A stretch of 56,903 nucleotides of DNA from Candidatus Poseidoniales archaeon (GTDB lineage Archaea > Thermoplasmatota > Poseidoniia > Poseidoniales > Thalassarchaeaceae). Each line of letters begins with the position of its first letter. The first letter of the stretch is position 1. The notes beneath the pieces are model-generated. The model worked only from the letters and a program-made list of their open reading frames with translations, was not told the DNA's origin and did no database searches. The stretch lies in the NCBI GenBank assembly GCA_012959435.1, contig DUDF01000172.1, positions 1 to 56,903 of the forward strand, in the 5' to 3' direction. This document shows positions 1-56,903 of this stretch, piece by piece. Position numbers and translations under genes: made by a program.

Positions 1-1176
1 AACGAGACCGCTGATACTGAACCCCCATGGCAAGGATGCTCTGCAAGTCAGAAAGATACTGACAATGATGGAGTCTCGGATGCAATGGATCAATGCCCGG
101 GATACAATGACAGCATTGATGTTGATGCGGATGGCATTCCTGATGGATGTGATTCGCTGATTGATAATGATGGAGATGGAGTCAACAATACAGCTGACCT
201 CTGTCCAGGCCATGATGATAGCATTGATGTTGACCAAGATGGAGTTCCAGATGGGTGCGACAACATAGTCGATAGCGACTTTGATGGTGTTGCTGATGCT
301 GTAGATGAATGCATGGGTTACGATGACACAATTGATGTTGATCAAGATGGAATCGTCGATGGATGTGACACAATTATTGATTCAGATGGAGATGGCGTTG
401 CTGATTCATTTGAAGTATGCCCAGGGTATGATGACAATGTTGACATTGACGCCGATGGAAAACCAGATGGTTGTGATGATATCATTGATTCAGATAATGA
501 CGGAGTTTCCAACTCTAATGATACCTGTGAAGGACATGATGACAGCGTTGATTTAGATGGAGATGGAATTGCTGACGGATGTGATAATCTCATTGACTCT
601 GATGCTGATGGAGTAGCAGATGTTGATGACAAGTGTGCAGGACATGATGATAGTATTGACATTGATAATGACCAAATCGCTGATGGATGCGATACTCTTC
701 TTGATAACGATGCAGACGGGATTGCAAATGAAAATGACAATTGTGTAAGCACACCCGCAGGAACTGAAATAGACAGTACTGGGTGTGAAAAACCAGCGGC
801 TGGATTATCAGGTGGAATAATCAGTTCACCAATAGTGATAGGTGGAATTCTTGGTGTTGTGGGTGTTGTTGTCTTAGTAGCCGCTATTACAATCATGCGC
901 CGAGGAAAGGATGACGGCGATGATGGGGATGAATTACTATTTGACGAACCACGAAGTAACCTACAATTTAGTGGAGCAGGGATGCCAACTAGAAGTTCTC
1001 AGCCACTTAATTCCTACCCTACATCAGGTGCACCTACGGTAGCATCAACTCCACACCCATCACAGGTTGGAAAAATGCAGCAAGATGGATACGAGTATCT
1101 CGAACACCCCCCTAACTCAGGGACTTGGTGGCATAGGGATCAACAAACTAATCACTGGATGAAATACCAAGGTTGA
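1..1176 (+). CDS. Calcium-binding thrombospondin type-3-like repeat protein, C-terminal TM helix and cytoplasmic tail (5' truncated by window edge)
   Basis: Frame 1 is open from base 1 (NETADTEPPWQGCSASQKDTDNDGVSD...). Repeated D-x-D-x-D-G-x-x-D...C-x-G-x-x-D units, then TM segment IVIGGILGVVGVVVLVAAITIM and basic/acidic tail ending WWHRDQQTNHWMKYQG. Confidence 0.85.
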   Translation, partial: NETADTEPPWQGCSASQKDTDNDGVSDAMDQCPGYNDSIDVDADGIPDGCDSLIDNDGDGVNNTADLCPGHDDSIDVDQDGVPDGCDNIVDSDFDGVADAVDECMGYDDTIDVDQDGIVDGCDTIIDSDGDGVADSFEVCPGYDDNVDIDADGKPDGCDDIIDSDNDGVSNSNDTCEGHDDSVDLDGDGIADGCDNLIDSDADGVADVDDKCAGHDDSIDIDNDQIADGCDTLLDNDADGIANENDNCVSTPAGTEIDSTGCEKPAAGLSGGIISSPIVIGGILGVVGVVVLVAAITIMRRGKDDGDDGDELLFDEPRSNLQFSGAGMPTRSSQPLNSYPTSGAPTVASTPHPSQVGKMQQDGYEYLEHPPNSGTWWHRDQQTNHWMKYQG

Positions 1177-1198
1177 AAAAAAACTAATCAGCATAATT

Positions 1199-1217
1199 TG
1201 ACCCCCTTTAGGGGTCA
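1199..1217. repeat. Perfect 7-bp inverted repeat TGACCCC-CTTTA-GGGGTCA (possible terminator/attenuator hairpin)
   Basis: Read directly in the intergenic gap between two + strand CDSs. Confidence 0.5.
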
Positions 1218-1262
1218 TACCCCTTTGCGCAAAGTTTTGAAGGTGACCCCACCTCTCAACAA

Positions 1263-2216
1263 TTGGTCAACATGACTTCAGGAACAGGAATTCGATTAAA
1301 CGGCGCGCTAAGTATTCTTCTAGTAATGCTACTAGTTTTGGGCGGCATGGCATCTATGTCATCCCTTGAGATGAATGATACTGCCGCTGCCGGTGATAGC
1401 GGTAATGACGCTGCAAACAGCGACGAAAAGAAGGCCGGTTTAACTCTAGAAAAGAGTGAATCTGCTTGGTTAGAGCGCTGTAAAGAAATGAAGAGCAATA
1501 TGCCTGACCGAAATGACTGGGCCTGGGAAGTAGAAACCCCGCTAAGAGACCGTGATGCAGCTACAGGACGCCAAGCAAATAATGATGGAAACAATGAGTC
1601 AACTGACAATAATTCAGACAACACAGATGTTGATATTGACTGGCATCTACCTGGCAACATTGTAGTTTCTAGAACTGCATCTGGTGAGTATGTAATTCGA
1701 ATTGTTAGCGCAGATGGCACAGTTACTGAGGAAGTCCTAACTGAGGATGGATTCGCTGTGTTCCTTAGAAACCACGGCTGGGACACGACTGATGAGGTTG
1801 AACAGAACCAAACTGACATTGTTGAGCACGACCGGGTTAGAGAGGAAATGGCGGCGTTAGACCTTGAAATTCTTGAGGATGGAACAATCATCATCACTCG
1901 TACCCGCGGCGACTGGATTGAGTACGAGATTATTCGAACTAGTGAGGATGGCTCAACTACTGTGATTAAAGTTAATCCACGGGGTACCGAAGTAGTGCAC
2001 CCACAACCTCCACGTGAGCACCACCAAAGAGAAAACATGGGGGACCGTGACAGAGGCGAGGAAGGTTTTGCGCCTCTCTTTTCATTCGCTGGTGAAATGA
2101 ATGAGGATGTCATGGATCGATGCCGAGAACTCATGCAAAACGATAAGACAACAATAGATGTTGATGTTTTGCGAATTGGCCGACCACTTGCAGAGCGAGA
2201 TGCTCAACGCAATTAG
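1263..2216 (+). CDS. Secreted/lipid-anchored hypothetical protein, 317 aa
   Basis: N-terminal hydrophobic signal-like segment (GALSILLVMLLVLGGMASM), then acidic low-complexity and soluble region; no family recognised. Confidence 0.6.
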   Translation: MVNMTSGTGIRLNGALSILLVMLLVLGGMASMSSLEMNDTAAAGDSGNDAANSDEKKAGLTLEKSESAWLERCKEMKSNMPDRNDWAWEVETPLRDRDAATGRQANNDGNNESTDNNSDNTDVDIDWHLPGNIVVSRTASGEYVIRIVSADGTVTEEVLTEDGFAVFLRNHGWDTTDEVEQNQTDIVEHDRVREEMAALDLEILEDGTIIITRTRGDWIEYEIIRTSEDGSTTVIKVNPRGTEVVHPQPPREHHQRENMGDRDRGEEGFAPLFSFAGEMNEDVMDRCRELMQNDKTTIDVDVLRIGRPLAERDAQRN

Positions 2217-2322
2217 AGCGACTTTTGAATCGTAATCGGGTCATTTTTGATGCCCCTCGCATAGCGAAGCCTTTTGAGCCTTCTTTGAAAGACACGTTAC
2301 ATCGCAGGGGTATGGGACCGAC

Positions 2323-3066
2323 ATGATGAACATAACAGCCCGAACAGAAACCTTCAGAATGATAGTGGACATATTGTCAACTTTGGTGGAGGAGGCTCGC
2401 TTTAATTTTGAAGATGATAAACTCGTGGTGAGGGTCGTAGACCCTAGCCACGTAGCAATGATTCAGATGGAAGTTGACTCTGCGGCCTTTGAATCATATG
2501 AAGTAACAGAATCAGTTCTAGGATTGGAATTGTCAAAAATTTCCAAACTAGTACAACTTGCTGGCGCAGGTGATTTGATTGTTATCAACTACAATGACAG
2601 CGTTGGTAAAGTTGAATTTCAAGTTGGTGAAATTGAGCGAACTATTCGCCCACTTGACCGCCAAAATATGCAAGAGCCGAAAGTCCCTGAACTTGATACT
2701 GATATCTCAGTCAGCCTTTCTGGTGCTAAATTTGCCCGCGCTTTGAAGGCAGCAGATCAAGTTGGTGACTTAGTCACATTTTCAATTGACCAGACACGAT
2801 TCAGTGTCAATGTAACTGGTGAGTCAGATGCAGTTAATGTGAGTTATGACGCTGGAGAATTACAGGAATTAAATTGTGATAGCCCTGTCAAGAGTCAGTA
2901 CAGTTTGCAATATCTACTCCCATTAGCCAAGCGAATAGAATCAACTGTCGATAAAGTGACTGCTAGGTTTGGCGAAAACTATCCACTTCGTTTAGAATTT
3001 GAATTCGCTGATGGCGGTGCTAATGTTGTATATTTCCTAGCTCCTCGTGTCGAAGGCGATGCTTGA
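2323..3066 (+). CDS. pcn: DNA polymerase sliding clamp (PCNA)
   Basis: LVEEARFNFEDDKLVVRVVDPSHVAMIQMEVDSAAFESYE...LEFEFADGGANVVYFLAPRVE; length 247 aa typical of archaeal PCNA. Confidence 0.95.
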   Translation: MMNITARTETFRMIVDILSTLVEEARFNFEDDKLVVRVVDPSHVAMIQMEVDSAAFESYEVTESVLGLELSKISKLVQLAGAGDLIVINYNDSVGKVEFQVGEIERTIRPLDRQNMQEPKVPELDTDISVSLSGAKFARALKAADQVGDLVTFSIDQTRFSVNVTGESDAVNVSYDAGELQELNCDSPVKSQYSLQYLLPLAKRIESTVDKVTARFGENYPLRLEFEFADGGANVVYFLAPRVEGDA

Positions 3067-3143
3067 GTAATTCATCCGGTATAATCTGCAACTACCAACG
3101 GTTAGCAGTGTAACTAAAGTCGGACATATCGCTAGAATCTCAA

Positions 3144-3214
3144 TGCGCTCGCCGGGATTTGAACCCGGGCGAAGAGGTTGGAAACCTCTGATGCTACCCC
3201 TACATCACGAACGC
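3144..3214 (-). tRNA. tRNA-Gly (anticodon UCC)
   Basis: Reverse complement GCGTTCGTGATGTAGGGGTAGCATCAGAGGTTTCCAACCTCTTCGCCCGGGTTCAAATCCCGGCGAGCGCA folds as a cloverleaf: acceptor GCGTTCG/CGAGCGC, anticodon arm AGAGG-TTTCCAA-CCTCT, T-arm GCCCGGGTTCAAATCCCGGC. No CCA encoded. Confidence 0.92.
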
Positions 3215-3292
3215 GTAGCCCGCCGACCGACATCTTAGACTTAACCGCGTCTATGGGAGGCTTGATGTTTAGTAGCCCCCGCACCTCAAATT

Positions 3293-3511
3293 ATGAGAGG
3301 CCGAAACTGGGTTGGAGTCGCTTTCATCTTTCTATTTCTACCCGTGAATGTGCCATTATGGGATATTGTACTTCCAAAACTAGGCATCAATATAATGGCT
3401 GTTTTTATTGTCCCACTATTCTTTTTCCTCGGAATATTGCTCGTCTTCTATCCTAGTAGAGAAGATAGAATCTCCACCATCCCATCAAACCAAGCGAATG
3501 AGGAGGAGTGA
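3293..3511 (+). CDS. Small membrane protein, 72 aa (two predicted TM helices)
   Basis: WVGVAFIFLFLPVNVPLW / IMAVFIVPLFFFLGILLVFY; overlaps the next + strand gene by 4 nt, suggesting coupling. Confidence 0.5.
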   Translation: MRGRNWVGVAFIFLFLPVNVPLWDIVLPKLGINIMAVFIVPLFFFLGILLVFYPSREDRISTIPSNQANEEE

Positions 3512-5841
3512 AAATGAAGAAAATCATTGTTATCAGCCTCATTTTGATATTGTCAACCCTTGCCTTACCATTGGCTATTGCTCAGGAAGAGGTGCTTCCT
3601 CCTGATGTGGATTATGAACCGGAAATGCGGATGACTAGACTATTCGCATATAGTCAAGATACGCTATCTCCCGAACTCGTTGAGCGGGCCGAGATGTACA
3701 CTCACAATTTCCCCTTGGGTTTCGGTTCTTTTTCATCCGATGGTCCGACTCTTACCACTCCTAGTTTCGTTCGTGATGCTCCAATTGGAAGTGAAGATTG
3801 GAATTTCTCACTTTGGGCAAGTGGTAATGCCCAGGTTGATATTGACCTCTTCCTGTTCATTGATGGCACCGAATTAGACCAAATTAATAGTGGCGGGATT
3901 ACACTTTCTGAAGTAAAACAACGTATTGATTTCACGGGTGGGAATTTACCAGATAACATTTCAATTGACCAAACTCTTTCAATCCGCTGGACTGTCAATA
4001 GCGGCGCTACTCCATTAATAGAGAATAGTGATTGCACAATCCACTGGGGCTCAGCCGAAACTCCAACAAATCTAACAATCTCTGCAGGAATGTATCAAAT
4101 TGATGACCCTTACCTTGAGAATGAAGGTACCCCATTCAGGGGTGATGGAGAGAACTACTCACGCAGTGAATTAGTTTGGGCTGTTCAAGCACGTTGGGCT
4201 CTTGATGAAAACCAACTTGAAAAAGGAACCCTAGTATTACACGCTGATGACGGAGGAAATGAACTCATCATTGAACCGAATGGAGAGGGCATCAAGTCAG
4301 ACAGCGGAATCTACCGCTGGGAAATTGAAGAGTGGGAAGATGGAGTAATCCTCTCAGCCCATGTGATGTGGAATGATTCGTCAGGACTCCACGGAATGAC
4401 AAATCAAGTTATAGAAATGATGGACCCAAAGGGGCCGAGCATCCTATCTAGTGGGCTCAAAACCACATTGTTTTTCCTAACAATACCAGTTCTCATTGGA
4501 GTTGGATTTTGGCTCAAAGGACGATTTGAAACACTTGAGGAGAATGGAAAGGAGTTAGGGCATGGACCAGGTAAAGAAGGTGATTTAAAACGCCTGATTG
4601 TGGCTACTACATTTTTAATTGCTGGAATAAACAATGCACTGATACTCTACAGTTTCCACACACGAGAGTTGGGGGCGTCGGAGGATATCGTAATTCTCCA
4701 CCTTTGTTTACTTGCTTTTGCACTTGGGGCTTTTGGCCCTATTTGGGGTGCAATTGCTGATAAATGGGGCCATCGTAAGCAACTGATGGCATTTGCAATC
4801 ATTGGAGCAAGTTTACTGATGTTAACATTCCCGTTCCTGCCTCTTGAGGGTTATATCCTTGTCTCAGCTTTACAGGTTGCTCTATTCTCAGCCGTGCGCA
4901 TGGGAGTTGCAGTCGGAACAGAATGGTACCCTGAACAAAAGGGTGAGTTCCTTGGAGTGCTGTATGCATTCGCATCCTTTGCAGCAGCAATTGGTTCAAT
5001 GTTGTGCAGTAAATTGTATGTGACTCTATTACCCACTAGCACCACATTTGCGATGCTAGGTATAGTGGGGGTATCAGTTCCCGCCTTACTATTTGGTGCG
5101 TGGATGATATTACAATTTGAAGGTGATGAATTCTCTTGGCCGGTATGGATGTTGAAAGGTGGTAAGAAACCTGATGTGGTTAAGTTAACAATTTCTGAAA
5201 AAATGTCAATGTTCAGAGGCATGCTTCGCTTTGAAAGTAAATGGGCACTTCTCTGTCTCTTAGGAGTAATCTTGGTTGCAATTCCACGTGGTGCTGTTGT
5301 TCTAACTGCCTTGCGTTACCTCGAAGTTGTTGGGTTTGATGTTGACTTCACTGGCTTGTTAGAAGCATGGGCTGTGATTGCTGTCCTAATTTTGTACGCG
5401 GTAATTGGAAAGGTGTGCGATGATCGTGGGCCCCAGACCGTTTTGCTTTGGTCAGCTGCCGCCTATGGTACTCTGTGGTCAATCTTCAGCATCGGCCTTC
5501 CGCCAATGATTGCTGTACTCATCTTTGTGGTCCCAATTTACCCGATGCTGTTGGTGTCAAATGATGCTTTGATGGCAAAATTCACGAACAATGAAGAGAG
5601 GAATCGTGGAATCGGTATGGCCAGCCTTGTTGCTTTCTTAGGCCAATCTATCGGCATACTGGCTGGATTCTTTGCACTTGGGTACCTTATTAGTTCAGGG
5701 AAAACTGACATTATTGCCTACGAAACTTTCTACCGAGCAAATGTGCCTCTTTGGATACTTGCAATTGGTTTCACGTTTTGGCTTGCAAAACGTATTGATG
5801 CCAGTGAGGAGGGTGTAATTGATGCAGAGATTAGCGAGTAA
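3508..5841 (+). CDS. MFS-type transporter with a large N-terminal secreted domain
   Basis: Signal peptide MKMKKIIVISLILILSTLALPLAIA, ~270-aa extracellular region, then multi-TM region with MFS motif-A-like GAIADKWGHRK. Confidence 0.75.
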   Translation: MKMKKIIVISLILILSTLALPLAIAQEEVLPPDVDYEPEMRMTRLFAYSQDTLSPELVERAEMYTHNFPLGFGSFSSDGPTLTTPSFVRDAPIGSEDWNFSLWASGNAQVDIDLFLFIDGTELDQINSGGITLSEVKQRIDFTGGNLPDNISIDQTLSIRWTVNSGATPLIENSDCTIHWGSAETPTNLTISAGMYQIDDPYLENEGTPFRGDGENYSRSELVWAVQARWALDENQLEKGTLVLHADDGGNELIIEPNGEGIKSDSGIYRWEIEEWEDGVILSAHVMWNDSSGLHGMTNQVIEMMDPKGPSILSSGLKTTLFFLTIPVLIGVGFWLKGRFETLEENGKELGHGPGKEGDLKRLIVATTFLIAGINNALILYSFHTRELGASEDIVILHLCLLAFALGAFGPIWGAIADKWGHRKQLMAFAIIGASLLMLTFPFLPLEGYILVSALQVALFSAVRMGVAVGTEWYPEQKGEFLGVLYAFASFAAAIGSMLCSKLYVTLLPTSTTFAMLGIVGVSVPALLFGAWMILQFEGDEFSWPVWMLKGGKKPDVVKLTISEKMSMFRGMLRFESKWALLCLLGVILVAIPRGAVVLTALRYLEVVGFDVDFTGLLEAWAVIAVLILYAVIGKVCDDRGPQTVLLWSAAAYGTLWSIFSIGLPPMIAVLIFVVPIYPMLLVSNDALMAKFTNNEERNRGIGMASLVAFLGQSIGILAGFFALGYLISSGKTDIIAYETFYRANVPLWILAIGFTFWLAKRIDASEEGVIDAEISE

Positions 5842-5846
5842 CACTA

Positions 5847-6566
5847 CTACGCTGTATCTGTGATATGGGCTAGAGCCACATTGGTCACCTGACCTGAAAG
5901 AAGTGGTTGCCAGGAATGTATACGATATAATTGAGAATTAATTGTGATTACTTCTTTGTCTAGCACCTCAAAAGATTGTGGTGCAAGACCCATCCCAAGA
6001 CCTGTGGCCTTCTGAATAGCTTCTTTTACAACCCAAACCAAATTGGTTAGTGTGCTTGCTGCACCGGGATTTTGGTCCCATGCTTCCTCAAGTTTAGTCA
6101 ATTCATCTCCTGATGCCATAAGTGGTAACAAATTGCGTTGCCGACCGGAATCAGGTTCAACATCGATTCCCACTGATAACTCAGTTGGAGCAATAATCGC
6201 AATGGCTAGTCCACCACTATGTGTGATAGAGATTGAAAGAGGTTGTGGGCCAATTAAAATTGGTCTCCGGTATTCATTCCTTTTAATTTGATAATCCTTG
6301 ACATCATATCCATTTTGTTGTAGGAGATGGGCGATAAGATACCGACCCGCCGCATGTTCTTCTGCACGTTTTGCAACTTTGAATGACTGAGCCTCAATCG
6401 CATCTACAAAATGGAGATGAGAAATATCTGGTATAGAATCTGATGGAGGGGGGTTGCGTGTCTTCATCCAAACCGCATGAAATTCGCCTTCAACGGTTTC
6501 TGGAAGATTCAACAAAAGAGGGGTTGAAGCCGGTTCCCACATCCCATTCACCAATTGGAAATTCAA
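5847..6566 (-). CDS. 4'-phosphopantetheinyl transferase (Sfp/AcpT superfamily)
   Basis: ISITHSGGLAIAIIAPTELSVGIDVEP and VWVVKEAIQKATGLGMG match the Sfp-family GIDVE and W-x-x-KEA motifs; starts 4 nt after the megasynthase stop. Confidence 0.88.
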   Translation of the reverse strand: MNFQLVNGMWEPASTPLLLNLPETVEGEFHAVWMKTRNPPPSDSIPDISHLHFVDAIEAQSFKVAKRAEEHAAGRYLIAHLLQQNGYDVKDYQIKRNEYRRPILIGPQPLSISITHSGGLAIAIIAPTELSVGIDVEPDSGRQRNLLPLMASGDELTKLEEAWDQNPGAASTLTNLVWVVKEAIQKATGLGMGLAPQSFEVLDKEVITINSQLYRIHSWQPLLSGQVTNVALAHITDTA

Positions 6567-6570
6567 TTTT

Positions 6571-9500
6571 TCAATTGCGATTCAACGAAAAGGAATCGCT
6601 TTCTGAAATAGGTGCCATGCCCTTCAATCGCAACCCTTTCATAGAAACAACTGGTTTGCCATCCTGGTTCACAACCAAGCAATCGTGAACGGTGACTCCG
6701 TCATCTTCTGCACCTCTCCTCAAAGCGCGCATTCTTAGTGAATCTGTCTTTTCAGGAGTTCTAATCAACTCAAGCATCTCAATTCCTACAGGTAAAGATT
6801 GCAAACCGTCAATTTCCATTGCCACCATTCCAGCGTTCTGGAAACATGCTTCAATCAACATAGGTTGGGATTCTAATGTGACTTCTTCAGAAGAGAATTG
6901 ATTTGTATTTGGTAACTGATGACGTGATAATGCAATGCCGTCCGCACCAAACATCTCATCGATACTACATCCACTCAATATCCCACCATGTGATTGGAAT
7001 CTAGGCCCATGGAAGAATCGCTGGTACACGAAATCTGATCCAAGAACAACACCACCTCTTGAAGGAGTCCCAATTGATGGTAACTTCAACAACCCTCTGC
7101 CAGCATCTTTCTTTAGCATCCTAACTAAACATCTGTGATGTATTCTTGGCTCTCCAAATATCTCTCCAGATTTGTTAATCAAATCTGATTCTAATCTGCA
7201 TTTAACCCACACATTTTCTGAGTTTTGATGTGAGAATTCGGAAACTACTCTCAACTTTTGCTCGGGCTTTAGTAATTTGATTGGCAAACCAAACCTCACC
7301 CCTGCAAATCCTATTACTGAGCATGGAGGCCACAACAATTGTGCACCTTGTGAAAACATTTCAAGAGCCATCACCCCAGGATGATATGGGACATCATCGA
7401 TAGCATGGTCTTCTAAGAATGGGTAACTATTGACATCTATTGTACACTCGTATGATAGTGAGTCGAATGGTTGGTGGGCCACAACTTTGTCTACAAACGG
7501 GAAGCGCTTGGCGTCAGCTAACAACTCTGAAACATCATGTGGTAATCGTTGTGGAGGCTCTCGGTCAGAACCATCATCATTCAGAACTCCAAGACTTCCT
7601 GCAAGGACGACTCTGCGTTTACCGCCTCTCATCACTTCATCAACGAACAGGGAAACTCCCTTCTCAACTGATACGGTCTCAATTCCTGCTTCCTCGAACA
7701 CCCTTTCAATCGAGCCACGGGTTGCCATCCCAACATCTTGCCAACCAGTCCACGCCAAAGCAACAGCGTGAGGTTCTGAATCAGTGTGTGCAAGGCGTGA
7801 CATTTCAGCATCAAGAATACAATTTGCTGCGGCATAATCAACTTGCCCTCCATTGCCAAATCGGCCTGCAATTGATGTAAAAGCACAACAATATCGTAAT
7901 TCTGAGCTATGGTCTTTAACGGCATTAACTAGAGACTGCCAGCCATCAACTTTGACAGACATTACATTGTTGAAGGTATCCCAATCTTTGTCAGCAACCA
8001 TCTTTGAATCTTCAATACCAGCCCCGTGAATTATTCCCGTTATTGGTGAACGCCTCTTCTTCAACTTCTTGATAACCTTTCTAACCTGTTTACTAACTGT
8101 TACATTACAAGCATGATAGGTCGCAGTATTGCCACTTTCCTCTATATCTGAAAGTGTTTTATGAATGTCAATTGAACGCTTAATCTTTGACCATGCCTTT
8201 TCCCAATCAACGATTGTAACTTTGCCAGACTTTGAATCGCCTTGCATCTGGATTCTCAATTCCTTCTTCATTTGCAGTAATGTTTCTTCTGAGGCATCGG
8301 CTAAACTTGATAGAGAACCATCAAGTTTAGTTCGTCCAAGTAATGCAAAGTGGCAACCAATTCCTCGATTCGCTTGTGCTAGGCCAACGATACAGGCAGC
8401 AGTAACCCCTGAGCCGCCCCCAGATACAATGAACACATCATCTGATTTTAGTGACTGCGGCTCAGATTCGTGGGCTTCATCATAAATGCAAACCTGCCAT
8501 CTTCTCCCATCGCCATCAATCCCAAGTTCGCGCGGACCCATGCGCTCTATTTCGCTGAGTATTGTTGATGCCAATTTATCTGCGTCCACCAAGAGTTCAG
8601 GTGCAACATCAATTGCTCTAGCCCGAATGTTTGGCCTCTCTCTCCCAAACGATTTGACTATCCCATGTGCACCAGCACCTAGTGGATTGAATCGATATCC
8701 GCCATTTCCATGTCGGCCATCAAGTGCTGAAATTGAACAAACAATTCCGTCACTACGGTCCGCCAACTTTGCATCTATTTGTTGCAGCACCCCAAATAAA
8801 CCATGGCAAACCATCTGTGTTTGTTGTTGGCTAGTGACCTCGGCCCAAGCAATTCCCGCTAAAGTACAAGGAGCAGTGTGGATAACTCCTACAATATCCA
8901 AATCACTAATGATATCACCAAATTGAGATAGGTGATCTCGATTCCCAGGGTCTAATCTGATAATATCAATCTCACCATCTTTTTCAATTTTAATGTTTGA
9001 AGTGATGCTAGGGTCTAGCATCAACCTAACAGCTTCAGAACCGCTTGATTCAAGTTGCTGGCAGATAGCATTTCCAAGCCCCCAAGAATCATCAGTCACA
9101 ATGATGTATGAACCAGCCATATCAATTGGGTGGGACTCAGATTCATCAGCCTCCTCAACTTCAACTACCCAGCGACGAACTGTACTTTCAACAGAAATTT
9201 GTGGAGATGGTGGTTCAACTACCACTAACTCTGACTTGTCAGGGGCCACTTCTTTTTTCTCCGGTTCAGAATCCACTATCACAACATTATCTGCTGGCTC
9301 ACCCCCACGCATTGAAACAATATAGGATATCATATGAGCAAGAGTTGGGTAATCACGCAATTGGAATGACTCATCTACAGGTAAGGAAAATTGTTCACGG
9401 CAATCAGCCATTATTTCCGCTTGTTTGACTGTATCAATCCCCAATTCACCTTCTAAATCTTGATCCAACTCAAGGAAATCTTCTGGATAACCAGTGTGCC

Positions 9501-12500
9501 TTACAACAATTGATAGGACACCTGACTCGACATCGCTATCGGTATTCTCTAGGTTTGGAGGATTACTCTCCACCGACTGTTCGTCCACAGAACTACTCAG
9601 CACAGGTTGCTCCTCTTGTGGGTTTGCTTGCTCTTCTCTTCCCCCACCCATACTGGCGATGTAACTAATCATGTGATTTAGTGTTGGGTGTTCACGTAAC
9701 TGAAATGAATCATCAACTGGCAAGGAAAATGTCTCCCTTAAATCAGCCATTATTTCTGCCTGCTTTACTGTATCAATTCCTAATTCACCTTCTAGGTCTT
9801 GGTCCAGTTCAATGAAATCAGTAGGGTAACCTGTATGCTTTGCAACAGTTTCTACCACCTTATGAGCAAGTCCTACTGGATGTTCGCCAGCAATTGTTTC
9901 AGTAACAGTTTGACTTACTAGCACAGTAGGGGGGGTCTCTTCAGCGACCGCTTTCACTTCCTCTTTTGGTATCACATCGGGTTGCGATGGGGCTGATTTC
10001 AGAGGCATTGTTGATGGAAGGGTAGAATCGGGTTGTGCATCTTGCTTGGAAACCTGCCAATCACTACCTTCAACGCCACCTATCAATGAATCATCAGGGG
10101 CAATGTATGCAACTAATTTTCGCTTCAATAAGCGTAATTCGACATCATCTCCTGCTTGACGTACTGCCCATTTCTCAACACTTTCTCTATCAACTCTATT
10201 GAGAGTTCTAGCAATTCGTTTGAACATTGTCAGAGCAATTTGACTGCCAAATCCTGCGGCATGACGAAGCATGTATTCAACATCATATTCTCCACCTTCA
10301 GAAAGTCGGAGGTTTCCTAATGCAGGATCTGGTTGTTGGAAGTTAGCAATCGGTGGTAACCGACCTGATGCTAGACCATACAATCCGGTGGCATCTTCAA
10401 CACCAACACCCATCGGATGACCTGTGAATCCCTTGGTATTGGTTATGATTAAACTCTCAGCAGAGTCCTTGAAAGCACCTCTAAGAGATTCAATCTCAGC
10501 AGCAGCCGAACCGCCTCTAGGAGGAGTGAATGGTTCATGTGACATGAAAGTCGTTTTAGGTGCGATCTCATGTCTATCAATTCCCCAACGGTTTTCCATA
10601 TCGGTCACGAACTCATCAAAAGTTGATGCTACATGTGCAACATCTAGCCTTGTAGGATGGTATGCCGAATTTCCGATATGAGCACCTAATAATTCTGCGT
10701 ATGGAACTACTCCCCTCTCATCAGCATGAGTTGATTTCTCAACTACGAAGGCAGCCCCACCCATACCAAGCAACATGCCGTTGCGTCTGACATCAAATGG
10801 TAACGCTACTTCTTCCACTACATTACCCATTGAATGGGCACCTGCAGCAGCAAAACCTGCACCGATCCATTCCATCAAATCGTCACCGGTGGAATCGTCG
10901 CCGCTGATTACAATCACTCTGTCACAGCGACCTGAGTCTAACCAATCCTCAGCGATTGCAAAGGCGGCTGGAGTAGAGGCACATGCGTTATTGATGGCCA
11001 AATTCGGGCCACGCGCCCCAATCCATTGAGCGAACTGTGCGTGCCCCATTGTTAGAATTTGGAGTAAGAATTTTCTATCAAAAGTGCCGTTTTTGTCAGC
11101 CCCATTATTCAGTGCGTGCCGCATGGCCATACCTATGCCAGGGAATACTGAGGCGAAAATCACGCCAGTTCTTTCACGAATTGAGTTGGGAAGATTCCAC
11201 CCTCTTACTAATCTCTTACCAGCACTACTCACCTGTTCGACAGGTAGGAGTGGGAGTGCTGCATCTTTGAGAGCCTCCAATCCAGCAGCAAAAGAAAGAG
11301 TAGTGGAAACATCCATTGCCGCCACTATTTTAGGATCAATCCCATATTGCTCCGCCAAATCAAAGTAGCCACCAACTCCTGCTAGTTGAGGTATGCTAGC
11401 AAAGGATTCACAGGGTAAAAATTCAGCTCTTCCATCAGGATGTTTAACGATTCTAACCATGTTTTTGTCGAGTAAACGCTGTTTGATATCATCGGGTAAT
11501 TCAGTGATGAAATTCTCTCCAGCAATTATTCTCTCTAATGCATCTGGCTCAAATACTTCATTCATCCCAGGAAGCCCAAGGCTTACTCCTGTCACAACAT
11601 AGGGATTGATTCTTCGTTCAGCATGGGGGTCTGAAGAGACTACAACATTTGTTGCACCTTTCACCTTTTGAGAAACTGTGAATCCACTAGGAGGGGCTAT
11701 CACCCACTCGTTTAGGGCTGCTAAGGTTGTTAATTGCTCAGCGTCAGCAGGACCTGAAACTGATGCCTCAGAAGCGATGCTTGCTAGTAAATCAGGTAAT
11801 GTTTCATCAGTAATCCCAAGGGCCAAAAGATGGAGTTCACCTTTGATGAGGCGAGCGGGATAGCCAGTAATATCTGAAATACGGCTTGCAAGGTAACCCT
11901 CTTTGTCAACAACCTGTTGGACCGCATGGTGCCCTCCATCAATCACAATTGTTTGCGATTGGGTATTCTGAGAGGTTGTGGCCATTTGACTATTTGAGGA
12001 ACTTACCGGTAGTGGCCTAGCGCGAACCCTTAATTCTTCCATCTGTTCACTGCTGATTGAAGAAGAATCATCATTAACAATTCCATTTTTCTGCCACACC
12101 TCAATGGGTCCAGCCCTGAATCCTTCAGTGAGGCGGCTTGAATCGACAGAGTACATTGACGGTAATCGTCCTGAAAGTGCGCATACTGCCAGGGAAGAAA
12201 GGAATGATGCTACACCCCCAACCTTTGGGTGGTTTGTGTTGGTAACAACCTTTGATTGTCCATCAAGAATCTGCTCAGCAAAAAGAGATAACGCCCGTTT
12301 TGGTCCAACCTCTATGAATAAGCGTCCACCTCGGCCATACATCTCTTGAATCTGCCCAGTCCATTCTACTGCAGATGACATCTGTGGCGCCAATTGATTT
12401 AGGATTGCATCGTGAACGGTTTCACCATCCCCCAGACTTTCGGGATAGAATTTCCCATCATAGTTGGCAGTGATAGGAATTGAAGGTAATGACAACTCTA

Positions 12501-15060
12501 ATCCTTCGAGGAAACGATGTAGTGGTTCGTTAGCAGGAGCAACAATACGTGAATGGAATGCGTGACTTGTCTGAAGAGTAACGCATGGAATATTCATTTC
12601 TCCAAAGCGTCGAATAATATCTTGCATCGGTTCTGTTTCACCTGCGATGACAGCCATCATCGGAGAATTTTTGTTGGCAGCAATTATGTAACCATCAACC
12701 GAATCAATGACCTCCTGTATTTTCTCAAGTGGTGCAGTGACGCTCGCCATCAACCCCTTGTCCTTTACTTCCACGTTACCCATTTCAGTACCACGGGCAG
12801 CTGCAGCACGCAATGCGTCGTGGAATTTCATGATTCCAGAAACCATCAAGGCAGCGTATTCTCCCAAACTATGGCCAGCAACCATATCAGGATTGATTCC
12901 ATGCTCGCTTAGCAATCTGTAAATTGCTAAATCAGCCGTCAACATTGCTGGTTGGGTGAATTCTGTTTGCTTCAACTTCTCTTCAGCAACTTTGGCCTGC
13001 TCCTCGGTAAGGTTATCGCACAAAACAAACTCAGAAAGTTTTTCACCATCAAGAATTTCAGACATGGTTAAATCCGCTTCATCCCATGTTTCACCAATCA
13101 CTTCGAATCTCTTTGAAAGGTCTAGCGTCATACCAACATATTGACTACCTTGGCCAGGAAACATCTGTACCAATTTTGCATCGGCTGGCAATGCTTCCTC
13201 TTCAGTAATGAAAACCATCTGTTTTGCTAAGAATTCCCATTTTGATGGATCAGAGAGATTATCAGTCAATAAATCCATTCTCTTAGCCAATTGTCCCCAA
13301 TTAGTGGCGACAATACCACAACGAGCACCTTTTGCTTCAAAATCAAATGATAAATCTGAAAGTACTGCTGAGAGTCTGCGGCCTGCTGGGTCGGCATCAA
13401 AGTTTGAAAATGATGATGAAAAGAGAGTTGATTTAACTCGTTCAATTTCTGAGGCTAAAGACTCAATATCATCAGCATTCAGAAGCAATATACCTCCTTC
13501 AATCTCAAGTAATTCTTGATGGCTCATTGAAGGAGTTACAGTTGAATCAAGAACACTTGGAACAATTGGAGTTTGCACTTTAGAAAATGATTGGTCAGAA
13601 AAACTGCGAATGAGGTTTTTGTGGTGCACGGGGTCGTATTGCTCAATAGCACAATGGAAATTTGTCCCACCAAAACCAAACGCAGATACACCTGCTCGTC
13701 TGGGTGCTTTAGATTGTGGAACAGGCCAATCAGAAGATATTGTTGGAACATAAAACGGGATTTCGTCCCAGTTTACTGAAGTATTTGGTTGTTCAAATCC
13801 TGCAGATGGCGGTAAGGTTCTGTGATGAAGCGCTAAACTCGCTTTCAGTAAACCAGCCATCCCAGCAGCTGCTTTAAGGTGGCCAATCTGGCTTTTTACT
13901 GATCCTACTGCAACAAAATCACCAGCGCCACGGTCTGCAAATACCCCAGCAAGAGTTGACAACTCTGTTGCATCTCCAACCTTAGTGCTAGTACCATGGG
14001 CTTCAATTAATTCTACTGAGGACGGAGAATATCCAGCCTGCTGATACGCCCGCATCACTGCCTGCTTTTGACCTCTAGTTGACGGAGCAGTGATTCCTTT
14101 TCCTCTACCATCACTTGATGAACCGATTCCGCGAATAACGCTGTAAATTGTATCACCATCTGCTATGGCGTCCTCTAACCGCTTGAGGACTACACAACCG
14201 GCCCCTTCCCCCATTACAAATCCATTCGCACGTGCATCAAATGGACGGGAATGAAGTGGTGAGAGCGCACCGATAGCACTGAATTTAGCGTATGTCCCAG
14301 GGTCCATGGTCCGATCACTTGCCCCACACAGCATCAAATCGGTTTGACCGGTTTGTAGCATCTGACAAGCAGAGACTAATGCGGCAAAAGTCGACGCACA
14401 AGCAGCATCAGCACTGAAATTTGGTCCTTGTAAGTCAAGCAAGTTGGCCACTCGGCCAGCAACTACATTGGCTAGTTCCCCAGCCATTGTATCTTCATCA
14501 ATACGTGGTGTACCCTCAGTGATTGCATCTTTGAATTGTTCACTACTTGTTGCTGGCATACCAGCTTCAACTGCCTTTCTTGCAATTTGATCTGCGTAAA
14601 CACGCTTACTTGACTGTACTCGATTTTCCCCACCTAAGGCATTAGCGAAAATTACGCCACAACGAGCATTTGGGAGTTGTAAACGACTATTTTCACCTAT
14701 GTAACCAGCATCTTCCAACGCTGCTGCTGAAACCTCAACAGCCCACAATTGGGTATCATCAATTTGAGATAGTGTTCCTGGCGGTTGTTTCCAACGCCTC
14801 CAATCAAACTCAAAATCTTCAACAAAGGCCCCAATCTTAGAGTAGGTTTTGCCTTCTATTGCACTACCTGGCTCACCTTCAACCCAAAAATCGTCTGGGT
14901 TCCACCTATCATGAGGCACTTCACGAATTGCAACTTTAGCATTCAACACATTATCCCAAAATGCGTCAATATCTGGTGCATCTGGTAAAAGAGCGGACTG
15001 ACCTACAATCGCAATCGGTGCGAAAGGTTGTTGGGGGACTTCATCCAGTTGTTCAGTCAT
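6571..15060 (-). CDS. Type I iterative fatty-acid/polyketide megasynthase, KS-AT-KS'-ACP-ACP-KR-DH
   Basis: KS1: SADAACAS, EAHGTST, IGHLKAAAG. AT: FPGQGSQ, GHSLGEYAAL, AFHSR. KS2: INNACAS, MSHEPFTPPRGG, TGHPMGVG. Two ACP-like units: DLEGELGIDTVKQAEIMAD. KR: FIVSGGGSGVT, IHGAG, TSIAGRFGNGGQVDYAAAN. DH: LEDHAIDDVPYHPG, FFHGPRFQ. Confidence 0.92.
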   Translation of the reverse strand: MTEQLDEVPQQPFAPIAIVGQSALLPDAPDIDAFWDNVLNAKVAIREVPHDRWNPDDFWVEGEPGSAIEGKTYSKIGAFVEDFEFDWRRWKQPPGTLSQIDDTQLWAVEVSAAALEDAGYIGENSRLQLPNARCGVIFANALGGENRVQSSKRVYADQIARKAVEAGMPATSSEQFKDAITEGTPRIDEDTMAGELANVVAGRVANLLDLQGPNFSADAACASTFAALVSACQMLQTGQTDLMLCGASDRTMDPGTYAKFSAIGALSPLHSRPFDARANGFVMGEGAGCVVLKRLEDAIADGDTIYSVIRGIGSSSDGRGKGITAPSTRGQKQAVMRAYQQAGYSPSSVELIEAHGTSTKVGDATELSTLAGVFADRGAGDFVAVGSVKSQIGHLKAAAGMAGLLKASLALHHRTLPPSAGFEQPNTSVNWDEIPFYVPTISSDWPVPQSKAPRRAGVSAFGFGGTNFHCAIEQYDPVHHKNLIRSFSDQSFSKVQTPIVPSVLDSTVTPSMSHQELLEIEGGILLLNADDIESLASEIERVKSTLFSSSFSNFDADPAGRRLSAVLSDLSFDFEAKGARCGIVATNWGQLAKRMDLLTDNLSDPSKWEFLAKQMVFITEEEALPADAKLVQMFPGQGSQYVGMTLDLSKRFEVIGETWDEADLTMSEILDGEKLSEFVLCDNLTEEQAKVAEEKLKQTEFTQPAMLTADLAIYRLLSEHGINPDMVAGHSLGEYAALMVSGIMKFHDALRAAAARGTEMGNVEVKDKGLMASVTAPLEKIQEVIDSVDGYIIAANKNSPMMAVIAGETEPMQDIIRRFGEMNIPCVTLQTSHAFHSRIVAPANEPLHRFLEGLELSLPSIPITANYDGKFYPESLGDGETVHDAILNQLAPQMSSAVEWTGQIQEMYGRGGRLFIEVGPKRALSLFAEQILDGQSKVVTNTNHPKVGGVASFLSSLAVCALSGRLPSMYSVDSSRLTEGFRAGPIEVWQKNGIVNDDSSSISSEQMEELRVRARPLPVSSSNSQMATTSQNTQSQTIVIDGGHHAVQQVVDKEGYLASRISDITGYPARLIKGELHLLALGITDETLPDLLASIASEASVSGPADAEQLTTLAALNEWVIAPPSGFTVSQKVKGATNVVVSSDPHAERRINPYVVTGVSLGLPGMNEVFEPDALERIIAGENFITELPDDIKQRLLDKNMVRIVKHPDGRAEFLPCESFASIPQLAGVGGYFDLAEQYGIDPKIVAAMDVSTTLSFAAGLEALKDAALPLLPVEQVSSAGKRLVRGWNLPNSIRERTGVIFASVFPGIGMAMRHALNNGADKNGTFDRKFLLQILTMGHAQFAQWIGARGPNLAINNACASTPAAFAIAEDWLDSGRCDRVIVISGDDSTGDDLMEWIGAGFAAAGAHSMGNVVEEVALPFDVRRNGMLLGMGGAAFVVEKSTHADERGVVPYAELLGAHIGNSAYHPTRLDVAHVASTFDEFVTDMENRWGIDRHEIAPKTTFMSHEPFTPPRGGSAAAEIESLRGAFKDSAESLIITNTKGFTGHPMGVGVEDATGLYGLASGRLPPIANFQQPDPALGNLRLSEGGEYDVEYMLRHAAGFGSQIALTMFKRIARTLNRVDRESVEKWAVRQAGDDVELRLLKRKLVAYIAPDDSLIGGVEGSDWQVSKQDAQPDSTLPSTMPLKSAPSQPDVIPKEEVKAVAEETPPTVLVSQTVTETIAGEHPVGLAHKVVETVAKHTGYPTDFIELDQDLEGELGIDTVKQAEIMADLRETFSLPVDDSFQLREHPTLNHMISYIASMGGGREEQANPQEEQPVLSSSVDEQSVESNPPNLENTDSDVESGVLSIVVRHTGYPEDFLELDQDLEGELGIDTVKQAEIMADCREQFSLPVDESFQLRDYPTLAHMISYIVSMRGGEPADNVVIVDSEPEKKEVAPDKSELVVVEPPSPQISVESTVRRWVVEVEEADESESHPIDMAGSYIIVTDDSWGLGNAICQQLESSGSEAVRLMLDPSITSNIKIEKDGEIDIIRLDPGNRDHLSQFGDIISDLDIVGVIHTAPCTLAGIAWAEVTSQQQTQMVCHGLFGVLQQIDAKLADRSDGIVCSISALDGRHGNGGYRFNPLGAGAHGIVKSFGRERPNIRARAIDVAPELLVDADKLASTILSEIERMGPRELGIDGDGRRWQVCIYDEAHESEPQSLKSDDVFIVSGGGSGVTAACIVGLAQANRGIGCHFALLGRTKLDGSLSSLADASEETLLQMKKELRIQMQGDSKSGKVTIVDWEKAWSKIKRSIDIHKTLSDIEESGNTATYHACNVTVSKQVRKVIKKLKKRRSPITGIIHGAGIEDSKMVADKDWDTFNNVMSVKVDGWQSLVNAVKDHSSELRYCCAFTSIAGRFGNGGQVDYAAANCILDAEMSRLAHTDSEPHAVALAWTGWQDVGMATRGSIERVFEEAGIETVSVEKGVSLFVDEVMRGGKRRVVLAGSLGVLNDDGSDREPPQRLPHDVSELLADAKRFPFVDKVVAHQPFDSLSYECTIDVNSYPFLEDHAIDDVPYHPGVMALEMFSQGAQLLWPPCSVIGFAGVRFGLPIKLLKPEQKLRVVSEFSHQNSENVWVKCRLESDLINKSGEIFGEPRIHHRCLVRMLKKDAGRGLLKLPSIGTPSRGGVVLGSDFVYQRFFHGPRFQSHGGILSGCSIDEMFGADGIALSRHQLPNTNQFSSEEVTLESQPMLIEACFQNAGMVAMEIDGLQSLPVGIEMLELIRTPEKTDSLRMRALRRGAEDDGVTVHDCLVVNQDGKPVVSMKGLRLKGMAPISESDSFSLNRN

Positions 15061-15069
15061 ATTACCACC

Positions 15070-15861
15070 TCAATCTGAGATACTGTCTGGTACCATAATG
15101 CTGGAATAACCTGCATCAACATGAATGATTTGTCCTGTTACTCCTGATGACAACGGCGATGATAACCAAGTTGCGCATCCTGCAACATCTTTCTGTGTGA
15201 CATTTCGACGTAATGGTGAGTTTCTCTCAACATGGTCTAAAATATCATCAAATCCAGGGATGCCTCCTGCGGCTAAGGTTTTGATTGGCCCCGATGAAAT
15301 CGCATTCACTCGATGGCCATCTGGGCCAACATGATTTGCAAGTTCGCGAGTCCATGCTTCTAATGCCGCTTTTGCTATACTCATCACCCCGTAGTTTGGA
15401 ACCCACCTAGTTGAGGCAGCATAGGTTAGAGTGATTGTTGATGAGTTAGGGGCAAGATGTGGCAAAGCATAGCGCATTACTCTTTGTAATGAATGAGCAC
15501 TGATTGTCAATGCTGTGTTTATCGGGTCATTTTCCACGAATAACACTGGTCGGTCAAAACATGGGCGCGGAGCAAATCCAATGGCATGAATGACAATATC
15601 CGCTTTTGCACCAGGGTTTGCATTTTGCCATTCTGTGAAAAATTCGGCTGTTAATTCATTGGTTTCAACATCAATTGGGTAAAATGCTTCGATATTATCT
15701 AATTTCTCTTTCAATTGAAATACACGGCTCATAAATCGCTTCTGAAAACCAAGAATTAACTTGCATCCAGCAGCTGATAATTGCTCGCAAATAGCCCATG
15801 CAATGCTTTCTTCGCTAGCCACACCGAATACTAGTGCAGTTTTTCCCTTTAGTTCCAACAT
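15070..15861 (-). CDS. fabI: Enoyl-[ACP] reductase, FabI-type (NADH); ORF track extends to 15945, MLELKGKTALVFGV start preferred
   Basis: LKGKTALVFGVASEESIAWAICEQL...LTYAASTRWVPNYGVMSIAKAALEAWTRELA (FabI Tyr-x6-Tyr-x6-Lys pattern)...VNAISSGPIKTLAAGGI. Confidence 0.9.
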   Translation of the reverse strand: MLELKGKTALVFGVASEESIAWAICEQLSAAGCKLILGFQKRFMSRVFQLKEKLDNIEAFYPIDVETNELTAEFFTEWQNANPGAKADIVIHAIGFAPRPCFDRPVLFVENDPINTALTISAHSLQRVMRYALPHLAPNSSTITLTYAASTRWVPNYGVMSIAKAALEAWTRELANHVGPDGHRVNAISSGPIKTLAAGGIPGFDDILDHVERNSPLRRNVTQKDVAGCATWLSSPLSSGVTGQIIHVDAGYSSIMVPDSISD

Positions 15862-15973
15862 AAAAGCACCTGTTTCTACCAACATCGGTTCGCCGGCGAA
15901 GGCGCCTTCAAGACCTTTGCCTACTCTGTGAGCCAAGAGCGTCATTCACTAGGGGATGTAAGTATCCCAAAAA

Positions 15974-16006
15974 TGTGCCATATGCACACCTATTTGAGTG
16001 CAAATA
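15974..16006. promoter_or_regulatory. Two adjacent short dyads (TGTGC-CATAT-GCACA and TATTTG-AGTG-CAAATA) upstream of the fabI/megasynthase/PPTase operon
   Basis: Perfect inverted repeats read from sequence, in the region expected to hold the operon promoter. Confidence 0.35.
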
Positions 16007-16013
16007 TCAAAAT

Positions 16014-16030
16014 CCCGACCGTAGGTCGGG
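16014..16030. terminator. Hairpin CCCGACC-GTA-GGTCGGG, probable terminator of the minus-strand TatD-like gene
   Basis: Perfect 7-bp stem with 3-nt loop, followed on the minus strand by ATTTTG; lies ~95 bp downstream of the 16124 stop. Confidence 0.5.
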
Positions 16031-16123
16031 TTGAAACTCTTGGGAAATAGCAAAAAAACAGAAATTTAACACATCATATTCAAAATAATTCAAATTATGA
16101 TGATATTGATCGATGATATGACT

Positions 16124-17005
16124 TCACTCGTACTCACCATACAAAGCCTCAGGCAGATCAATATGGATTGCACTCAACACGGCTTCTGCATCTAATCCCC
16201 TACCGATTAGAGAGGTTGCAAGAGCTTGGGACCTACGAGGTACGGTCTTTGGACCTAATACTGCACCTGGTCTACGTGGGTCATCCATGTAGTCAGTCTC
16301 CATTAGGAACCCGCCTTCATTTTGCCATATTGTATCAGAAATATCCTTGATTGAGTCACGGCCAACTACTACAGATGAAGTCAAGCCATGGGTGAAATTT
16401 TTACTGATGTCTGCATCTGCGTGGTGGTGAATCGCGCCAAATCTAGGGAACCCTACGTGGTCACAAATCTTAGCAATTTCACGATTAGTTTTCTCACCGT
16501 TTGCGTCGAGATGAAGTTGGGCAGGAACATTTGCCCTTTTACACATTGAAAGCACTTCAATCAAAATCTCATCAGCCTGGTCTAATACTTCATCGCCAAC
16601 ATCCCAGTGAGGCCGCCCCACTTCACCAACCCCTACCGCTAAATTTTCTTCACAGAATTCGATTGCTAATTCGACTGCTTGAAGATGTAATTCATTTGAT
16701 TTTTCAACCCCTAGTGATGCACACTGATGGACCCATGAAGCGGGGTGAGGGCCCAGTACTACCCGAACTCTCAAGTCACATTCCAAGCGAACTTGCTCGG
16801 CCATTGCTACAGTATCTTCGTATGCCTTTCGTACACCCTCTACATTATTTGGGAGGTTATCAAAATCTGGCTTGTGAACTAATACCAAATCAGTACCGCC
16901 AACACGCTGGAAATCGGCCGCTGCATCAAGATAACGCCCAACTCTATCCAAATGGAAATGGTTGTCTAAAATAGGGCCATTCCACTGCCCATCAACAAGA
17001 GTCAT
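16124..17005 (-). CDS. TatD-like / COG1099-type metal-dependent hydrolase
   Basis: ILDNHFHLDRVGRY (HxH), VGVGEVGRPHWD, AQLHLDANGE, FGAIHHHAD, FLMETDYMDDPRRPGAVLGPKTVPRR. Confidence 0.8.
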   Translation of the reverse strand: MTLVDGQWNGPILDNHFHLDRVGRYLDAAADFQRVGGTDLVLVHKPDFDNLPNNVEGVRKAYEDTVAMAEQVRLECDLRVRVVLGPHPASWVHQCASLGVEKSNELHLQAVELAIEFCEENLAVGVGEVGRPHWDVGDEVLDQADEILIEVLSMCKRANVPAQLHLDANGEKTNREIAKICDHVGFPRFGAIHHHADADISKNFTHGLTSSVVVGRDSIKDISDTIWQNEGGFLMETDYMDDPRRPGAVLGPKTVPRRSQALATSLIGRGLDAEAVLSAIHIDLPEALYGEYE

Positions 17006-17014
17006 TGAGACACC

Positions 17015-17644
17015 TCACGATTCTTCTTCTTCCTCTACTACTTCAAGCGCGGCTTCTTCAGGCTCTGAATCAACTTTTTCTTCAGTCTCATTAGATTTCA
17101 CTAATACTTCCACGAATAGATTCTCGGAATCAAATCTTGTGCCCCAATGTGTTGCCGCCATCTCAACCAAATTTTTGTGCCTAGCACCAAGTGCAATTCC
17201 AATTCCGTTTGAAAAAAATAGTAAATCCATCTCGTGTAACTCATCACTAATGCGAATGCACTCAAGACGCCCATCAACCTCAAAATCAGGATAATATTCT
17301 GAAACCTGGTCAGTTCTAAGTGGCTGACCATAGTCAAACGAAACTACAAGAGGCCCTTTCTCAGTAGTAATCCCTTCATCGGGCCGGCCTAATCTGAGTA
17401 ACATTTCACGAGCTGCTGCCCAAGCAACCTCTGAATGATTCGTACCGTGTACTACCAGCCTACCTTCTTCGTCGACTAAAAGAGTTGCACGTGGGTTCTT
17501 GAGAGCCAGTATGACATACTTGCCGCTCTTCTTCCCCCCAAGTGAATTAATGACCTCTTCGGCCTCAAATGGTTGAGGGGCTGTGAACCGAACTAATTGG
17601 TTCTCTACCCTAACTTTGACTGCACTTCGACGACCCATTATCAC
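17015..17644 (-). CDS. Divergent TATA-binding-protein-fold protein (two TBP-like half repeats plus acidic tail)
   Basis: KVRVENQLVRFTAPQPFEAEEV...YVILALKNPRATLLVDEEGRLVVHGTNHSEVAWAAAREMLLRLG resembles TBP repeat 1; VSFDYGQPL...DLLFFSNGIGIALGARHKNLVEMA resembles repeat 2; C-terminal EEEEES. Confidence 0.55.
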   Translation of the reverse strand: MIMGRRSAVKVRVENQLVRFTAPQPFEAEEVINSLGGKKSGKYVILALKNPRATLLVDEEGRLVVHGTNHSEVAWAAAREMLLRLGRPDEGITTEKGPLVVSFDYGQPLRTDQVSEYYPDFEVDGRLECIRISDELHEMDLLFFSNGIGIALGARHKNLVEMAATHWGTRFDSENLFVEVLVKSNETEEKVDSEPEEAALEVVEEEEES

Positions 17645-18423
17645 TCCTCCTTCCCGACTGCTTCAACTGCTTCCACTTCTGTATTGGTCTTGAGCGTTGC
17701 GAGTATATCTCCCATCCAATCTTGGTAAATTGGAACAATCAATACTGGGTCCTCTTTGATTGATGAAAGATTTGCGAGTGCTCCGCGTAACCGTCCTGCA
17801 AACCTGCGATTTCTATTCCCTTGCAATTCTTCTGTCGAAAATGATTCAGAAACTCGCCACCAAGTCCCTGCTAATCCTGCTGCTATGGCAAGTGATTCCG
17901 AACCTTCTGAGATCGGAGGCTCGCTAACTTCTGGCTGAGTTCGTTTCCATGTTTTAGCAAATCGCCGCCGAGCAAATAATTGCAAAAACAGTCGTGATAA
18001 TTTTGCAGCCTCATCCGCAGTATTCTCTAAATAAGTGAGCCAATCCTCGTCTTCAACCCCCGGCTCTATGAAATAAGTGGGAATACTATCTCTATCTGCT
18101 AACTTGAGTAAGCGCCGAGGTTCAGGGTCAGGGAATTTTGCTCCCTTGACATCTTCTAACAACTGCATGCGAATTAACATCCGTGCTAAATCTCCACCAC
18201 CGTGAATTGCTAACATTGTTGAAGACCCCTTTCCAGACTTCTCCATCTTCTCTTCATCTTCCCATGATTCCCGCTCTTCTGGATGGAGTAAAAATGCAAG
18301 CCCATCCCAGTCATCTCGAGGACGGAGATTACGTGGTAATACAACTGTGGGAATGTAAGGGAAAAATCTGATTACCCCTCCTTTGGGGTCTTTCCAATCC
18401 ACTGATTTCCAAGGCCAAGACAA
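17641..18423 (-). CDS. Hypothetical protein, 260 aa, translationally coupled to the TBP-like gene
   Basis: Long ORF with a 4-nt overlap with the downstream gene; no family recognised. Confidence 0.65.
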   Translation of the reverse strand: MSWPWKSVDWKDPKGGVIRFFPYIPTVVLPRNLRPRDDWDGLAFLLHPEERESWEDEEKMEKSGKGSSTMLAIHGGGDLARMLIRMQLLEDVKGAKFPDPEPRRLLKLADRDSIPTYFIEPGVEDEDWLTYLENTADEAAKLSRLFLQLFARRRFAKTWKRTQPEVSEPPISEGSESLAIAAGLAGTWWRVSESFSTEELQGNRNRRFAGRLRGALANLSSIKEDPVLIVPIYQDWMGDILATLKTNTEVEAVEAVGKEE

Positions 18424-18432
18424 GAGAACACC

Positions 18433-19689
18433 TCAACCTAGAATTGATGAATCCTTAGCTAAATCTTTCGTGATGTTCTTCTGGTGGCTCTCCAAGGTCC
18501 CACCACCAATTTCAAGCAGTTTTGCGTCACGCCATAATCTCTCAACCACATATTCTCCGACGTAGCCATAGCCACCCATTACTTGCATAGCACGGTCAGC
18601 AATATCTTTCGCTAGGGTTGTTGCGACCAACTTAATACCATCAGAATCCAAACGGTTTCCACTCTGCTCAACATCCATTTGCCTTGCCACGTTGTAGAGG
18701 TAAGCCTCCATACCACGCCATTCAGCGAATGATTGCCCGATGTAACGTTGTATTTGACCAAAATCTCTAATCGGCCGCCCAAATGCTTCTCTCTCGGTAG
18801 CATAGCGGTTCATTTCTTTGACACAGCGACGAGCAATCCCTAGACTCATCGCCGCTAAAGTAAGCCGCTCCAATTCGAGATTACGCATCATGTGAATCAT
18901 TGATTCACCACATTCCCCAACTAGGCTTTCAGGGCCAACTATACAGTCATCATAGACTAATTCAGCAGTGTTGGAACCGCGCATCCCAGTTTTATCCTCA
19001 ATCTTTTGTCCAACTGAAAACCCAGGCGAATCTGCGAACACTAGGAAGGTTGAAATCTCAGCCCTACCATTTTCATTCATTCCTGTTTTCGCATAAGTCC
19101 AAACAACGTCACATGGTGTACCTTCTTCATCAATACAGCCGTTAGTAATCCACATTTTACGACCGTTGATTACCCAATTCCCGTCATCTCTTTGCTGAGC
19201 AGTAGTGCCCATTGACATTACATCTGTACCGACATCTGGTTCAGACATTGCCATGGCTCCTATCCACTCGCCACTGCAAACTTTAGGAAGTATCTCTTGC
19301 TTTTGATTAGAACTTCCATTTCGTGAAAGGTTGTTGACAAACAACATGCTATGGGCAAGATACGCTAACGCAAACCCCGGGTCACTATAGGATAATTCCT
19401 CGTGAACAATTGTAGCGGCTAAGGCGTCCATTCCGGCCCCACCATACTCCTCTGGAGCGGTAATCCCCAGAAGACCTAGCTCACCCATATCACGTAATAA
19501 TTGGAGATTGAACTTCTCATTTCGATCAAACTCAAGTGCTTGAGGCTCAACTTCCGAACTGACCCAGTCACGAACCATTTCTCTTAGCATTGCATGCTCT
19601 TCGGTCGGATTGGCAATGTCAAGCGTCTTGTAATCCACGCTTCCACCCTCATCTAATTGACGTGATCTCACTTGTTCTCTCGTACCCAA
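18433..19689 (-). CDS. Acyl-CoA dehydrogenase
   Basis: EEYGGAGMDALAATIVHEELS, AMSEPDVGTDVMSMGTTA, KMWITNG, EAFGRPIRDFGQIQ, QVMGGYGYVGEYVVERLWRDAKLLEIGGGT. Confidence 0.93.
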   Translation of the reverse strand: MGTREQVRSRQLDEGGSVDYKTLDIANPTEEHAMLREMVRDWVSSEVEPQALEFDRNEKFNLQLLRDMGELGLLGITAPEEYGGAGMDALAATIVHEELSYSDPGFALAYLAHSMLFVNNLSRNGSSNQKQEILPKVCSGEWIGAMAMSEPDVGTDVMSMGTTAQQRDDGNWVINGRKMWITNGCIDEEGTPCDVVWTYAKTGMNENGRAEISTFLVFADSPGFSVGQKIEDKTGMRGSNTAELVYDDCIVGPESLVGECGESMIHMMRNLELERLTLAAMSLGIARRCVKEMNRYATEREAFGRPIRDFGQIQRYIGQSFAEWRGMEAYLYNVARQMDVEQSGNRLDSDGIKLVATTLAKDIADRAMQVMGGYGYVGEYVVERLWRDAKLLEIGGGTLESHQKNITKDLAKDSSILG

Positions 19690-22600
19690 TCCTGAAGTTG
19701 TTGTAATGACCAGCCTTGGTCAAAGTAACCTTGGATTGTTGCGTCATCCCAGAATGGGAAGAGGCGCTTTGCACGGTCCATCTGTGAGTCTCCTCCAGCA
19801 GCAGGTCCACCACCATAACCAGGTGGGCCACTACTCTGAGTAGCATAGTCCGAACTGCCGCCAGTTTCGGCACGAGGCGGACCTCTTGACATTGGAGTTA
19901 CAGCCTCGCCAGGAGGCAAGTAATCCTCATCCTCAACAAAGAAATCACCTTCTTCTTCATCTTCTCTTCCCATGACCATCATGATACCAACAACTAGTGC
20001 GATAAGAACTAGGATTACAGCAGCAATGCCACCATAAAGTGCCCAACTAGTCTCTGTACCTCCAGAACTACCTGCTTCACGAATATGGAATGAAGGAGAT
20101 TCACCTAATTCATTTCCAGATGCATCATGTATTTTGAACATTACAGATGATACCGGCTCGGGGAAGGCATCTACATGTACTCTACAAATGCTGTTCATTG
20201 CAGGTTCAAAAGTGGTGCCACATGAGTAGTTGAAGTTGCTCAGTTGGCGGCCTTCAATTACTGTAAAGATTTGTAATTCTAATTCACCAGCGTCAGTACC
20301 TACATTGGTTACATCTACGAGCAGTTCGAATGATTGGCCCGCCTCTGGTTGGCCAGGTGAAACGATAATTTTGTTGATGACGAATTCTGCTTCCTTGTAG
20401 GTCAAGGCGAAATCTCCGCCTTCTACAGCAGAGCCAAACTGTCCGCCAAGAGTAACTCCATTACCTGCTGAATCTGTACCTGTGACCCAGAATCTCAAAT
20501 CAACTCCATCAAGGTCTGATGGCAATTCATGACCTGGCCACAAATCAACACAGTAGCCAAATGCTCGATTTGGTGATGCTGACAAATCTAATTGAAGATC
20601 GGCAGTATGCCAAGCATTAGGGAAGGTTGAGCGGTATTGGCTCCAATTTAAATCGTGCTCGTAGTACATCCAGTTGATTTGCATTGAGTTCGCCACTAAT
20701 TTTTGTCTCTCTTGTATTGGGAAATTGATATTCACGCAATGAATAGTTGAAGAAGGTAATATTCCATCAAACCCTTCAGCGTCAGAGCCTGAAGTTAGTT
20801 TCCATGAACCAAACGGTACACTAGGTGCCTCGTTGTCCACCTTCACATAGAAGGTTCTGTCATCAGTCATTGAGAAATCGTTGGCACCAGCTGGCAAGGT
20901 ATACTCGCAATCGGGGTCGTTAACATCGGTCGAGTCGCATACTCTGAAGACATATCGATATTCGTTGGTTGACAGTGCTGCTGGAATAACTAAGTCAAAT
21001 GTTCCATTTTCAAAACTGTAATAGAATACTTCTGTAGCTGCTGCCACATATCCACTGTTAGGCTTATCAGATTCACCACCGGGATAAATTGGTGTGCGAG
21101 TCAATTCCATTGTCATAGGAATCTCTGGTTGGACGTCAACTCCTGACTCCAATGCTGCCTTGAAATAATATTCACCATGTAATTGTAAAAGGTCACCAGG
21201 GCGAACAAAGCCACCATCTTGAGTACCAACTGAGTTTGTGATGAAACCTGAGGTGTCATCAGCAGTTAGAGATTCACTATCAAACTTCAAACCTGAAGAA
21301 TATGCCAATAGTTGGATGTAGCGACTGCTTGAGAGTTTGCTTTCACCATTCTCTGGGTCCAAATCCTTCATGAAAACTTCTGGGGTTATTACGCCCTGAA
21401 GATTAACTACGCCCCAACGCATACGTATTGGTATGTCAACTAGGAATTCTGTTTCAAACGCGTCAATTAGTGCAGTCCCATCCAAGCGTGTGATTCGTGG
21501 GCCTATTCCATCTCCATTAAAAGTCAGCATATCTGCTGAAGTACTATCACTCCAAGAAGTTCCGTTACGAGGTGAGAAATAAACCACGAGGTCATCACTG
21601 ATTGCTGGATTAAGATCCACCTTGACGTAATCTACATCTCTCCAACCATTGTCATCATTACCCTCAACTAACAAATGGTAAACATTGCCAGCATATACTG
21701 ATTTGTTAAATTCTGTTAATGGGTTTCCACCAGCATCGCTAACATGGAATGAGTATACCCCAGGCGGGCGAGATTGCTTACCGATATAGGTAACCAAATC
21801 TGATATGAAACCTGCATCTCCTCCATCGATTGAATTGCCAGAAATATCAGTACCGGAAACAAACAAACTAGTTCGAGGGGCTGGTTCACCATTAGGGATT
21901 GACAAACCCGTTTGGCGGTCATCTATGCAATCATTTGTTGGTTGGCAAGCCAAGTTGGAGATGAAGTAAGTTGTATTTCCATTAATATCCGTCGAATCCT
22001 CATTAAGGGGTACCGACTGATATTCACTCAACTCTGGAATCCTATTGCCGTTAGTGTCATGTTGTGCTTCAACCCAGAAATTCAGAGTGAACGAGGGTGG
22101 GGTTTCTGGAATGTCTCTAACAATAACTCGGAACTTCTGGTTAGCCTGGGGCGGTATCCATGTATCGTCAGCAAGGTCTCTCCAGTTCTGCAAACCCATC
22201 ACACTGATGTTGATGAGATACGGAGAATACTGGTCAATGTAAACCGTCATTGGTATCCCACATTCTAAATCAGGTGATAACTCAGCAGGTGGGCAATTAG
22301 TGTCGCCCCCAGTATAATTATCCATGCGTAGGCGATAGGTATCATTTCCTGCTGAAAGTACTGGAATTGAAGGTTGCCATGAGAAATTACCGCCGAGGAC
22401 TCCCGGGAGTCGATCAATTTCATTCCATTGGCTGATGTTTGAGTCATTCTGTAATTCAAAGACAAGTGTGTAAGATGCTGGGTCAGGAGAAACCCCTAAA
22501 TCCTCAAAACGCACAGTCCCTTCCAAAGTCAACACATTATTACTGTGGATATTCCCTAGGTCGGTTTGCTCTGCATTTGCTTGATTCAAAACGGTCAAGG

Positions 22601-25511
22601 AATTAATTGATGCGTCGTTCTCAACGGCATTACCAACCAATAAATCAAACATAATTGCTGCAGGAAGCCCTTCAGAACCTGAATCCGTAATTAATGTGGC
22701 AAACAATCTTGCAGAGTTTGAGTCATCCCATGCTGAGTTTATTCTGAAACGCCATGTTATCTGCTTGCCATCCGCAATATCGGTTGAACTTGACAGAGCA
22801 ACCATTACCGAAACTAATTCGGAGCCACTTTCTGACCAAAATGAACCATTACTTGCAGCCCAACGAATTTCTGACAAGCCACTTTCTGATTCAAATTGTA
22901 GACTAGCACCAGCGATTGTTGCCCCTGTACCAACAGCAACAGAGTGAGTTGTAATTACTTCATAAACCTCACCAGAAGCATACAATCCAGTGAAATTACC
23001 GCTCATATTTATTGTAGAATCATAACCATTCTCGGTGGTAATTTGAAGATTGTCTAAGACAATCCCGCCACCATCGTCAGATGTAAACTTCATTGGCACC
23101 ACAACTTGGCCACCCATTGGTTGGCCAAGAGCGACTCCTTGGTTCAATTCACGAGCAATTGCGTTACCATCGGTTAGTTCCTTACTCCATGTGTAAAAGA
23201 TATCAAGGTCTTTCAGATTAATACTTGTAGCAGCCTGAGCAGTTGGATTGGTGAATTTGAAACGGAATTGAACCCATTCGTTGCCATACGCATCAATATG
23301 ACCCACTGGCACATTGGGGTCATCTAACAAAGCCTGGACTTGATTGAAAAATTCTGATAATTCAGCGTAAGCATCGGGAGTTCTCCTCTCTTGATTTTGA
23401 GTATATCCAAGATTCTGTGATGAAGGCCCTGCCAATAACTCAATTGAAGCATTTCCAATAGCGGAATTATCCCATGATAATTCAGCGTGATTGACAACTG
23501 CACCCTTTGGCAAGAAGAAAACGGCTCCTTCTGCTTCCCCATTGATGTTCATCGCCAAAGTAGTGTTGTCTGAACCATAATTGATTCCATTTACCATCTG
23601 TGTCCTAAACATTTGCTGGCGCCCAAGTGAGCCGAATGCACTTTCAACCATGCCCCATTCAATATCACCATCACCAGCAACATCAAGTTTGACATTTGAC
23701 ATTGTATGCGCAAACCTGACTTCCAACCATATTGAATAAACCGTACAAGCATCAGAATATTGTGCTCCAAAGGCCACTGTTGTAGAAGGGGAGGCAAATG
23801 TCAGCCATTGATTATTTACTGGGCTGAACTGTCCAGACTGGTTACTGTTAGTCATCAAAATTAGGTTACGATTTGCGCTTCCACAAGAATCAACAACCAT
23901 TGGTTTAACAGCCATTATGGGAGCTTTGAAACGGTTTTTCTCCAACATTGGGGACCAACTAGTATCGTTCATTTTTGGCATATATACAATCATGCCACCA
24001 GAAGAATCCACGGTCCATTCACCATCATTTAAGTATCCCACATCATAGAATATACCGTCGGAGGAATTGAGTCCTGAACCAATTTTTGTTCCAAGTGTGA
24101 AACTATGCATTATTGGAGTATTCATTCGATTTGCACCAGCATTGTAGTTGAAGCGGAGGTCAATTAACCCATACTGATCGCTATCAATGTCCCAAAGCTC
24201 AATCAATTCACCTTCTAAGCCAATCATTGATTTGCCGTATTTATCAACAACTGTTTGACCATTTGAAGAATCTAGAACATCAACGGTAAAAGATCCAGGG
24301 CCAGCAGTAGCAACTTCAACATCAAGAATCCCATATCCATTAGGGAATCCGGGATTGGGATGAGAACGCGGAGCAAATGATTTCATCACTACGTTTCCTG
24401 ATTGAGGTAATGCATCACCAATTCTCAGAGAATCAATATACCATCCTGGCATCGTGCTATTTACTGGAGGCCATTGCATTGGATTTTTCTCCAATACAAA
24501 CTTCAGTTTGACATATTTCCCTTCATGTGCTGAAAGGTCAAGGGCAATGTTTGCCCACCCATTTTGGTTGTTTGCCCAAGTACTCATTCCAGCCAAAACC
24601 CAAGCGTCAGGCGGCACTGTAAGTCCATTCTTTCCACTACAAGCGGACTGGACCTTGTTGACCCCAGTCCCCTTCTGAAATAGTCCTTGAGTGCCCTGCT
24701 GTAACCCAGAAGTAGCCCCAATGTCAATGTCAACGAATTCCCATGGAGACCAACCGACAGCGTCTGATGAATTTTGAACAGCAACATAAGCACAATCTTC
24801 GTAATATTTGTTGCTTCCAGTTGCTACACGATTGTAGAGGCTGTGATAGGAGTTGAATGTCGCTGCCCCTTTAGTCGGATATACCCAGATAGCTGAGGTA
24901 TCCATTGTATAATCGAAACTTGCATCTGGCGCATCATCAGTATAATCAGGGTCATCAAAATTAGTGCCCCAACAAAAATTTCCGGTCGCACAACCGGATG
25001 CGGGAATTTGCATCATTCCTTGTGTCTTCCTTTCCCAATTGAATATGTCCACTGGTTGTTGGGGGTTCATTCCTTGGCTCCCAGTTTCAAAGTCAGCATT
25101 GAATCCCTTGCTGGTTAGAGATAACGTTGTTGCAGTGGATGTGAAAGAACAATCCATAGGATTTGATGAATGACAATTAGGATCGTTGTAGGTGGTTAAT
25201 CCGCTGTTGTAGCGAGCATCCCAAATCCCTCCACCCCCAGTTGGCATGAGAGATTGGTCGTATGTTGTAAAATCATCGTGCATCGCAAAACCTGTTGATA
25301 CATTGACGCTAGCAGAGGTAATTGTTTCTCCTTCTGGCAGTGAAATAGCTCCCGTCATACTATCCATAAAGTTGCCCGGTTCTCTCAATTCAACCTCAAC
25401 ACTAGCACTGCCATCGGAAAACGTTGTGACCGATGCAGCAGTTGCTGTGGTTGAGAGAATCATCAATCCAAGGATTAGGTAACTGGTTGCCTTCTTGTTC
25501 TTATCATTCAT
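19668..25511 (-). CDS. Giant secreted surface protein (~1.95 kDa-residue scale, signal peptide, C-terminal TM, cytoplasmic tail); ORF track extends to 25565
   Basis: MNDKNKKATSYLILGLMILSTTATA signal peptide; many beta-rich/Asp-Asn-rich segments; C-terminal TM GGIAAVILVLIALVVGIMMVM; tail ends RAKRLFPFWDDATIQGYFDQGWSLQQLQDWVRENK. Confidence 0.85.
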   Translation of the reverse strand: MNDKNKKATSYLILGLMILSTTATAASVTTFSDGSASVEVELREPGNFMDSMTGAISLPEGETITSASVNVSTGFAMHDDFTTYDQSLMPTGGGGIWDARYNSGLTTYNDPNCHSSNPMDCSFTSTATTLSLTSKGFNADFETGSQGMNPQQPVDIFNWERKTQGMMQIPASGCATGNFCWGTNFDDPDYTDDAPDASFDYTMDTSAIWVYPTKGAATFNSYHSLYNRVATGSNKYYEDCAYVAVQNSSDAVGWSPWEFVDIDIGATSGLQQGTQGLFQKGTGVNKVQSACSGKNGLTVPPDAWVLAGMSTWANNQNGWANIALDLSAHEGKYVKLKFVLEKNPMQWPPVNSTMPGWYIDSLRIGDALPQSGNVVMKSFAPRSHPNPGFPNGYGILDVEVATAGPGSFTVDVLDSSNGQTVVDKYGKSMIGLEGELIELWDIDSDQYGLIDLRFNYNAGANRMNTPIMHSFTLGTKIGSGLNSSDGIFYDVGYLNDGEWTVDSSGGMIVYMPKMNDTSWSPMLEKNRFKAPIMAVKPMVVDSCGSANRNLILMTNSNQSGQFSPVNNQWLTFASPSTTVAFGAQYSDACTVYSIWLEVRFAHTMSNVKLDVAGDGDIEWGMVESAFGSLGRQQMFRTQMVNGINYGSDNTTLAMNINGEAEGAVFFLPKGAVVNHAELSWDNSAIGNASIELLAGPSSQNLGYTQNQERRTPDAYAELSEFFNQVQALLDDPNVPVGHIDAYGNEWVQFRFKFTNPTAQAATSINLKDLDIFYTWSKELTDGNAIARELNQGVALGQPMGGQVVVPMKFTSDDGGGIVLDNLQITTENGYDSTINMSGNFTGLYASGEVYEVITTHSVAVGTGATIAGASLQFESESGLSEIRWAASNGSFWSESGSELVSVMVALSSSTDIADGKQITWRFRINSAWDDSNSARLFATLITDSGSEGLPAAIMFDLLVGNAVENDASINSLTVLNQANAEQTDLGNIHSNNVLTLEGTVRFEDLGVSPDPASYTLVFELQNDSNISQWNEIDRLPGVLGGNFSWQPSIPVLSAGNDTYRLRMDNYTGGDTNCPPAELSPDLECGIPMTVYIDQYSPYLINISVMGLQNWRDLADDTWIPPQANQKFRVIVRDIPETPPSFTLNFWVEAQHDTNGNRIPELSEYQSVPLNEDSTDINGNTTYFISNLACQPTNDCIDDRQTGLSIPNGEPAPRTSLFVSGTDISGNSIDGGDAGFISDLVTYIGKQSRPPGVYSFHVSDAGGNPLTEFNKSVYAGNVYHLLVEGNDDNGWRDVDYVKVDLNPAISDDLVVYFSPRNGTSWSDSTSADMLTFNGDGIGPRITRLDGTALIDAFETEFLVDIPIRMRWGVVNLQGVITPEVFMKDLDPENGESKLSSSRYIQLLAYSSGLKFDSESLTADDTSGFITNSVGTQDGGFVRPGDLLQLHGEYYFKAALESGVDVQPEIPMTMELTRTPIYPGGESDKPNSGYVAAATEVFYYSFENGTFDLVIPAALSTNEYRYVFRVCDSTDVNDPDCEYTLPAGANDFSMTDDRTFYVKVDNEAPSVPFGSWKLTSGSDAEGFDGILPSSTIHCVNINFPIQERQKLVANSMQINWMYYEHDLNWSQYRSTFPNAWHTADLQLDLSASPNRAFGYCVDLWPGHELPSDLDGVDLRFWVTGTDSAGNGVTLGGQFGSAVEGGDFALTYKEAEFVINKIIVSPGQPEAGQSFELLVDVTNVGTDAGELELQIFTVIEGRQLSNFNYSCGTTFEPAMNSICRVHVDAFPEPVSSVMFKIHDASGNELGESPSFHIREAGSSGGTETSWALYGGIAAVILVLIALVVGIMMVMGREDEEEGDFFVEDEDYLPPGEAVTPMSRGPPRAETGGSSDYATQSSGPPGYGGGPAAGGDSQMDRAKRLFPFWDDATIQGYFDQGWSLQQLQDWVRENK

Positions 25512-25597
25512 GTCTATCACTCCGGAACCGCTATGCGGCTCGTGAAAGCGAGCACAGAGTTGCATTTAATCTCAATGGGCTAATGACTATGGCGAAG

Positions 25598-26278
25598 TTA
25601 CTGCAAAAGTGGTTCCTCACGGCGTTGAGAATAACATTTTTCAGCCAAATTAGTCAAACCTCCAAGGTTTTCTTCATTCGCTTCAAGTCTGACTATATTA
25701 GCCACCGTTGTCGGATGTTTTGGCCCCAAAGCATCGCATAATTCTGGCCCTTTACTTACATCAAATGTACCCAACGTTCTCGCTTCATCGATTATCTCTT
25801 GTTTGTCCAACCCTAGAAGTGGCCTTAGAATCGGCCTGTTTGATGATTTTTCCACCGCACCAAGGTTCCCCAAAGTTTGACTTGATACCTGCCCAAGATT
25901 TTCACCAGTTAATAGGTGAGTTGCACCAACTTCATCTGCAACCATGCAACCAAGTACATTGAACAATCTCTTCATATGAACGAAATAATCACGATGGGAT
26001 TCTGAAGCAGTAAACATCGCTAGTGTTTCACCTACTGGAATGACTGTAAGTTTATCACAAATTTTGCCGCCATTCTCGGCTAATGGGCCGTTGAGGTTCG
26101 CGAGTAATGAAAGCGTACCAAGTGTTTTCTCTTCTGCTTCTCGACCAGTAATTGGTTCTTGTGAACAATGCATTGAATGAATTGTCCAGCCTGACTGAAC
26201 CATGCGAGCTACAGCAACTGGTGAATCAATTCCACCTGACACTAAGGCCACAGCCACCTTGTCACCCCCGCCTTCCAT
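25598..26278 (-). CDS. ThiI-like PP-loop ATPase domain protein (tRNA thiolation type), no N-terminal THUMP
   Basis: VALVSGGIDSPVAVARM (PP-loop), LLTGENLGQVSSQTLGNL, RPILRPLLGLDKQEIIDEARTLGTFD. Confidence 0.82.
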   Translation of the reverse strand: MEGGGDKVAVALVSGGIDSPVAVARMVQSGWTIHSMHCSQEPITGREAEEKTLGTLSLLANLNGPLAENGGKICDKLTVIPVGETLAMFTASESHRDYFVHMKRLFNVLGCMVADEVGATHLLTGENLGQVSSQTLGNLGAVEKSSNRPILRPLLGLDKQEIIDEARTLGTFDVSKGPELCDALGPKHPTTVANIVRLEANEENLGGLTNLAEKCYSQRREEPLLQ

Positions 26279-26363
26279 AGGGGTCCGAGAACACTCTTAC
26301 GCATGAGCACTTCTCTTACAACCTCCATTCTTTGAGTGTAGAGTGAACAAGGATTGATGAGGG

Positions 26364-26852
26364 ATGAGCACGGCCAAGGTTACGATTACGATGCCGAATG
26401 AGCCCTTCACAACTGAGCCAGTAGTACTACTTCAGGAGGTTTTTCCTGGTGACACAAATGCCTATAACACCCTTTTTGGTGGGCGATTACTTTCAATAAT
26501 GGATACTGCTGCTGGGATTGTCTCTAGTAAATTCGCCCACCGTGAGTTCGTTACAGTCAGCATTGATTCCCTGAAGTTCAAACGACCTGCGTTCCAAGGG
26601 GATTTGATTGAAGTTACTGCACAGGTGGTTTTTACTTCGACTCACACTGCTGGATGCCACGTTATTGGCCGGAGATTAGACCGAAGTGTTTGGGAATCTG
26701 AAGAGATATGTACTGGCTTTTTCTTCATGGTTGCAATTGATAATCAAATGAGACCAATCCCAATCCCACAGTTCACTCCAAAAAGTGATGATGAAAAGAA
26801 ACTGTGGAAAGCAGCAGAGTCTGCTCGCGATGCAATGAAGGCATCTGACTGA
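26364..26852 (+). CDS. Acyl-CoA thioesterase, hotdog fold (YciA/BFIT-like)
   Basis: VFPGDTNAYNTLFGGRLLSIMDTAAGIVSSKFAHREFVTVSIDSLKFKRPAFQGDLIEVTAQV. Confidence 0.9.
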   Translation: MSTAKVTITMPNEPFTTEPVVLLQEVFPGDTNAYNTLFGGRLLSIMDTAAGIVSSKFAHREFVTVSIDSLKFKRPAFQGDLIEVTAQVVFTSTHTAGCHVIGRRLDRSVWESEEICTGFFFMVAIDNQMRPIPIPQFTPKSDDEKKLWKAAESARDAMKASD

Positions 26853-26890
26853 GCGACGGGTTCAATTCAGATGGGTTATCTGCCACCACC

Positions 26891-27895
26891 ATGACGGTGT
26901 TGAATGTGGCTTTCGTCGGCTCTCAGGAATTCGCTAAGAGCATCGCTAAACTCAATGACACTAGAGACATTGAGAGTTACGTATTCAAAATGGTGCAAGA
27001 TGATGAAGTGAAGATACTCTCACTTCTTCGACCGTTACGCCACCCAGAAAAACTCAGGCCATTACTCAGTATTCTCAACGTTGCTAGAGCAGGAGTTGTT
27101 GAAATTTCTAAAGTTGATGCCTCACTTGGAGAAATTCTTGTTGCTTTTGGTTGTTCGGGAATTGAGAATGGGCACATCATAATTCATCCCGCTGATGGAG
27201 AATGGGTTGACCCAGAGCAAGTAAAGATGATTCAACAACAAGCCGGATTATCATCTTGGACATTGCACGAAAACCCACTTGATGAGCACCAAATGCGTAC
27301 ACTCCTCTTTGCTGAATTGGATAAGTTAGCAGACCATTCCGAACAGCGTCTAGTGATACCAGTTGATCAATATTTCAATGTCAAAGGGGTTGGCTTAGTG
27401 GCAATTGGTTATGTACAATCTGGAACTGTAAACAAACACGACCGATTGTTAGCTCTACCCACCGCTGAATCTGGAGTGACTCGCTCATTACAAGTCATGG
27501 ATGATGATGTCGATACTGCAAGGGCTGGTGACAGGGTAGGCGTGGCAATGCGAGATTTACGCGAAGCAGCACTTGAGCGGGGAAGTATCCTAGTTCATCC
27601 TGATGAAGATGGGAATTACGTTGAGTCTATGAGTAGACATATGAAAAGCCGCTTAGAATTAGTCAGAGCACCATTCCAGCAGAAAGAAATTGCAGTCGGA
27701 GATGTGATTCATGCAGCAGTTGACTTACAATTTGTTGTTGGACGAGTTGAATCAATTGATGGAAATGAGTTAGAGGTTACTTGGGAGCAACCATTGTTCT
27801 TACGACCTGTTTCACAACCAAGAGTACTAATTAACCAACTAGATGCAAAAATGAGGCTCCTTGGCTTCAGTACAAATCTAATCCCTTTAGAATAA
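26891..27895 (+). CDS. EF-Tu/SelB/EF1A-like protein with a degenerate G domain
   Basis: Domain-2-like RLVIPVDQYFNVKGVGLVAIGYVQSGTVNKHDRLLALP...ARAGDRVGVAMRD; N-terminal segment VAFVGSQEFAKSIAKL lacks GxxxxGK[ST]. Confidence 0.65.
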   Translation: MTVLNVAFVGSQEFAKSIAKLNDTRDIESYVFKMVQDDEVKILSLLRPLRHPEKLRPLLSILNVARAGVVEISKVDASLGEILVAFGCSGIENGHIIIHPADGEWVDPEQVKMIQQQAGLSSWTLHENPLDEHQMRTLLFAELDKLADHSEQRLVIPVDQYFNVKGVGLVAIGYVQSGTVNKHDRLLALPTAESGVTRSLQVMDDDVDTARAGDRVGVAMRDLREAALERGSILVHPDEDGNYVESMSRHMKSRLELVRAPFQQKEIAVGDVIHAAVDLQFVVGRVESIDGNELEVTWEQPLFLRPVSQPRVLINQLDAKMRLLGFSTNLIPLE

Positions 27896-28077
27896 GCATT
27901 AGACATACTCCGTTAAGTGAGGTAATTTTTACCGCACTCAAAGAACCACCTACTAGACCGGCCTTAACACCCTCTTCCCTTGGGTAATATGTATAAGCAG
28001 ACCGCTATCCTGCTAGTTCCGGGATGCACACAAGGGCTCGGCCCTAAACGATGGATAGAGTAGAAGGGGGCAGGTGA

Positions 28078-29883
28078 TTGGAGAACGAAAAATTTGGCCC
28101 TTTGAAAATGGCTGGCGTTGAAGGCCAAGTCACTGCCGTTCTGACCAATGAAAATCTTCTATTGGAGCGTAGCGACCGTAAAGGTATGAGAATTGATTTG
28201 GATACAATAACTCGTATTCGCCACCATCATGTTGCCTTCACTCCACCACTAGTGACATTGTTTGGTGTACTCGCCATCCTCTCTAGTTTCAGAGTTTGGA
28301 CTGGGGCAGTACAATATTACGCTTTTATTCTAGGTGTCATCGCATTACTCGCATGGTTGTTAGGAAGAAGACCTGCTCTTTGTATTGATACAAGACAAGG
28401 TGACCGCCACCTATTACATGGGCGCGACCACTTGTTACATCGCCTATACACTATTCTTGATCGCATGTCAGATGGTTACACTCTAGAAGATGCAGTAATA
28501 GGAATGGAAGAATTACAACAACCCGAGTTAGCTCTCATCGGTGATATTGAGGATATTCGTCATGAAGCCGGTTCAGTTGCTATTGCTGAGGCTGAATTGC
28601 AGATGGTTGGTGTTGATGAATCTCTTGAGCAAGCCCTTGCAAAATTACATAAGAACAAAAGTCCAAACACAATTCCCTCTGAGATGGTGAGTAGAGTCTC
28701 CAACTCCCCTCAGCCAACTGATAGTTCTGCATATGAGAAAGTTTGGGGAAGGGGAGAACCTGATTGGTACTCGGAAAAAGAAAAAGAATCGAATCAAACC
28801 AGTATGATGGAACGTTCCACAAAGGCATTGGCGGAGCAGAGAGTACATAGAAAAGCCGCGGCCTTAAGTTATGACACCCCATTCCAATTACCTGATTATT
28901 CAAACCAACCAAGTTCATCTAGTGTGACCACATTACCAGCAGATGGCATTACACCAAGTCCACCATTGAATAGAGCACATGCTGCTGCCCTTGAGGCAAG
29001 TGAGGCTAACTTTGATTCAGGTGGACTATTCGATATGTTTGATGAATTGGATAGTGCTAGTGAATATTCAGCAATCGTACCCCCTCAAAATGAAATACCC
29101 CCACCAACCTCCCAATTACCCGCAGTAACTCAACCTAGTTGGAAAACATCTACTGACTCAAATGTTTCATCCTATACAATGTTGAGTGATGCTGCTGGCC
29201 CTAATTTGCCAGAACCAACCCGTGTTGCATTACGTTCCAACCTCCCAACAAGTCCGGGTCTTGTCGCATCTGCAGCGACTAGAATCACACATGAACAACC
29301 ACCATTGCCAGAACAACTCCAAAGGTCATTCAATCAACTTAACAAGCCTCATCCATTAGAATCATACCCCGCTCTTAATCGGATGCAGAAACAATATGCA
29401 CGTGATTCTCGAATAAGGGTAAATCGTTCTTACAATCGTAACCGTGGCGCACTCAAAGCAATTGGGGAATGGGTCAAACCTGGACTAAAGAGAATTGAAA
29501 GTAGTAGAAAGAACATCACTCGGAAAATAATTGGTGCGGGTGACGGTTACAGAGAGGTTTACGGCGATGATGATGGAAACCAAAATGATGATTACAAAGA
29601 TACCCCACTTAATTCCACCCAAATTCTACGCTTGCGAGCGGACCAAGATTCACAGTCTGATGTTCAAGCACGCTTGCGCTTGTTAACTACAAATGGAGGC
29701 GGTGCAATCGCTGATGACCTAGCAAACCGCACATTACGCGGAATCTCAAGCAGTAGTAAAAGCGAGGGATTCACCCTTTCAGGAATGGAATCTAAGAAAT
29801 TAAACACCCCTGAAAATTTCAATGGTATGGTTGCTAGCAACGAGCCAGCACCAAGGTTTGCTGGTATGCAACGCCTTGGATGA
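28078..29883 (+). CDS. Membrane protein of unknown function with long disordered cytoplasmic region (TTG start)
   Basis: Two TM segments (VTLFGVLAILSSF / YAFILGVIALLAWLLG) preceded by a PH-like beta-rich stretch; long Pro/Ser-rich low-complexity C-terminal part. Confidence 0.65.
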   Translation: MENEKFGPLKMAGVEGQVTAVLTNENLLLERSDRKGMRIDLDTITRIRHHHVAFTPPLVTLFGVLAILSSFRVWTGAVQYYAFILGVIALLAWLLGRRPALCIDTRQGDRHLLHGRDHLLHRLYTILDRMSDGYTLEDAVIGMEELQQPELALIGDIEDIRHEAGSVAIAEAELQMVGVDESLEQALAKLHKNKSPNTIPSEMVSRVSNSPQPTDSSAYEKVWGRGEPDWYSEKEKESNQTSMMERSTKALAEQRVHRKAAALSYDTPFQLPDYSNQPSSSSVTTLPADGITPSPPLNRAHAAALEASEANFDSGGLFDMFDELDSASEYSAIVPPQNEIPPPTSQLPAVTQPSWKTSTDSNVSSYTMLSDAAGPNLPEPTRVALRSNLPTSPGLVASAATRITHEQPPLPEQLQRSFNQLNKPHPLESYPALNRMQKQYARDSRIRVNRSYNRNRGALKAIGEWVKPGLKRIESSRKNITRKIIGAGDGYREVYGDDDGNQNDDYKDTPLNSTQILRLRADQDSQSDVQARLRLLTTNGGGAIADDLANRTLRGISSSSKSEGFTLSGMESKKLNTPENFNGMVASNEPAPRFAGMQRLG

Positions 29884-29902
29884 TTGGAAACCCACTGTAA
29901 AA

Positions 29903-31237
29903 TCACAGTAAGTTTGGATGCTCTTCGATATACTGGATAGTAATATCCTGAGCCAAATAATCAGGCTCATTCAAAATTGCCTTATGCAAAGGAATAACTG
30001 TCTCAACCCCTACCAATACAGTTTCATCTAGAGCTGTTTTCATCCCAGCAATCGCATCTTCTCTAGTGGGGCCCCAAACAACCATCTTGGCTAGTAGGGA
30101 GTCAAAACATCCTGGCATCTCGTAACCAACATGTGCATGCGTGTCAACTCTTACTCCGAAACCTGCAGGGAAGTGACAATCCCAAAGTCGCCCTGGAGAT
30201 GGTACAAAGTTCACCGGGTCTTCAGCATTAATCCGGCATTGGATGGCGTGCCCTGAAATTTCAATTTCATCTTGGGTAAAGGGTAATGATTCACCAGCAG
30301 CAATACGGATTCCAAGACTCACTAAGTCATGGCCAGTAATCATCTCCGTTATTGTGTGCTCCACTTGTACTCTCGGGTTCACTTCCAAAAAATAAAACTC
30401 TCCACTTGAATCGCGTAAGAATTCAAAGGTTGCCAATCCCTTGTAACCGACTGCTTCTGCACCGGCACAAACCCTCGCCCCTATTTCCTCACGCTCTTCT
30501 AGACTAAGCCATGGGCCTTCTTCCAGTAGTTTCTGGTGTCGGCGTTGTATGGAACAAAAACGCTCGCCGAAATGAATAGCATTTTTTCCATCAGCAAGAA
30601 CTTGGAATTCTATGTGTTGTGCTCCTTCAATGTATTTCTCAATAAATACACGCTCGTCTCCAAAAGCTGAACGTGCTCGTGATTGACAGAGTTTGAGAGC
30701 AGAATTAAACTCGCCCTCTTGATGAACAATTTGCATCCCAATCCCGCCACCACCAGCAGCAGCCTTGATAATAACTGGATAACCGATTTCAGTAGCAATT
30801 GTTGCCGCTTCTGAGGCACTTTCTACAGGCTTGCTACTGCCTTTAGCAACAGGGAGGCCAGCTGCCTCCATAGCCCTTCGAGCCTCTATCTTGTCACCAA
30901 GCAATGAAATTACATCTGATGAAGGGCCAATAAAAGCAATTCCTTCTTCTTCACAACGGCGAACAAATTCAGCATTCTCAGCCAAGAACCCGTAGCCGGG
31001 ATGAATTGCTTGAGCACCAACCTCCTTCGCTGCCTCTATCACCTTTTCATAATCAAGGTAAGCATCTAGTGGATTGGAAGAATAATTTGGTATTGCAATA
31101 TCTGAAAATCGCACCGGCAAAGAAAGGCGATCTTCGCGACCATGAATGATTGCAACTTCACAACCCAAAGTACGTAGTGCTCTAGAAATTCTGAGAGCGA
31201 TTTCACCGCGGTTAGCAATGAGCACCCTCTCAAACAT
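29903..31237 (-). CDS. Biotin carboxylase subunit (acetyl/propionyl-CoA carboxylase type)
   Basis: MFERVLIANRGEIALRISRALRTLGCE, HPGYGFLAENAEF, IIKAAAGGGGIGMQ, FLEVNPRVQVEHTITEMITG. Confidence 0.94.
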   Translation of the reverse strand: MFERVLIANRGEIALRISRALRTLGCEVAIIHGREDRLSLPVRFSDIAIPNYSSNPLDAYLDYEKVIEAAKEVGAQAIHPGYGFLAENAEFVRRCEEEGIAFIGPSSDVISLLGDKIEARRAMEAAGLPVAKGSSKPVESASEAATIATEIGYPVIIKAAAGGGGIGMQIVHQEGEFNSALKLCQSRARSAFGDERVFIEKYIEGAQHIEFQVLADGKNAIHFGERFCSIQRRHQKLLEEGPWLSLEEREEIGARVCAGAEAVGYKGLATFEFLRDSSGEFYFLEVNPRVQVEHTITEMITGHDLVSLGIRIAAGESLPFTQDEIEISGHAIQCRINAEDPVNFVPSPGRLWDCHFPAGFGVRVDTHAHVGYEMPGCFDSLLAKMVVWGPTREDAIAGMKTALDETVLVGVETVIPLHKAILNEPDYLAQDITIQYIEEHPNLL

Positions 31238-31289
31238 GGAATGCCACGAGAGGACCCGGTTCAATAGAATGACTATCCCTGATATCTAA

Positions 31290-32573
31290 TTAGTAGACAT
31301 CTCTGAGGTAGCGCTTCTCTTGCTTCATCATCCGCTGTTCAACGAATTCCTTGGCATCGTCTGCACTCATTCCACCATGCTCCTCACAAATATTGATGAG
31401 AGTTTTGTGAACGTCCTTCGCCATACGGTTTTTGTCACCACAAACGTAGAAGTATGCTCCACCGTCAATCCATGACCACATCTCTTCACCATTTTCGGCC
31501 ATCAAATTCTGTACGTAGGTTTTGGGAATTTCTGTCATCCGTGACCATGCAAGGTCAAGGTGAGTCAAGTGTCCACTGTCTGACCAATCACTCAACTCCT
31601 CACGATAGAGGTATTCATGAGTTGAAGTTCGGTCACCAAAAAATAACCAATTTCGGCCTTTAGCTTTGTCAAATTTTCTTTGTTCGAGGAAGGCTCGAAA
31701 TGGTGCGATACCAGTACCAGGTCCAACCATGATAATGTCTGTATCACCGTTTTCGGGTAGCACGAAACTACGAGTTGGCGACATAAACATTGGAATTGTA
31801 TCCTCATTGAGAGGGGCTGAGTCTGCCATGTAAACTGTACACAATCCACCACGATCCCGACCATGGTGGTTGTATCTTACAATCGCAACTGTCAACTCAA
31901 CTTGACTAGGGTGTGCGTCAAGAGATGAAGCGATTGAGTATAGACGTGGTTTTAGCCGGTCTAAATTTGAAACAAACTCTTGTGGTGTAAAAGAGAGGTT
32001 GGGCATATCCGATAACAAATCTATGTAGTCACGACTCCATAGATAATCTTCCATTGCATCTGGATTATTTACTAGTGATTCCCATAACATGAGAGATGGG
32101 TCTCCCATTGCACCAACAGGTGTGAATCCATCTGGGTAATCTTGTTCTTCACCTGACCAACCCCATTGAACACTGTTTGAATCACCATTTGTGGAAACTC
32201 TACTTCGTCCAACTAATCTAACTGATATTTTGGGACTTGTTGATGAAAACTTCATCTCAAGGCCTTGGATGAACTTCTTGCATAATCGGTGAACTTCGTA
32301 GTGGTTTGCTAATGCTTCACCCACATTTGTCTCACCAAGGTGCGTCTTAACCACTTCCTCACCAGTGAAATTGAGAAGTCCGAGTAAATCTGAAACTAAT
32401 TCTGCAGGATTTTCTGGTATGATTCCAAGTGCATCTCCGACTTTATATTCCAAGCCGGAATCACCGAGGTCGAAAACAACGTGGCGAGTTTCTTTTGTTG
32501 AGTCGGGGTGAGTGATTATCCTCTTCTCAACCATTTTTCCAAGGTAGGGATTTTTGCTGCTGTATTCACTCAT
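31290..32573 (-). CDS. CysJ/CPR-like flavoprotein reductase (FAD + NAD(P)H modules, no flavodoxin domain)
   Basis: KETRHVVFDLGDSGLEYKVGDALGIIPEN, RLKPRLYSIASSLDAHPSQVELTVAIV, IMVGPGTGIAPFRAFLEQR, FYVCGDKNRMAKDVH. ORF track start 32624; MSEYSSKN start preferred. Confidence 0.88.
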   Translation of the reverse strand: MSEYSSKNPYLGKMVEKRIITHPDSTKETRHVVFDLGDSGLEYKVGDALGIIPENPAELVSDLLGLLNFTGEEVVKTHLGETNVGEALANHYEVHRLCKKFIQGLEMKFSSTSPKISVRLVGRSRVSTNGDSNSVQWGWSGEEQDYPDGFTPVGAMGDPSLMLWESLVNNPDAMEDYLWSRDYIDLLSDMPNLSFTPQEFVSNLDRLKPRLYSIASSLDAHPSQVELTVAIVRYNHHGRDRGGLCTVYMADSAPLNEDTIPMFMSPTRSFVLPENGDTDIIMVGPGTGIAPFRAFLEQRKFDKAKGRNWLFFGDRTSTHEYLYREELSDWSDSGHLTHLDLAWSRMTEIPKTYVQNLMAENGEEMWSWIDGGAYFYVCGDKNRMAKDVHKTLINICEEHGGMSADDAKEFVEQRMMKQEKRYLRDVY

Positions 32574-32728
32574 TGCGCCATCTCCTAATGTCACTCCGCC
32601 TACGGCGGGATGACTATCCGTCAAGACTACTGTTTATCAAGCGAATGGAAAGGCGTGTTGTTTTGAGTCAAATGAATTACGACGCGCAACTAAAGCACTC
32701 ATGCACTCTCCGACTGTTTGAGCGTAGC

Positions 32729-33505
32729 ATGGTTGAAGTCAAATTTCTAGGCAGTGGAAATGCCTTTTGTCCAGATGGGCGCATGCACTCACTTGTCTTG
32801 CTTGATGGGAAAATTCTCATTGATACACCACCAACTATCCTACCTCAATTAGGACAAGCTGGACTCAGCCCTGCTGATATCAACACAATACTGTTCACCC
32901 ACTGGCATGGTGACCACATTTTCGGGTTTCCATTTTTCATACTTGAGCGCAAGTACATATCTGACCGTGAAGGCCACAACACCCTAGATGTCCACCTGCA
33001 TGAAGGTGGGGGCAAGAAATTGAAAGAACTCTCTGAAATTGCATTCCCTGGTTCTTTGACTGATGTACTCGAAAATCGTGTGAGGTTTCACCACTCCAAA
33101 AATGGACCAGTTACAGGTACATCAGATTGGGTGTTTGAAAGGTTCCCAGTAAACCATGAACCCGCCACAGAACCACACGGTTACCAATTGCACCACACTT
33201 CGGGATTGACAATAATCCATTGTGGAGATTCTGGACCTTGTGAAGAAATTGAACAGAGAGTAGGGGGTGCTGACATAGTCATTATTGAAGTCGGTGTTCC
33301 GGATGGGGTTCCGACTGATTTTCATTTCAAGCCATCGAGTTTATCTGATTTAGCACAGAAAAACCCCTCGACAATATTTCTAGCAACTCATCTTTATACA
33401 ACAAAAGATGAAACAATATCTGATTTACCAGATAATGTTATTCAAGTACAAGATGGGGACGTGTTTAATTGCGGAACTGGTGGAATTATCACAAATTCCA
33501 ATTGA
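32729..33505 (+). CDS. Metallo-beta-lactamase-fold hydrolase (RNase Z / arylsulfatase-like)
   Basis: MVEVKFLGSGNAFCPDGRMHS, ILFTHWHGDHIFGFPFF (HxHxDH), IIHCGDSGPCEEI, IFLATHLYT. ORF track start at 32573 is probably too early. Confidence 0.88.
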   Translation: MVEVKFLGSGNAFCPDGRMHSLVLLDGKILIDTPPTILPQLGQAGLSPADINTILFTHWHGDHIFGFPFFILERKYISDREGHNTLDVHLHEGGGKKLKELSEIAFPGSLTDVLENRVRFHHSKNGPVTGTSDWVFERFPVNHEPATEPHGYQLHHTSGLTIIHCGDSGPCEEIEQRVGGADIVIIEVGVPDGVPTDFHFKPSSLSDLAQKNPSTIFLATHLYTTKDETISDLPDNVIQVQDGDVFNCGTGGIITNSN

Positions 33506-33984
33506 ATTGTTTTTCCTCGATGATACAATAATAATAATTTTAATATCACCGCATTGTAGGAATAATAATTTGGAGCCGTTTTTGTTCGGATGCAATAATT
33601 TACAAGGGGTCGATTTTGAATTATGCACTTTTGCAATCTAAAAATGTTACAAAATATCGCTTGAAAAATTCACTTCTTTTGATTCTTCATTCTGAACCAT
33701 TCTCTTTACCTATTCTGAGAGGGCGCGACTGCCAAGGTCTGGCGTCATAATTGTAAAAACACGATACAGAGGCTTTGAAATCGTTATTTTTTCACTCATT
33801 CCAATTGGGACTTAATATACTATAATTATATTCCACTAGGGCGAAAAAATAAGGGCACGTTTGAGATTTAGCAAGTATCCTTATTAGACCGACACACCTC
33901 CTGCAGAATCTCCGTAACAGTTGAGACCACCACTCACAAAACAAAGTCGGAGAAATTGAAGGGAAATGGAGTCGGTGTTATAAA
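33506..33984. promoter_or_regulatory. AT-rich intergenic region upstream of orc1/cdc6; candidate replication origin / promoter
   Basis: ~480 bp without a convincing CDS, rich in AT tracts (ATACTATAATTATATTCCACTAGGGCGAAAAAATAAGGGC), directly preceding an initiator gene. Confidence 0.4.
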
Positions 33985-35223
33985 ATGGGCGAAAATATTT
34001 TCAACCACTTACTCGGTGATGATAGCCTATTTAAGAACCGCGATGTACTTCACCATGGCTTCACACCTGATAACCTACCACATAGGGAAAATGAGATTAA
34101 AACTTTGGTTCATAATTTAGTTGAAGCACTTCATGGGCAGATGCCTTCCAATATGATACTGTACGGACAACCAGGTTTAGGGAAAACTGCTGTCACTCGT
34201 TATGTCTGTAAACAATTATTAGATCGTGGAAAAGAAATCGGGCGTACAATTAGCGCAGTTGAAGTCAACTGTTGCTCAATTGATACCAAGTATCGTGTAC
34301 TCGCTAAGTTGGCAAATGACCTAGCACCTGATAATGAAAGCCTCGTACCCTTCACCGGATGGCCCACCGATAAAGTTCTTCAACAGCTTCAACAAAATAT
34401 GGAATCACAAGGTGGCGTCCACATCTTTGTATTAGACGAAATTGACCATTTAGTAAAACGGCATGGTGACGACATTCTCTACCCACTTACTAGCCTAAAC
34501 TACGAATTGAGAAATTCTAAGTGTTGTGTAATAGGAATTACAAACGACCTACAATTCACTGAGATGCTTGATGCAAGAATTGCCTCACGACTTGGCTCAG
34601 AAGACTTGGCATTTTCACCGTATAACGCTAGTCAAATTGGAGATATCCTATCCCAACGCGCGCTCGTGGGCGTACGCGAGGGTGTACTTGAGAACGGAGT
34701 CATCAAACTCTGCTCTGCCTTAGCGGCACAAGAACATGGAGATGCGCGGCGCGCATTGGATTTACTGAGAGTTGCCATTCACAAAGCTGATGTCATGGGA
34801 GACAAACTCGTTTCTACAGAACATGTTCGTTTAGCCCAAAATCAATTACAATTTGACCAAATGACTCCAGTAATTTCTAGTCTACCGTTCCATCAAAAGC
34901 TGGTTCTTTACAGCATCCTACTCAATGAGAGTAATGGTTTGACAAATATTTCAACAGGAGAGGTGTTCTCAGTTTACCAAATGACTTGTAATAACGCATC
35001 GGTCACACCACTAGTTTCACGCTCTATTGGAAATGTGATTAAAAATCTCGATAGCCTTGGATTAGTTACGGCCAAAACAACCAGCCTAGGACGTTATGGC
35101 AGAAGTAATAGAATTAATTCTTGCATACCTCAAAACATCAATGCCATAACCATCATGACTGAGGCTGATGAAGCGATGAAACCGGTGGTAAACAGCACAT
35201 ATCGCCTACAAGCAAGGCTTTGA
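33985..35223 (+). CDS. cdc6: Orc1/Cdc6 replication initiator
   Basis: LPHRENEIKTLVHNLVEALHG, MILYGQPGLGKTAVTRYV (Walker A), IFVLDEIDHLV (Walker B), IGITNDLQF, RIASRLGSEDLAFSPY, HGDARRALDLLRVA, C-terminal wHTH region. Confidence 0.95.
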   Translation: MGENIFNHLLGDDSLFKNRDVLHHGFTPDNLPHRENEIKTLVHNLVEALHGQMPSNMILYGQPGLGKTAVTRYVCKQLLDRGKEIGRTISAVEVNCCSIDTKYRVLAKLANDLAPDNESLVPFTGWPTDKVLQQLQQNMESQGGVHIFVLDEIDHLVKRHGDDILYPLTSLNYELRNSKCCVIGITNDLQFTEMLDARIASRLGSEDLAFSPYNASQIGDILSQRALVGVREGVLENGVIKLCSALAAQEHGDARRALDLLRVAIHKADVMGDKLVSTEHVRLAQNQLQFDQMTPVISSLPFHQKLVLYSILLNESNGLTNISTGEVFSVYQMTCNNASVTPLVSRSIGNVIKNLDSLGLVTAKTTSLGRYGRSNRINSCIPQNINAITIMTEADEAMKPVVNSTYRLQARL

Positions 35224-35288
35224 GTACCAAAACCTCGCCAATTCTTCGCTAAGAATTGTTAAGAGAGGGTCGCCGGTCGGCCGCCTTG

Positions 35289-35879
35289 ATGAGCGACGAT
35301 AGTGGAGACAGCGGGAACGAGTCTGTCAGCATGATTGTAGATTGGGTTAAGTCACCAGGCAAGGCGTTTTCATCTCTAGTCTTTGGACTTGGAGTATGGG
35401 GACTAATACTTGGTATCATCAATGTGGTGTTTGGAGCAGTTGTTTCTGGTGAGCGAAAGATCGTTTGGGCTGGATACCTTACAATGGGTTACCTCTGGGA
35501 TGAACCTTACTCCGAGATGATTTATCGACCGTGGTCTGACACCGTATTCTTGGCAATGGCAATTACCGGTATTGCATGGGGAGCCTGGGGGCTTCACCAA
35601 AAAGTAGAGGGCGGATTCCAAGCTTGGATCAAAGGAATTTTCTTTCACCCAATTTGGACTAGCCTAGTTTCTGGGCGTGAAGAAGGTGGAATGACAATGA
35701 CCGCCGCTGCTTGGTGCTTACTACTAGGATTCGGATTCTACACCTATTGGTCAATCGTCCATTGGGCGTGGACTGATGTCGGTGTTTACGCAGTAACAGC
35801 CCCACTCCTTGCATTCGGATTTGGATTGCGCTTCTTGGCATTGATTGATGATAGTGACAGTTTACTATCAGAATCTTGA
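35289..35879 (+). CDS. Multi-TM membrane protein of unknown function
   Basis: Several hydrophobic helices; start MSDDSGDSGNES (ORF track begins 35256). Confidence 0.6.
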   Translation: MSDDSGDSGNESVSMIVDWVKSPGKAFSSLVFGLGVWGLILGIINVVFGAVVSGERKIVWAGYLTMGYLWDEPYSEMIYRPWSDTVFLAMAITGIAWGAWGLHQKVEGGFQAWIKGIFFHPIWTSLVSGREEGGMTMTAAAWCLLLGFGFYTYWSIVHWAWTDVGVYAVTAPLLAFGFGLRFLALIDDSDSLLSES

Positions 35880-35907
35880 ACGGTTAACACCTTTCTTCCA
35901 ACTGCAA

Positions 35908-36843
35908 TTAATGCCCATTCCTACTGAGTATTGCGTCTAAACATCCTTCAAATGTCCCCAACCAAAGGGCTACGCTCCATAACAGATAGTTACGGAAAAT
36001 AATAGCAGATACTAGAATTACTGCTGTTGCGATTACAGGGTCAAGAAAATTTGCGACCGAAACTGATAATGCAGCATATGGAATTAATAGGAATGCAATA
36101 AGCATTCCATCCTTAGAAAAATCGTGTTTCACTCCACGGTATTTTCTCATTATTCGTGTGTGTGCGCGGGCATCTCTACGACGCTTTTGAAGAAATATTT
36201 TGAGACGGCTCTCCGCTACATGGTCCACGACTGCTTCCGGCTCATATCGAATACTCCCTCCAGATTGTATTATTTTCATTGAGACCTCCATGTCCTCTGC
36301 ATGATACCAAGATGGGTCAAAGCCGCCTCGTGAAATGAGACGCTCTCTCCTGAACATTGAACATGGGCCATTAGCCAAAGTAGTTTTATCTGAACGTGAT
36401 GAGTATTTCCAAGCAATGGTACGAGACCGCAATCTGCTGACCGAAGTTCTACCTTCGTCAAAGATAACTCTGCCCGTTACAGCATCCACCCCGTCACTTG
36501 AGGTAAACATCCTCTCAAGCCAATCTGGTCTTGGGCGACAATCAATGTCAGTTATCGCTACCCACTCTCCCTTTGCAATGTTTAGTGCCTTGTTCCTACC
36601 TGCAGACAGACCCAGCGGTTCTTGTGAAAGAATTTGAATAGGAATCCCGTCAGAAGAATCATCTTCTGAGATTTGCCATTTTTGAAGTAGCTCATTGCTT
36701 CCATCTGTTGAGCCGTCATCAACAGCGATGATTTCCAGCGGCCGGTATGTTTGAGCGCATAATGCAGTCATGCAATCGTCAACCCAGTGTGCTCCGTTAC
36801 GAACACAAACTGTGATGCTAATTAGTGGAGAAGTCACTCTCAC
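35908..36843 (-). CDS. Family 2 glycosyltransferase
   Basis: ISITVCVRNGAHWVDDCMTALCAQTYRPLEIIAVDDGSTDGS, AGRNKALNIAKGEWVAITDIDCRP; C-terminal TM helices. Confidence 0.92.
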   Translation of the reverse strand: MRVTSPLISITVCVRNGAHWVDDCMTALCAQTYRPLEIIAVDDGSTDGSNELLQKWQISEDDSSDGIPIQILSQEPLGLSAGRNKALNIAKGEWVAITDIDCRPRPDWLERMFTSSDGVDAVTGRVIFDEGRTSVSRLRSRTIAWKYSSRSDKTTLANGPCSMFRRERLISRGGFDPSWYHAEDMEVSMKIIQSGGSIRYEPEAVVDHVAESRLKIFLQKRRRDARAHTRIMRKYRGVKHDFSKDGMLIAFLLIPYAALSVSVANFLDPVIATAVILVSAIIFRNYLLWSVALWLGTFEGCLDAILSRNGH

Positions 36844-37856
36844 AGCTCCTTAGTGAATACATCAAGAAGTCTACGGCAATTTTCTTTGGTCTCTTGGCTA
36901 GTAATCCTGACGACAACCCCTTTTCCTGGTTGACCATATATTACAGCACAACCTATTGGAGCGAGTAAGTGAACAATGATGGGCGCTAAGTCCTCTTCAC
37001 CATTTACCACAATAAGAGTTGGGCGGCTATTCAAGAGTGCTACCTTTGTAGTTAATTTCAAGTCTGCAGTGATGAGCCCTGGGGGATTTGAACAAGTTGA
37101 TAGATGTGCAAATAATTCTCTGTCAAGGTTTTCTGCTTCAGCCCAAATCTCACGCTTTGTCATTCCGTCGATGAACGATATGTCTGGAATCTCTCCCATG
37201 TCAACTAATGTTTGTACAGTAACATCTCCGACAGCAATCAATTTTGGTGATGACTCTGAAATTGAGGCAATGGCTCTTCGCATCGCTACTTCAGGCCTTG
37301 ACTCGGGTCCTTCATGAAGGGTTCCAAATGGTTGTTTTAATTCGTCGTCTAAGATTTCTGGCATTCGCTGGTCAAGGTACATCTCAGCCTCTCCGAGCCA
37401 AGGCTGACCTTGACGGTCAATTTCACCATCTCGTATTCTGCTTGAAGAAATGATTTCACCAGCCGGCCCCACAATATGTTCTACCACAATAATACTCAAA
37501 GGAGGCAAGTCTCCACGTTTTCTTGAACTATTGATCTCTTCACATGCAGGTTTGGTTTCAGGGGTGCATCCTATCGAATCGGCCTCTAAACTAGTTGAGG
37601 CGGGGCCTACTTCATTCTCTAATAAATGAATAGATACCCGATCATTACCATCTTCAGAAACCACCCAATCCAAAATGTCTTTTTTACGGGTGTCCCAATC
37701 TAAAACAATCGAGGTTTTTAATTGGGCCATATTATCGCTTGTCAGCCATATCTGAACCTTGTCAGATTGTTCCAAACAAGTAGTGATAAGATGATGATGG
37801 CCAGCATGAAGGCGGTCAAATGTGCCACCTAGTAAACACAGTGAGTGCCTTCCCAT
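36840..37856 (-). CDS. Fused pantetheine-phosphate adenylyltransferase + GTP-dependent dephospho-CoA kinase (DUF359)
   Basis: LCLLGGTFDRLHAGHHHLI (PPAT), then KLIAVGDVTVQTLVDMG...GLITADL...LIVVNGEEDLAPIIVHLLAPIGCAVIYGQPGKGVVV (DUF359 motifs). Preferred start MGRHSL. Confidence 0.85.
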   Translation of the reverse strand: MGRHSLCLLGGTFDRLHAGHHHLITTCLEQSDKVQIWLTSDNMAQLKTSIVLDWDTRKKDILDWVVSEDGNDRVSIHLLENEVGPASTSLEADSIGCTPETKPACEEINSSRKRGDLPPLSIIVVEHIVGPAGEIISSSRIRDGEIDRQGQPWLGEAEMYLDQRMPEILDDELKQPFGTLHEGPESRPEVAMRRAIASISESSPKLIAVGDVTVQTLVDMGEIPDISFIDGMTKREIWAEAENLDRELFAHLSTCSNPPGLITADLKLTTKVALLNSRPTLIVVNGEEDLAPIIVHLLAPIGCAVIYGQPGKGVVVRITSQETKENCRRLLDVFTKEL

Positions 37857-37917
37857 TAAAACATCTGAGAGGTTGAACCCCAATCAAACCTACGGATAAA
37901 AAGAAGATGAAAAATGT

Positions 37918-38185
37918 GCCCCGGGGAGTAACGAACCGCCTCATCGCTTTTGGCTTGGAGGTTCTGACCCACCCCGGGGCGTCTGTCGGACAAGTGGGTG
38001 GTTCCAGTAGTCATTCCGCGCACAGCAGTCGTATGGAGACCTTCTCGCCCTGCCGCCATTTTGCACCGAGGTTCATTCCCCGAAGGGTCACCACGGCCTT
38101 CGAAGGCGGCGATACCCCGCACTTGGTACCACAGTTCATCCCTCGCCGGCGAAGGCCAAGGTCCGTGTGGTGTTGCAGCCGGGGC
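37918..38185 (-). ncRNA. Candidate structured non-coding RNA (~268 nt), identity unresolved
   Basis: No credible CDS; GC-rich with terminal pairing GCCCCGG (38185-38179) / CCGGGGC (37924-37918), plus a 9-bp stem GCCCCGGGG/CCCCGGGGC closing 37918-37980. TATA-like CATATAAG upstream on minus strand and T-rich stretch after the 3' end. Strand is tentative. Confidence 0.55.
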
Positions 38186-38237
38186 AAACTTTTGGGTAAA
38201 ACCACCCCTTTTGAATCCTCTTATATGTGGGAAAGTG

Positions 38238-40889
38238 TCATAATCGCCGCTGAGATGACTCTCTGAGTCCATCGTGGTAACCACTTTTTCCCGCTGCTAA
38301 TCGTGCAGCAACTTCGGAGTTCCCGCTGATAATTTCAGTAGCAGTGAAGGATGGCCACCTCTCGCGAGGTTGTAACAACCATCCAACCATTGGATGGATT
38401 TGTCCTACAACTGGTTTAGTACCGATAAGAATTGACTTCAACGCATTTAGAATGTCAGTCAACTCAGCAAACCCCTGTAACTCCACATCAATATCAACCC
38501 CCTGAAGAATTCTCTCCAAACGGGATACAAGGTCAGAGGGGCAACCTGGGTGTTCAATCGCACCTATTCCAGGAATAGTATGTATCTCACCGATTGGACG
38601 GAATAGAGCAGACGCCCATGGAATGTTCTCTCCAATAAGCATCTCACGTCCCTCTACTCCTTCAGTAATTGTGGTGAATAATTGTGGTGAAAATGGAGCC
38701 CACCATTCAATGGGTAATGATGTGATTCCCCTAATTTCTTCAATCGTTGGAGTTCTATCATCTCTCACTGTCGAGAGCAATGATATCCAGCCATTAATGA
38801 TAGGTGATGATCTTTGAGATGTCTCAATATCCCTTGCCCAACTATCATCTAATTCTCCTTGAGAAGATAGCCAAGTCAAACCCGTTAAAGCAGGAATTAT
38901 ATTTGATGGGAGAGATTTAGATATGCTTTTTGGGGCCCAACGAGCCAAATCAGAAGCAAGTTCGGGTGGTAACCATGCAACCTGGGAAAGTAAGGTAGAA
39001 GTTAGCCATGCCGAGGCAACATCATTGAAGTGATGTGAATCGATTAGAGTTCTCAACCTCAATGCTAAATCATCTTCATTACGAATCCTTTGTACCAGAT
39101 AATTGTGAGCCAACTCCTGCCAATCATAGGGCGCACTTCCTGCAACTTCTGCTAGAAATTCTATCGGGACTTTTTGTACAGGTAGCAGTGAAATCCAATC
39201 AACACCCAACCGATTACCTTGACGACGCCACAATGGCCAACGATTATCATCAGGACAAGCAATCCATGCCGCTAATGGATCAACTGATTCTATTCTATCA
39301 GCCCAATCAGCATCACCTTCTGGATAACGGAGTGATGCAGCAAACAATCTCATTTCTTCAGATGATTCTTCGGATGCATTTGGTGGCGCAGATGCACCAG
39401 CCGCAAGTCTCGCTGCTGCAACGACCCCACTTAGGGCGGAAGCAGAATGGGGAGGCACCCAAAGTGGTGGAGGAGATGTGAAACTAGGTGGTGGGCGATG
39501 GGATACCTTGCATGGTAATTCAACATCCCCAGCCAATTTCAAGAGGTACCAAGAAAGGGGGCGGATTGGATCGGGCCTAAGCGTGGGGTACGCCAGCGGT
39601 TCTTCGGGTTCTTGAGAGAGTATTGCGAGTCTAGTCCTAGGGTCTCGGAAAACTGAATGCAATTGCCCTGAATCATGTTGACCTGGAGGATATTGCAAAA
39701 CTACAGGAGTTGTTTCTTGTCGCGACAAAGACCAATCTATCAGAGAAAGCCAAGCTGTAGATGATAATCCTTGGACATCAATAATAGTATTCTCTACCTC
39801 GGTTTTTTTGCTCCATTGATGATTTGACCAATCTGATTGAAAACGTCTCCAAGTCGATTCTTCAACCCTAATGTTACCACTTCGTTTGCGGCGCCCTTTG
39901 CGAATTGCTTGAGTCAATCCTTGTAATCGGTGTTGACGCTCTTTTTCCGTAAGACGTGGGTGAGCGCGATTAATCCATGAATCAAGAATTGAAAGGGGCA
40001 GGGCATCGCCTTGGCGTCCTAAAAGTGATGCTTCCGCAATTACTAGAGCCCCGTTTGAAGCCGCTGAAAGTATAGTTGTTGTTGAAAGCCGGTCGGGCAA
40101 GATTGCACAAATAGGACATTGTGATTGAAGAGGCGAAACTGATTCATGGGCTGTCCCAAGGGTCCATGATTCTGATTCACCCATTGGCATTGGGAGGTCT
40201 GGCCACCTATCTACTGGTGGTTCACCAAACCAACTTCCAATTGCTAATTTTAGAGATTGACGCGGATCCAATAATCGAGCGCGAACTAATCCAATCACCG
40301 GTGCTGGTTCTACCCAATCAGACAATGAGGTTGTAGATTGTTCATCAGAAGGTGCGGCAACCTGCTCAAAAGATTCTAAATCGTACCATCTCACTTCTGC
40401 CTCACGTGCAACCGCCCAAACATATTCCTCCTTCACCCCTTGGATTCCACTAGAGATTACTGTTTGGTCGGAATGACTGAAACCCCCACCCCAAGGTAAT
40501 GGGATGAGGGGGCTAGAGAGAGGTTTCGTGTAAGCAAGAAGAAGTTGAGGGCCATTTTTTGCAAGTAATTTCCCAATAGCGTGTTCGGGAATTGAATCAA
40601 TGCTGCTATCAGCTAATCTAGCCAATTCATCACCAATGAAAACCTGCCAACCAGTAGCGGTGAGATGCTGTTTCGCACCTCTTTGCCCTGGTCCAGAATC
40701 TGACTGAATCAGGCCCTCCTCCCTCATTCTCTTCAATTCTGCAGATGCATGAGGCAAGCGTAGACCAACTGCTTTACTTGATCCAGTGACAGTTGATGGA
40801 CCGTCGGAAAGATGGCCCAATAACCTCCGCCTGTAACTGCCGCGGATTCGTGAAAAAGTCACCGGATTTCCACTCTTGGCCATGACCAT
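38238..40889 (-). CDS. Large hypothetical protein with N-terminal winged-helix domain
   Basis: GSYRRRLLGHLSDGPSTVTGSSKAVGLRLPHASAELKRMREEGLIQSDSGPGQRGAKQHLTATGWQVFIG resembles an ArsR/MarR-type wHTH; remainder unrecognised. Confidence 0.7.
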   Translation of the reverse strand: MVMAKSGNPVTFSRIRGSYRRRLLGHLSDGPSTVTGSSKAVGLRLPHASAELKRMREEGLIQSDSGPGQRGAKQHLTATGWQVFIGDELARLADSSIDSIPEHAIGKLLAKNGPQLLLAYTKPLSSPLIPLPWGGGFSHSDQTVISSGIQGVKEEYVWAVAREAEVRWYDLESFEQVAAPSDEQSTTSLSDWVEPAPVIGLVRARLLDPRQSLKLAIGSWFGEPPVDRWPDLPMPMGESESWTLGTAHESVSPLQSQCPICAILPDRLSTTTILSAASNGALVIAEASLLGRQGDALPLSILDSWINRAHPRLTEKERQHRLQGLTQAIRKGRRKRSGNIRVEESTWRRFQSDWSNHQWSKKTEVENTIIDVQGLSSTAWLSLIDWSLSRQETTPVVLQYPPGQHDSGQLHSVFRDPRTRLAILSQEPEEPLAYPTLRPDPIRPLSWYLLKLAGDVELPCKVSHRPPPSFTSPPPLWVPPHSASALSGVVAAARLAAGASAPPNASEESSEEMRLFAASLRYPEGDADWADRIESVDPLAAWIACPDDNRWPLWRRQGNRLGVDWISLLPVQKVPIEFLAEVAGSAPYDWQELAHNYLVQRIRNEDDLALRLRTLIDSHHFNDVASAWLTSTLLSQVAWLPPELASDLARWAPKSISKSLPSNIIPALTGLTWLSSQGELDDSWARDIETSQRSSPIINGWISLLSTVRDDRTPTIEEIRGITSLPIEWWAPFSPQLFTTITEGVEGREMLIGENIPWASALFRPIGEIHTIPGIGAIEHPGCPSDLVSRLERILQGVDIDVELQGFAELTDILNALKSILIGTKPVVGQIHPMVGWLLQPRERWPSFTATEIISGNSEVAARLAAGKSGYHDGLRESSQRRL

Positions 40890-41174
40890 CTCTCCGACAC
40901 CTCAACAGGGGGCTTGGCGCAAGGGAGTCGTTGATAGTACTTCAATTATTTCATTAGTTACCATTTGTTACAGATTTCCACTGGAGAACGTTCGGTTTTA
41001 CTAACTCACCGTTTATTTTATTCACTAACCATGCAATTAATATGTCACCACATGTAACAACAATGCGTCATCTGTGGCAACGGTTATATCAGCGACAGCA
41101 TTCGCTCAGGTCACACGGCGTAAAGTACCCCTATGGATACCCGTTAGATGACTTGGAGGAAAAGGTGAAAAAAA

Positions 41175-41477
41175 ATGAAGACAGTTAGAATCAGACAGAA
41201 GATCAAGGCATTCCTTGCCGAGAGACCCCGTAATACTGCGGAAATTCTTGAGCACATCAATACCACAATGAGACACGGGACAACAAGCCAACAACTTGGA
41301 AATGTTCTCTCGAAAGATAAAGACATAGTGAAGGTAGGATACATCAAGAGAAGTGGAATTCTCTCAGGTGGTTATGATATCTGTGAGTGGGCAATTGTCG
41401 ACTGGGTAAAGGACAAGCACCCAGAATGGAGCCCTGGCCAACCATTTCTTCTTGACCGCGATAATTCCGCATACTGA
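41175..41477 (+). CDS. Small winged-helix DNA-binding-like protein, 100 aa
   Basis: IRQKIKAFLAERPRNTAEILEHINTTMRHGTTSQQLGNVLSKDKDIVKVGYIKR; preceded by RBS-like GGAGGAAAAGGTG and TATA-like GGTTATATC. Confidence 0.7.
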   Translation: MKTVRIRQKIKAFLAERPRNTAEILEHINTTMRHGTTSQQLGNVLSKDKDIVKVGYIKRSGILSGGYDICEWAIVDWVKDKHPEWSPGQPFLLDRDNSAY

Positions 41478-41574
41478 AGCAGTTGATTAACAATCAACTT
41501 CGCCAATAGTGTGATTGGTTTACAAGTTGCTAAAGTAAAGTTAGACTTGTGACATTAGAGAGACTTTTCAGCCA

Positions 41575-42594
41575 TCAATCTTCAAGAGTATCGTCCCAAT
41601 CACCTGAACGTGCAAGGCTATTCATCTTAGCACGGTGTGAAAATGCATTTTGACTATCTTCTGGAGTACCGCTAGCCCAAGATTGGAGTGCTGCTGCCTG
41701 AAGAGCTCTGCCGTAGGAATACGAAAGTTGCCACGACGGGTTTTCATCCATTGTATTCATCAAATTAAGATGGGCGGTGGCATCCTCATCAGATTGGCCG
41801 CCAGAAAGGAAAACAATACCAGGTAAATTTTGCGGGACGTTCTCACTTAGACACTTGAGAGTTAACCGAGCCACCTCTTCTCTAGAGATTTGCTCAGCAC
41901 AATCATTTCCAGCAATTATCATATTTGGTTTCAGTAGTGCACCAGGAATGTGTACCCCTTGGTCTTCACAAGCTGCAAAGGTTGCAGTAAGGATTTCTGC
42001 AGTGACAGAATAACAACGAGCTGCGTCGTGGTCCCCCTCCATCAACACTTCAGGCTCAATAATTGGGACCAATCCTTGCTCTTGACATATTGCTGAATAG
42101 CGGGCTAATGCATGTGCGTTCGCACTGATGCAAGCCTTGGAAGGGGTCCCGTCAGCAATCGTAATGACCGCACGCCATTTTGCAAATCGCGCACCCAAAT
42201 TGAAATATTCCATGCATCGAGTCCTCAATCCATCCAACCCTTCAGTGATTTTTTCGCCATCATGATTGGCTAAAGGATAAGCGCCAGTGTCAACTTTGAT
42301 TCCAGGAAGAATACCTTGTGCCATTAGGTAATCGGGTACCGCTGTCCCATCATCCATCATCTGCCTGATAGTCTCATCATAGAGGATTACCCCGCTTACT
42401 GCTGCTTCACAACCTGGTGTCGCGAACAAGTTCGCCCGGTAAGATCGGCGTGCCTCTCCAGAGGGGTCAACTCCAACTCCTTGAAGTCGGCTGCTCATTG
42501 TCCCCGTACTTTCATCTGCAGCTAGAATCCCTCGCCCTGGGGAGACCAATTTATTGGCATTTTCTTCAAGCATCATAGTGTCCATGAGTACCAC
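41575..42594 (-). CDS. Class I fructose-bisphosphate aldolase (eukaryote/bacteria type)
   Basis: LVSPGRGILAADESTGTMSSRL, YRANLFATPG, VSGVILYDETIRQ, GIKVDTGAYPLA, ARFAKWRAVI, PIIEPEVLMEGDHD, GALLKPNMI. Confidence 0.95.
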   Translation of the reverse strand: MVLMDTMMLEENANKLVSPGRGILAADESTGTMSSRLQGVGVDPSGEARRSYRANLFATPGCEAAVSGVILYDETIRQMMDDGTAVPDYLMAQGILPGIKVDTGAYPLANHDGEKITEGLDGLRTRCMEYFNLGARFAKWRAVITIADGTPSKACISANAHALARYSAICQEQGLVPIIEPEVLMEGDHDAARCYSVTAEILTATFAACEDQGVHIPGALLKPNMIIAGNDCAEQISREEVARLTLKCLSENVPQNLPGIVFLSGGQSDEDATAHLNLMNTMDENPSWQLSYSYGRALQAAALQSWASGTPEDSQNAFSHRAKMNSLARSGDWDDTLED

Positions 42595-42750
42595 TTAAGA
42601 GACACGAGTCGGCTTGGTATTTTCAAGTCATCGCTGAAAGCCAACAGAAGATATTAGTGGCATTATCATTTAAATTAATTAAATTGTCATCCGAAAATTA
42701 GTAACCAATTAATATAACTACATAATCGAACGTGTCTAGAGGAGACTGAG

Positions 42751-42936
42751 ATGGCTGAAAGTAACTTAACCTGCCCGAAATGCAGTCATGTTCAAACAAT
42801 TGAAATGCCGACTGATTGCTGCCTATTCTTCCATCAGTGTATTAATTGTAAAATAACTTTGAAGCCAAAAAAAGGCGACTGCTGTGTATTTTGCAGTTAT
42901 GGAGACAAGTTGTGTCCACCAAAAGGTGGTTGCTAA
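42751..42936 (+). CDS. GDCCVxC-domain small cysteine-rich protein
   Basis: MAESNLTCPKCSHVQTIEMPTDCCLFFHQCINCKITLKPKKGDCCVFCSYGDKLCPP. Confidence 0.9.
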   Translation: MAESNLTCPKCSHVQTIEMPTDCCLFFHQCINCKITLKPKKGDCCVFCSYGDKLCPPKGGC

Positions 42937-42940
42937 CAAC

Positions 42941-43894
42941 TCATTGAGGATATTCAGTGCTGATGAAGCGTCTTACTCCACTTGCCACATCAATTACTTC
43001 TGAGTGTACTACCACCCGGCCCCCAAGGTCTTCTACCCCTGGAAGATATCCCGAGCAAACTCCACTGGCAACGAACAATGCGTCTGAACTTGAACACAAA
43101 TCATCTCTACCCCATAGCCGATAAACGTCATCTCCAAGCATCTCCTTTGCTCGGCGCTCGTGGTCCTCATTCGTAGTTACGAGCCTCCCTTCAAAATGTC
43201 CATCTAAGCCTCTCAATGCCGCCGCTGTTATCACGCCTTCAGGAGCGGCCCCAATCCCCATCAAAAGATCGATGTCACTTTCTGGGTTGGCAGCATCAAG
43301 AGCAGCTGCAACGTCACCATCACCAATAAGTGGGACTGAGACGCCGAAATTTCTCAGTTCTTTAATCAATTCAATGTGGCGGTCTCGGTCCATTACTACA
43401 ATTTTTAGGTCTGTGACTTTTTTGTCTAGAGCAGCGGCAGCGGCTTCTACATTGTATGCAACATCTGCCTCAAGTGAAATTTCCCCTGCTACTTCAGCAG
43501 GTCCTGCGAGTTTGTCCATGTAACAATCTGGAGCGTGCAAAAGAGAGCCGCGCGGAGCGGCTGCCAGCACCGCTATTGCATTCGGTAAATCCTTAGCAAC
43601 ATGATTAGTACATTCAAGAGGGTCGACTGCAATGTCTATCTTTTGTGCCCCTGCCACGCCCTGCATTGAACCAAGTGGCTCACCAATCCACAACATTGGT
43701 GCGTCATCTCTCTCGCCCTCACCGATAGCTACGCGGCCATCAAATGGAACTGAGTCAAAGACACTACGCATTGCTTCCACAGCAGCACCATCAGCCAATT
43801 TACCATCGCCGCGACCGCGCCATTTCGCTGCGGCTATAGCCGCTGCTTCAGTCGCTTTCACAAAGTGAGATGTCAAATCACTAGTCTTCGCCAT
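42941..43894 (-). CDS. glpX: Class II fructose-1,6-bisphosphatase
   Basis: GRGDGKLADGAAVEAMR, DGRVAIGEGERDDAPMLWIGEPLG, IDIAVDPLECTNHVAK, LMGIGAAPEGVITAAALRGLDG. Confidence 0.95.
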   Translation of the reverse strand: MAKTSDLTSHFVKATEAAAIAAAKWRGRGDGKLADGAAVEAMRSVFDSVPFDGRVAIGEGERDDAPMLWIGEPLGSMQGVAGAQKIDIAVDPLECTNHVAKDLPNAIAVLAAAPRGSLLHAPDCYMDKLAGPAEVAGEISLEADVAYNVEAAAAALDKKVTDLKIVVMDRDRHIELIKELRNFGVSVPLIGDGDVAAALDAANPESDIDLLMGIGAAPEGVITAAALRGLDGHFEGRLVTTNEDHERRAKEMLGDDVYRLWGRDDLCSSSDALFVASGVCSGYLPGVEDLGGRVVVHSEVIDVASGVRRFISTEYPQ

Positions 43895-43930
43895 GGTTGC
43901 CGGAGGACCTACCGGTTCTCAATGTGGCGG

Positions 43931-44380
43931 TCACGAACCCTTATTCTTTTCAAGAACTTGGATAGACTCTATTTGGGTTTCAGGATATTGACCTTGTTCA
44001 TCCTTTTCTAATGATTTCACCATATCCCAAGCGCATAGAAGACCTGCTGAAACACCAACAATCGCTTCCATCTCGACACCAGTTTTCCAATGCGCAGAAA
44101 CCGACAATGTACAACGCAGAGAATTTTCTTCCCAATCCCAAGACACATTACAGCCTTCAATGGGGATGACATGGCAATGAGGAATAATTCTTGGTGTGTC
44201 TTTTACTGCTTGAATGGCAGCAACAGTAGATGCTTCCAATACATCCCCCTTGGCAATTAGTCCATTCCTAATTGCATCTGCTGAGTCAGAGGACAAGCGC
44301 AGTAATCCTGTAGCAACCGCGCTTCTCTCAACAATTGGTTTATGCCCAATTGGTACTATTCCATCAATGCCGTCACTCAT
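43931..44380 (-). CDS. moaC: Cyclic pyranopterin monophosphate synthase
   Basis: RSAVATGLLRLS, KGDVLEASTVAAIQAVKDTPRIIPHCHVIPIEGCNVSWDWEE, KTGVEMEAIVGVSAGLLCAWDMVKSLEKD. Start MSDGIDG preferred (ORF track 44398). Confidence 0.93.
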   Translation of the reverse strand: MSDGIDGIVPIGHKPIVERSAVATGLLRLSSDSADAIRNGLIAKGDVLEASTVAAIQAVKDTPRIIPHCHVIPIEGCNVSWDWEENSLRCTLSVSAHWKTGVEMEAIVGVSAGLLCAWDMVKSLEKDEQGQYPETQIESIQVLEKNKGS

Positions 44381-44808
44381 CCCAAACCACCTTTCCATAT
44401 CGTGCCATCAGCCCTAACTTCTTTTTTCCACAGGGGGGCTTGGGACTTCAGTTCATCTATCAACCAACTACAGGCCTCAAATCCCTCGGCTCTATGCGGA
44501 CTTGCAACATGAATCGCTACAATTGGCTCACTAGGCCCCACACTCCCAGTTCGATGTGCCATTGAAACCGATGAAACGCCAAACTTCGAAAGTGCTTCAT
44601 GTCCAAGGTTTGAAAGAACTTGAGGCAATTTTTCTTCCCAAGCATCAAATTCTAACCTTTCAATCTCCACCCCATCATCTAAACCTCTAGTAATGCCAAG
44701 AAATGAAACAATGCTCCCACAACCATCTAGGTGGAGTTTTTCTCTGACTGCAGTTGAATCTAGAGAATCGGCTGCGGCAACTACGATGACTCTCTCATCT
44801 ACAGTCAT
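44377..44808 (-). CDS. moaE: Molybdopterin synthase catalytic subunit
   Basis: GSIVSFLGITRG, LEFDAWEEKLPQVLSNL, VSMAHRTGSVGPSEPIVAIHVASPHRAEGFEACSWLIDELKSQAPLWKKE. Confidence 0.93.
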   Translation of the reverse strand: MTVDERVIVVAAADSLDSTAVREKLHLDGCGSIVSFLGITRGLDDGVEIERLEFDAWEEKLPQVLSNLGHEALSKFGVSSVSMAHRTGSVGPSEPIVAIHVASPHRAEGFEACSWLIDELKSQAPLWKKEVRADGTIWKGGLG

Positions 44809-44865
44809 TTGAATTATCTGAAAAAGCACCCCTGCATTAAACCGCCGATGGCGAATGCTTCATGA

Positions 44866-46131
44866 TTGAAGGGCCTCCCGACGAAATTGATGGTAACGGT
44901 GTCTAGTACAGATGAGCCCATTCAAATCATGGGTGCAGGACTCTCAGGGTTATCCGCTGCCATCATTTTAGCTAAAGCCGGTCGCGAGGTGCATGTACAT
45001 GATATTCGTAACGATTCGGGAGCAAGATTTGACGGGGATTTTCAAGGGATTGAAAATTGGACTAGCGATGATGATTTCTTAGACGAAATGAGGGGATGGG
45101 GAATTGACCCTGATGAATTCAAGACTACAGATTTTCACCAAGTTGACGTCATTCATCCCGATGATGTCATCACTCAAGCTTGGAGCCCCACTGTTGCGTT
45201 CAGAGTTATTGAAAGAGGGACTGCGCCTCATACAATAGACCAGGGACTGAAACGTCAAGCTGTCACAGCAGGTGCGAATATCCACTACAAATCAAGGGTA
45301 AAGCCAGAGGACTGCCACATTATCGCTGCTGGCCCGAAAGATACCTCAGCACTAGCCTACGGTGAAATATTCGAGACTTCACACCCAGACCATGTGGCTT
45401 TCCACTTCAATGATAAATTAGCACCTGGTGCCTACGCCTACCTAATTGTCATCGATGGAATCGGATTGATCTGCACCTGTCTTTGGAGAAAACAACAGAA
45501 GAGTGGGCGCTACCTCAATGAAACCATAGCTTGGTACGACAAGCATTATCCTGAACTTGATAGAAAGCCGATTAAACGGGTTGGTGGTAAAGGTGACTTC
45601 ACGATTAATCGTAATTACACAGTTGATGGCCGCCACTATGTAGGCGAAGCAGGAGGGCTTCAAGACTTCATGTGGGGTTTTGGTATGCGGTGTGCTATCA
45701 CGAGTGGAGTATTTGCGGCAAAGGACATTCTTGGTGAATGCAATTATGACACGGAAGTCCGCAAACGACTATTGCCTACTGTCAAAACTTCAGTATCTAA
45801 TCGCTGGCTGATGAATCGAGTTGGAAATCGCGCCTTCAAGCGAATCTCCCTCTCTTGGATGAAGGACCAAAAGAAGAGACAGGATGGTCTACCCTTCATC
45901 GGTCGGCTCTTCCGACCCGACATTTTCAGGAAATTAGTCTATCACCTCGCTGCAAAGTGGATGCTGAAAAAAGTCGATGTAGCAGATGGAAGAGTTATCC
46001 ATCGTCTACCCTATCGAAAAGCCCTGAAAAGAGATGTTTGGGAGCCAAGTGAGGAAGCCATTGCCATTGAGAAAGAGTGGAAACTTTCGCGCAAGAGTGG
46101 AATAACTGAATCATTCTCAGAAGAGGAATGA
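44866..46131 (+). CDS. Geranylgeranyl-reductase-like FAD-dependent oxidoreductase
   Basis: IQIMGAGLSGLSAAIILAKAGREVHVHD (FAD Rossmann), VGEAGGLQDFMWGFGMRCAITSGVFAAKDIL (GGR-like second FAD motif). Confidence 0.78.
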   Translation: MKGLPTKLMVTVSSTDEPIQIMGAGLSGLSAAIILAKAGREVHVHDIRNDSGARFDGDFQGIENWTSDDDFLDEMRGWGIDPDEFKTTDFHQVDVIHPDDVITQAWSPTVAFRVIERGTAPHTIDQGLKRQAVTAGANIHYKSRVKPEDCHIIAAGPKDTSALAYGEIFETSHPDHVAFHFNDKLAPGAYAYLIVIDGIGLICTCLWRKQQKSGRYLNETIAWYDKHYPELDRKPIKRVGGKGDFTINRNYTVDGRHYVGEAGGLQDFMWGFGMRCAITSGVFAAKDILGECNYDTEVRKRLLPTVKTSVSNRWLMNRVGNRAFKRISLSWMKDQKKRQDGLPFIGRLFRPDIFRKLVYHLAAKWMLKKVDVADGRVIHRLPYRKALKRDVWEPSEEAIAIEKEWKLSRKSGITESFSEEE

Positions 46132-46132
46132 C

Positions 46133-46804
46133 TCAAGGTAACATATTGGATGATCGGTATTCACGAGTTATGTCTTTGCCGGGGAATTGGTCCTCAGACT
46201 CTCGATAGACTGTTCTTAGATTATTCACCCAATTCATTTGCTGGGTCACAATCCAGAACTCCTTTACTCCAATATCCTCAGCGGTGTCCATCCAACCCAT
46301 CACAATCTCCATTGTCATTCTCGCACCTTCGCGATGAGGGTAGGCAAATACATCCATACTGAGTGGTGGTGTGGCTACAATCGCTCTATCTTTGACATTT
46401 GAAAGTTGTTCAAATAATGTTTCATAGGCCTTTTTGATGAGACTGCGCCTTGAATCATCTTGGGTTGGTCTGCGGCAATCTGGGCCAACAACATGAATTA
46501 ATTTCTTAGTAGCTAAACCGTATGCATCAGTGATAACTGAGGTCCCAACAGGGCAAGGTTGCAAGTTATCTTTCCTGCGTTCAACAGCAATAGCCTCACA
46601 CTCTGCCCGTAGTTCTGGACCGGCCTGATTGTGAATTGCTGCATCAACTCCTTCTCTTCCTGCGAGACGGTTGTTTGCAGTAGTAATCATCACATCTGCC
46701 TCAATCTTGGAAATGTCACCAATAATGACCTTTACCAAGCCATTCTTGCACTGCCGCGCCATGAATACATCTACCATGTTTAGAGCAGGGGGGGCCGTTG
46801 GCAA
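46133..46804 (-). CDS. Macro-domain protein (ADP-ribose-binding/hydrolase-like)
   Basis: VKVIIGDISKIEADVMITTANNRLAGREGVDAAIHNQAGPEL, GTSVITDAYGLATKKLIHVVGPD, IVATPPLSMDVFAYPHREGARM. Confidence 0.9.
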   Translation of the reverse strand: MPTAPPALNMVDVFMARQCKNGLVKVIIGDISKIEADVMITTANNRLAGREGVDAAIHNQAGPELRAECEAIAVERRKDNLQPCPVGTSVITDAYGLATKKLIHVVGPDCRRPTQDDSRRSLIKKAYETLFEQLSNVKDRAIVATPPLSMDVFAYPHREGARMTMEIVMGWMDTAEDIGVKEFWIVTQQMNWVNNLRTVYRESEDQFPGKDITREYRSSNMLP

Positions 46805-46877
46805 TATACCCCACGCTGAATAGGCCTAAATTAAGACTTTTTTCTAAAAAAAATACTGACACGAATGCGATAATGTA

Positions 46878-49800
46878 TTGAGCAAGAAGAAACTGACAAC
46901 AATTGTGTCGAGCGTACGCTTTAGCCTCGCTTTGGTCTTACTTCTAGTGGCCATGCCATGGGCTAATTTTAGTAGCCAACCTGAGGTGTTAAACACAGAT
47001 GAAACAGTTTCCTTCAGTAACGATATTTGGAATGAGACGCCTTTCAGAAATGTTGCAATCCCAGAAACATTCACTTTTCTAAATCATATTGACTATTCTG
47101 ATGTTGGCGTCCTGATAAACAACAAAAGTGAGGCAAGTAAAACCATAGGTTATGCTTTTGTTGCCGCCCGTAATATTAGCGCTAACCATATTTTTCTTTT
47201 TGATAATGACAGTACCCCTACTGCAGAAACCATCAACCCAACCCAATTTGACACTTATTTCGCAGAGCCGTTACGACAAATGATTAGTGACCGTAATCTG
47301 ACTACAGAACTCAATTATCTAGTCACCACCAAAGGAATCCCTCTTAGAATCAATGGGCCAGGTAATGGCAAAGCTGCCTTCGATTCTGAAATCGGTTTGG
47401 TTAACGGCGCATTCAACTCCACAATACACCAAAACTGGTGGGCATCACATACCTATGGACCAGGTGCTGGTGAGGAAATGAAACAGTTTTCACGCCAAGA
47501 AGAGGGCTTCTATTTGGTCACTAGATTAACAGGATACACAGTGGAAACTGCACTCGGCCTAATTGACAAAGCAAACAATTCGTTCGGCCAGAGAGGACAG
47601 GGTGTGTTGGACCTCGCTACAAACCGTAATAGTTCGGGATACAAATGGTGGAACGATTTGCTCTATGCGGCTAATACGACATTAAATGGTAGCATGGAGA
47701 TTCCAGTCCACTTCAATCAAAATTCTACTTTTGTGACAAATGAATCAAATGTGATGTTGTACGCTTCGTGGGGATCTAATGATGGCTCATGGAATTCCAA
47801 CTGGCTACCAAATTCCGGCTTTGACACTGCTGGTAGCGGATGGGGGACGGGTGCTAAATATTGGAATTCCACTAATCCACCCCTCGTAGGAAATGAGGGT
47901 TTTACTTGGGTTAGGCAAACCGCTGTAAAAAAGAATGGAAATGGAGCACTTGAAGGGGCTTTAACAGCCGATATATGCACAGTAACAGAGGCAAGCGCAA
48001 CCTCTGGTCTACTGGCTGAATATTTTGACAATAGTGGAGTAACATATAACTCTAGTTTGATGCCAGATTTATCTAGTAGGAATCCTGACTATTGGCGCTC
48101 TGAGCCCGATATTAACCACGCAGTAACAGGAGGGACGTGGGCTGGACTTGACAGTAGTCAATTCAGTGAATATTATTCTGCCCGACATAGTGGCGCCATC
48201 ACAATACCAGATAGTGGAAACTGGACTTTCTACCTCAACAGTGATGATGGGTCCAAATTGTGGATTGATGGCATAGAAGTTATCAGCAATATGGGAGTTC
48301 ACGGAATGAGAGAAATCGCTGGGACAATATGGCTCGCCTCTGGGACCCACACGCTCCGCAGTGAGTTCTTTGAGCATGGAGGGCATGCGGGACTCATTCT
48401 TTCTTGGCAAGGGGCAAATCAGAGTAAACAGGTAGTACCCTCCTCTGCTTTCACGAGGGGGGTAGCCGATTCAGTTACTACTGATTTAGCACATCACTGG
48501 TCCTTTGACGATGGCTCTGGAACTAATATCACTGATTCAATAGGATCTGCAAACTTAACTCTATTCAACAGCAATAATGGTATTGGGTGGCAGCAGTGTC
48601 TGTTTGGAAATTGTTACCAATTTGACGGAGTTGACGATTATGCAAAAATCGATGTCAACGACTGGGCTGGGAACTTTTCAGTCTCATTGTGGACCAAAAC
48701 AGGAAATGTTAGCCAAGACCGTTATTCTTCCGCCTTTGCAGTGAATGATGTCGCTGGCGATTCCGCCTCTTTCCAAATTATGACTAGTGGCTCAAATTCT
48801 GGTGATTGGGAAGTTTATCACAACGCCTCGTATTCATTTGGAGCTATTGAAGCTGGAGTTTGGACGCATCTAGCAGTCACCTACGAAAACAACACATTGA
48901 AGCAATATCTCAATGGTAAATTAATACAAACAAACGTCGTACTAAATGGAAGTATTGATAGTATTGAACTATACAAAGTAGGCGTCAACAGGGGTGGAAA
49001 TACCCACTATGAAGGATTGATTGATGACTTGAAAGTTTGGAACAGAACCCTACAGGATTCTGAGGTGGCGGAAATTAATGCTGCTGCTGCTGTAACTTGT
49101 TCCGACTACAGCAATGCAGGAAGTGGTGAAACATCTGTAGAACAAGATTATGATTTCAGTGATGATTTGAAAGATCATGCTTGGATAATCTATGGTTACG
49201 GACTGAAAGATGGTTGGATTGCTGGAAATTATCGAATAGAAGTAGACTCCTTTGACGATAACGGTACACTGCTTGAAACCAATACAAGTTCAACACAAAA
49301 TTTGGCAACCTCGTGGAATTCGAAAACTATGCGTTTCAGGCCACCTGCAAACGCTTCATCATTCAAAGTCAAAATGGTTGCATTACTTGATTCAGGTAGT
49401 AGAAATGGTTCAGTCTACTTTGATACTATGAATCTCAGGGCAATCAGACCACACTTTGAATGGGTTGATGGTAGTATTGCCGAGACCGCTGTGAGCACAG
49501 GTGGCAGGACCTTCGCATGGGGAGCGTCGTACGGGCAGAGCCTAGTGGTCGATCTCTTAGAAGATGGAGTATCAGGAGTGAAGGGGTACGTTTACGAGCC
49601 TTACCTTTCAGCAGTTGGTTATCCAAATATACTTCTCCCCTACTACGCTTATGGTTACAATTTTGCAGAAGTTAATTATGCTGCTAGTCCCTTAATTTCA
49701 TGGATGGGGACTGTGGTTGGCGACCCTAAGATGGCACCTTATTCTGATATTCTTCACGATATCGAAGTAGAGGCAGTTAGAGCAGACGGTCGGTTGACGG

Positions 49801-52124
49801 CTGATGTCAACGGGAGTATTGATGTATTGTTGCAAAATCTCGCACCAGGCCCCGTAAATGGCACCCTAGAGGTGCGAGACAGAAATGGTAATACAATTCT
49901 TGCAAATGTGACAATTCAGATGCCCGGTGGCAATGAAATCGGTTCTCGACGTATTGTTTCAGTAAATATTACTCCAACTAGAATTGGCTTCAACGAGTAT
50001 GTTATCCGCTACATTGCAAGTGACTGGAAAAATCCTGAGCGTGTTGTTGATAACAATCTCGGTATCCTCAATATTCAGGTTAATGAACCCCCTCTTATCA
50101 ATAATTTAGTCTGCTCATCGTGGACTGTTAGCAGAGGGGATACTGTTGGCTGTACAACCACAGCCAGTGATGACTTCGGCGTAGTACAAAGTCGACTCGG
50201 ATGGCGACTTAATGGTAGTGGGGAAAACTGGACTTTCATCAATTCAACTAGTGTTGATTACATCGCTTGGTATAGTGGTTTGACAATCCCAACTAATATT
50301 GAATTAGGTACTCTTGACCTGATTGCTGAAGTTAGAGATGAGCAATCCCAGTACACACTTCTGCAACTTGATAATGCAATGGTGGTAACCAATGCTTTAC
50401 ACAATTGGTTTGGAGTACATATCGCAGGAGTAGATGCAAATGAGTGGAATGGAGTAACAACACTCTCACCATTCACTGCCCCAAAAACCGTGGTTCGTGA
50501 TACTGATATTATACTCACTGCCTGTGTTGTTGATGCAGACCATGACCCCTTAACTGAGTTGCCGATGATACTCACTGATAGCGGTAATGTAAGCGGTGTT
50601 GAGCCAACGGATAGCGAATTTTCAGATGTCTTTTGCTACCAAGCAACTTGGCGTTTAGATTGGGGTAGTGAAACTAGGGATGTCACCGTTTATCTTTACG
50701 ATTCGATTGGTAATCTGTTTACAACTAGATTGGTTTCGGTGCATGACGAGAAATTCATTGCAGATCTCACCCTTGTTGATTTTGGGGGAGACTTACTTAC
50801 TTTGGCGAAAGGCATAGGGGAGAGAATAGTAATCTCCCTATCTGATTATGATGACCCACTCTCAGACTATACTTACAATTTAACAGTTGAATGGCCAGGT
50901 CATTCAGAGTATACTCAGCAAGGAGAAATTAAGGCAGCAGAAATGATGCGTCAAAACTCCTCGGTCACTTTGCCCCCACCAGAGGCGGGATTAGTATTTG
51001 GTGAATTAATTGTCACATTAGAAATTACTGATATTGCAGCAAATGGTGAAAGTCAAGTTGTTGAAATGAATTGGACTATGCATCTGCAACCCCCTCTAGT
51101 ATACGATATTGGCTTCTGTGAGGGCGATGATACACCAATAACACGAGGAGATGAAATTCGTGGCTGGGTAATGATAGACCCTCATCGGATGATTGAAGGG
51201 GCATCAGTCAATCTTGCTCAATCAGGGAATATCAAACCAATGCAATCGAGTAAATGGGACTGGGATGATTGTCAATTCCCCGATTCTGAAGATTATCATT
51301 GGGGATTCATCATCTTAGCAGATAACAGTTTTACAGCTGGAGATGCAACCCTACAGATTATTGCAAGAGACATTGATGGTTTGAGTGCAGTTGGTGAATT
51401 TACTGTTGAAATTGAGTACGGAATTCCTGCAATAGTAAACCAATCAGGAGAAGTAATGGAAGGACAGTTAGGAGAACTTGAAGCAATTGTTCTCGACTCA
51501 GATGGACACGTTGGAACTGTATGCTCTTTCATCATCATTGACAAAAATGGCACGACGGTCATGGAGTCTGAAGGCCCACTACCTAGTACTGGTGTATTCA
51601 CCGCTCGCTGGATGCCACCTACTGGGGGGGCGCCGTTTGCATCAACTATTGGTTGCACTGATGAACAGGGACATCAAGTTGCTCACACTAGAAATGGCAT
51701 CACCCCACAACCGGTAATAGATAACAAAACCGATGATGTATTGAATCAAAGTTCTAATTCATCAGATTCAAATATGAATTTGGTTATGGCAGTTGGGCTT
51801 GCTCTACTAATAATTTCAGCCATTGGTATTACTCTCTTAGTAATGCGGTTACGCCCTCCAGACGAAGAAATTGAAGACGCTGAATTAGATGACGAAGAAA
51901 TTGTTGGATGGGCTGCACCTGCTGATTCACGAGCTGAAGGTGAACAAAATATTGCCATCGCTGAAATGGCCATGGAATCCCTAAGTGATGTCTCTGAATC
52001 CGAAAATAATTTGACAGGGGTTGAAGAAGTTCTCAATTCTGAAACGATAGAAGAACAAGATTCAGAACTTGATTGGATTGATGAAAACCCACTATTAAGC
52101 ACCTCTGATGAGCCAAAGGATTGA
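46878..52124 (+). CDS. Giant secreted protein with PA14 and LamG-like domains, C-terminal TM (TTG start)
   Basis: PA14: GLLAEYFDN...YSARHSGAITIPDSGNWTFYLNSDDGSKLWIDG; LamG: HHWSFDDGSGTNITDSIG...FDGVDDYAKI...LDDLKVWNRTLQDSEV; N-terminal region resembling TIGR03790 (NYLVTTKGIPLRI); TM NLVMAVGLALLIISAIGITLLVMRL. Confidence 0.85.
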   Translation: MSKKKLTTIVSSVRFSLALVLLLVAMPWANFSSQPEVLNTDETVSFSNDIWNETPFRNVAIPETFTFLNHIDYSDVGVLINNKSEASKTIGYAFVAARNISANHIFLFDNDSTPTAETINPTQFDTYFAEPLRQMISDRNLTTELNYLVTTKGIPLRINGPGNGKAAFDSEIGLVNGAFNSTIHQNWWASHTYGPGAGEEMKQFSRQEEGFYLVTRLTGYTVETALGLIDKANNSFGQRGQGVLDLATNRNSSGYKWWNDLLYAANTTLNGSMEIPVHFNQNSTFVTNESNVMLYASWGSNDGSWNSNWLPNSGFDTAGSGWGTGAKYWNSTNPPLVGNEGFTWVRQTAVKKNGNGALEGALTADICTVTEASATSGLLAEYFDNSGVTYNSSLMPDLSSRNPDYWRSEPDINHAVTGGTWAGLDSSQFSEYYSARHSGAITIPDSGNWTFYLNSDDGSKLWIDGIEVISNMGVHGMREIAGTIWLASGTHTLRSEFFEHGGHAGLILSWQGANQSKQVVPSSAFTRGVADSVTTDLAHHWSFDDGSGTNITDSIGSANLTLFNSNNGIGWQQCLFGNCYQFDGVDDYAKIDVNDWAGNFSVSLWTKTGNVSQDRYSSAFAVNDVAGDSASFQIMTSGSNSGDWEVYHNASYSFGAIEAGVWTHLAVTYENNTLKQYLNGKLIQTNVVLNGSIDSIELYKVGVNRGGNTHYEGLIDDLKVWNRTLQDSEVAEINAAAAVTCSDYSNAGSGETSVEQDYDFSDDLKDHAWIIYGYGLKDGWIAGNYRIEVDSFDDNGTLLETNTSSTQNLATSWNSKTMRFRPPANASSFKVKMVALLDSGSRNGSVYFDTMNLRAIRPHFEWVDGSIAETAVSTGGRTFAWGASYGQSLVVDLLEDGVSGVKGYVYEPYLSAVGYPNILLPYYAYGYNFAEVNYAASPLISWMGTVVGDPKMAPYSDILHDIEVEAVRADGRLTADVNGSIDVLLQNLAPGPVNGTLEVRDRNGNTILANVTIQMPGGNEIGSRRIVSVNITPTRIGFNEYVIRYIASDWKNPERVVDNNLGILNIQVNEPPLINNLVCSSWTVSRGDTVGCTTTASDDFGVVQSRLGWRLNGSGENWTFINSTSVDYIAWYSGLTIPTNIELGTLDLIAEVRDEQSQYTLLQLDNAMVVTNALHNWFGVHIAGVDANEWNGVTTLSPFTAPKTVVRDTDIILTACVVDADHDPLTELPMILTDSGNVSGVEPTDSEFSDVFCYQATWRLDWGSETRDVTVYLYDSIGNLFTTRLVSVHDEKFIADLTLVDFGGDLLTLAKGIGERIVISLSDYDDPLSDYTYNLTVEWPGHSEYTQQGEIKAAEMMRQNSSVTLPPPEAGLVFGELIVTLEITDIAANGESQVVEMNWTMHLQPPLVYDIGFCEGDDTPITRGDEIRGWVMIDPHRMIEGASVNLAQSGNIKPMQSSKWDWDDCQFPDSEDYHWGFIILADNSFTAGDATLQIIARDIDGLSAVGEFTVEIEYGIPAIVNQSGEVMEGQLGELEAIVLDSDGHVGTVCSFIIIDKNGTTVMESEGPLPSTGVFTARWMPPTGGAPFASTIGCTDEQGHQVAHTRNGITPQPVIDNKTDDVLNQSSNSSDSNMNLVMAVGLALLIISAIGITLLVMRLRPPDEEIEDAELDDEEIVGWAAPADSRAEGEQNIAIAEMAMESLSDVSESENNLTGVEEVLNSETIEEQDSELDWIDENPLLSTSDEPKD

Positions 52125-52149
52125 ATGCCTAACCATTCTCCTCGGTTAC

Positions 52150-52383
52150 ATGGCAGTTGGATATGTACTCATTAACGTAAAACCAGGCTCAGAATTAGAG
52201 GTACATAGTGCAATCAATGCATTAGATATGGTTGAGGATGCAACTTTATTGTTCGGAGATTATGACCTCTTGGTCAAAATGACTGCTGAATCAATGAGTA
52301 GTATTGCTGCTGCAGTGGTTGAAAACATCCGTTCAATCTCTGGAGTAATTGATACTAAGACCCTTGCTGGTGCAGAACTGTGA
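52150..52383 (+). CDS. Stand-alone Lrp/AsnC ligand-binding (RAM) domain protein
   Basis: AVGYVLINVKPGSELEVHSAINALDMVEDATLLFGDYDLLVKMTAESMSSIAAAVVENIRSISGVIDTKTL; no HTH. ORF track start 52108. Confidence 0.85.
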   Translation: MAVGYVLINVKPGSELEVHSAINALDMVEDATLLFGDYDLLVKMTAESMSSIAAAVVENIRSISGVIDTKTLAGAEL

Positions 52384-52687
52384 TGGATCTAACTAGCAAC
52401 ACCTATTCCCAGCCTATTTTCTAGAAGAAATATCAGGCGTTTCATGATTTCAATTCCCTTTTTCGGGGAATTGTGAAAGTCGTTTCCGTAATTCATCATA
52501 ATGTTATTATTTAATCTCAGATTCTATTAACCAGTTATAAATTTGGAAACGATGGACCTCTAGCCTACGCAAGTATTGCTATTCGCAATGGGGTACAGAG
52601 CCTCTAATGTGGCGCAGTACCACATTTATACGGGGTAATGCTTAAATAACTAATGAAAAAAGGTGGTGGTCACCGAGGTAATCTGAA

Positions 52688-52951
52688 ATGAGTAAGAAAT
52701 ATTTCGTCCTGATGGACGGCGGAAATGATACGAGCCAAGTGTTCGCGAGCAAGCAACCTAGGGGAGCAGCCCTGAAAGCAGCTAGTCGCGGAGAGACAAA
52801 CATCCACTTGCGTGAGCGCGGCGGTGGAGGCCGTGTTCATGTATTCAAGGGATGGAGAGAGCAGGTTGCAAAGCCAGCAAACGGCCCAGCGTGGCTACCT
52901 GACAAGGTCTGGAAGGCCAATGTCAAGAAGATACGCGTGGACCATCTCTGA
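52688..52951 (+). CDS. Chromatin protein MC1
   Basis: KYFVLMDGGNDTSQVFASKQPRGAALKAASRGETNIHLRERGGGGRVHVFKGWREQVAKPANGPAWLPDKVWKANVKKIRVDHL matches methanogen/haloarchaeal MC1. Confidence 0.93.
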   Translation: MSKKYFVLMDGGNDTSQVFASKQPRGAALKAASRGETNIHLRERGGGGRVHVFKGWREQVAKPANGPAWLPDKVWKANVKKIRVDHL

Positions 52952-52994
52952 TTGAAGTCAAATCACTTGATGAACTACACAAGTAATGCGAACA

Positions 52995-53038
52995 GCCCGT
53001 TTGAGGGGGGATTCCTCCTCAAGCGGGCCATTTTTTTT
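52995..53038 (+). terminator. Intrinsic-type terminator hairpin after MC1 gene
   Basis: GCCCGTTTGAGG / CCTCAAGCGGGC (11 of 12 Watson-Crick plus one G-U), followed by CCATTTTTTTT. Confidence 0.8.
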
Positions 53039-53051
53039 GTAAAAAATACGA

Positions 53052-53819
53052 TTACTTACGAAGGCCAACTTTCTTAGCAATCCAAGCGATAGGATCGTAA
53101 TATTCTGTCACAATTCTCTCCTTAAGTGGGATAATTGCATTGTCTGTGATACTTATTCCTGCAGGACATACTTCTGTACAGCAACGGGTGATATTACAAT
53201 ATCCAATACCATAATCATCTTTGATTTTCGCCAATCTATCATCAGTGTCCAAGGGATGCATCTCCAAATTAGCCAAACGAACAAAGAACCGCGGACCTGC
53301 AAATTCGTCAAACAACTTGTGCTCACGTAAAACGTGGCAGGTGTCAATACAAAGCATGCACTCGATGCATGCCCTAAATTCTTGAACACGGTCTGCTTCA
53401 TTTTGCTGGAATTTCCAATCAAACTCTGCCGGACCTGCAAGAGGGGGGATTGTCTTATTCAACTCATAAGCCCAAGAAACATCAACTACCAAATCTTTGG
53501 TTAGTGGAAATGCTTGCATCGGTTTAACCAATACTGGTTGGCCAGAAGGAGTCTCTTCCTCTATATCTGACATCCGAGTCATACACATCAAACGAGGCTT
53601 GCCATTTACTTCAGCGGAACAAGAACCACATTTTCCAGCCTTGCAATTCCAGCGACAAGATAGGTCTGGTGCATGCTCTGCCTGAATCTGATGAATTACA
53701 TCCAGTACGACCATCCCCTCATCCATCTCAACGGTGTAATCAACCATCTCACCACAAGGATCGCCATCCTCATCTGGCTCACCACGGAATACTCTGAAAG
53801 TGACATCTTTGCCCATCTT
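53052..53819 (-). CDS. sdhB: Succinate dehydrogenase/fumarate reductase iron-sulfur subunit
   Basis: CRWNCKAGKCGSCSAEVNGKPRLMC, CIECMLCIDTCHV, GIGYCNITRCCTEVCPAGI. ORF track start 53852. Confidence 0.95.
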   Translation of the reverse strand, partial: KMGKDVTFRVFRGEPDEDGDPCGEMVDYTVEMDEGMVVLDVIHQIQAEHAPDLSCRWNCKAGKCGSCSAEVNGKPRLMCMTRMSDIEEETPSGQPVLVKPMQAFPLTKDLVVDVSWAYELNKTIPPLAGPAEFDWKFQQNEADRVQEFRACIECMLCIDTCHVLREHKLFDEFAGPRFFVRLANLEMHPLDTDDRLAKIKDDYGIGYCNITRCCTEVCPAGISITDNAIIPLKERIVTEYYDPIAWIAKKVGLRK

Positions 53820-55665
53820 ACTCTTCCTCCTCATGTAAGTCAGATGCGTCAAGCAAATCCTTCAAGTCGTCTCTCATAGATGGATAAGTTCTGTGTTCTA
53901 GAACCATTTCACCTTTCCCATCCATCATAATTACGCTGTTAATTTTACCCCAATAACTGTGATCGGGGGTCGGGAAATCTTCACGGGTGTGCCCGCCTCT
54001 ACTCTCTTCACGAGCTAGTGCCGCCATTGCACACATACGACTGATGTCAATCATGGCATTGATTTCCAATGCTTGATGCCATCCTGGGTTGTATATTCTA
54101 CTACCACCTGGAGATGTTGCTTTGCCGCGTGTGGCGAATTCATTGAGGTCATCTAATGCTTCAGCGAGTAAATCCTTAGTGCGGATGATACCAACCTTTT
54201 CTTGCATCATTTTACGTAATTCATTAACCACTGTAGCAGGATTCTCTCCGCCTTCCCTACTGAAGGGCGCTAGAGTTTCAGCAACTACTTCGTCAATTTC
54301 TGACTGTGATATTTCTTCCCAGCCATCCATCTCCGCTGCAGCCTTTGCCGAATATTCTCCGGAGCGCTTGCCAAAAGTGATTAAATCAGAAAGGGAATTT
54401 CCTCCAAGTCTATTTGCGCCATGTAATCCAGTTGCTGCTTCACCGGCAGCGTACAAACATTGTACGGTTGTTTCCTGAGTTTGTGGGTCAACTTTGACTC
54501 CCCCCATGACATAGTGGGCTGTAGGACCAACCTCCATTGGTTGGGTTGTGATGTCAACTCCTGCTAGTTCTTTGAATTGATGGAACATGCCTGGCAACTT
54601 TTTCCTAACCTGTTCTTCATCTCGCCAAGAGATATCAAGATAAGCGCCACCATGCTCACTTGCTCGGCCTGCTTTAATCTCAGAATTAATAGCCTTAGCA
54701 ACAACATCTCTAGTGAGAAGTTCAGGAGGCCTTCGCTTGGTGGCTAACTTGCCATCAACCACCTCTTGTACCCATTCAAGAGCCTCTGATTCAGTATCAG
54801 CGAATTCAGGCTTGTACATTTCGGGGACATAGTTGAACATGAAACGATCACCTTCTGAGTTACGCAACATTCCACCTTCGCCACGTACTCCTTCAGTCAC
54901 CAAAATTCCTTTGACAGATGGTGGCCAAATCATTCCAGTAGGATGGAATTGGACAAACTCCATGTCACCCATTTCTGCGCCTGCCCAGTAAGCCAGTGCG
55001 TGTCCTTCCCCAGTATACTCCCATGAGCCAGAACAAACTTCCCAGCAACGGGTAATCCCACCGGTAGCAAGTATCATTGTTTTAGCTTTGAAAACGTGCA
55101 GAGTACCATCAGCGCGATTGTAAGCAAAACATCCCGTAGCCTTGCCATCATTAGTGAAAATCTTGCGGACGGTATATTCCATGAATACCTCCATTCCGCT
55201 GTGTATGCCTCTCTCTTGCAGAGTTCGGATCATCTCTAGACCAGTCGCATCCCCAATATGGGCGAGGCGAGGATAGGTGTGCCCTCCGAAGTTCCTTTGA
55301 TTGGTCAAACCGGCTGGTGTACGGTCAAAAATCGCACCCCACTGCTCAAGTTCACGAATCCTGTCAGGAGATTCTTTTGCATGGATTTCAGCCATGCGCC
55401 AATCATTGAGGTATTTACCTCCCTTCATTGTGTCACGAAAATGTGTTTGCCAGTTGTCACGAGGGTCGGCATTTCCTAGAGCAGCGGCGGCTCCACCTTC
55501 AGCCATCACAGTGTGTGCTTTACCAAGCATTGACTTGCAAACTATTGCTACCGATGCACCTTCACGAGTTGCTTCAATTGCGGCCCTCAAGCCCGCTCCA
55601 CCTGCGCCAATAATGACAACATCATACTCATGCGTAGTAACTTCAGTCATCACAAACCACCCCAC
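53818..55665 (-). CDS. sdhA: Succinate dehydrogenase/fumarate reductase flavoprotein subunit
   Basis: YDVVIIGAGGAGLRAAIEA, MAEGGAAAALGNADPRDNWQTHFRDTMKGGKYLND, FGGHTYPR, MEFVQFHPTG, HYVMGGVKVD, GLHGANRLGGNSLSDLITFG. Confidence 0.97.
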   Translation of the reverse strand: MGWFVMTEVTTHEYDVVIIGAGGAGLRAAIEATREGASVAIVCKSMLGKAHTVMAEGGAAAALGNADPRDNWQTHFRDTMKGGKYLNDWRMAEIHAKESPDRIRELEQWGAIFDRTPAGLTNQRNFGGHTYPRLAHIGDATGLEMIRTLQERGIHSGMEVFMEYTVRKIFTNDGKATGCFAYNRADGTLHVFKAKTMILATGGITRCWEVCSGSWEYTGEGHALAYWAGAEMGDMEFVQFHPTGMIWPPSVKGILVTEGVRGEGGMLRNSEGDRFMFNYVPEMYKPEFADTESEALEWVQEVVDGKLATKRRPPELLTRDVVAKAINSEIKAGRASEHGGAYLDISWRDEEQVRKKLPGMFHQFKELAGVDITTQPMEVGPTAHYVMGGVKVDPQTQETTVQCLYAAGEAATGLHGANRLGGNSLSDLITFGKRSGEYSAKAAAEMDGWEEISQSEIDEVVAETLAPFSREGGENPATVVNELRKMMQEKVGIIRTKDLLAEALDDLNEFATRGKATSPGGSRIYNPGWHQALEINAMIDISRMCAMAALAREESRGGHTREDFPTPDHSYWGKINSVIMMDGKGEMVLEHRTYPSMRDDLKDLLDASDLHEEEE

Positions 55666-56531
55666 AACACAATGTCAGTCCACCAACCCATTGTACATGC
55701 GTATATGTAAAAGTCAGCAAACATCACCCAAAATAATGAAAATAGCGCCCAATCTTTGTGATGGACATTTAGGAATGAACTCATACTCCACAATTTGTAT
55801 TTGAAACGAGCAACCCGCGAGGAGGTCCAATCATTTGTTCCACCTCCGACAAGATGACGGAAAGCATGGCATCCAAGTGTATAACCAGATAGAAGTATCA
55901 CATTGAGTGCGAGAATTAATGTTCCAACTGAAAAGCCCCAAGAGCCGCCTTCAAAGTGGGTTGAAAGCAATACATCGTACGATAGTATCAGTAGGTAAGC
56001 AAGAGCGGCATACATGAAATATCGATGCAAATTTTGGATGACAAGAAGTTTGGTTTCACCTTTGTAACTCTTCCAAGGGGCTAATGCCGGTTTGCTAACA
56101 GCACATGCTGTTGGTTGTTGCATATATACGCGATAGTATGCCTTACGGTAATAGTAACAGGTACCTCTAAAGCCTGCTGGGAAAATTAGAATGAACATTG
56201 CTGGAGACATCCACCAAAGAAATTCTGGAACTGGGCCACCCAGCCCTTCTCCACCAGGGATGATGAGGGGGCTAAACAGTGGACTAAGAACGTGACTTCC
56301 TTGATTTTCTATCGCCATGGTGCCTGCATGACCTCCCTGCCCCCCGGATAATCCGAAATCAGCAAAAATCCAAAAATCAGCCTCCATAAATCCACGCCAA
56401 GTAGAATATGCAATCATTATTCCAAGATAGATGGCCATTGCTGTAGGGCCTTTCCACCAAGCATCAATTCGGTCTGTAGCACCAAAGCCTTGACGCATTG
56501 GTAGTTTGACTGATTCACCCATGAACTTCAA
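55650..56531 (-). CDS. sdhC: Succinate dehydrogenase/fumarate reductase membrane (cytochrome b) subunit, single polypeptide
   Basis: Multi-TM with HRYFMYAALAYLLILSYD, SGYTLGCHAFRHLVGGG; overlaps sdhA in sdhC-A-B order. Confidence 0.82.
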   Translation of the reverse strand: MKFMGESVKLPMRQGFGATDRIDAWWKGPTAMAIYLGIMIAYSTWRGFMEADFWIFADFGLSGGQGGHAGTMAIENQGSHVLSPLFSPLIIPGGEGLGGPVPEFLWWMSPAMFILIFPAGFRGTCYYYRKAYYRVYMQQPTACAVSKPALAPWKSYKGETKLLVIQNLHRYFMYAALAYLLILSYDVLLSTHFEGGSWGFSVGTLILALNVILLSGYTLGCHAFRHLVGGGTNDWTSSRVARFKYKLWSMSSFLNVHHKDWALFSLFWVMFADFYIYACTMGWWTDIVLWGGL

Positions 56532-56655
56532 ACCCTATTCAACTCGCGGCGTGAGTCTATATCCTATCAACTTCACTACTCAAACATCAGTGCGATATTA
56601 CACGCCATGGTTTCAACCGTTAGCCTTGAAAGAGGCCGCTTACATCGATTGAGTA

Positions 56656-56757
56656 ATGGACTACGAGCCGCTGAGTATCTGCCTGAAATGTGGCTTCATG
56701 CCTGGTGCTTTCATCCCTGGGATGAAATGCCCCGAATGTGGACATGTGATGCTTTGA
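56656..56757 (+). CDS. Micro-protein (33 aa) with two CxxC knuckles (zinc ribbon-like)
   Basis: Own translation: MDYEPLSICLKCGFMPGAFIPGMKCPECGHVML*; below the length cut-off of the ORF track. Confidence 0.5.
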   Translation: MDYEPLSICLKCGFMPGAFIPGMKCPECGHVML

Positions 56758-56790
56758 GCATGCATGGTATTTGAGAACAATGAAGGTGGC

Positions 56791-56903
56791 TCAAGATAAG
56801 GCCGAGTAGTCAACATCGGCTTCCTCGATCTCAATTTCTTCAACATCCATTTGTGCCAACTGTAACTTTCCGCTCAACTCATCGTTGACTGCGTGCCAGT
56901 ATG
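56791..56903 (-). CDS. C-terminal end of an unidentified acidic-tailed protein (truncated by window edge)
   Basis: Minus-strand frame reads ...YWHAVNDELSGKLQLAQMDVEEIEIEEADVDYSALS*, open to the window edge. Confidence 0.5.
   Translation of the reverse strand, partial: YWHAVNDELSGKLQLAQMDVEEIEIEEADVDYSALS

What the first reader, a model, noticed from the sequence alone, without database searches (positions are those of the whole stretch)
37918..38185. Candidate stable structured RNA between the PPAT/DPCK gene and an 883-aa gene
GC-rich non-coding stretch in an otherwise AT-leaning region. The ends pair (GCCCCGG/CCGGGGC) and a 9-bp stem closes a ~63-nt subdomain. Size and terminal helix fit RNase P RNA or SRP RNA, but I could not find the diagnostic motifs of either (GAGGAAAGUCC/ACAGAA, or the SRP helix 8 GGAAG/AGCA), so it may be a divergent version or a different RNA.
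Basis: partly seen in the sequence, partly recalled or inferred. Interest (0 to 1): 0.62.

Follow-up and report, generated by a model that had tools for sequence, protein, structure and literature searches.

The report
Four-hairpin H/ACA pseudouridylation guide RNA
The stretch encodes, on the minus strand, a small RNA of four hairpins that marine Poseidoniales archaea very probably use to tell an enzyme which uridines at the heart of the ribosome to convert to pseudouridine; it is a previously unlisted four-unit version of a known kind of guide RNA, neither RNase P RNA nor SRP RNA.

Summary
It is not RNase P RNA or SRP RNA; both sit elsewhere in this genome with strong Rfam hits. It is an archaeal box H/ACA guide RNA of four hairpins, each with an internal guide pocket and a kink-turn. 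It is conserved in 29 aligned Poseidoniales loci from two families, with strong covariation (26 of 43 pairs compensated). Hairpins 2-4 correspond to the three-hairpin guide HgcG/Pab40/Pf7, although the Rfam score is below the gathering cut-off (34.6 of 77 bits, E 7e-8). Hairpin 1 is an extra 5' unit: a model of it matches 78 of 82 genomes of the order and 0 of 211 other Thermoplasmatota. ACA boxes follow hairpins 3 and 4 in 29 of 29 sequences but hairpins 1 and 2 in only 2 of 29 each. Predicted targets lie in the peptidyl-transferase centre and helix 69 of 23S rRNA: U1915 (HP4), U2496 (HP2), U2586 or U2555 (HP3) and, weakly, U2606 (HP1; E. coli numbering). No expression or modification data were available.

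The parts
37915..38187 (-). whole predicted four-hairpin H/ACA-type guide RNA (exact ends inferred)
   Evidence: RF00064 sub-threshold hit 37919-38110 minus; homologs in 42 of 59 relatives; alignment of 29; covariation
38113..38186 (-). hairpin 1 (HP1), extra 5' unit limited to Poseidoniales in the genomes searched; no conserved ACA box
   Evidence: model R1 hits 78 of 82 genomes of the order and 0 of 211 outside it; ANA box in 2 of 29
38172..38178 (-). HP1 5' guide strand CUGCAAC (GCAAC invariant)
38122..38127 (-). HP1 3' guide strand ACCAAG (ACCA invariant)
   Evidence: best rRNA site is Ec U2606
38134..38165 (-). HP1 kink-turn elements (GGAUGA 3' side, CGGACC 5' side) and apical part
   Evidence: sequence; invariant UGA and GA in alignment A1; coordinates
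38052..38110 (-). hairpin 2 (HP2), counterpart of Pab40.1 / Pf7 stem I; ACA box lost in this order
   Evidence: HgcG model positions from 58 onward align here; box absent in 27 of 29 but matched in 28 of 30 loci outside the order
38098..38104 (-). HP2 5' guide UUCGAAG
   Evidence: pairs with CUUCGA 3' of Ec U2496
38059..38064 (-). HP2 3' guide GCAAAA
   Evidence: pairs with UUGC 5' of Ec U2496
37988..38050 (-). hairpin 3 (HP3), counterpart of Pf7 stem II
   Evidence: PMC2584109 for Pf7 stem II
38038..38043 (-). HP3 5' guide AAGGUC (GGUC invariant)
37995..38002 (-). HP3 3' guide ACCACCCA
37984..37986 (-). box ACA of HP3
   Evidence: 29 of 29 homologs
37965..37971 (-). HP4 5' guide UGGGUCA (invariant)
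   Evidence: pairs with UGACCC 3' of Ec U1915
37927..37932 (-). HP4 3' guide GUUACU (GUUAC invariant)
   Evidence: pairs with GUAAC 5' of Ec U1915
37915..37917 (-). box ACA of HP4, presumed 3' end of the RNA
   Evidence: 29 of 29; a U-rich stretch follows in the window
36840..37883 (-). downstream gene: phosphopantetheine adenylyltransferase-like domain fused to DUF359
   Evidence: Pfam PF01467 and PF04019; PPAT motif 48-137 nt downstream of the RNA in 27 of 29 homologous loci

Best explanation
The minus strand encodes an archaeal H/ACA-type guide RNA of about 273 nt with four consecutive units. Each unit is a hairpin whose lower and upper stems flank a guide pocket, with a kink-turn in the upper stem. 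By analogy with studied archaeal H/ACA RNPs (inferred), L7Ae binds each kink-turn and Cbf5 with Nop10 binds the hairpin. The two pocket strands pair with 23S rRNA on both sides of a U-N dinucleotide, and Cbf5 isomerises that U to pseudouridine. HP4 guides U1915 in helix 69, HP2 guides U2496, HP3 guides U2586 (or U2555) and HP1 tentatively guides U2606; all but U1915 lie in the peptidyl-transferase region. Hairpins 2-4 descend from the three-hairpin HgcG/Pab40/Pf7 guide. The Poseidoniales added HP1 at the 5' end and lost the ACA box of HP2. Shown here: structure, conservation, homology and complementarity. Inferred: transcription, protein binding and the modifications.
For: RF00064 HgcG hit on the minus strand, 34.6 bits, E 7.4e-8. 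29 homologs with four hairpins, near-invariant pockets and kink-turn residues. Covariation: 26 of 43 pairs with both-side changes, score 0.429 against 0.173 +/- 0.009 shuffled and at most 0.104 when slid. ACA box 29/29 for HP3 and for HP4. Each pocket's best 23S site is reached by at most 1 of 100 pocket shuffles; the sites map to Ec 1915, 2496, 2555/2586 and 2606. HP4 and HP2 correspond to Pab40.3 and Pab40.1, whose targets L2016 and L2588 are given in PMC4652768; the Haloferax homologs of Pf7 stems II and III are proposed to guide Ec 2586 and Ec 1915/1917 (PMC2584109). Cbf5 and Nop10 are in the genome. RNase P and SRP RNA lie elsewhere. The pattern ACAGACGYCCCGGGGTGGGTCAG finds 82 stretches; the titles are marine group II or generic Euryarchaeota/Thermoplasmata, and the extra hairpin is present in 73 of the 80 scanned, the other 7 holding little upstream sequence.
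Against: Score is below Rfam's gathering cut-off (34.6 against 77 bits). HP1 and HP2 lack a conserved ACA box (2 of 29 each). The HP1 target has only a 3-bp 5' duplex, weaker than the rule given for validated Pyrococcus guides. HP3 fits two sites. Gar1 was not found (the genome is 77% complete). Fold energy alone is unremarkable. No transcript data.
Confidence: 0.95

Rival explanations
1. A divergent RNase P RNA or SRP RNA.
For: Size of about 270 nt and a possible terminal helix in the window.
Against: Both RNAs found elsewhere in the same genome over cut-off; no hit here to either family even at E up to 10; terminal helix complete in only 5 of 29 homologs.
Confidence: 0.005
2. Only hairpins 2-4 act as H/ACA guides; HP1 is an H/ACA-like hairpin with another role, for instance RNA stability, L7Ae recruitment or regulation of the downstream coaD gene.
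For: HP1 has no ACA box; its best rRNA site has only a 3-bp 5' duplex; coaD lies 48-137 nt downstream in 27 of 29 loci.
Against: HP1 keeps an invariant pocket (GCAAC/ACCA) and kink-turn while its stems covary, as expected of a guide; its rRNA site beats all 100 pocket shuffles; the RNA ends at an ACA box before coaD.
Confidence: 0.25
3. A cis-acting leader or riboswitch-like element of the coaD gene rather than a trans-acting guide.
For: Conserved synteny with coaD in both families of the order.
Against: Outside the order the homologous three-hairpin RNA shows no PPAT motif downstream (0 of 30); pockets match conserved rRNA sites; homology to HgcG.
Confidence: 0.03

Closest known systems
HgcG / Pab40 / Pf7 (Rfam RF00064), three-hairpin H/ACA guide of Thermococcales; relatives Afu4 and the Haloferax guide
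   Same: Order and pockets of hairpins 2-4; kink-turns; HP4 predicted on the same site as Pab40.3 (Ec 1915) and HP2 on that of Pab40.1 (Pab L2588, mapped here to Ec 2496); [quoted passage not shown]
   Different: An additional 5' hairpin; ACA box missing after HP1 and HP2; below the RF00064 gathering score.
H/ACA guide hairpins of Haloferax volcanii (HP1 and HP2 of PMC2584109)
   Same: Homologs of Pf7 stems II and III, proposed for Ec 2586 and Ec 1915/1917.
   Different: In Haloferax two hairpins separated by a long spacer; here four adjacent units.
H/ACA-like guides of Pyrobaculum
   Same: Deviations from the canonical motif while a guide pocket and kink-turn remain (PMC4652768).
   Different: From general knowledge, there the deviation is chiefly in the lower stem; here the lower stems of HP1 and HP2 are present and the ACA box is what is missing.

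Membership tests
archaeal box H/ACA guide RNA | hairpin of lower and upper stem around an internal guide pocket | tested here: met
   All four units; covariation 26 of 43 pairs; lower stems of HP2 and HP3 checked sequence by sequence
archaeal box H/ACA guide RNA | kink-turn (or kink-loop) in the upper stem for L7Ae | tested here: met
   Invariant UGA opposite GA in the four units of 29 sequences, except an HP4 GA-to-AA change in the window and three relatives
archaeal box H/ACA guide RNA | ACA (ANA) box about 14-16 nt 3' of the pocket | tested here: inconclusive
   HP3 and HP4 met, 29/29 each; HP1 and HP2 not met, 2/29 each
archaeal box H/ACA guide RNA | pocket complementary to a target on both sides of a U-N | tested here: met
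   HP2 and HP4 clear, HP3 with two possible sites, HP1 weak
archaeal box H/ACA guide RNA | core proteins encoded in the genome | tested here: inconclusive
   Cbf5 and Nop10 found; Gar1 not found in a 77% complete genome; L7Ae not searched
archaeal box H/ACA guide RNA | expressed, bound by Cbf5/L7Ae, directs modification | not testable with these tools
   no transcriptome or modification data
HgcG (RF00064) | score at or above the gathering cut-off of 77 bits | tested here: not met
   34.6 bits, E 7.4e-8
HgcG (RF00064) | three adjacent hairpins with pockets for the HgcG target sites | tested here: met
   HP2, HP3 and HP4 in that order; RF00064 hits in 48 of 293 Thermoplasmatota genomes show the same pockets
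RNase P RNA (RF00373) | match to the archaeal RNase P model | tested here: not met
   no hit in the region; the genome's copy is on contig C145
SRP RNA (RF01857) | match to the archaeal SRP model | tested here: not met
   no hit in the region; the genome's copy is on contig C130

The most novel reading that the evidence does not exclude
A four-unit H/ACA guide RNA, more than the one to three stem-loops described for archaea in the papers read, in which the two 5' units work without an ACA box, and whose order-specific first unit directs a pseudouridine at Ec 2606 near A2602 of the peptidyl-transferase centre.
Probability: 0.3. Interest if true: 0.5.

Novelty: new variant of a known kind. Interest (0 to 1): 0.38.

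Why it matters
Poseidoniales (marine group II) are common, uncultivated surface-ocean archaea. The finding gives testable pseudouridine sites at their ribosome's catalytic centre, explains a conserved unannotated gene next to coaD, shows an H/ACA guide that grew by one unit in one order, and poses a concrete question: how Cbf5 handles guide hairpins that lack an ACA box while keeping pocket and kink-turn. It also shows that Rfam's HgcG model misses this order at its cut-off.

Tried and rejected
RNase P and SRP RNA rejected. Plus strand rejected: fold z +0.59. Terminal helix rejected: full in 5 of 29 homologs. Weak Rfam hits TB11Cs5H3, Chlorobi-RRM, Pab160, snoZ185, U8 and isrG treated as chance or as echoes of the H/ACA shape. 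A hand-drawn structure on the MAFFT alignment misplaced the lower stems of HP2 and HP3, so the RNAalifold structure was counted instead. A first rRNA target scan with loose registers was noisy; fixed pocket registers were used later, and these were partly chosen after the sites had been seen, so the shuffle fractions are optimistic, above all for HP3. The idea that a U at Ec 2606 is peculiar to the order was rejected: the site is the same in nearly all Thermoplasmatota fetched. A first alignment of 23S loci mixed strands and was redone. tRNA targets for HP1 were not scanned. A phylum-wide 23S family search gave no answer and was replaced by a DNA search.

Full report
Observation. The stretch 37918-38185 is non-coding between a PPAT-like/DUF359 gene (Pfam PF01467 and PF04019) and an 883-aa ORF, both on the minus strand. 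At gathering thresholds Rfam finds only a tRNA in the whole window. With relaxed thresholds the minus strand of 37919-38110 matches HgcG (RF00064, an H/ACA guide RNA) at 34.6 bits, E 7.4e-8. Fold energy does not single the region out (z -1.17 for the minus strand, +0.59 for the plus strand), but the minus-strand fold is four separate hairpins.

Not RNase P or SRP RNA. The same genome carries an RNase P RNA at 209.1 bits and an SRP RNA at 130.1 bits, and neither family matches here even at E up to 10.

Conservation and structure. The sequence is found by BLAST in 42 of 59 relatives. Twenty-nine complete homologs from two families were aligned. RNAalifold predicts 43 pairs, 26 of them with compensatory changes. 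The covariation score is 0.429 against 0.173 +/- 0.009 in shuffles and at most 0.104 with slid partners. In every hairpin the pocket strands and the kink-turn residues are near-invariant while the stems vary: GCAAC/ACCA in HP1, CGAAG/GCAA in HP2, GGUC/AC-N-ACC in HP3, UGGGUCA/GUUAC in HP4. This is the signature of guide units rather than of one ribozyme-like fold.

Boxes. An ANA box stands 12-17 nt after the start of the 3' guide in 29 of 29 sequences for HP3 and HP4, but only in 2 of 29 for HP1 and 2 of 29 for HP2. In 30 RF00064 loci of other Thermoplasmatota the HP2 box pattern is matched in 28 (the box part of this pattern is loose, and a random sequence would meet it roughly one time in six).

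Evolution. A covariance model of HP1 matches 78 genomes of the own order, of 82 searched there, and none of the 211 genomes outside it. A 23-base pattern across the HP3 box and the start of HP4 occurs in 82 stretches of the GTDB collection. Their titles name marine group II, Poseidoniales, Thalassarchaeaceae or generic Euryarchaeota and Thermoplasmata, and 73 of the 80 scanned hold HP1, the other seven having little upstream sequence. Titles among the nearest relatives of the window name Thalassarchaeaceae or Poseidoniales. The simplest reading is that an ancestral three-hairpin HgcG-like guide gained a fourth hairpin at its 5' end in this order and lost the ACA box of what is now the second hairpin. 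The gene lies 48-137 nt upstream of the PPAT motif in 27 of 29 loci of the order and in none of the 30 outside.

Targets. With pockets defined in all 29 guides, the best site in the 23S and 16S rRNA was sought and compared with 100 column shuffles of the pockets. HP4: 30.4 against a null maximum of 23.8, site GUAAC-U-A-UGACCC, Ec U1915. HP2: 27.3 against 21.9, site UUGC-U-A-CUUCGA, Ec 2496. HP1: 21.4 against 17.9, site GGU-U-U-GUUGC, Ec 2606. HP3: 25.0 for Ec 2555 or 20.3 for Ec 2586, depending on register. E. coli numbers come from an alignment with rrlB. HP4 and HP2 match Pab40.3 (target L2016, equivalent to Ec 1915) and Pab40.1 (target L2588; mapping to Ec 2496 is inferred here) (PMC4652768; PMC2584109). 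For HP3 the literature favours Ec 2586: PMC2584109 assigns the Haloferax homolog of Pf7 stem II to psi2621 of H. marismortui, Ec 2586. In the window's own genus the Ec 2586 pairing is the better kept, whereas several relatives pair perfectly with the Ec 2555 site. [quoted passage not shown]

Machinery. Cbf5 (314 bits) and Nop10 (49 bits) are present. Gar1 was not found; the assembly is 77% complete. L7Ae was not searched.

Known or new. Reviews and surveys read here state that archaeal H/ACA RNAs have one, two or three stem-loops (PMC2584109; PMC7991803). A four-unit RNA with two box-less units is therefore a variant of a known kind. No report of it in Poseidoniales was found in the held library, which is not a complete search of the literature. 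It is not filed as a formal RF00064 member because it misses the gathering score, though homology to HgcG is well supported.

Limits. No transcript or pseudouridine data. Pocket registers were partly chosen after the sites had been seen. The own 23S sequence holds a run of N in the peptidyl-transferase region, so relatives' sequences, identical at the sites, were used.

Noticed in passing
36840-37883 (-): PPAT-like nucleotidyltransferase domain fused to DUF359; a PPAT gene sits directly downstream of the guide RNA throughout the order.
   Followed up: partly
38238-40889 (-): 883-aa ORF upstream of the RNA with no Pfam match at E 0.001.
   Followed up: no
35256-35879 (+): 207-aa ORF with hydrophobic stretches and no Pfam match, next to an Orc1/Cdc6 gene (33985-35223).
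   Followed up: no
38190-38240 (-): Upstream of the RNA a TTCAAAAGGGG-like element recurs about 30 nt before HP1 in many homologs (variants TTGAAAAGGGG, GGGTTCTTGA); the window also has CATATAAG further upstream. Possible promoter element.
   Followed up: no
37953-37958 (-): Window and three relatives (L008, L010, L011) carry CCAAGC instead of CCGAGC at the HP4 kink-turn, replacing the G of one sheared pair.
   Followed up: partly
L044, 23S rRNA positions about 2510-2554: The own genome's 23S gene has a run of N in the conserved peptidyl-transferase region and is 22 nt longer than relatives there; an assembly gap or a masked stretch.
   Followed up: no
38343-38400 (-): Weak Chlorobi-RRM match (22.8 bits, E 0.034) inside the 883-aa ORF, around the hairpin CAUCCAAUGGUUGGAUG; probably chance.
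   Followed up: no
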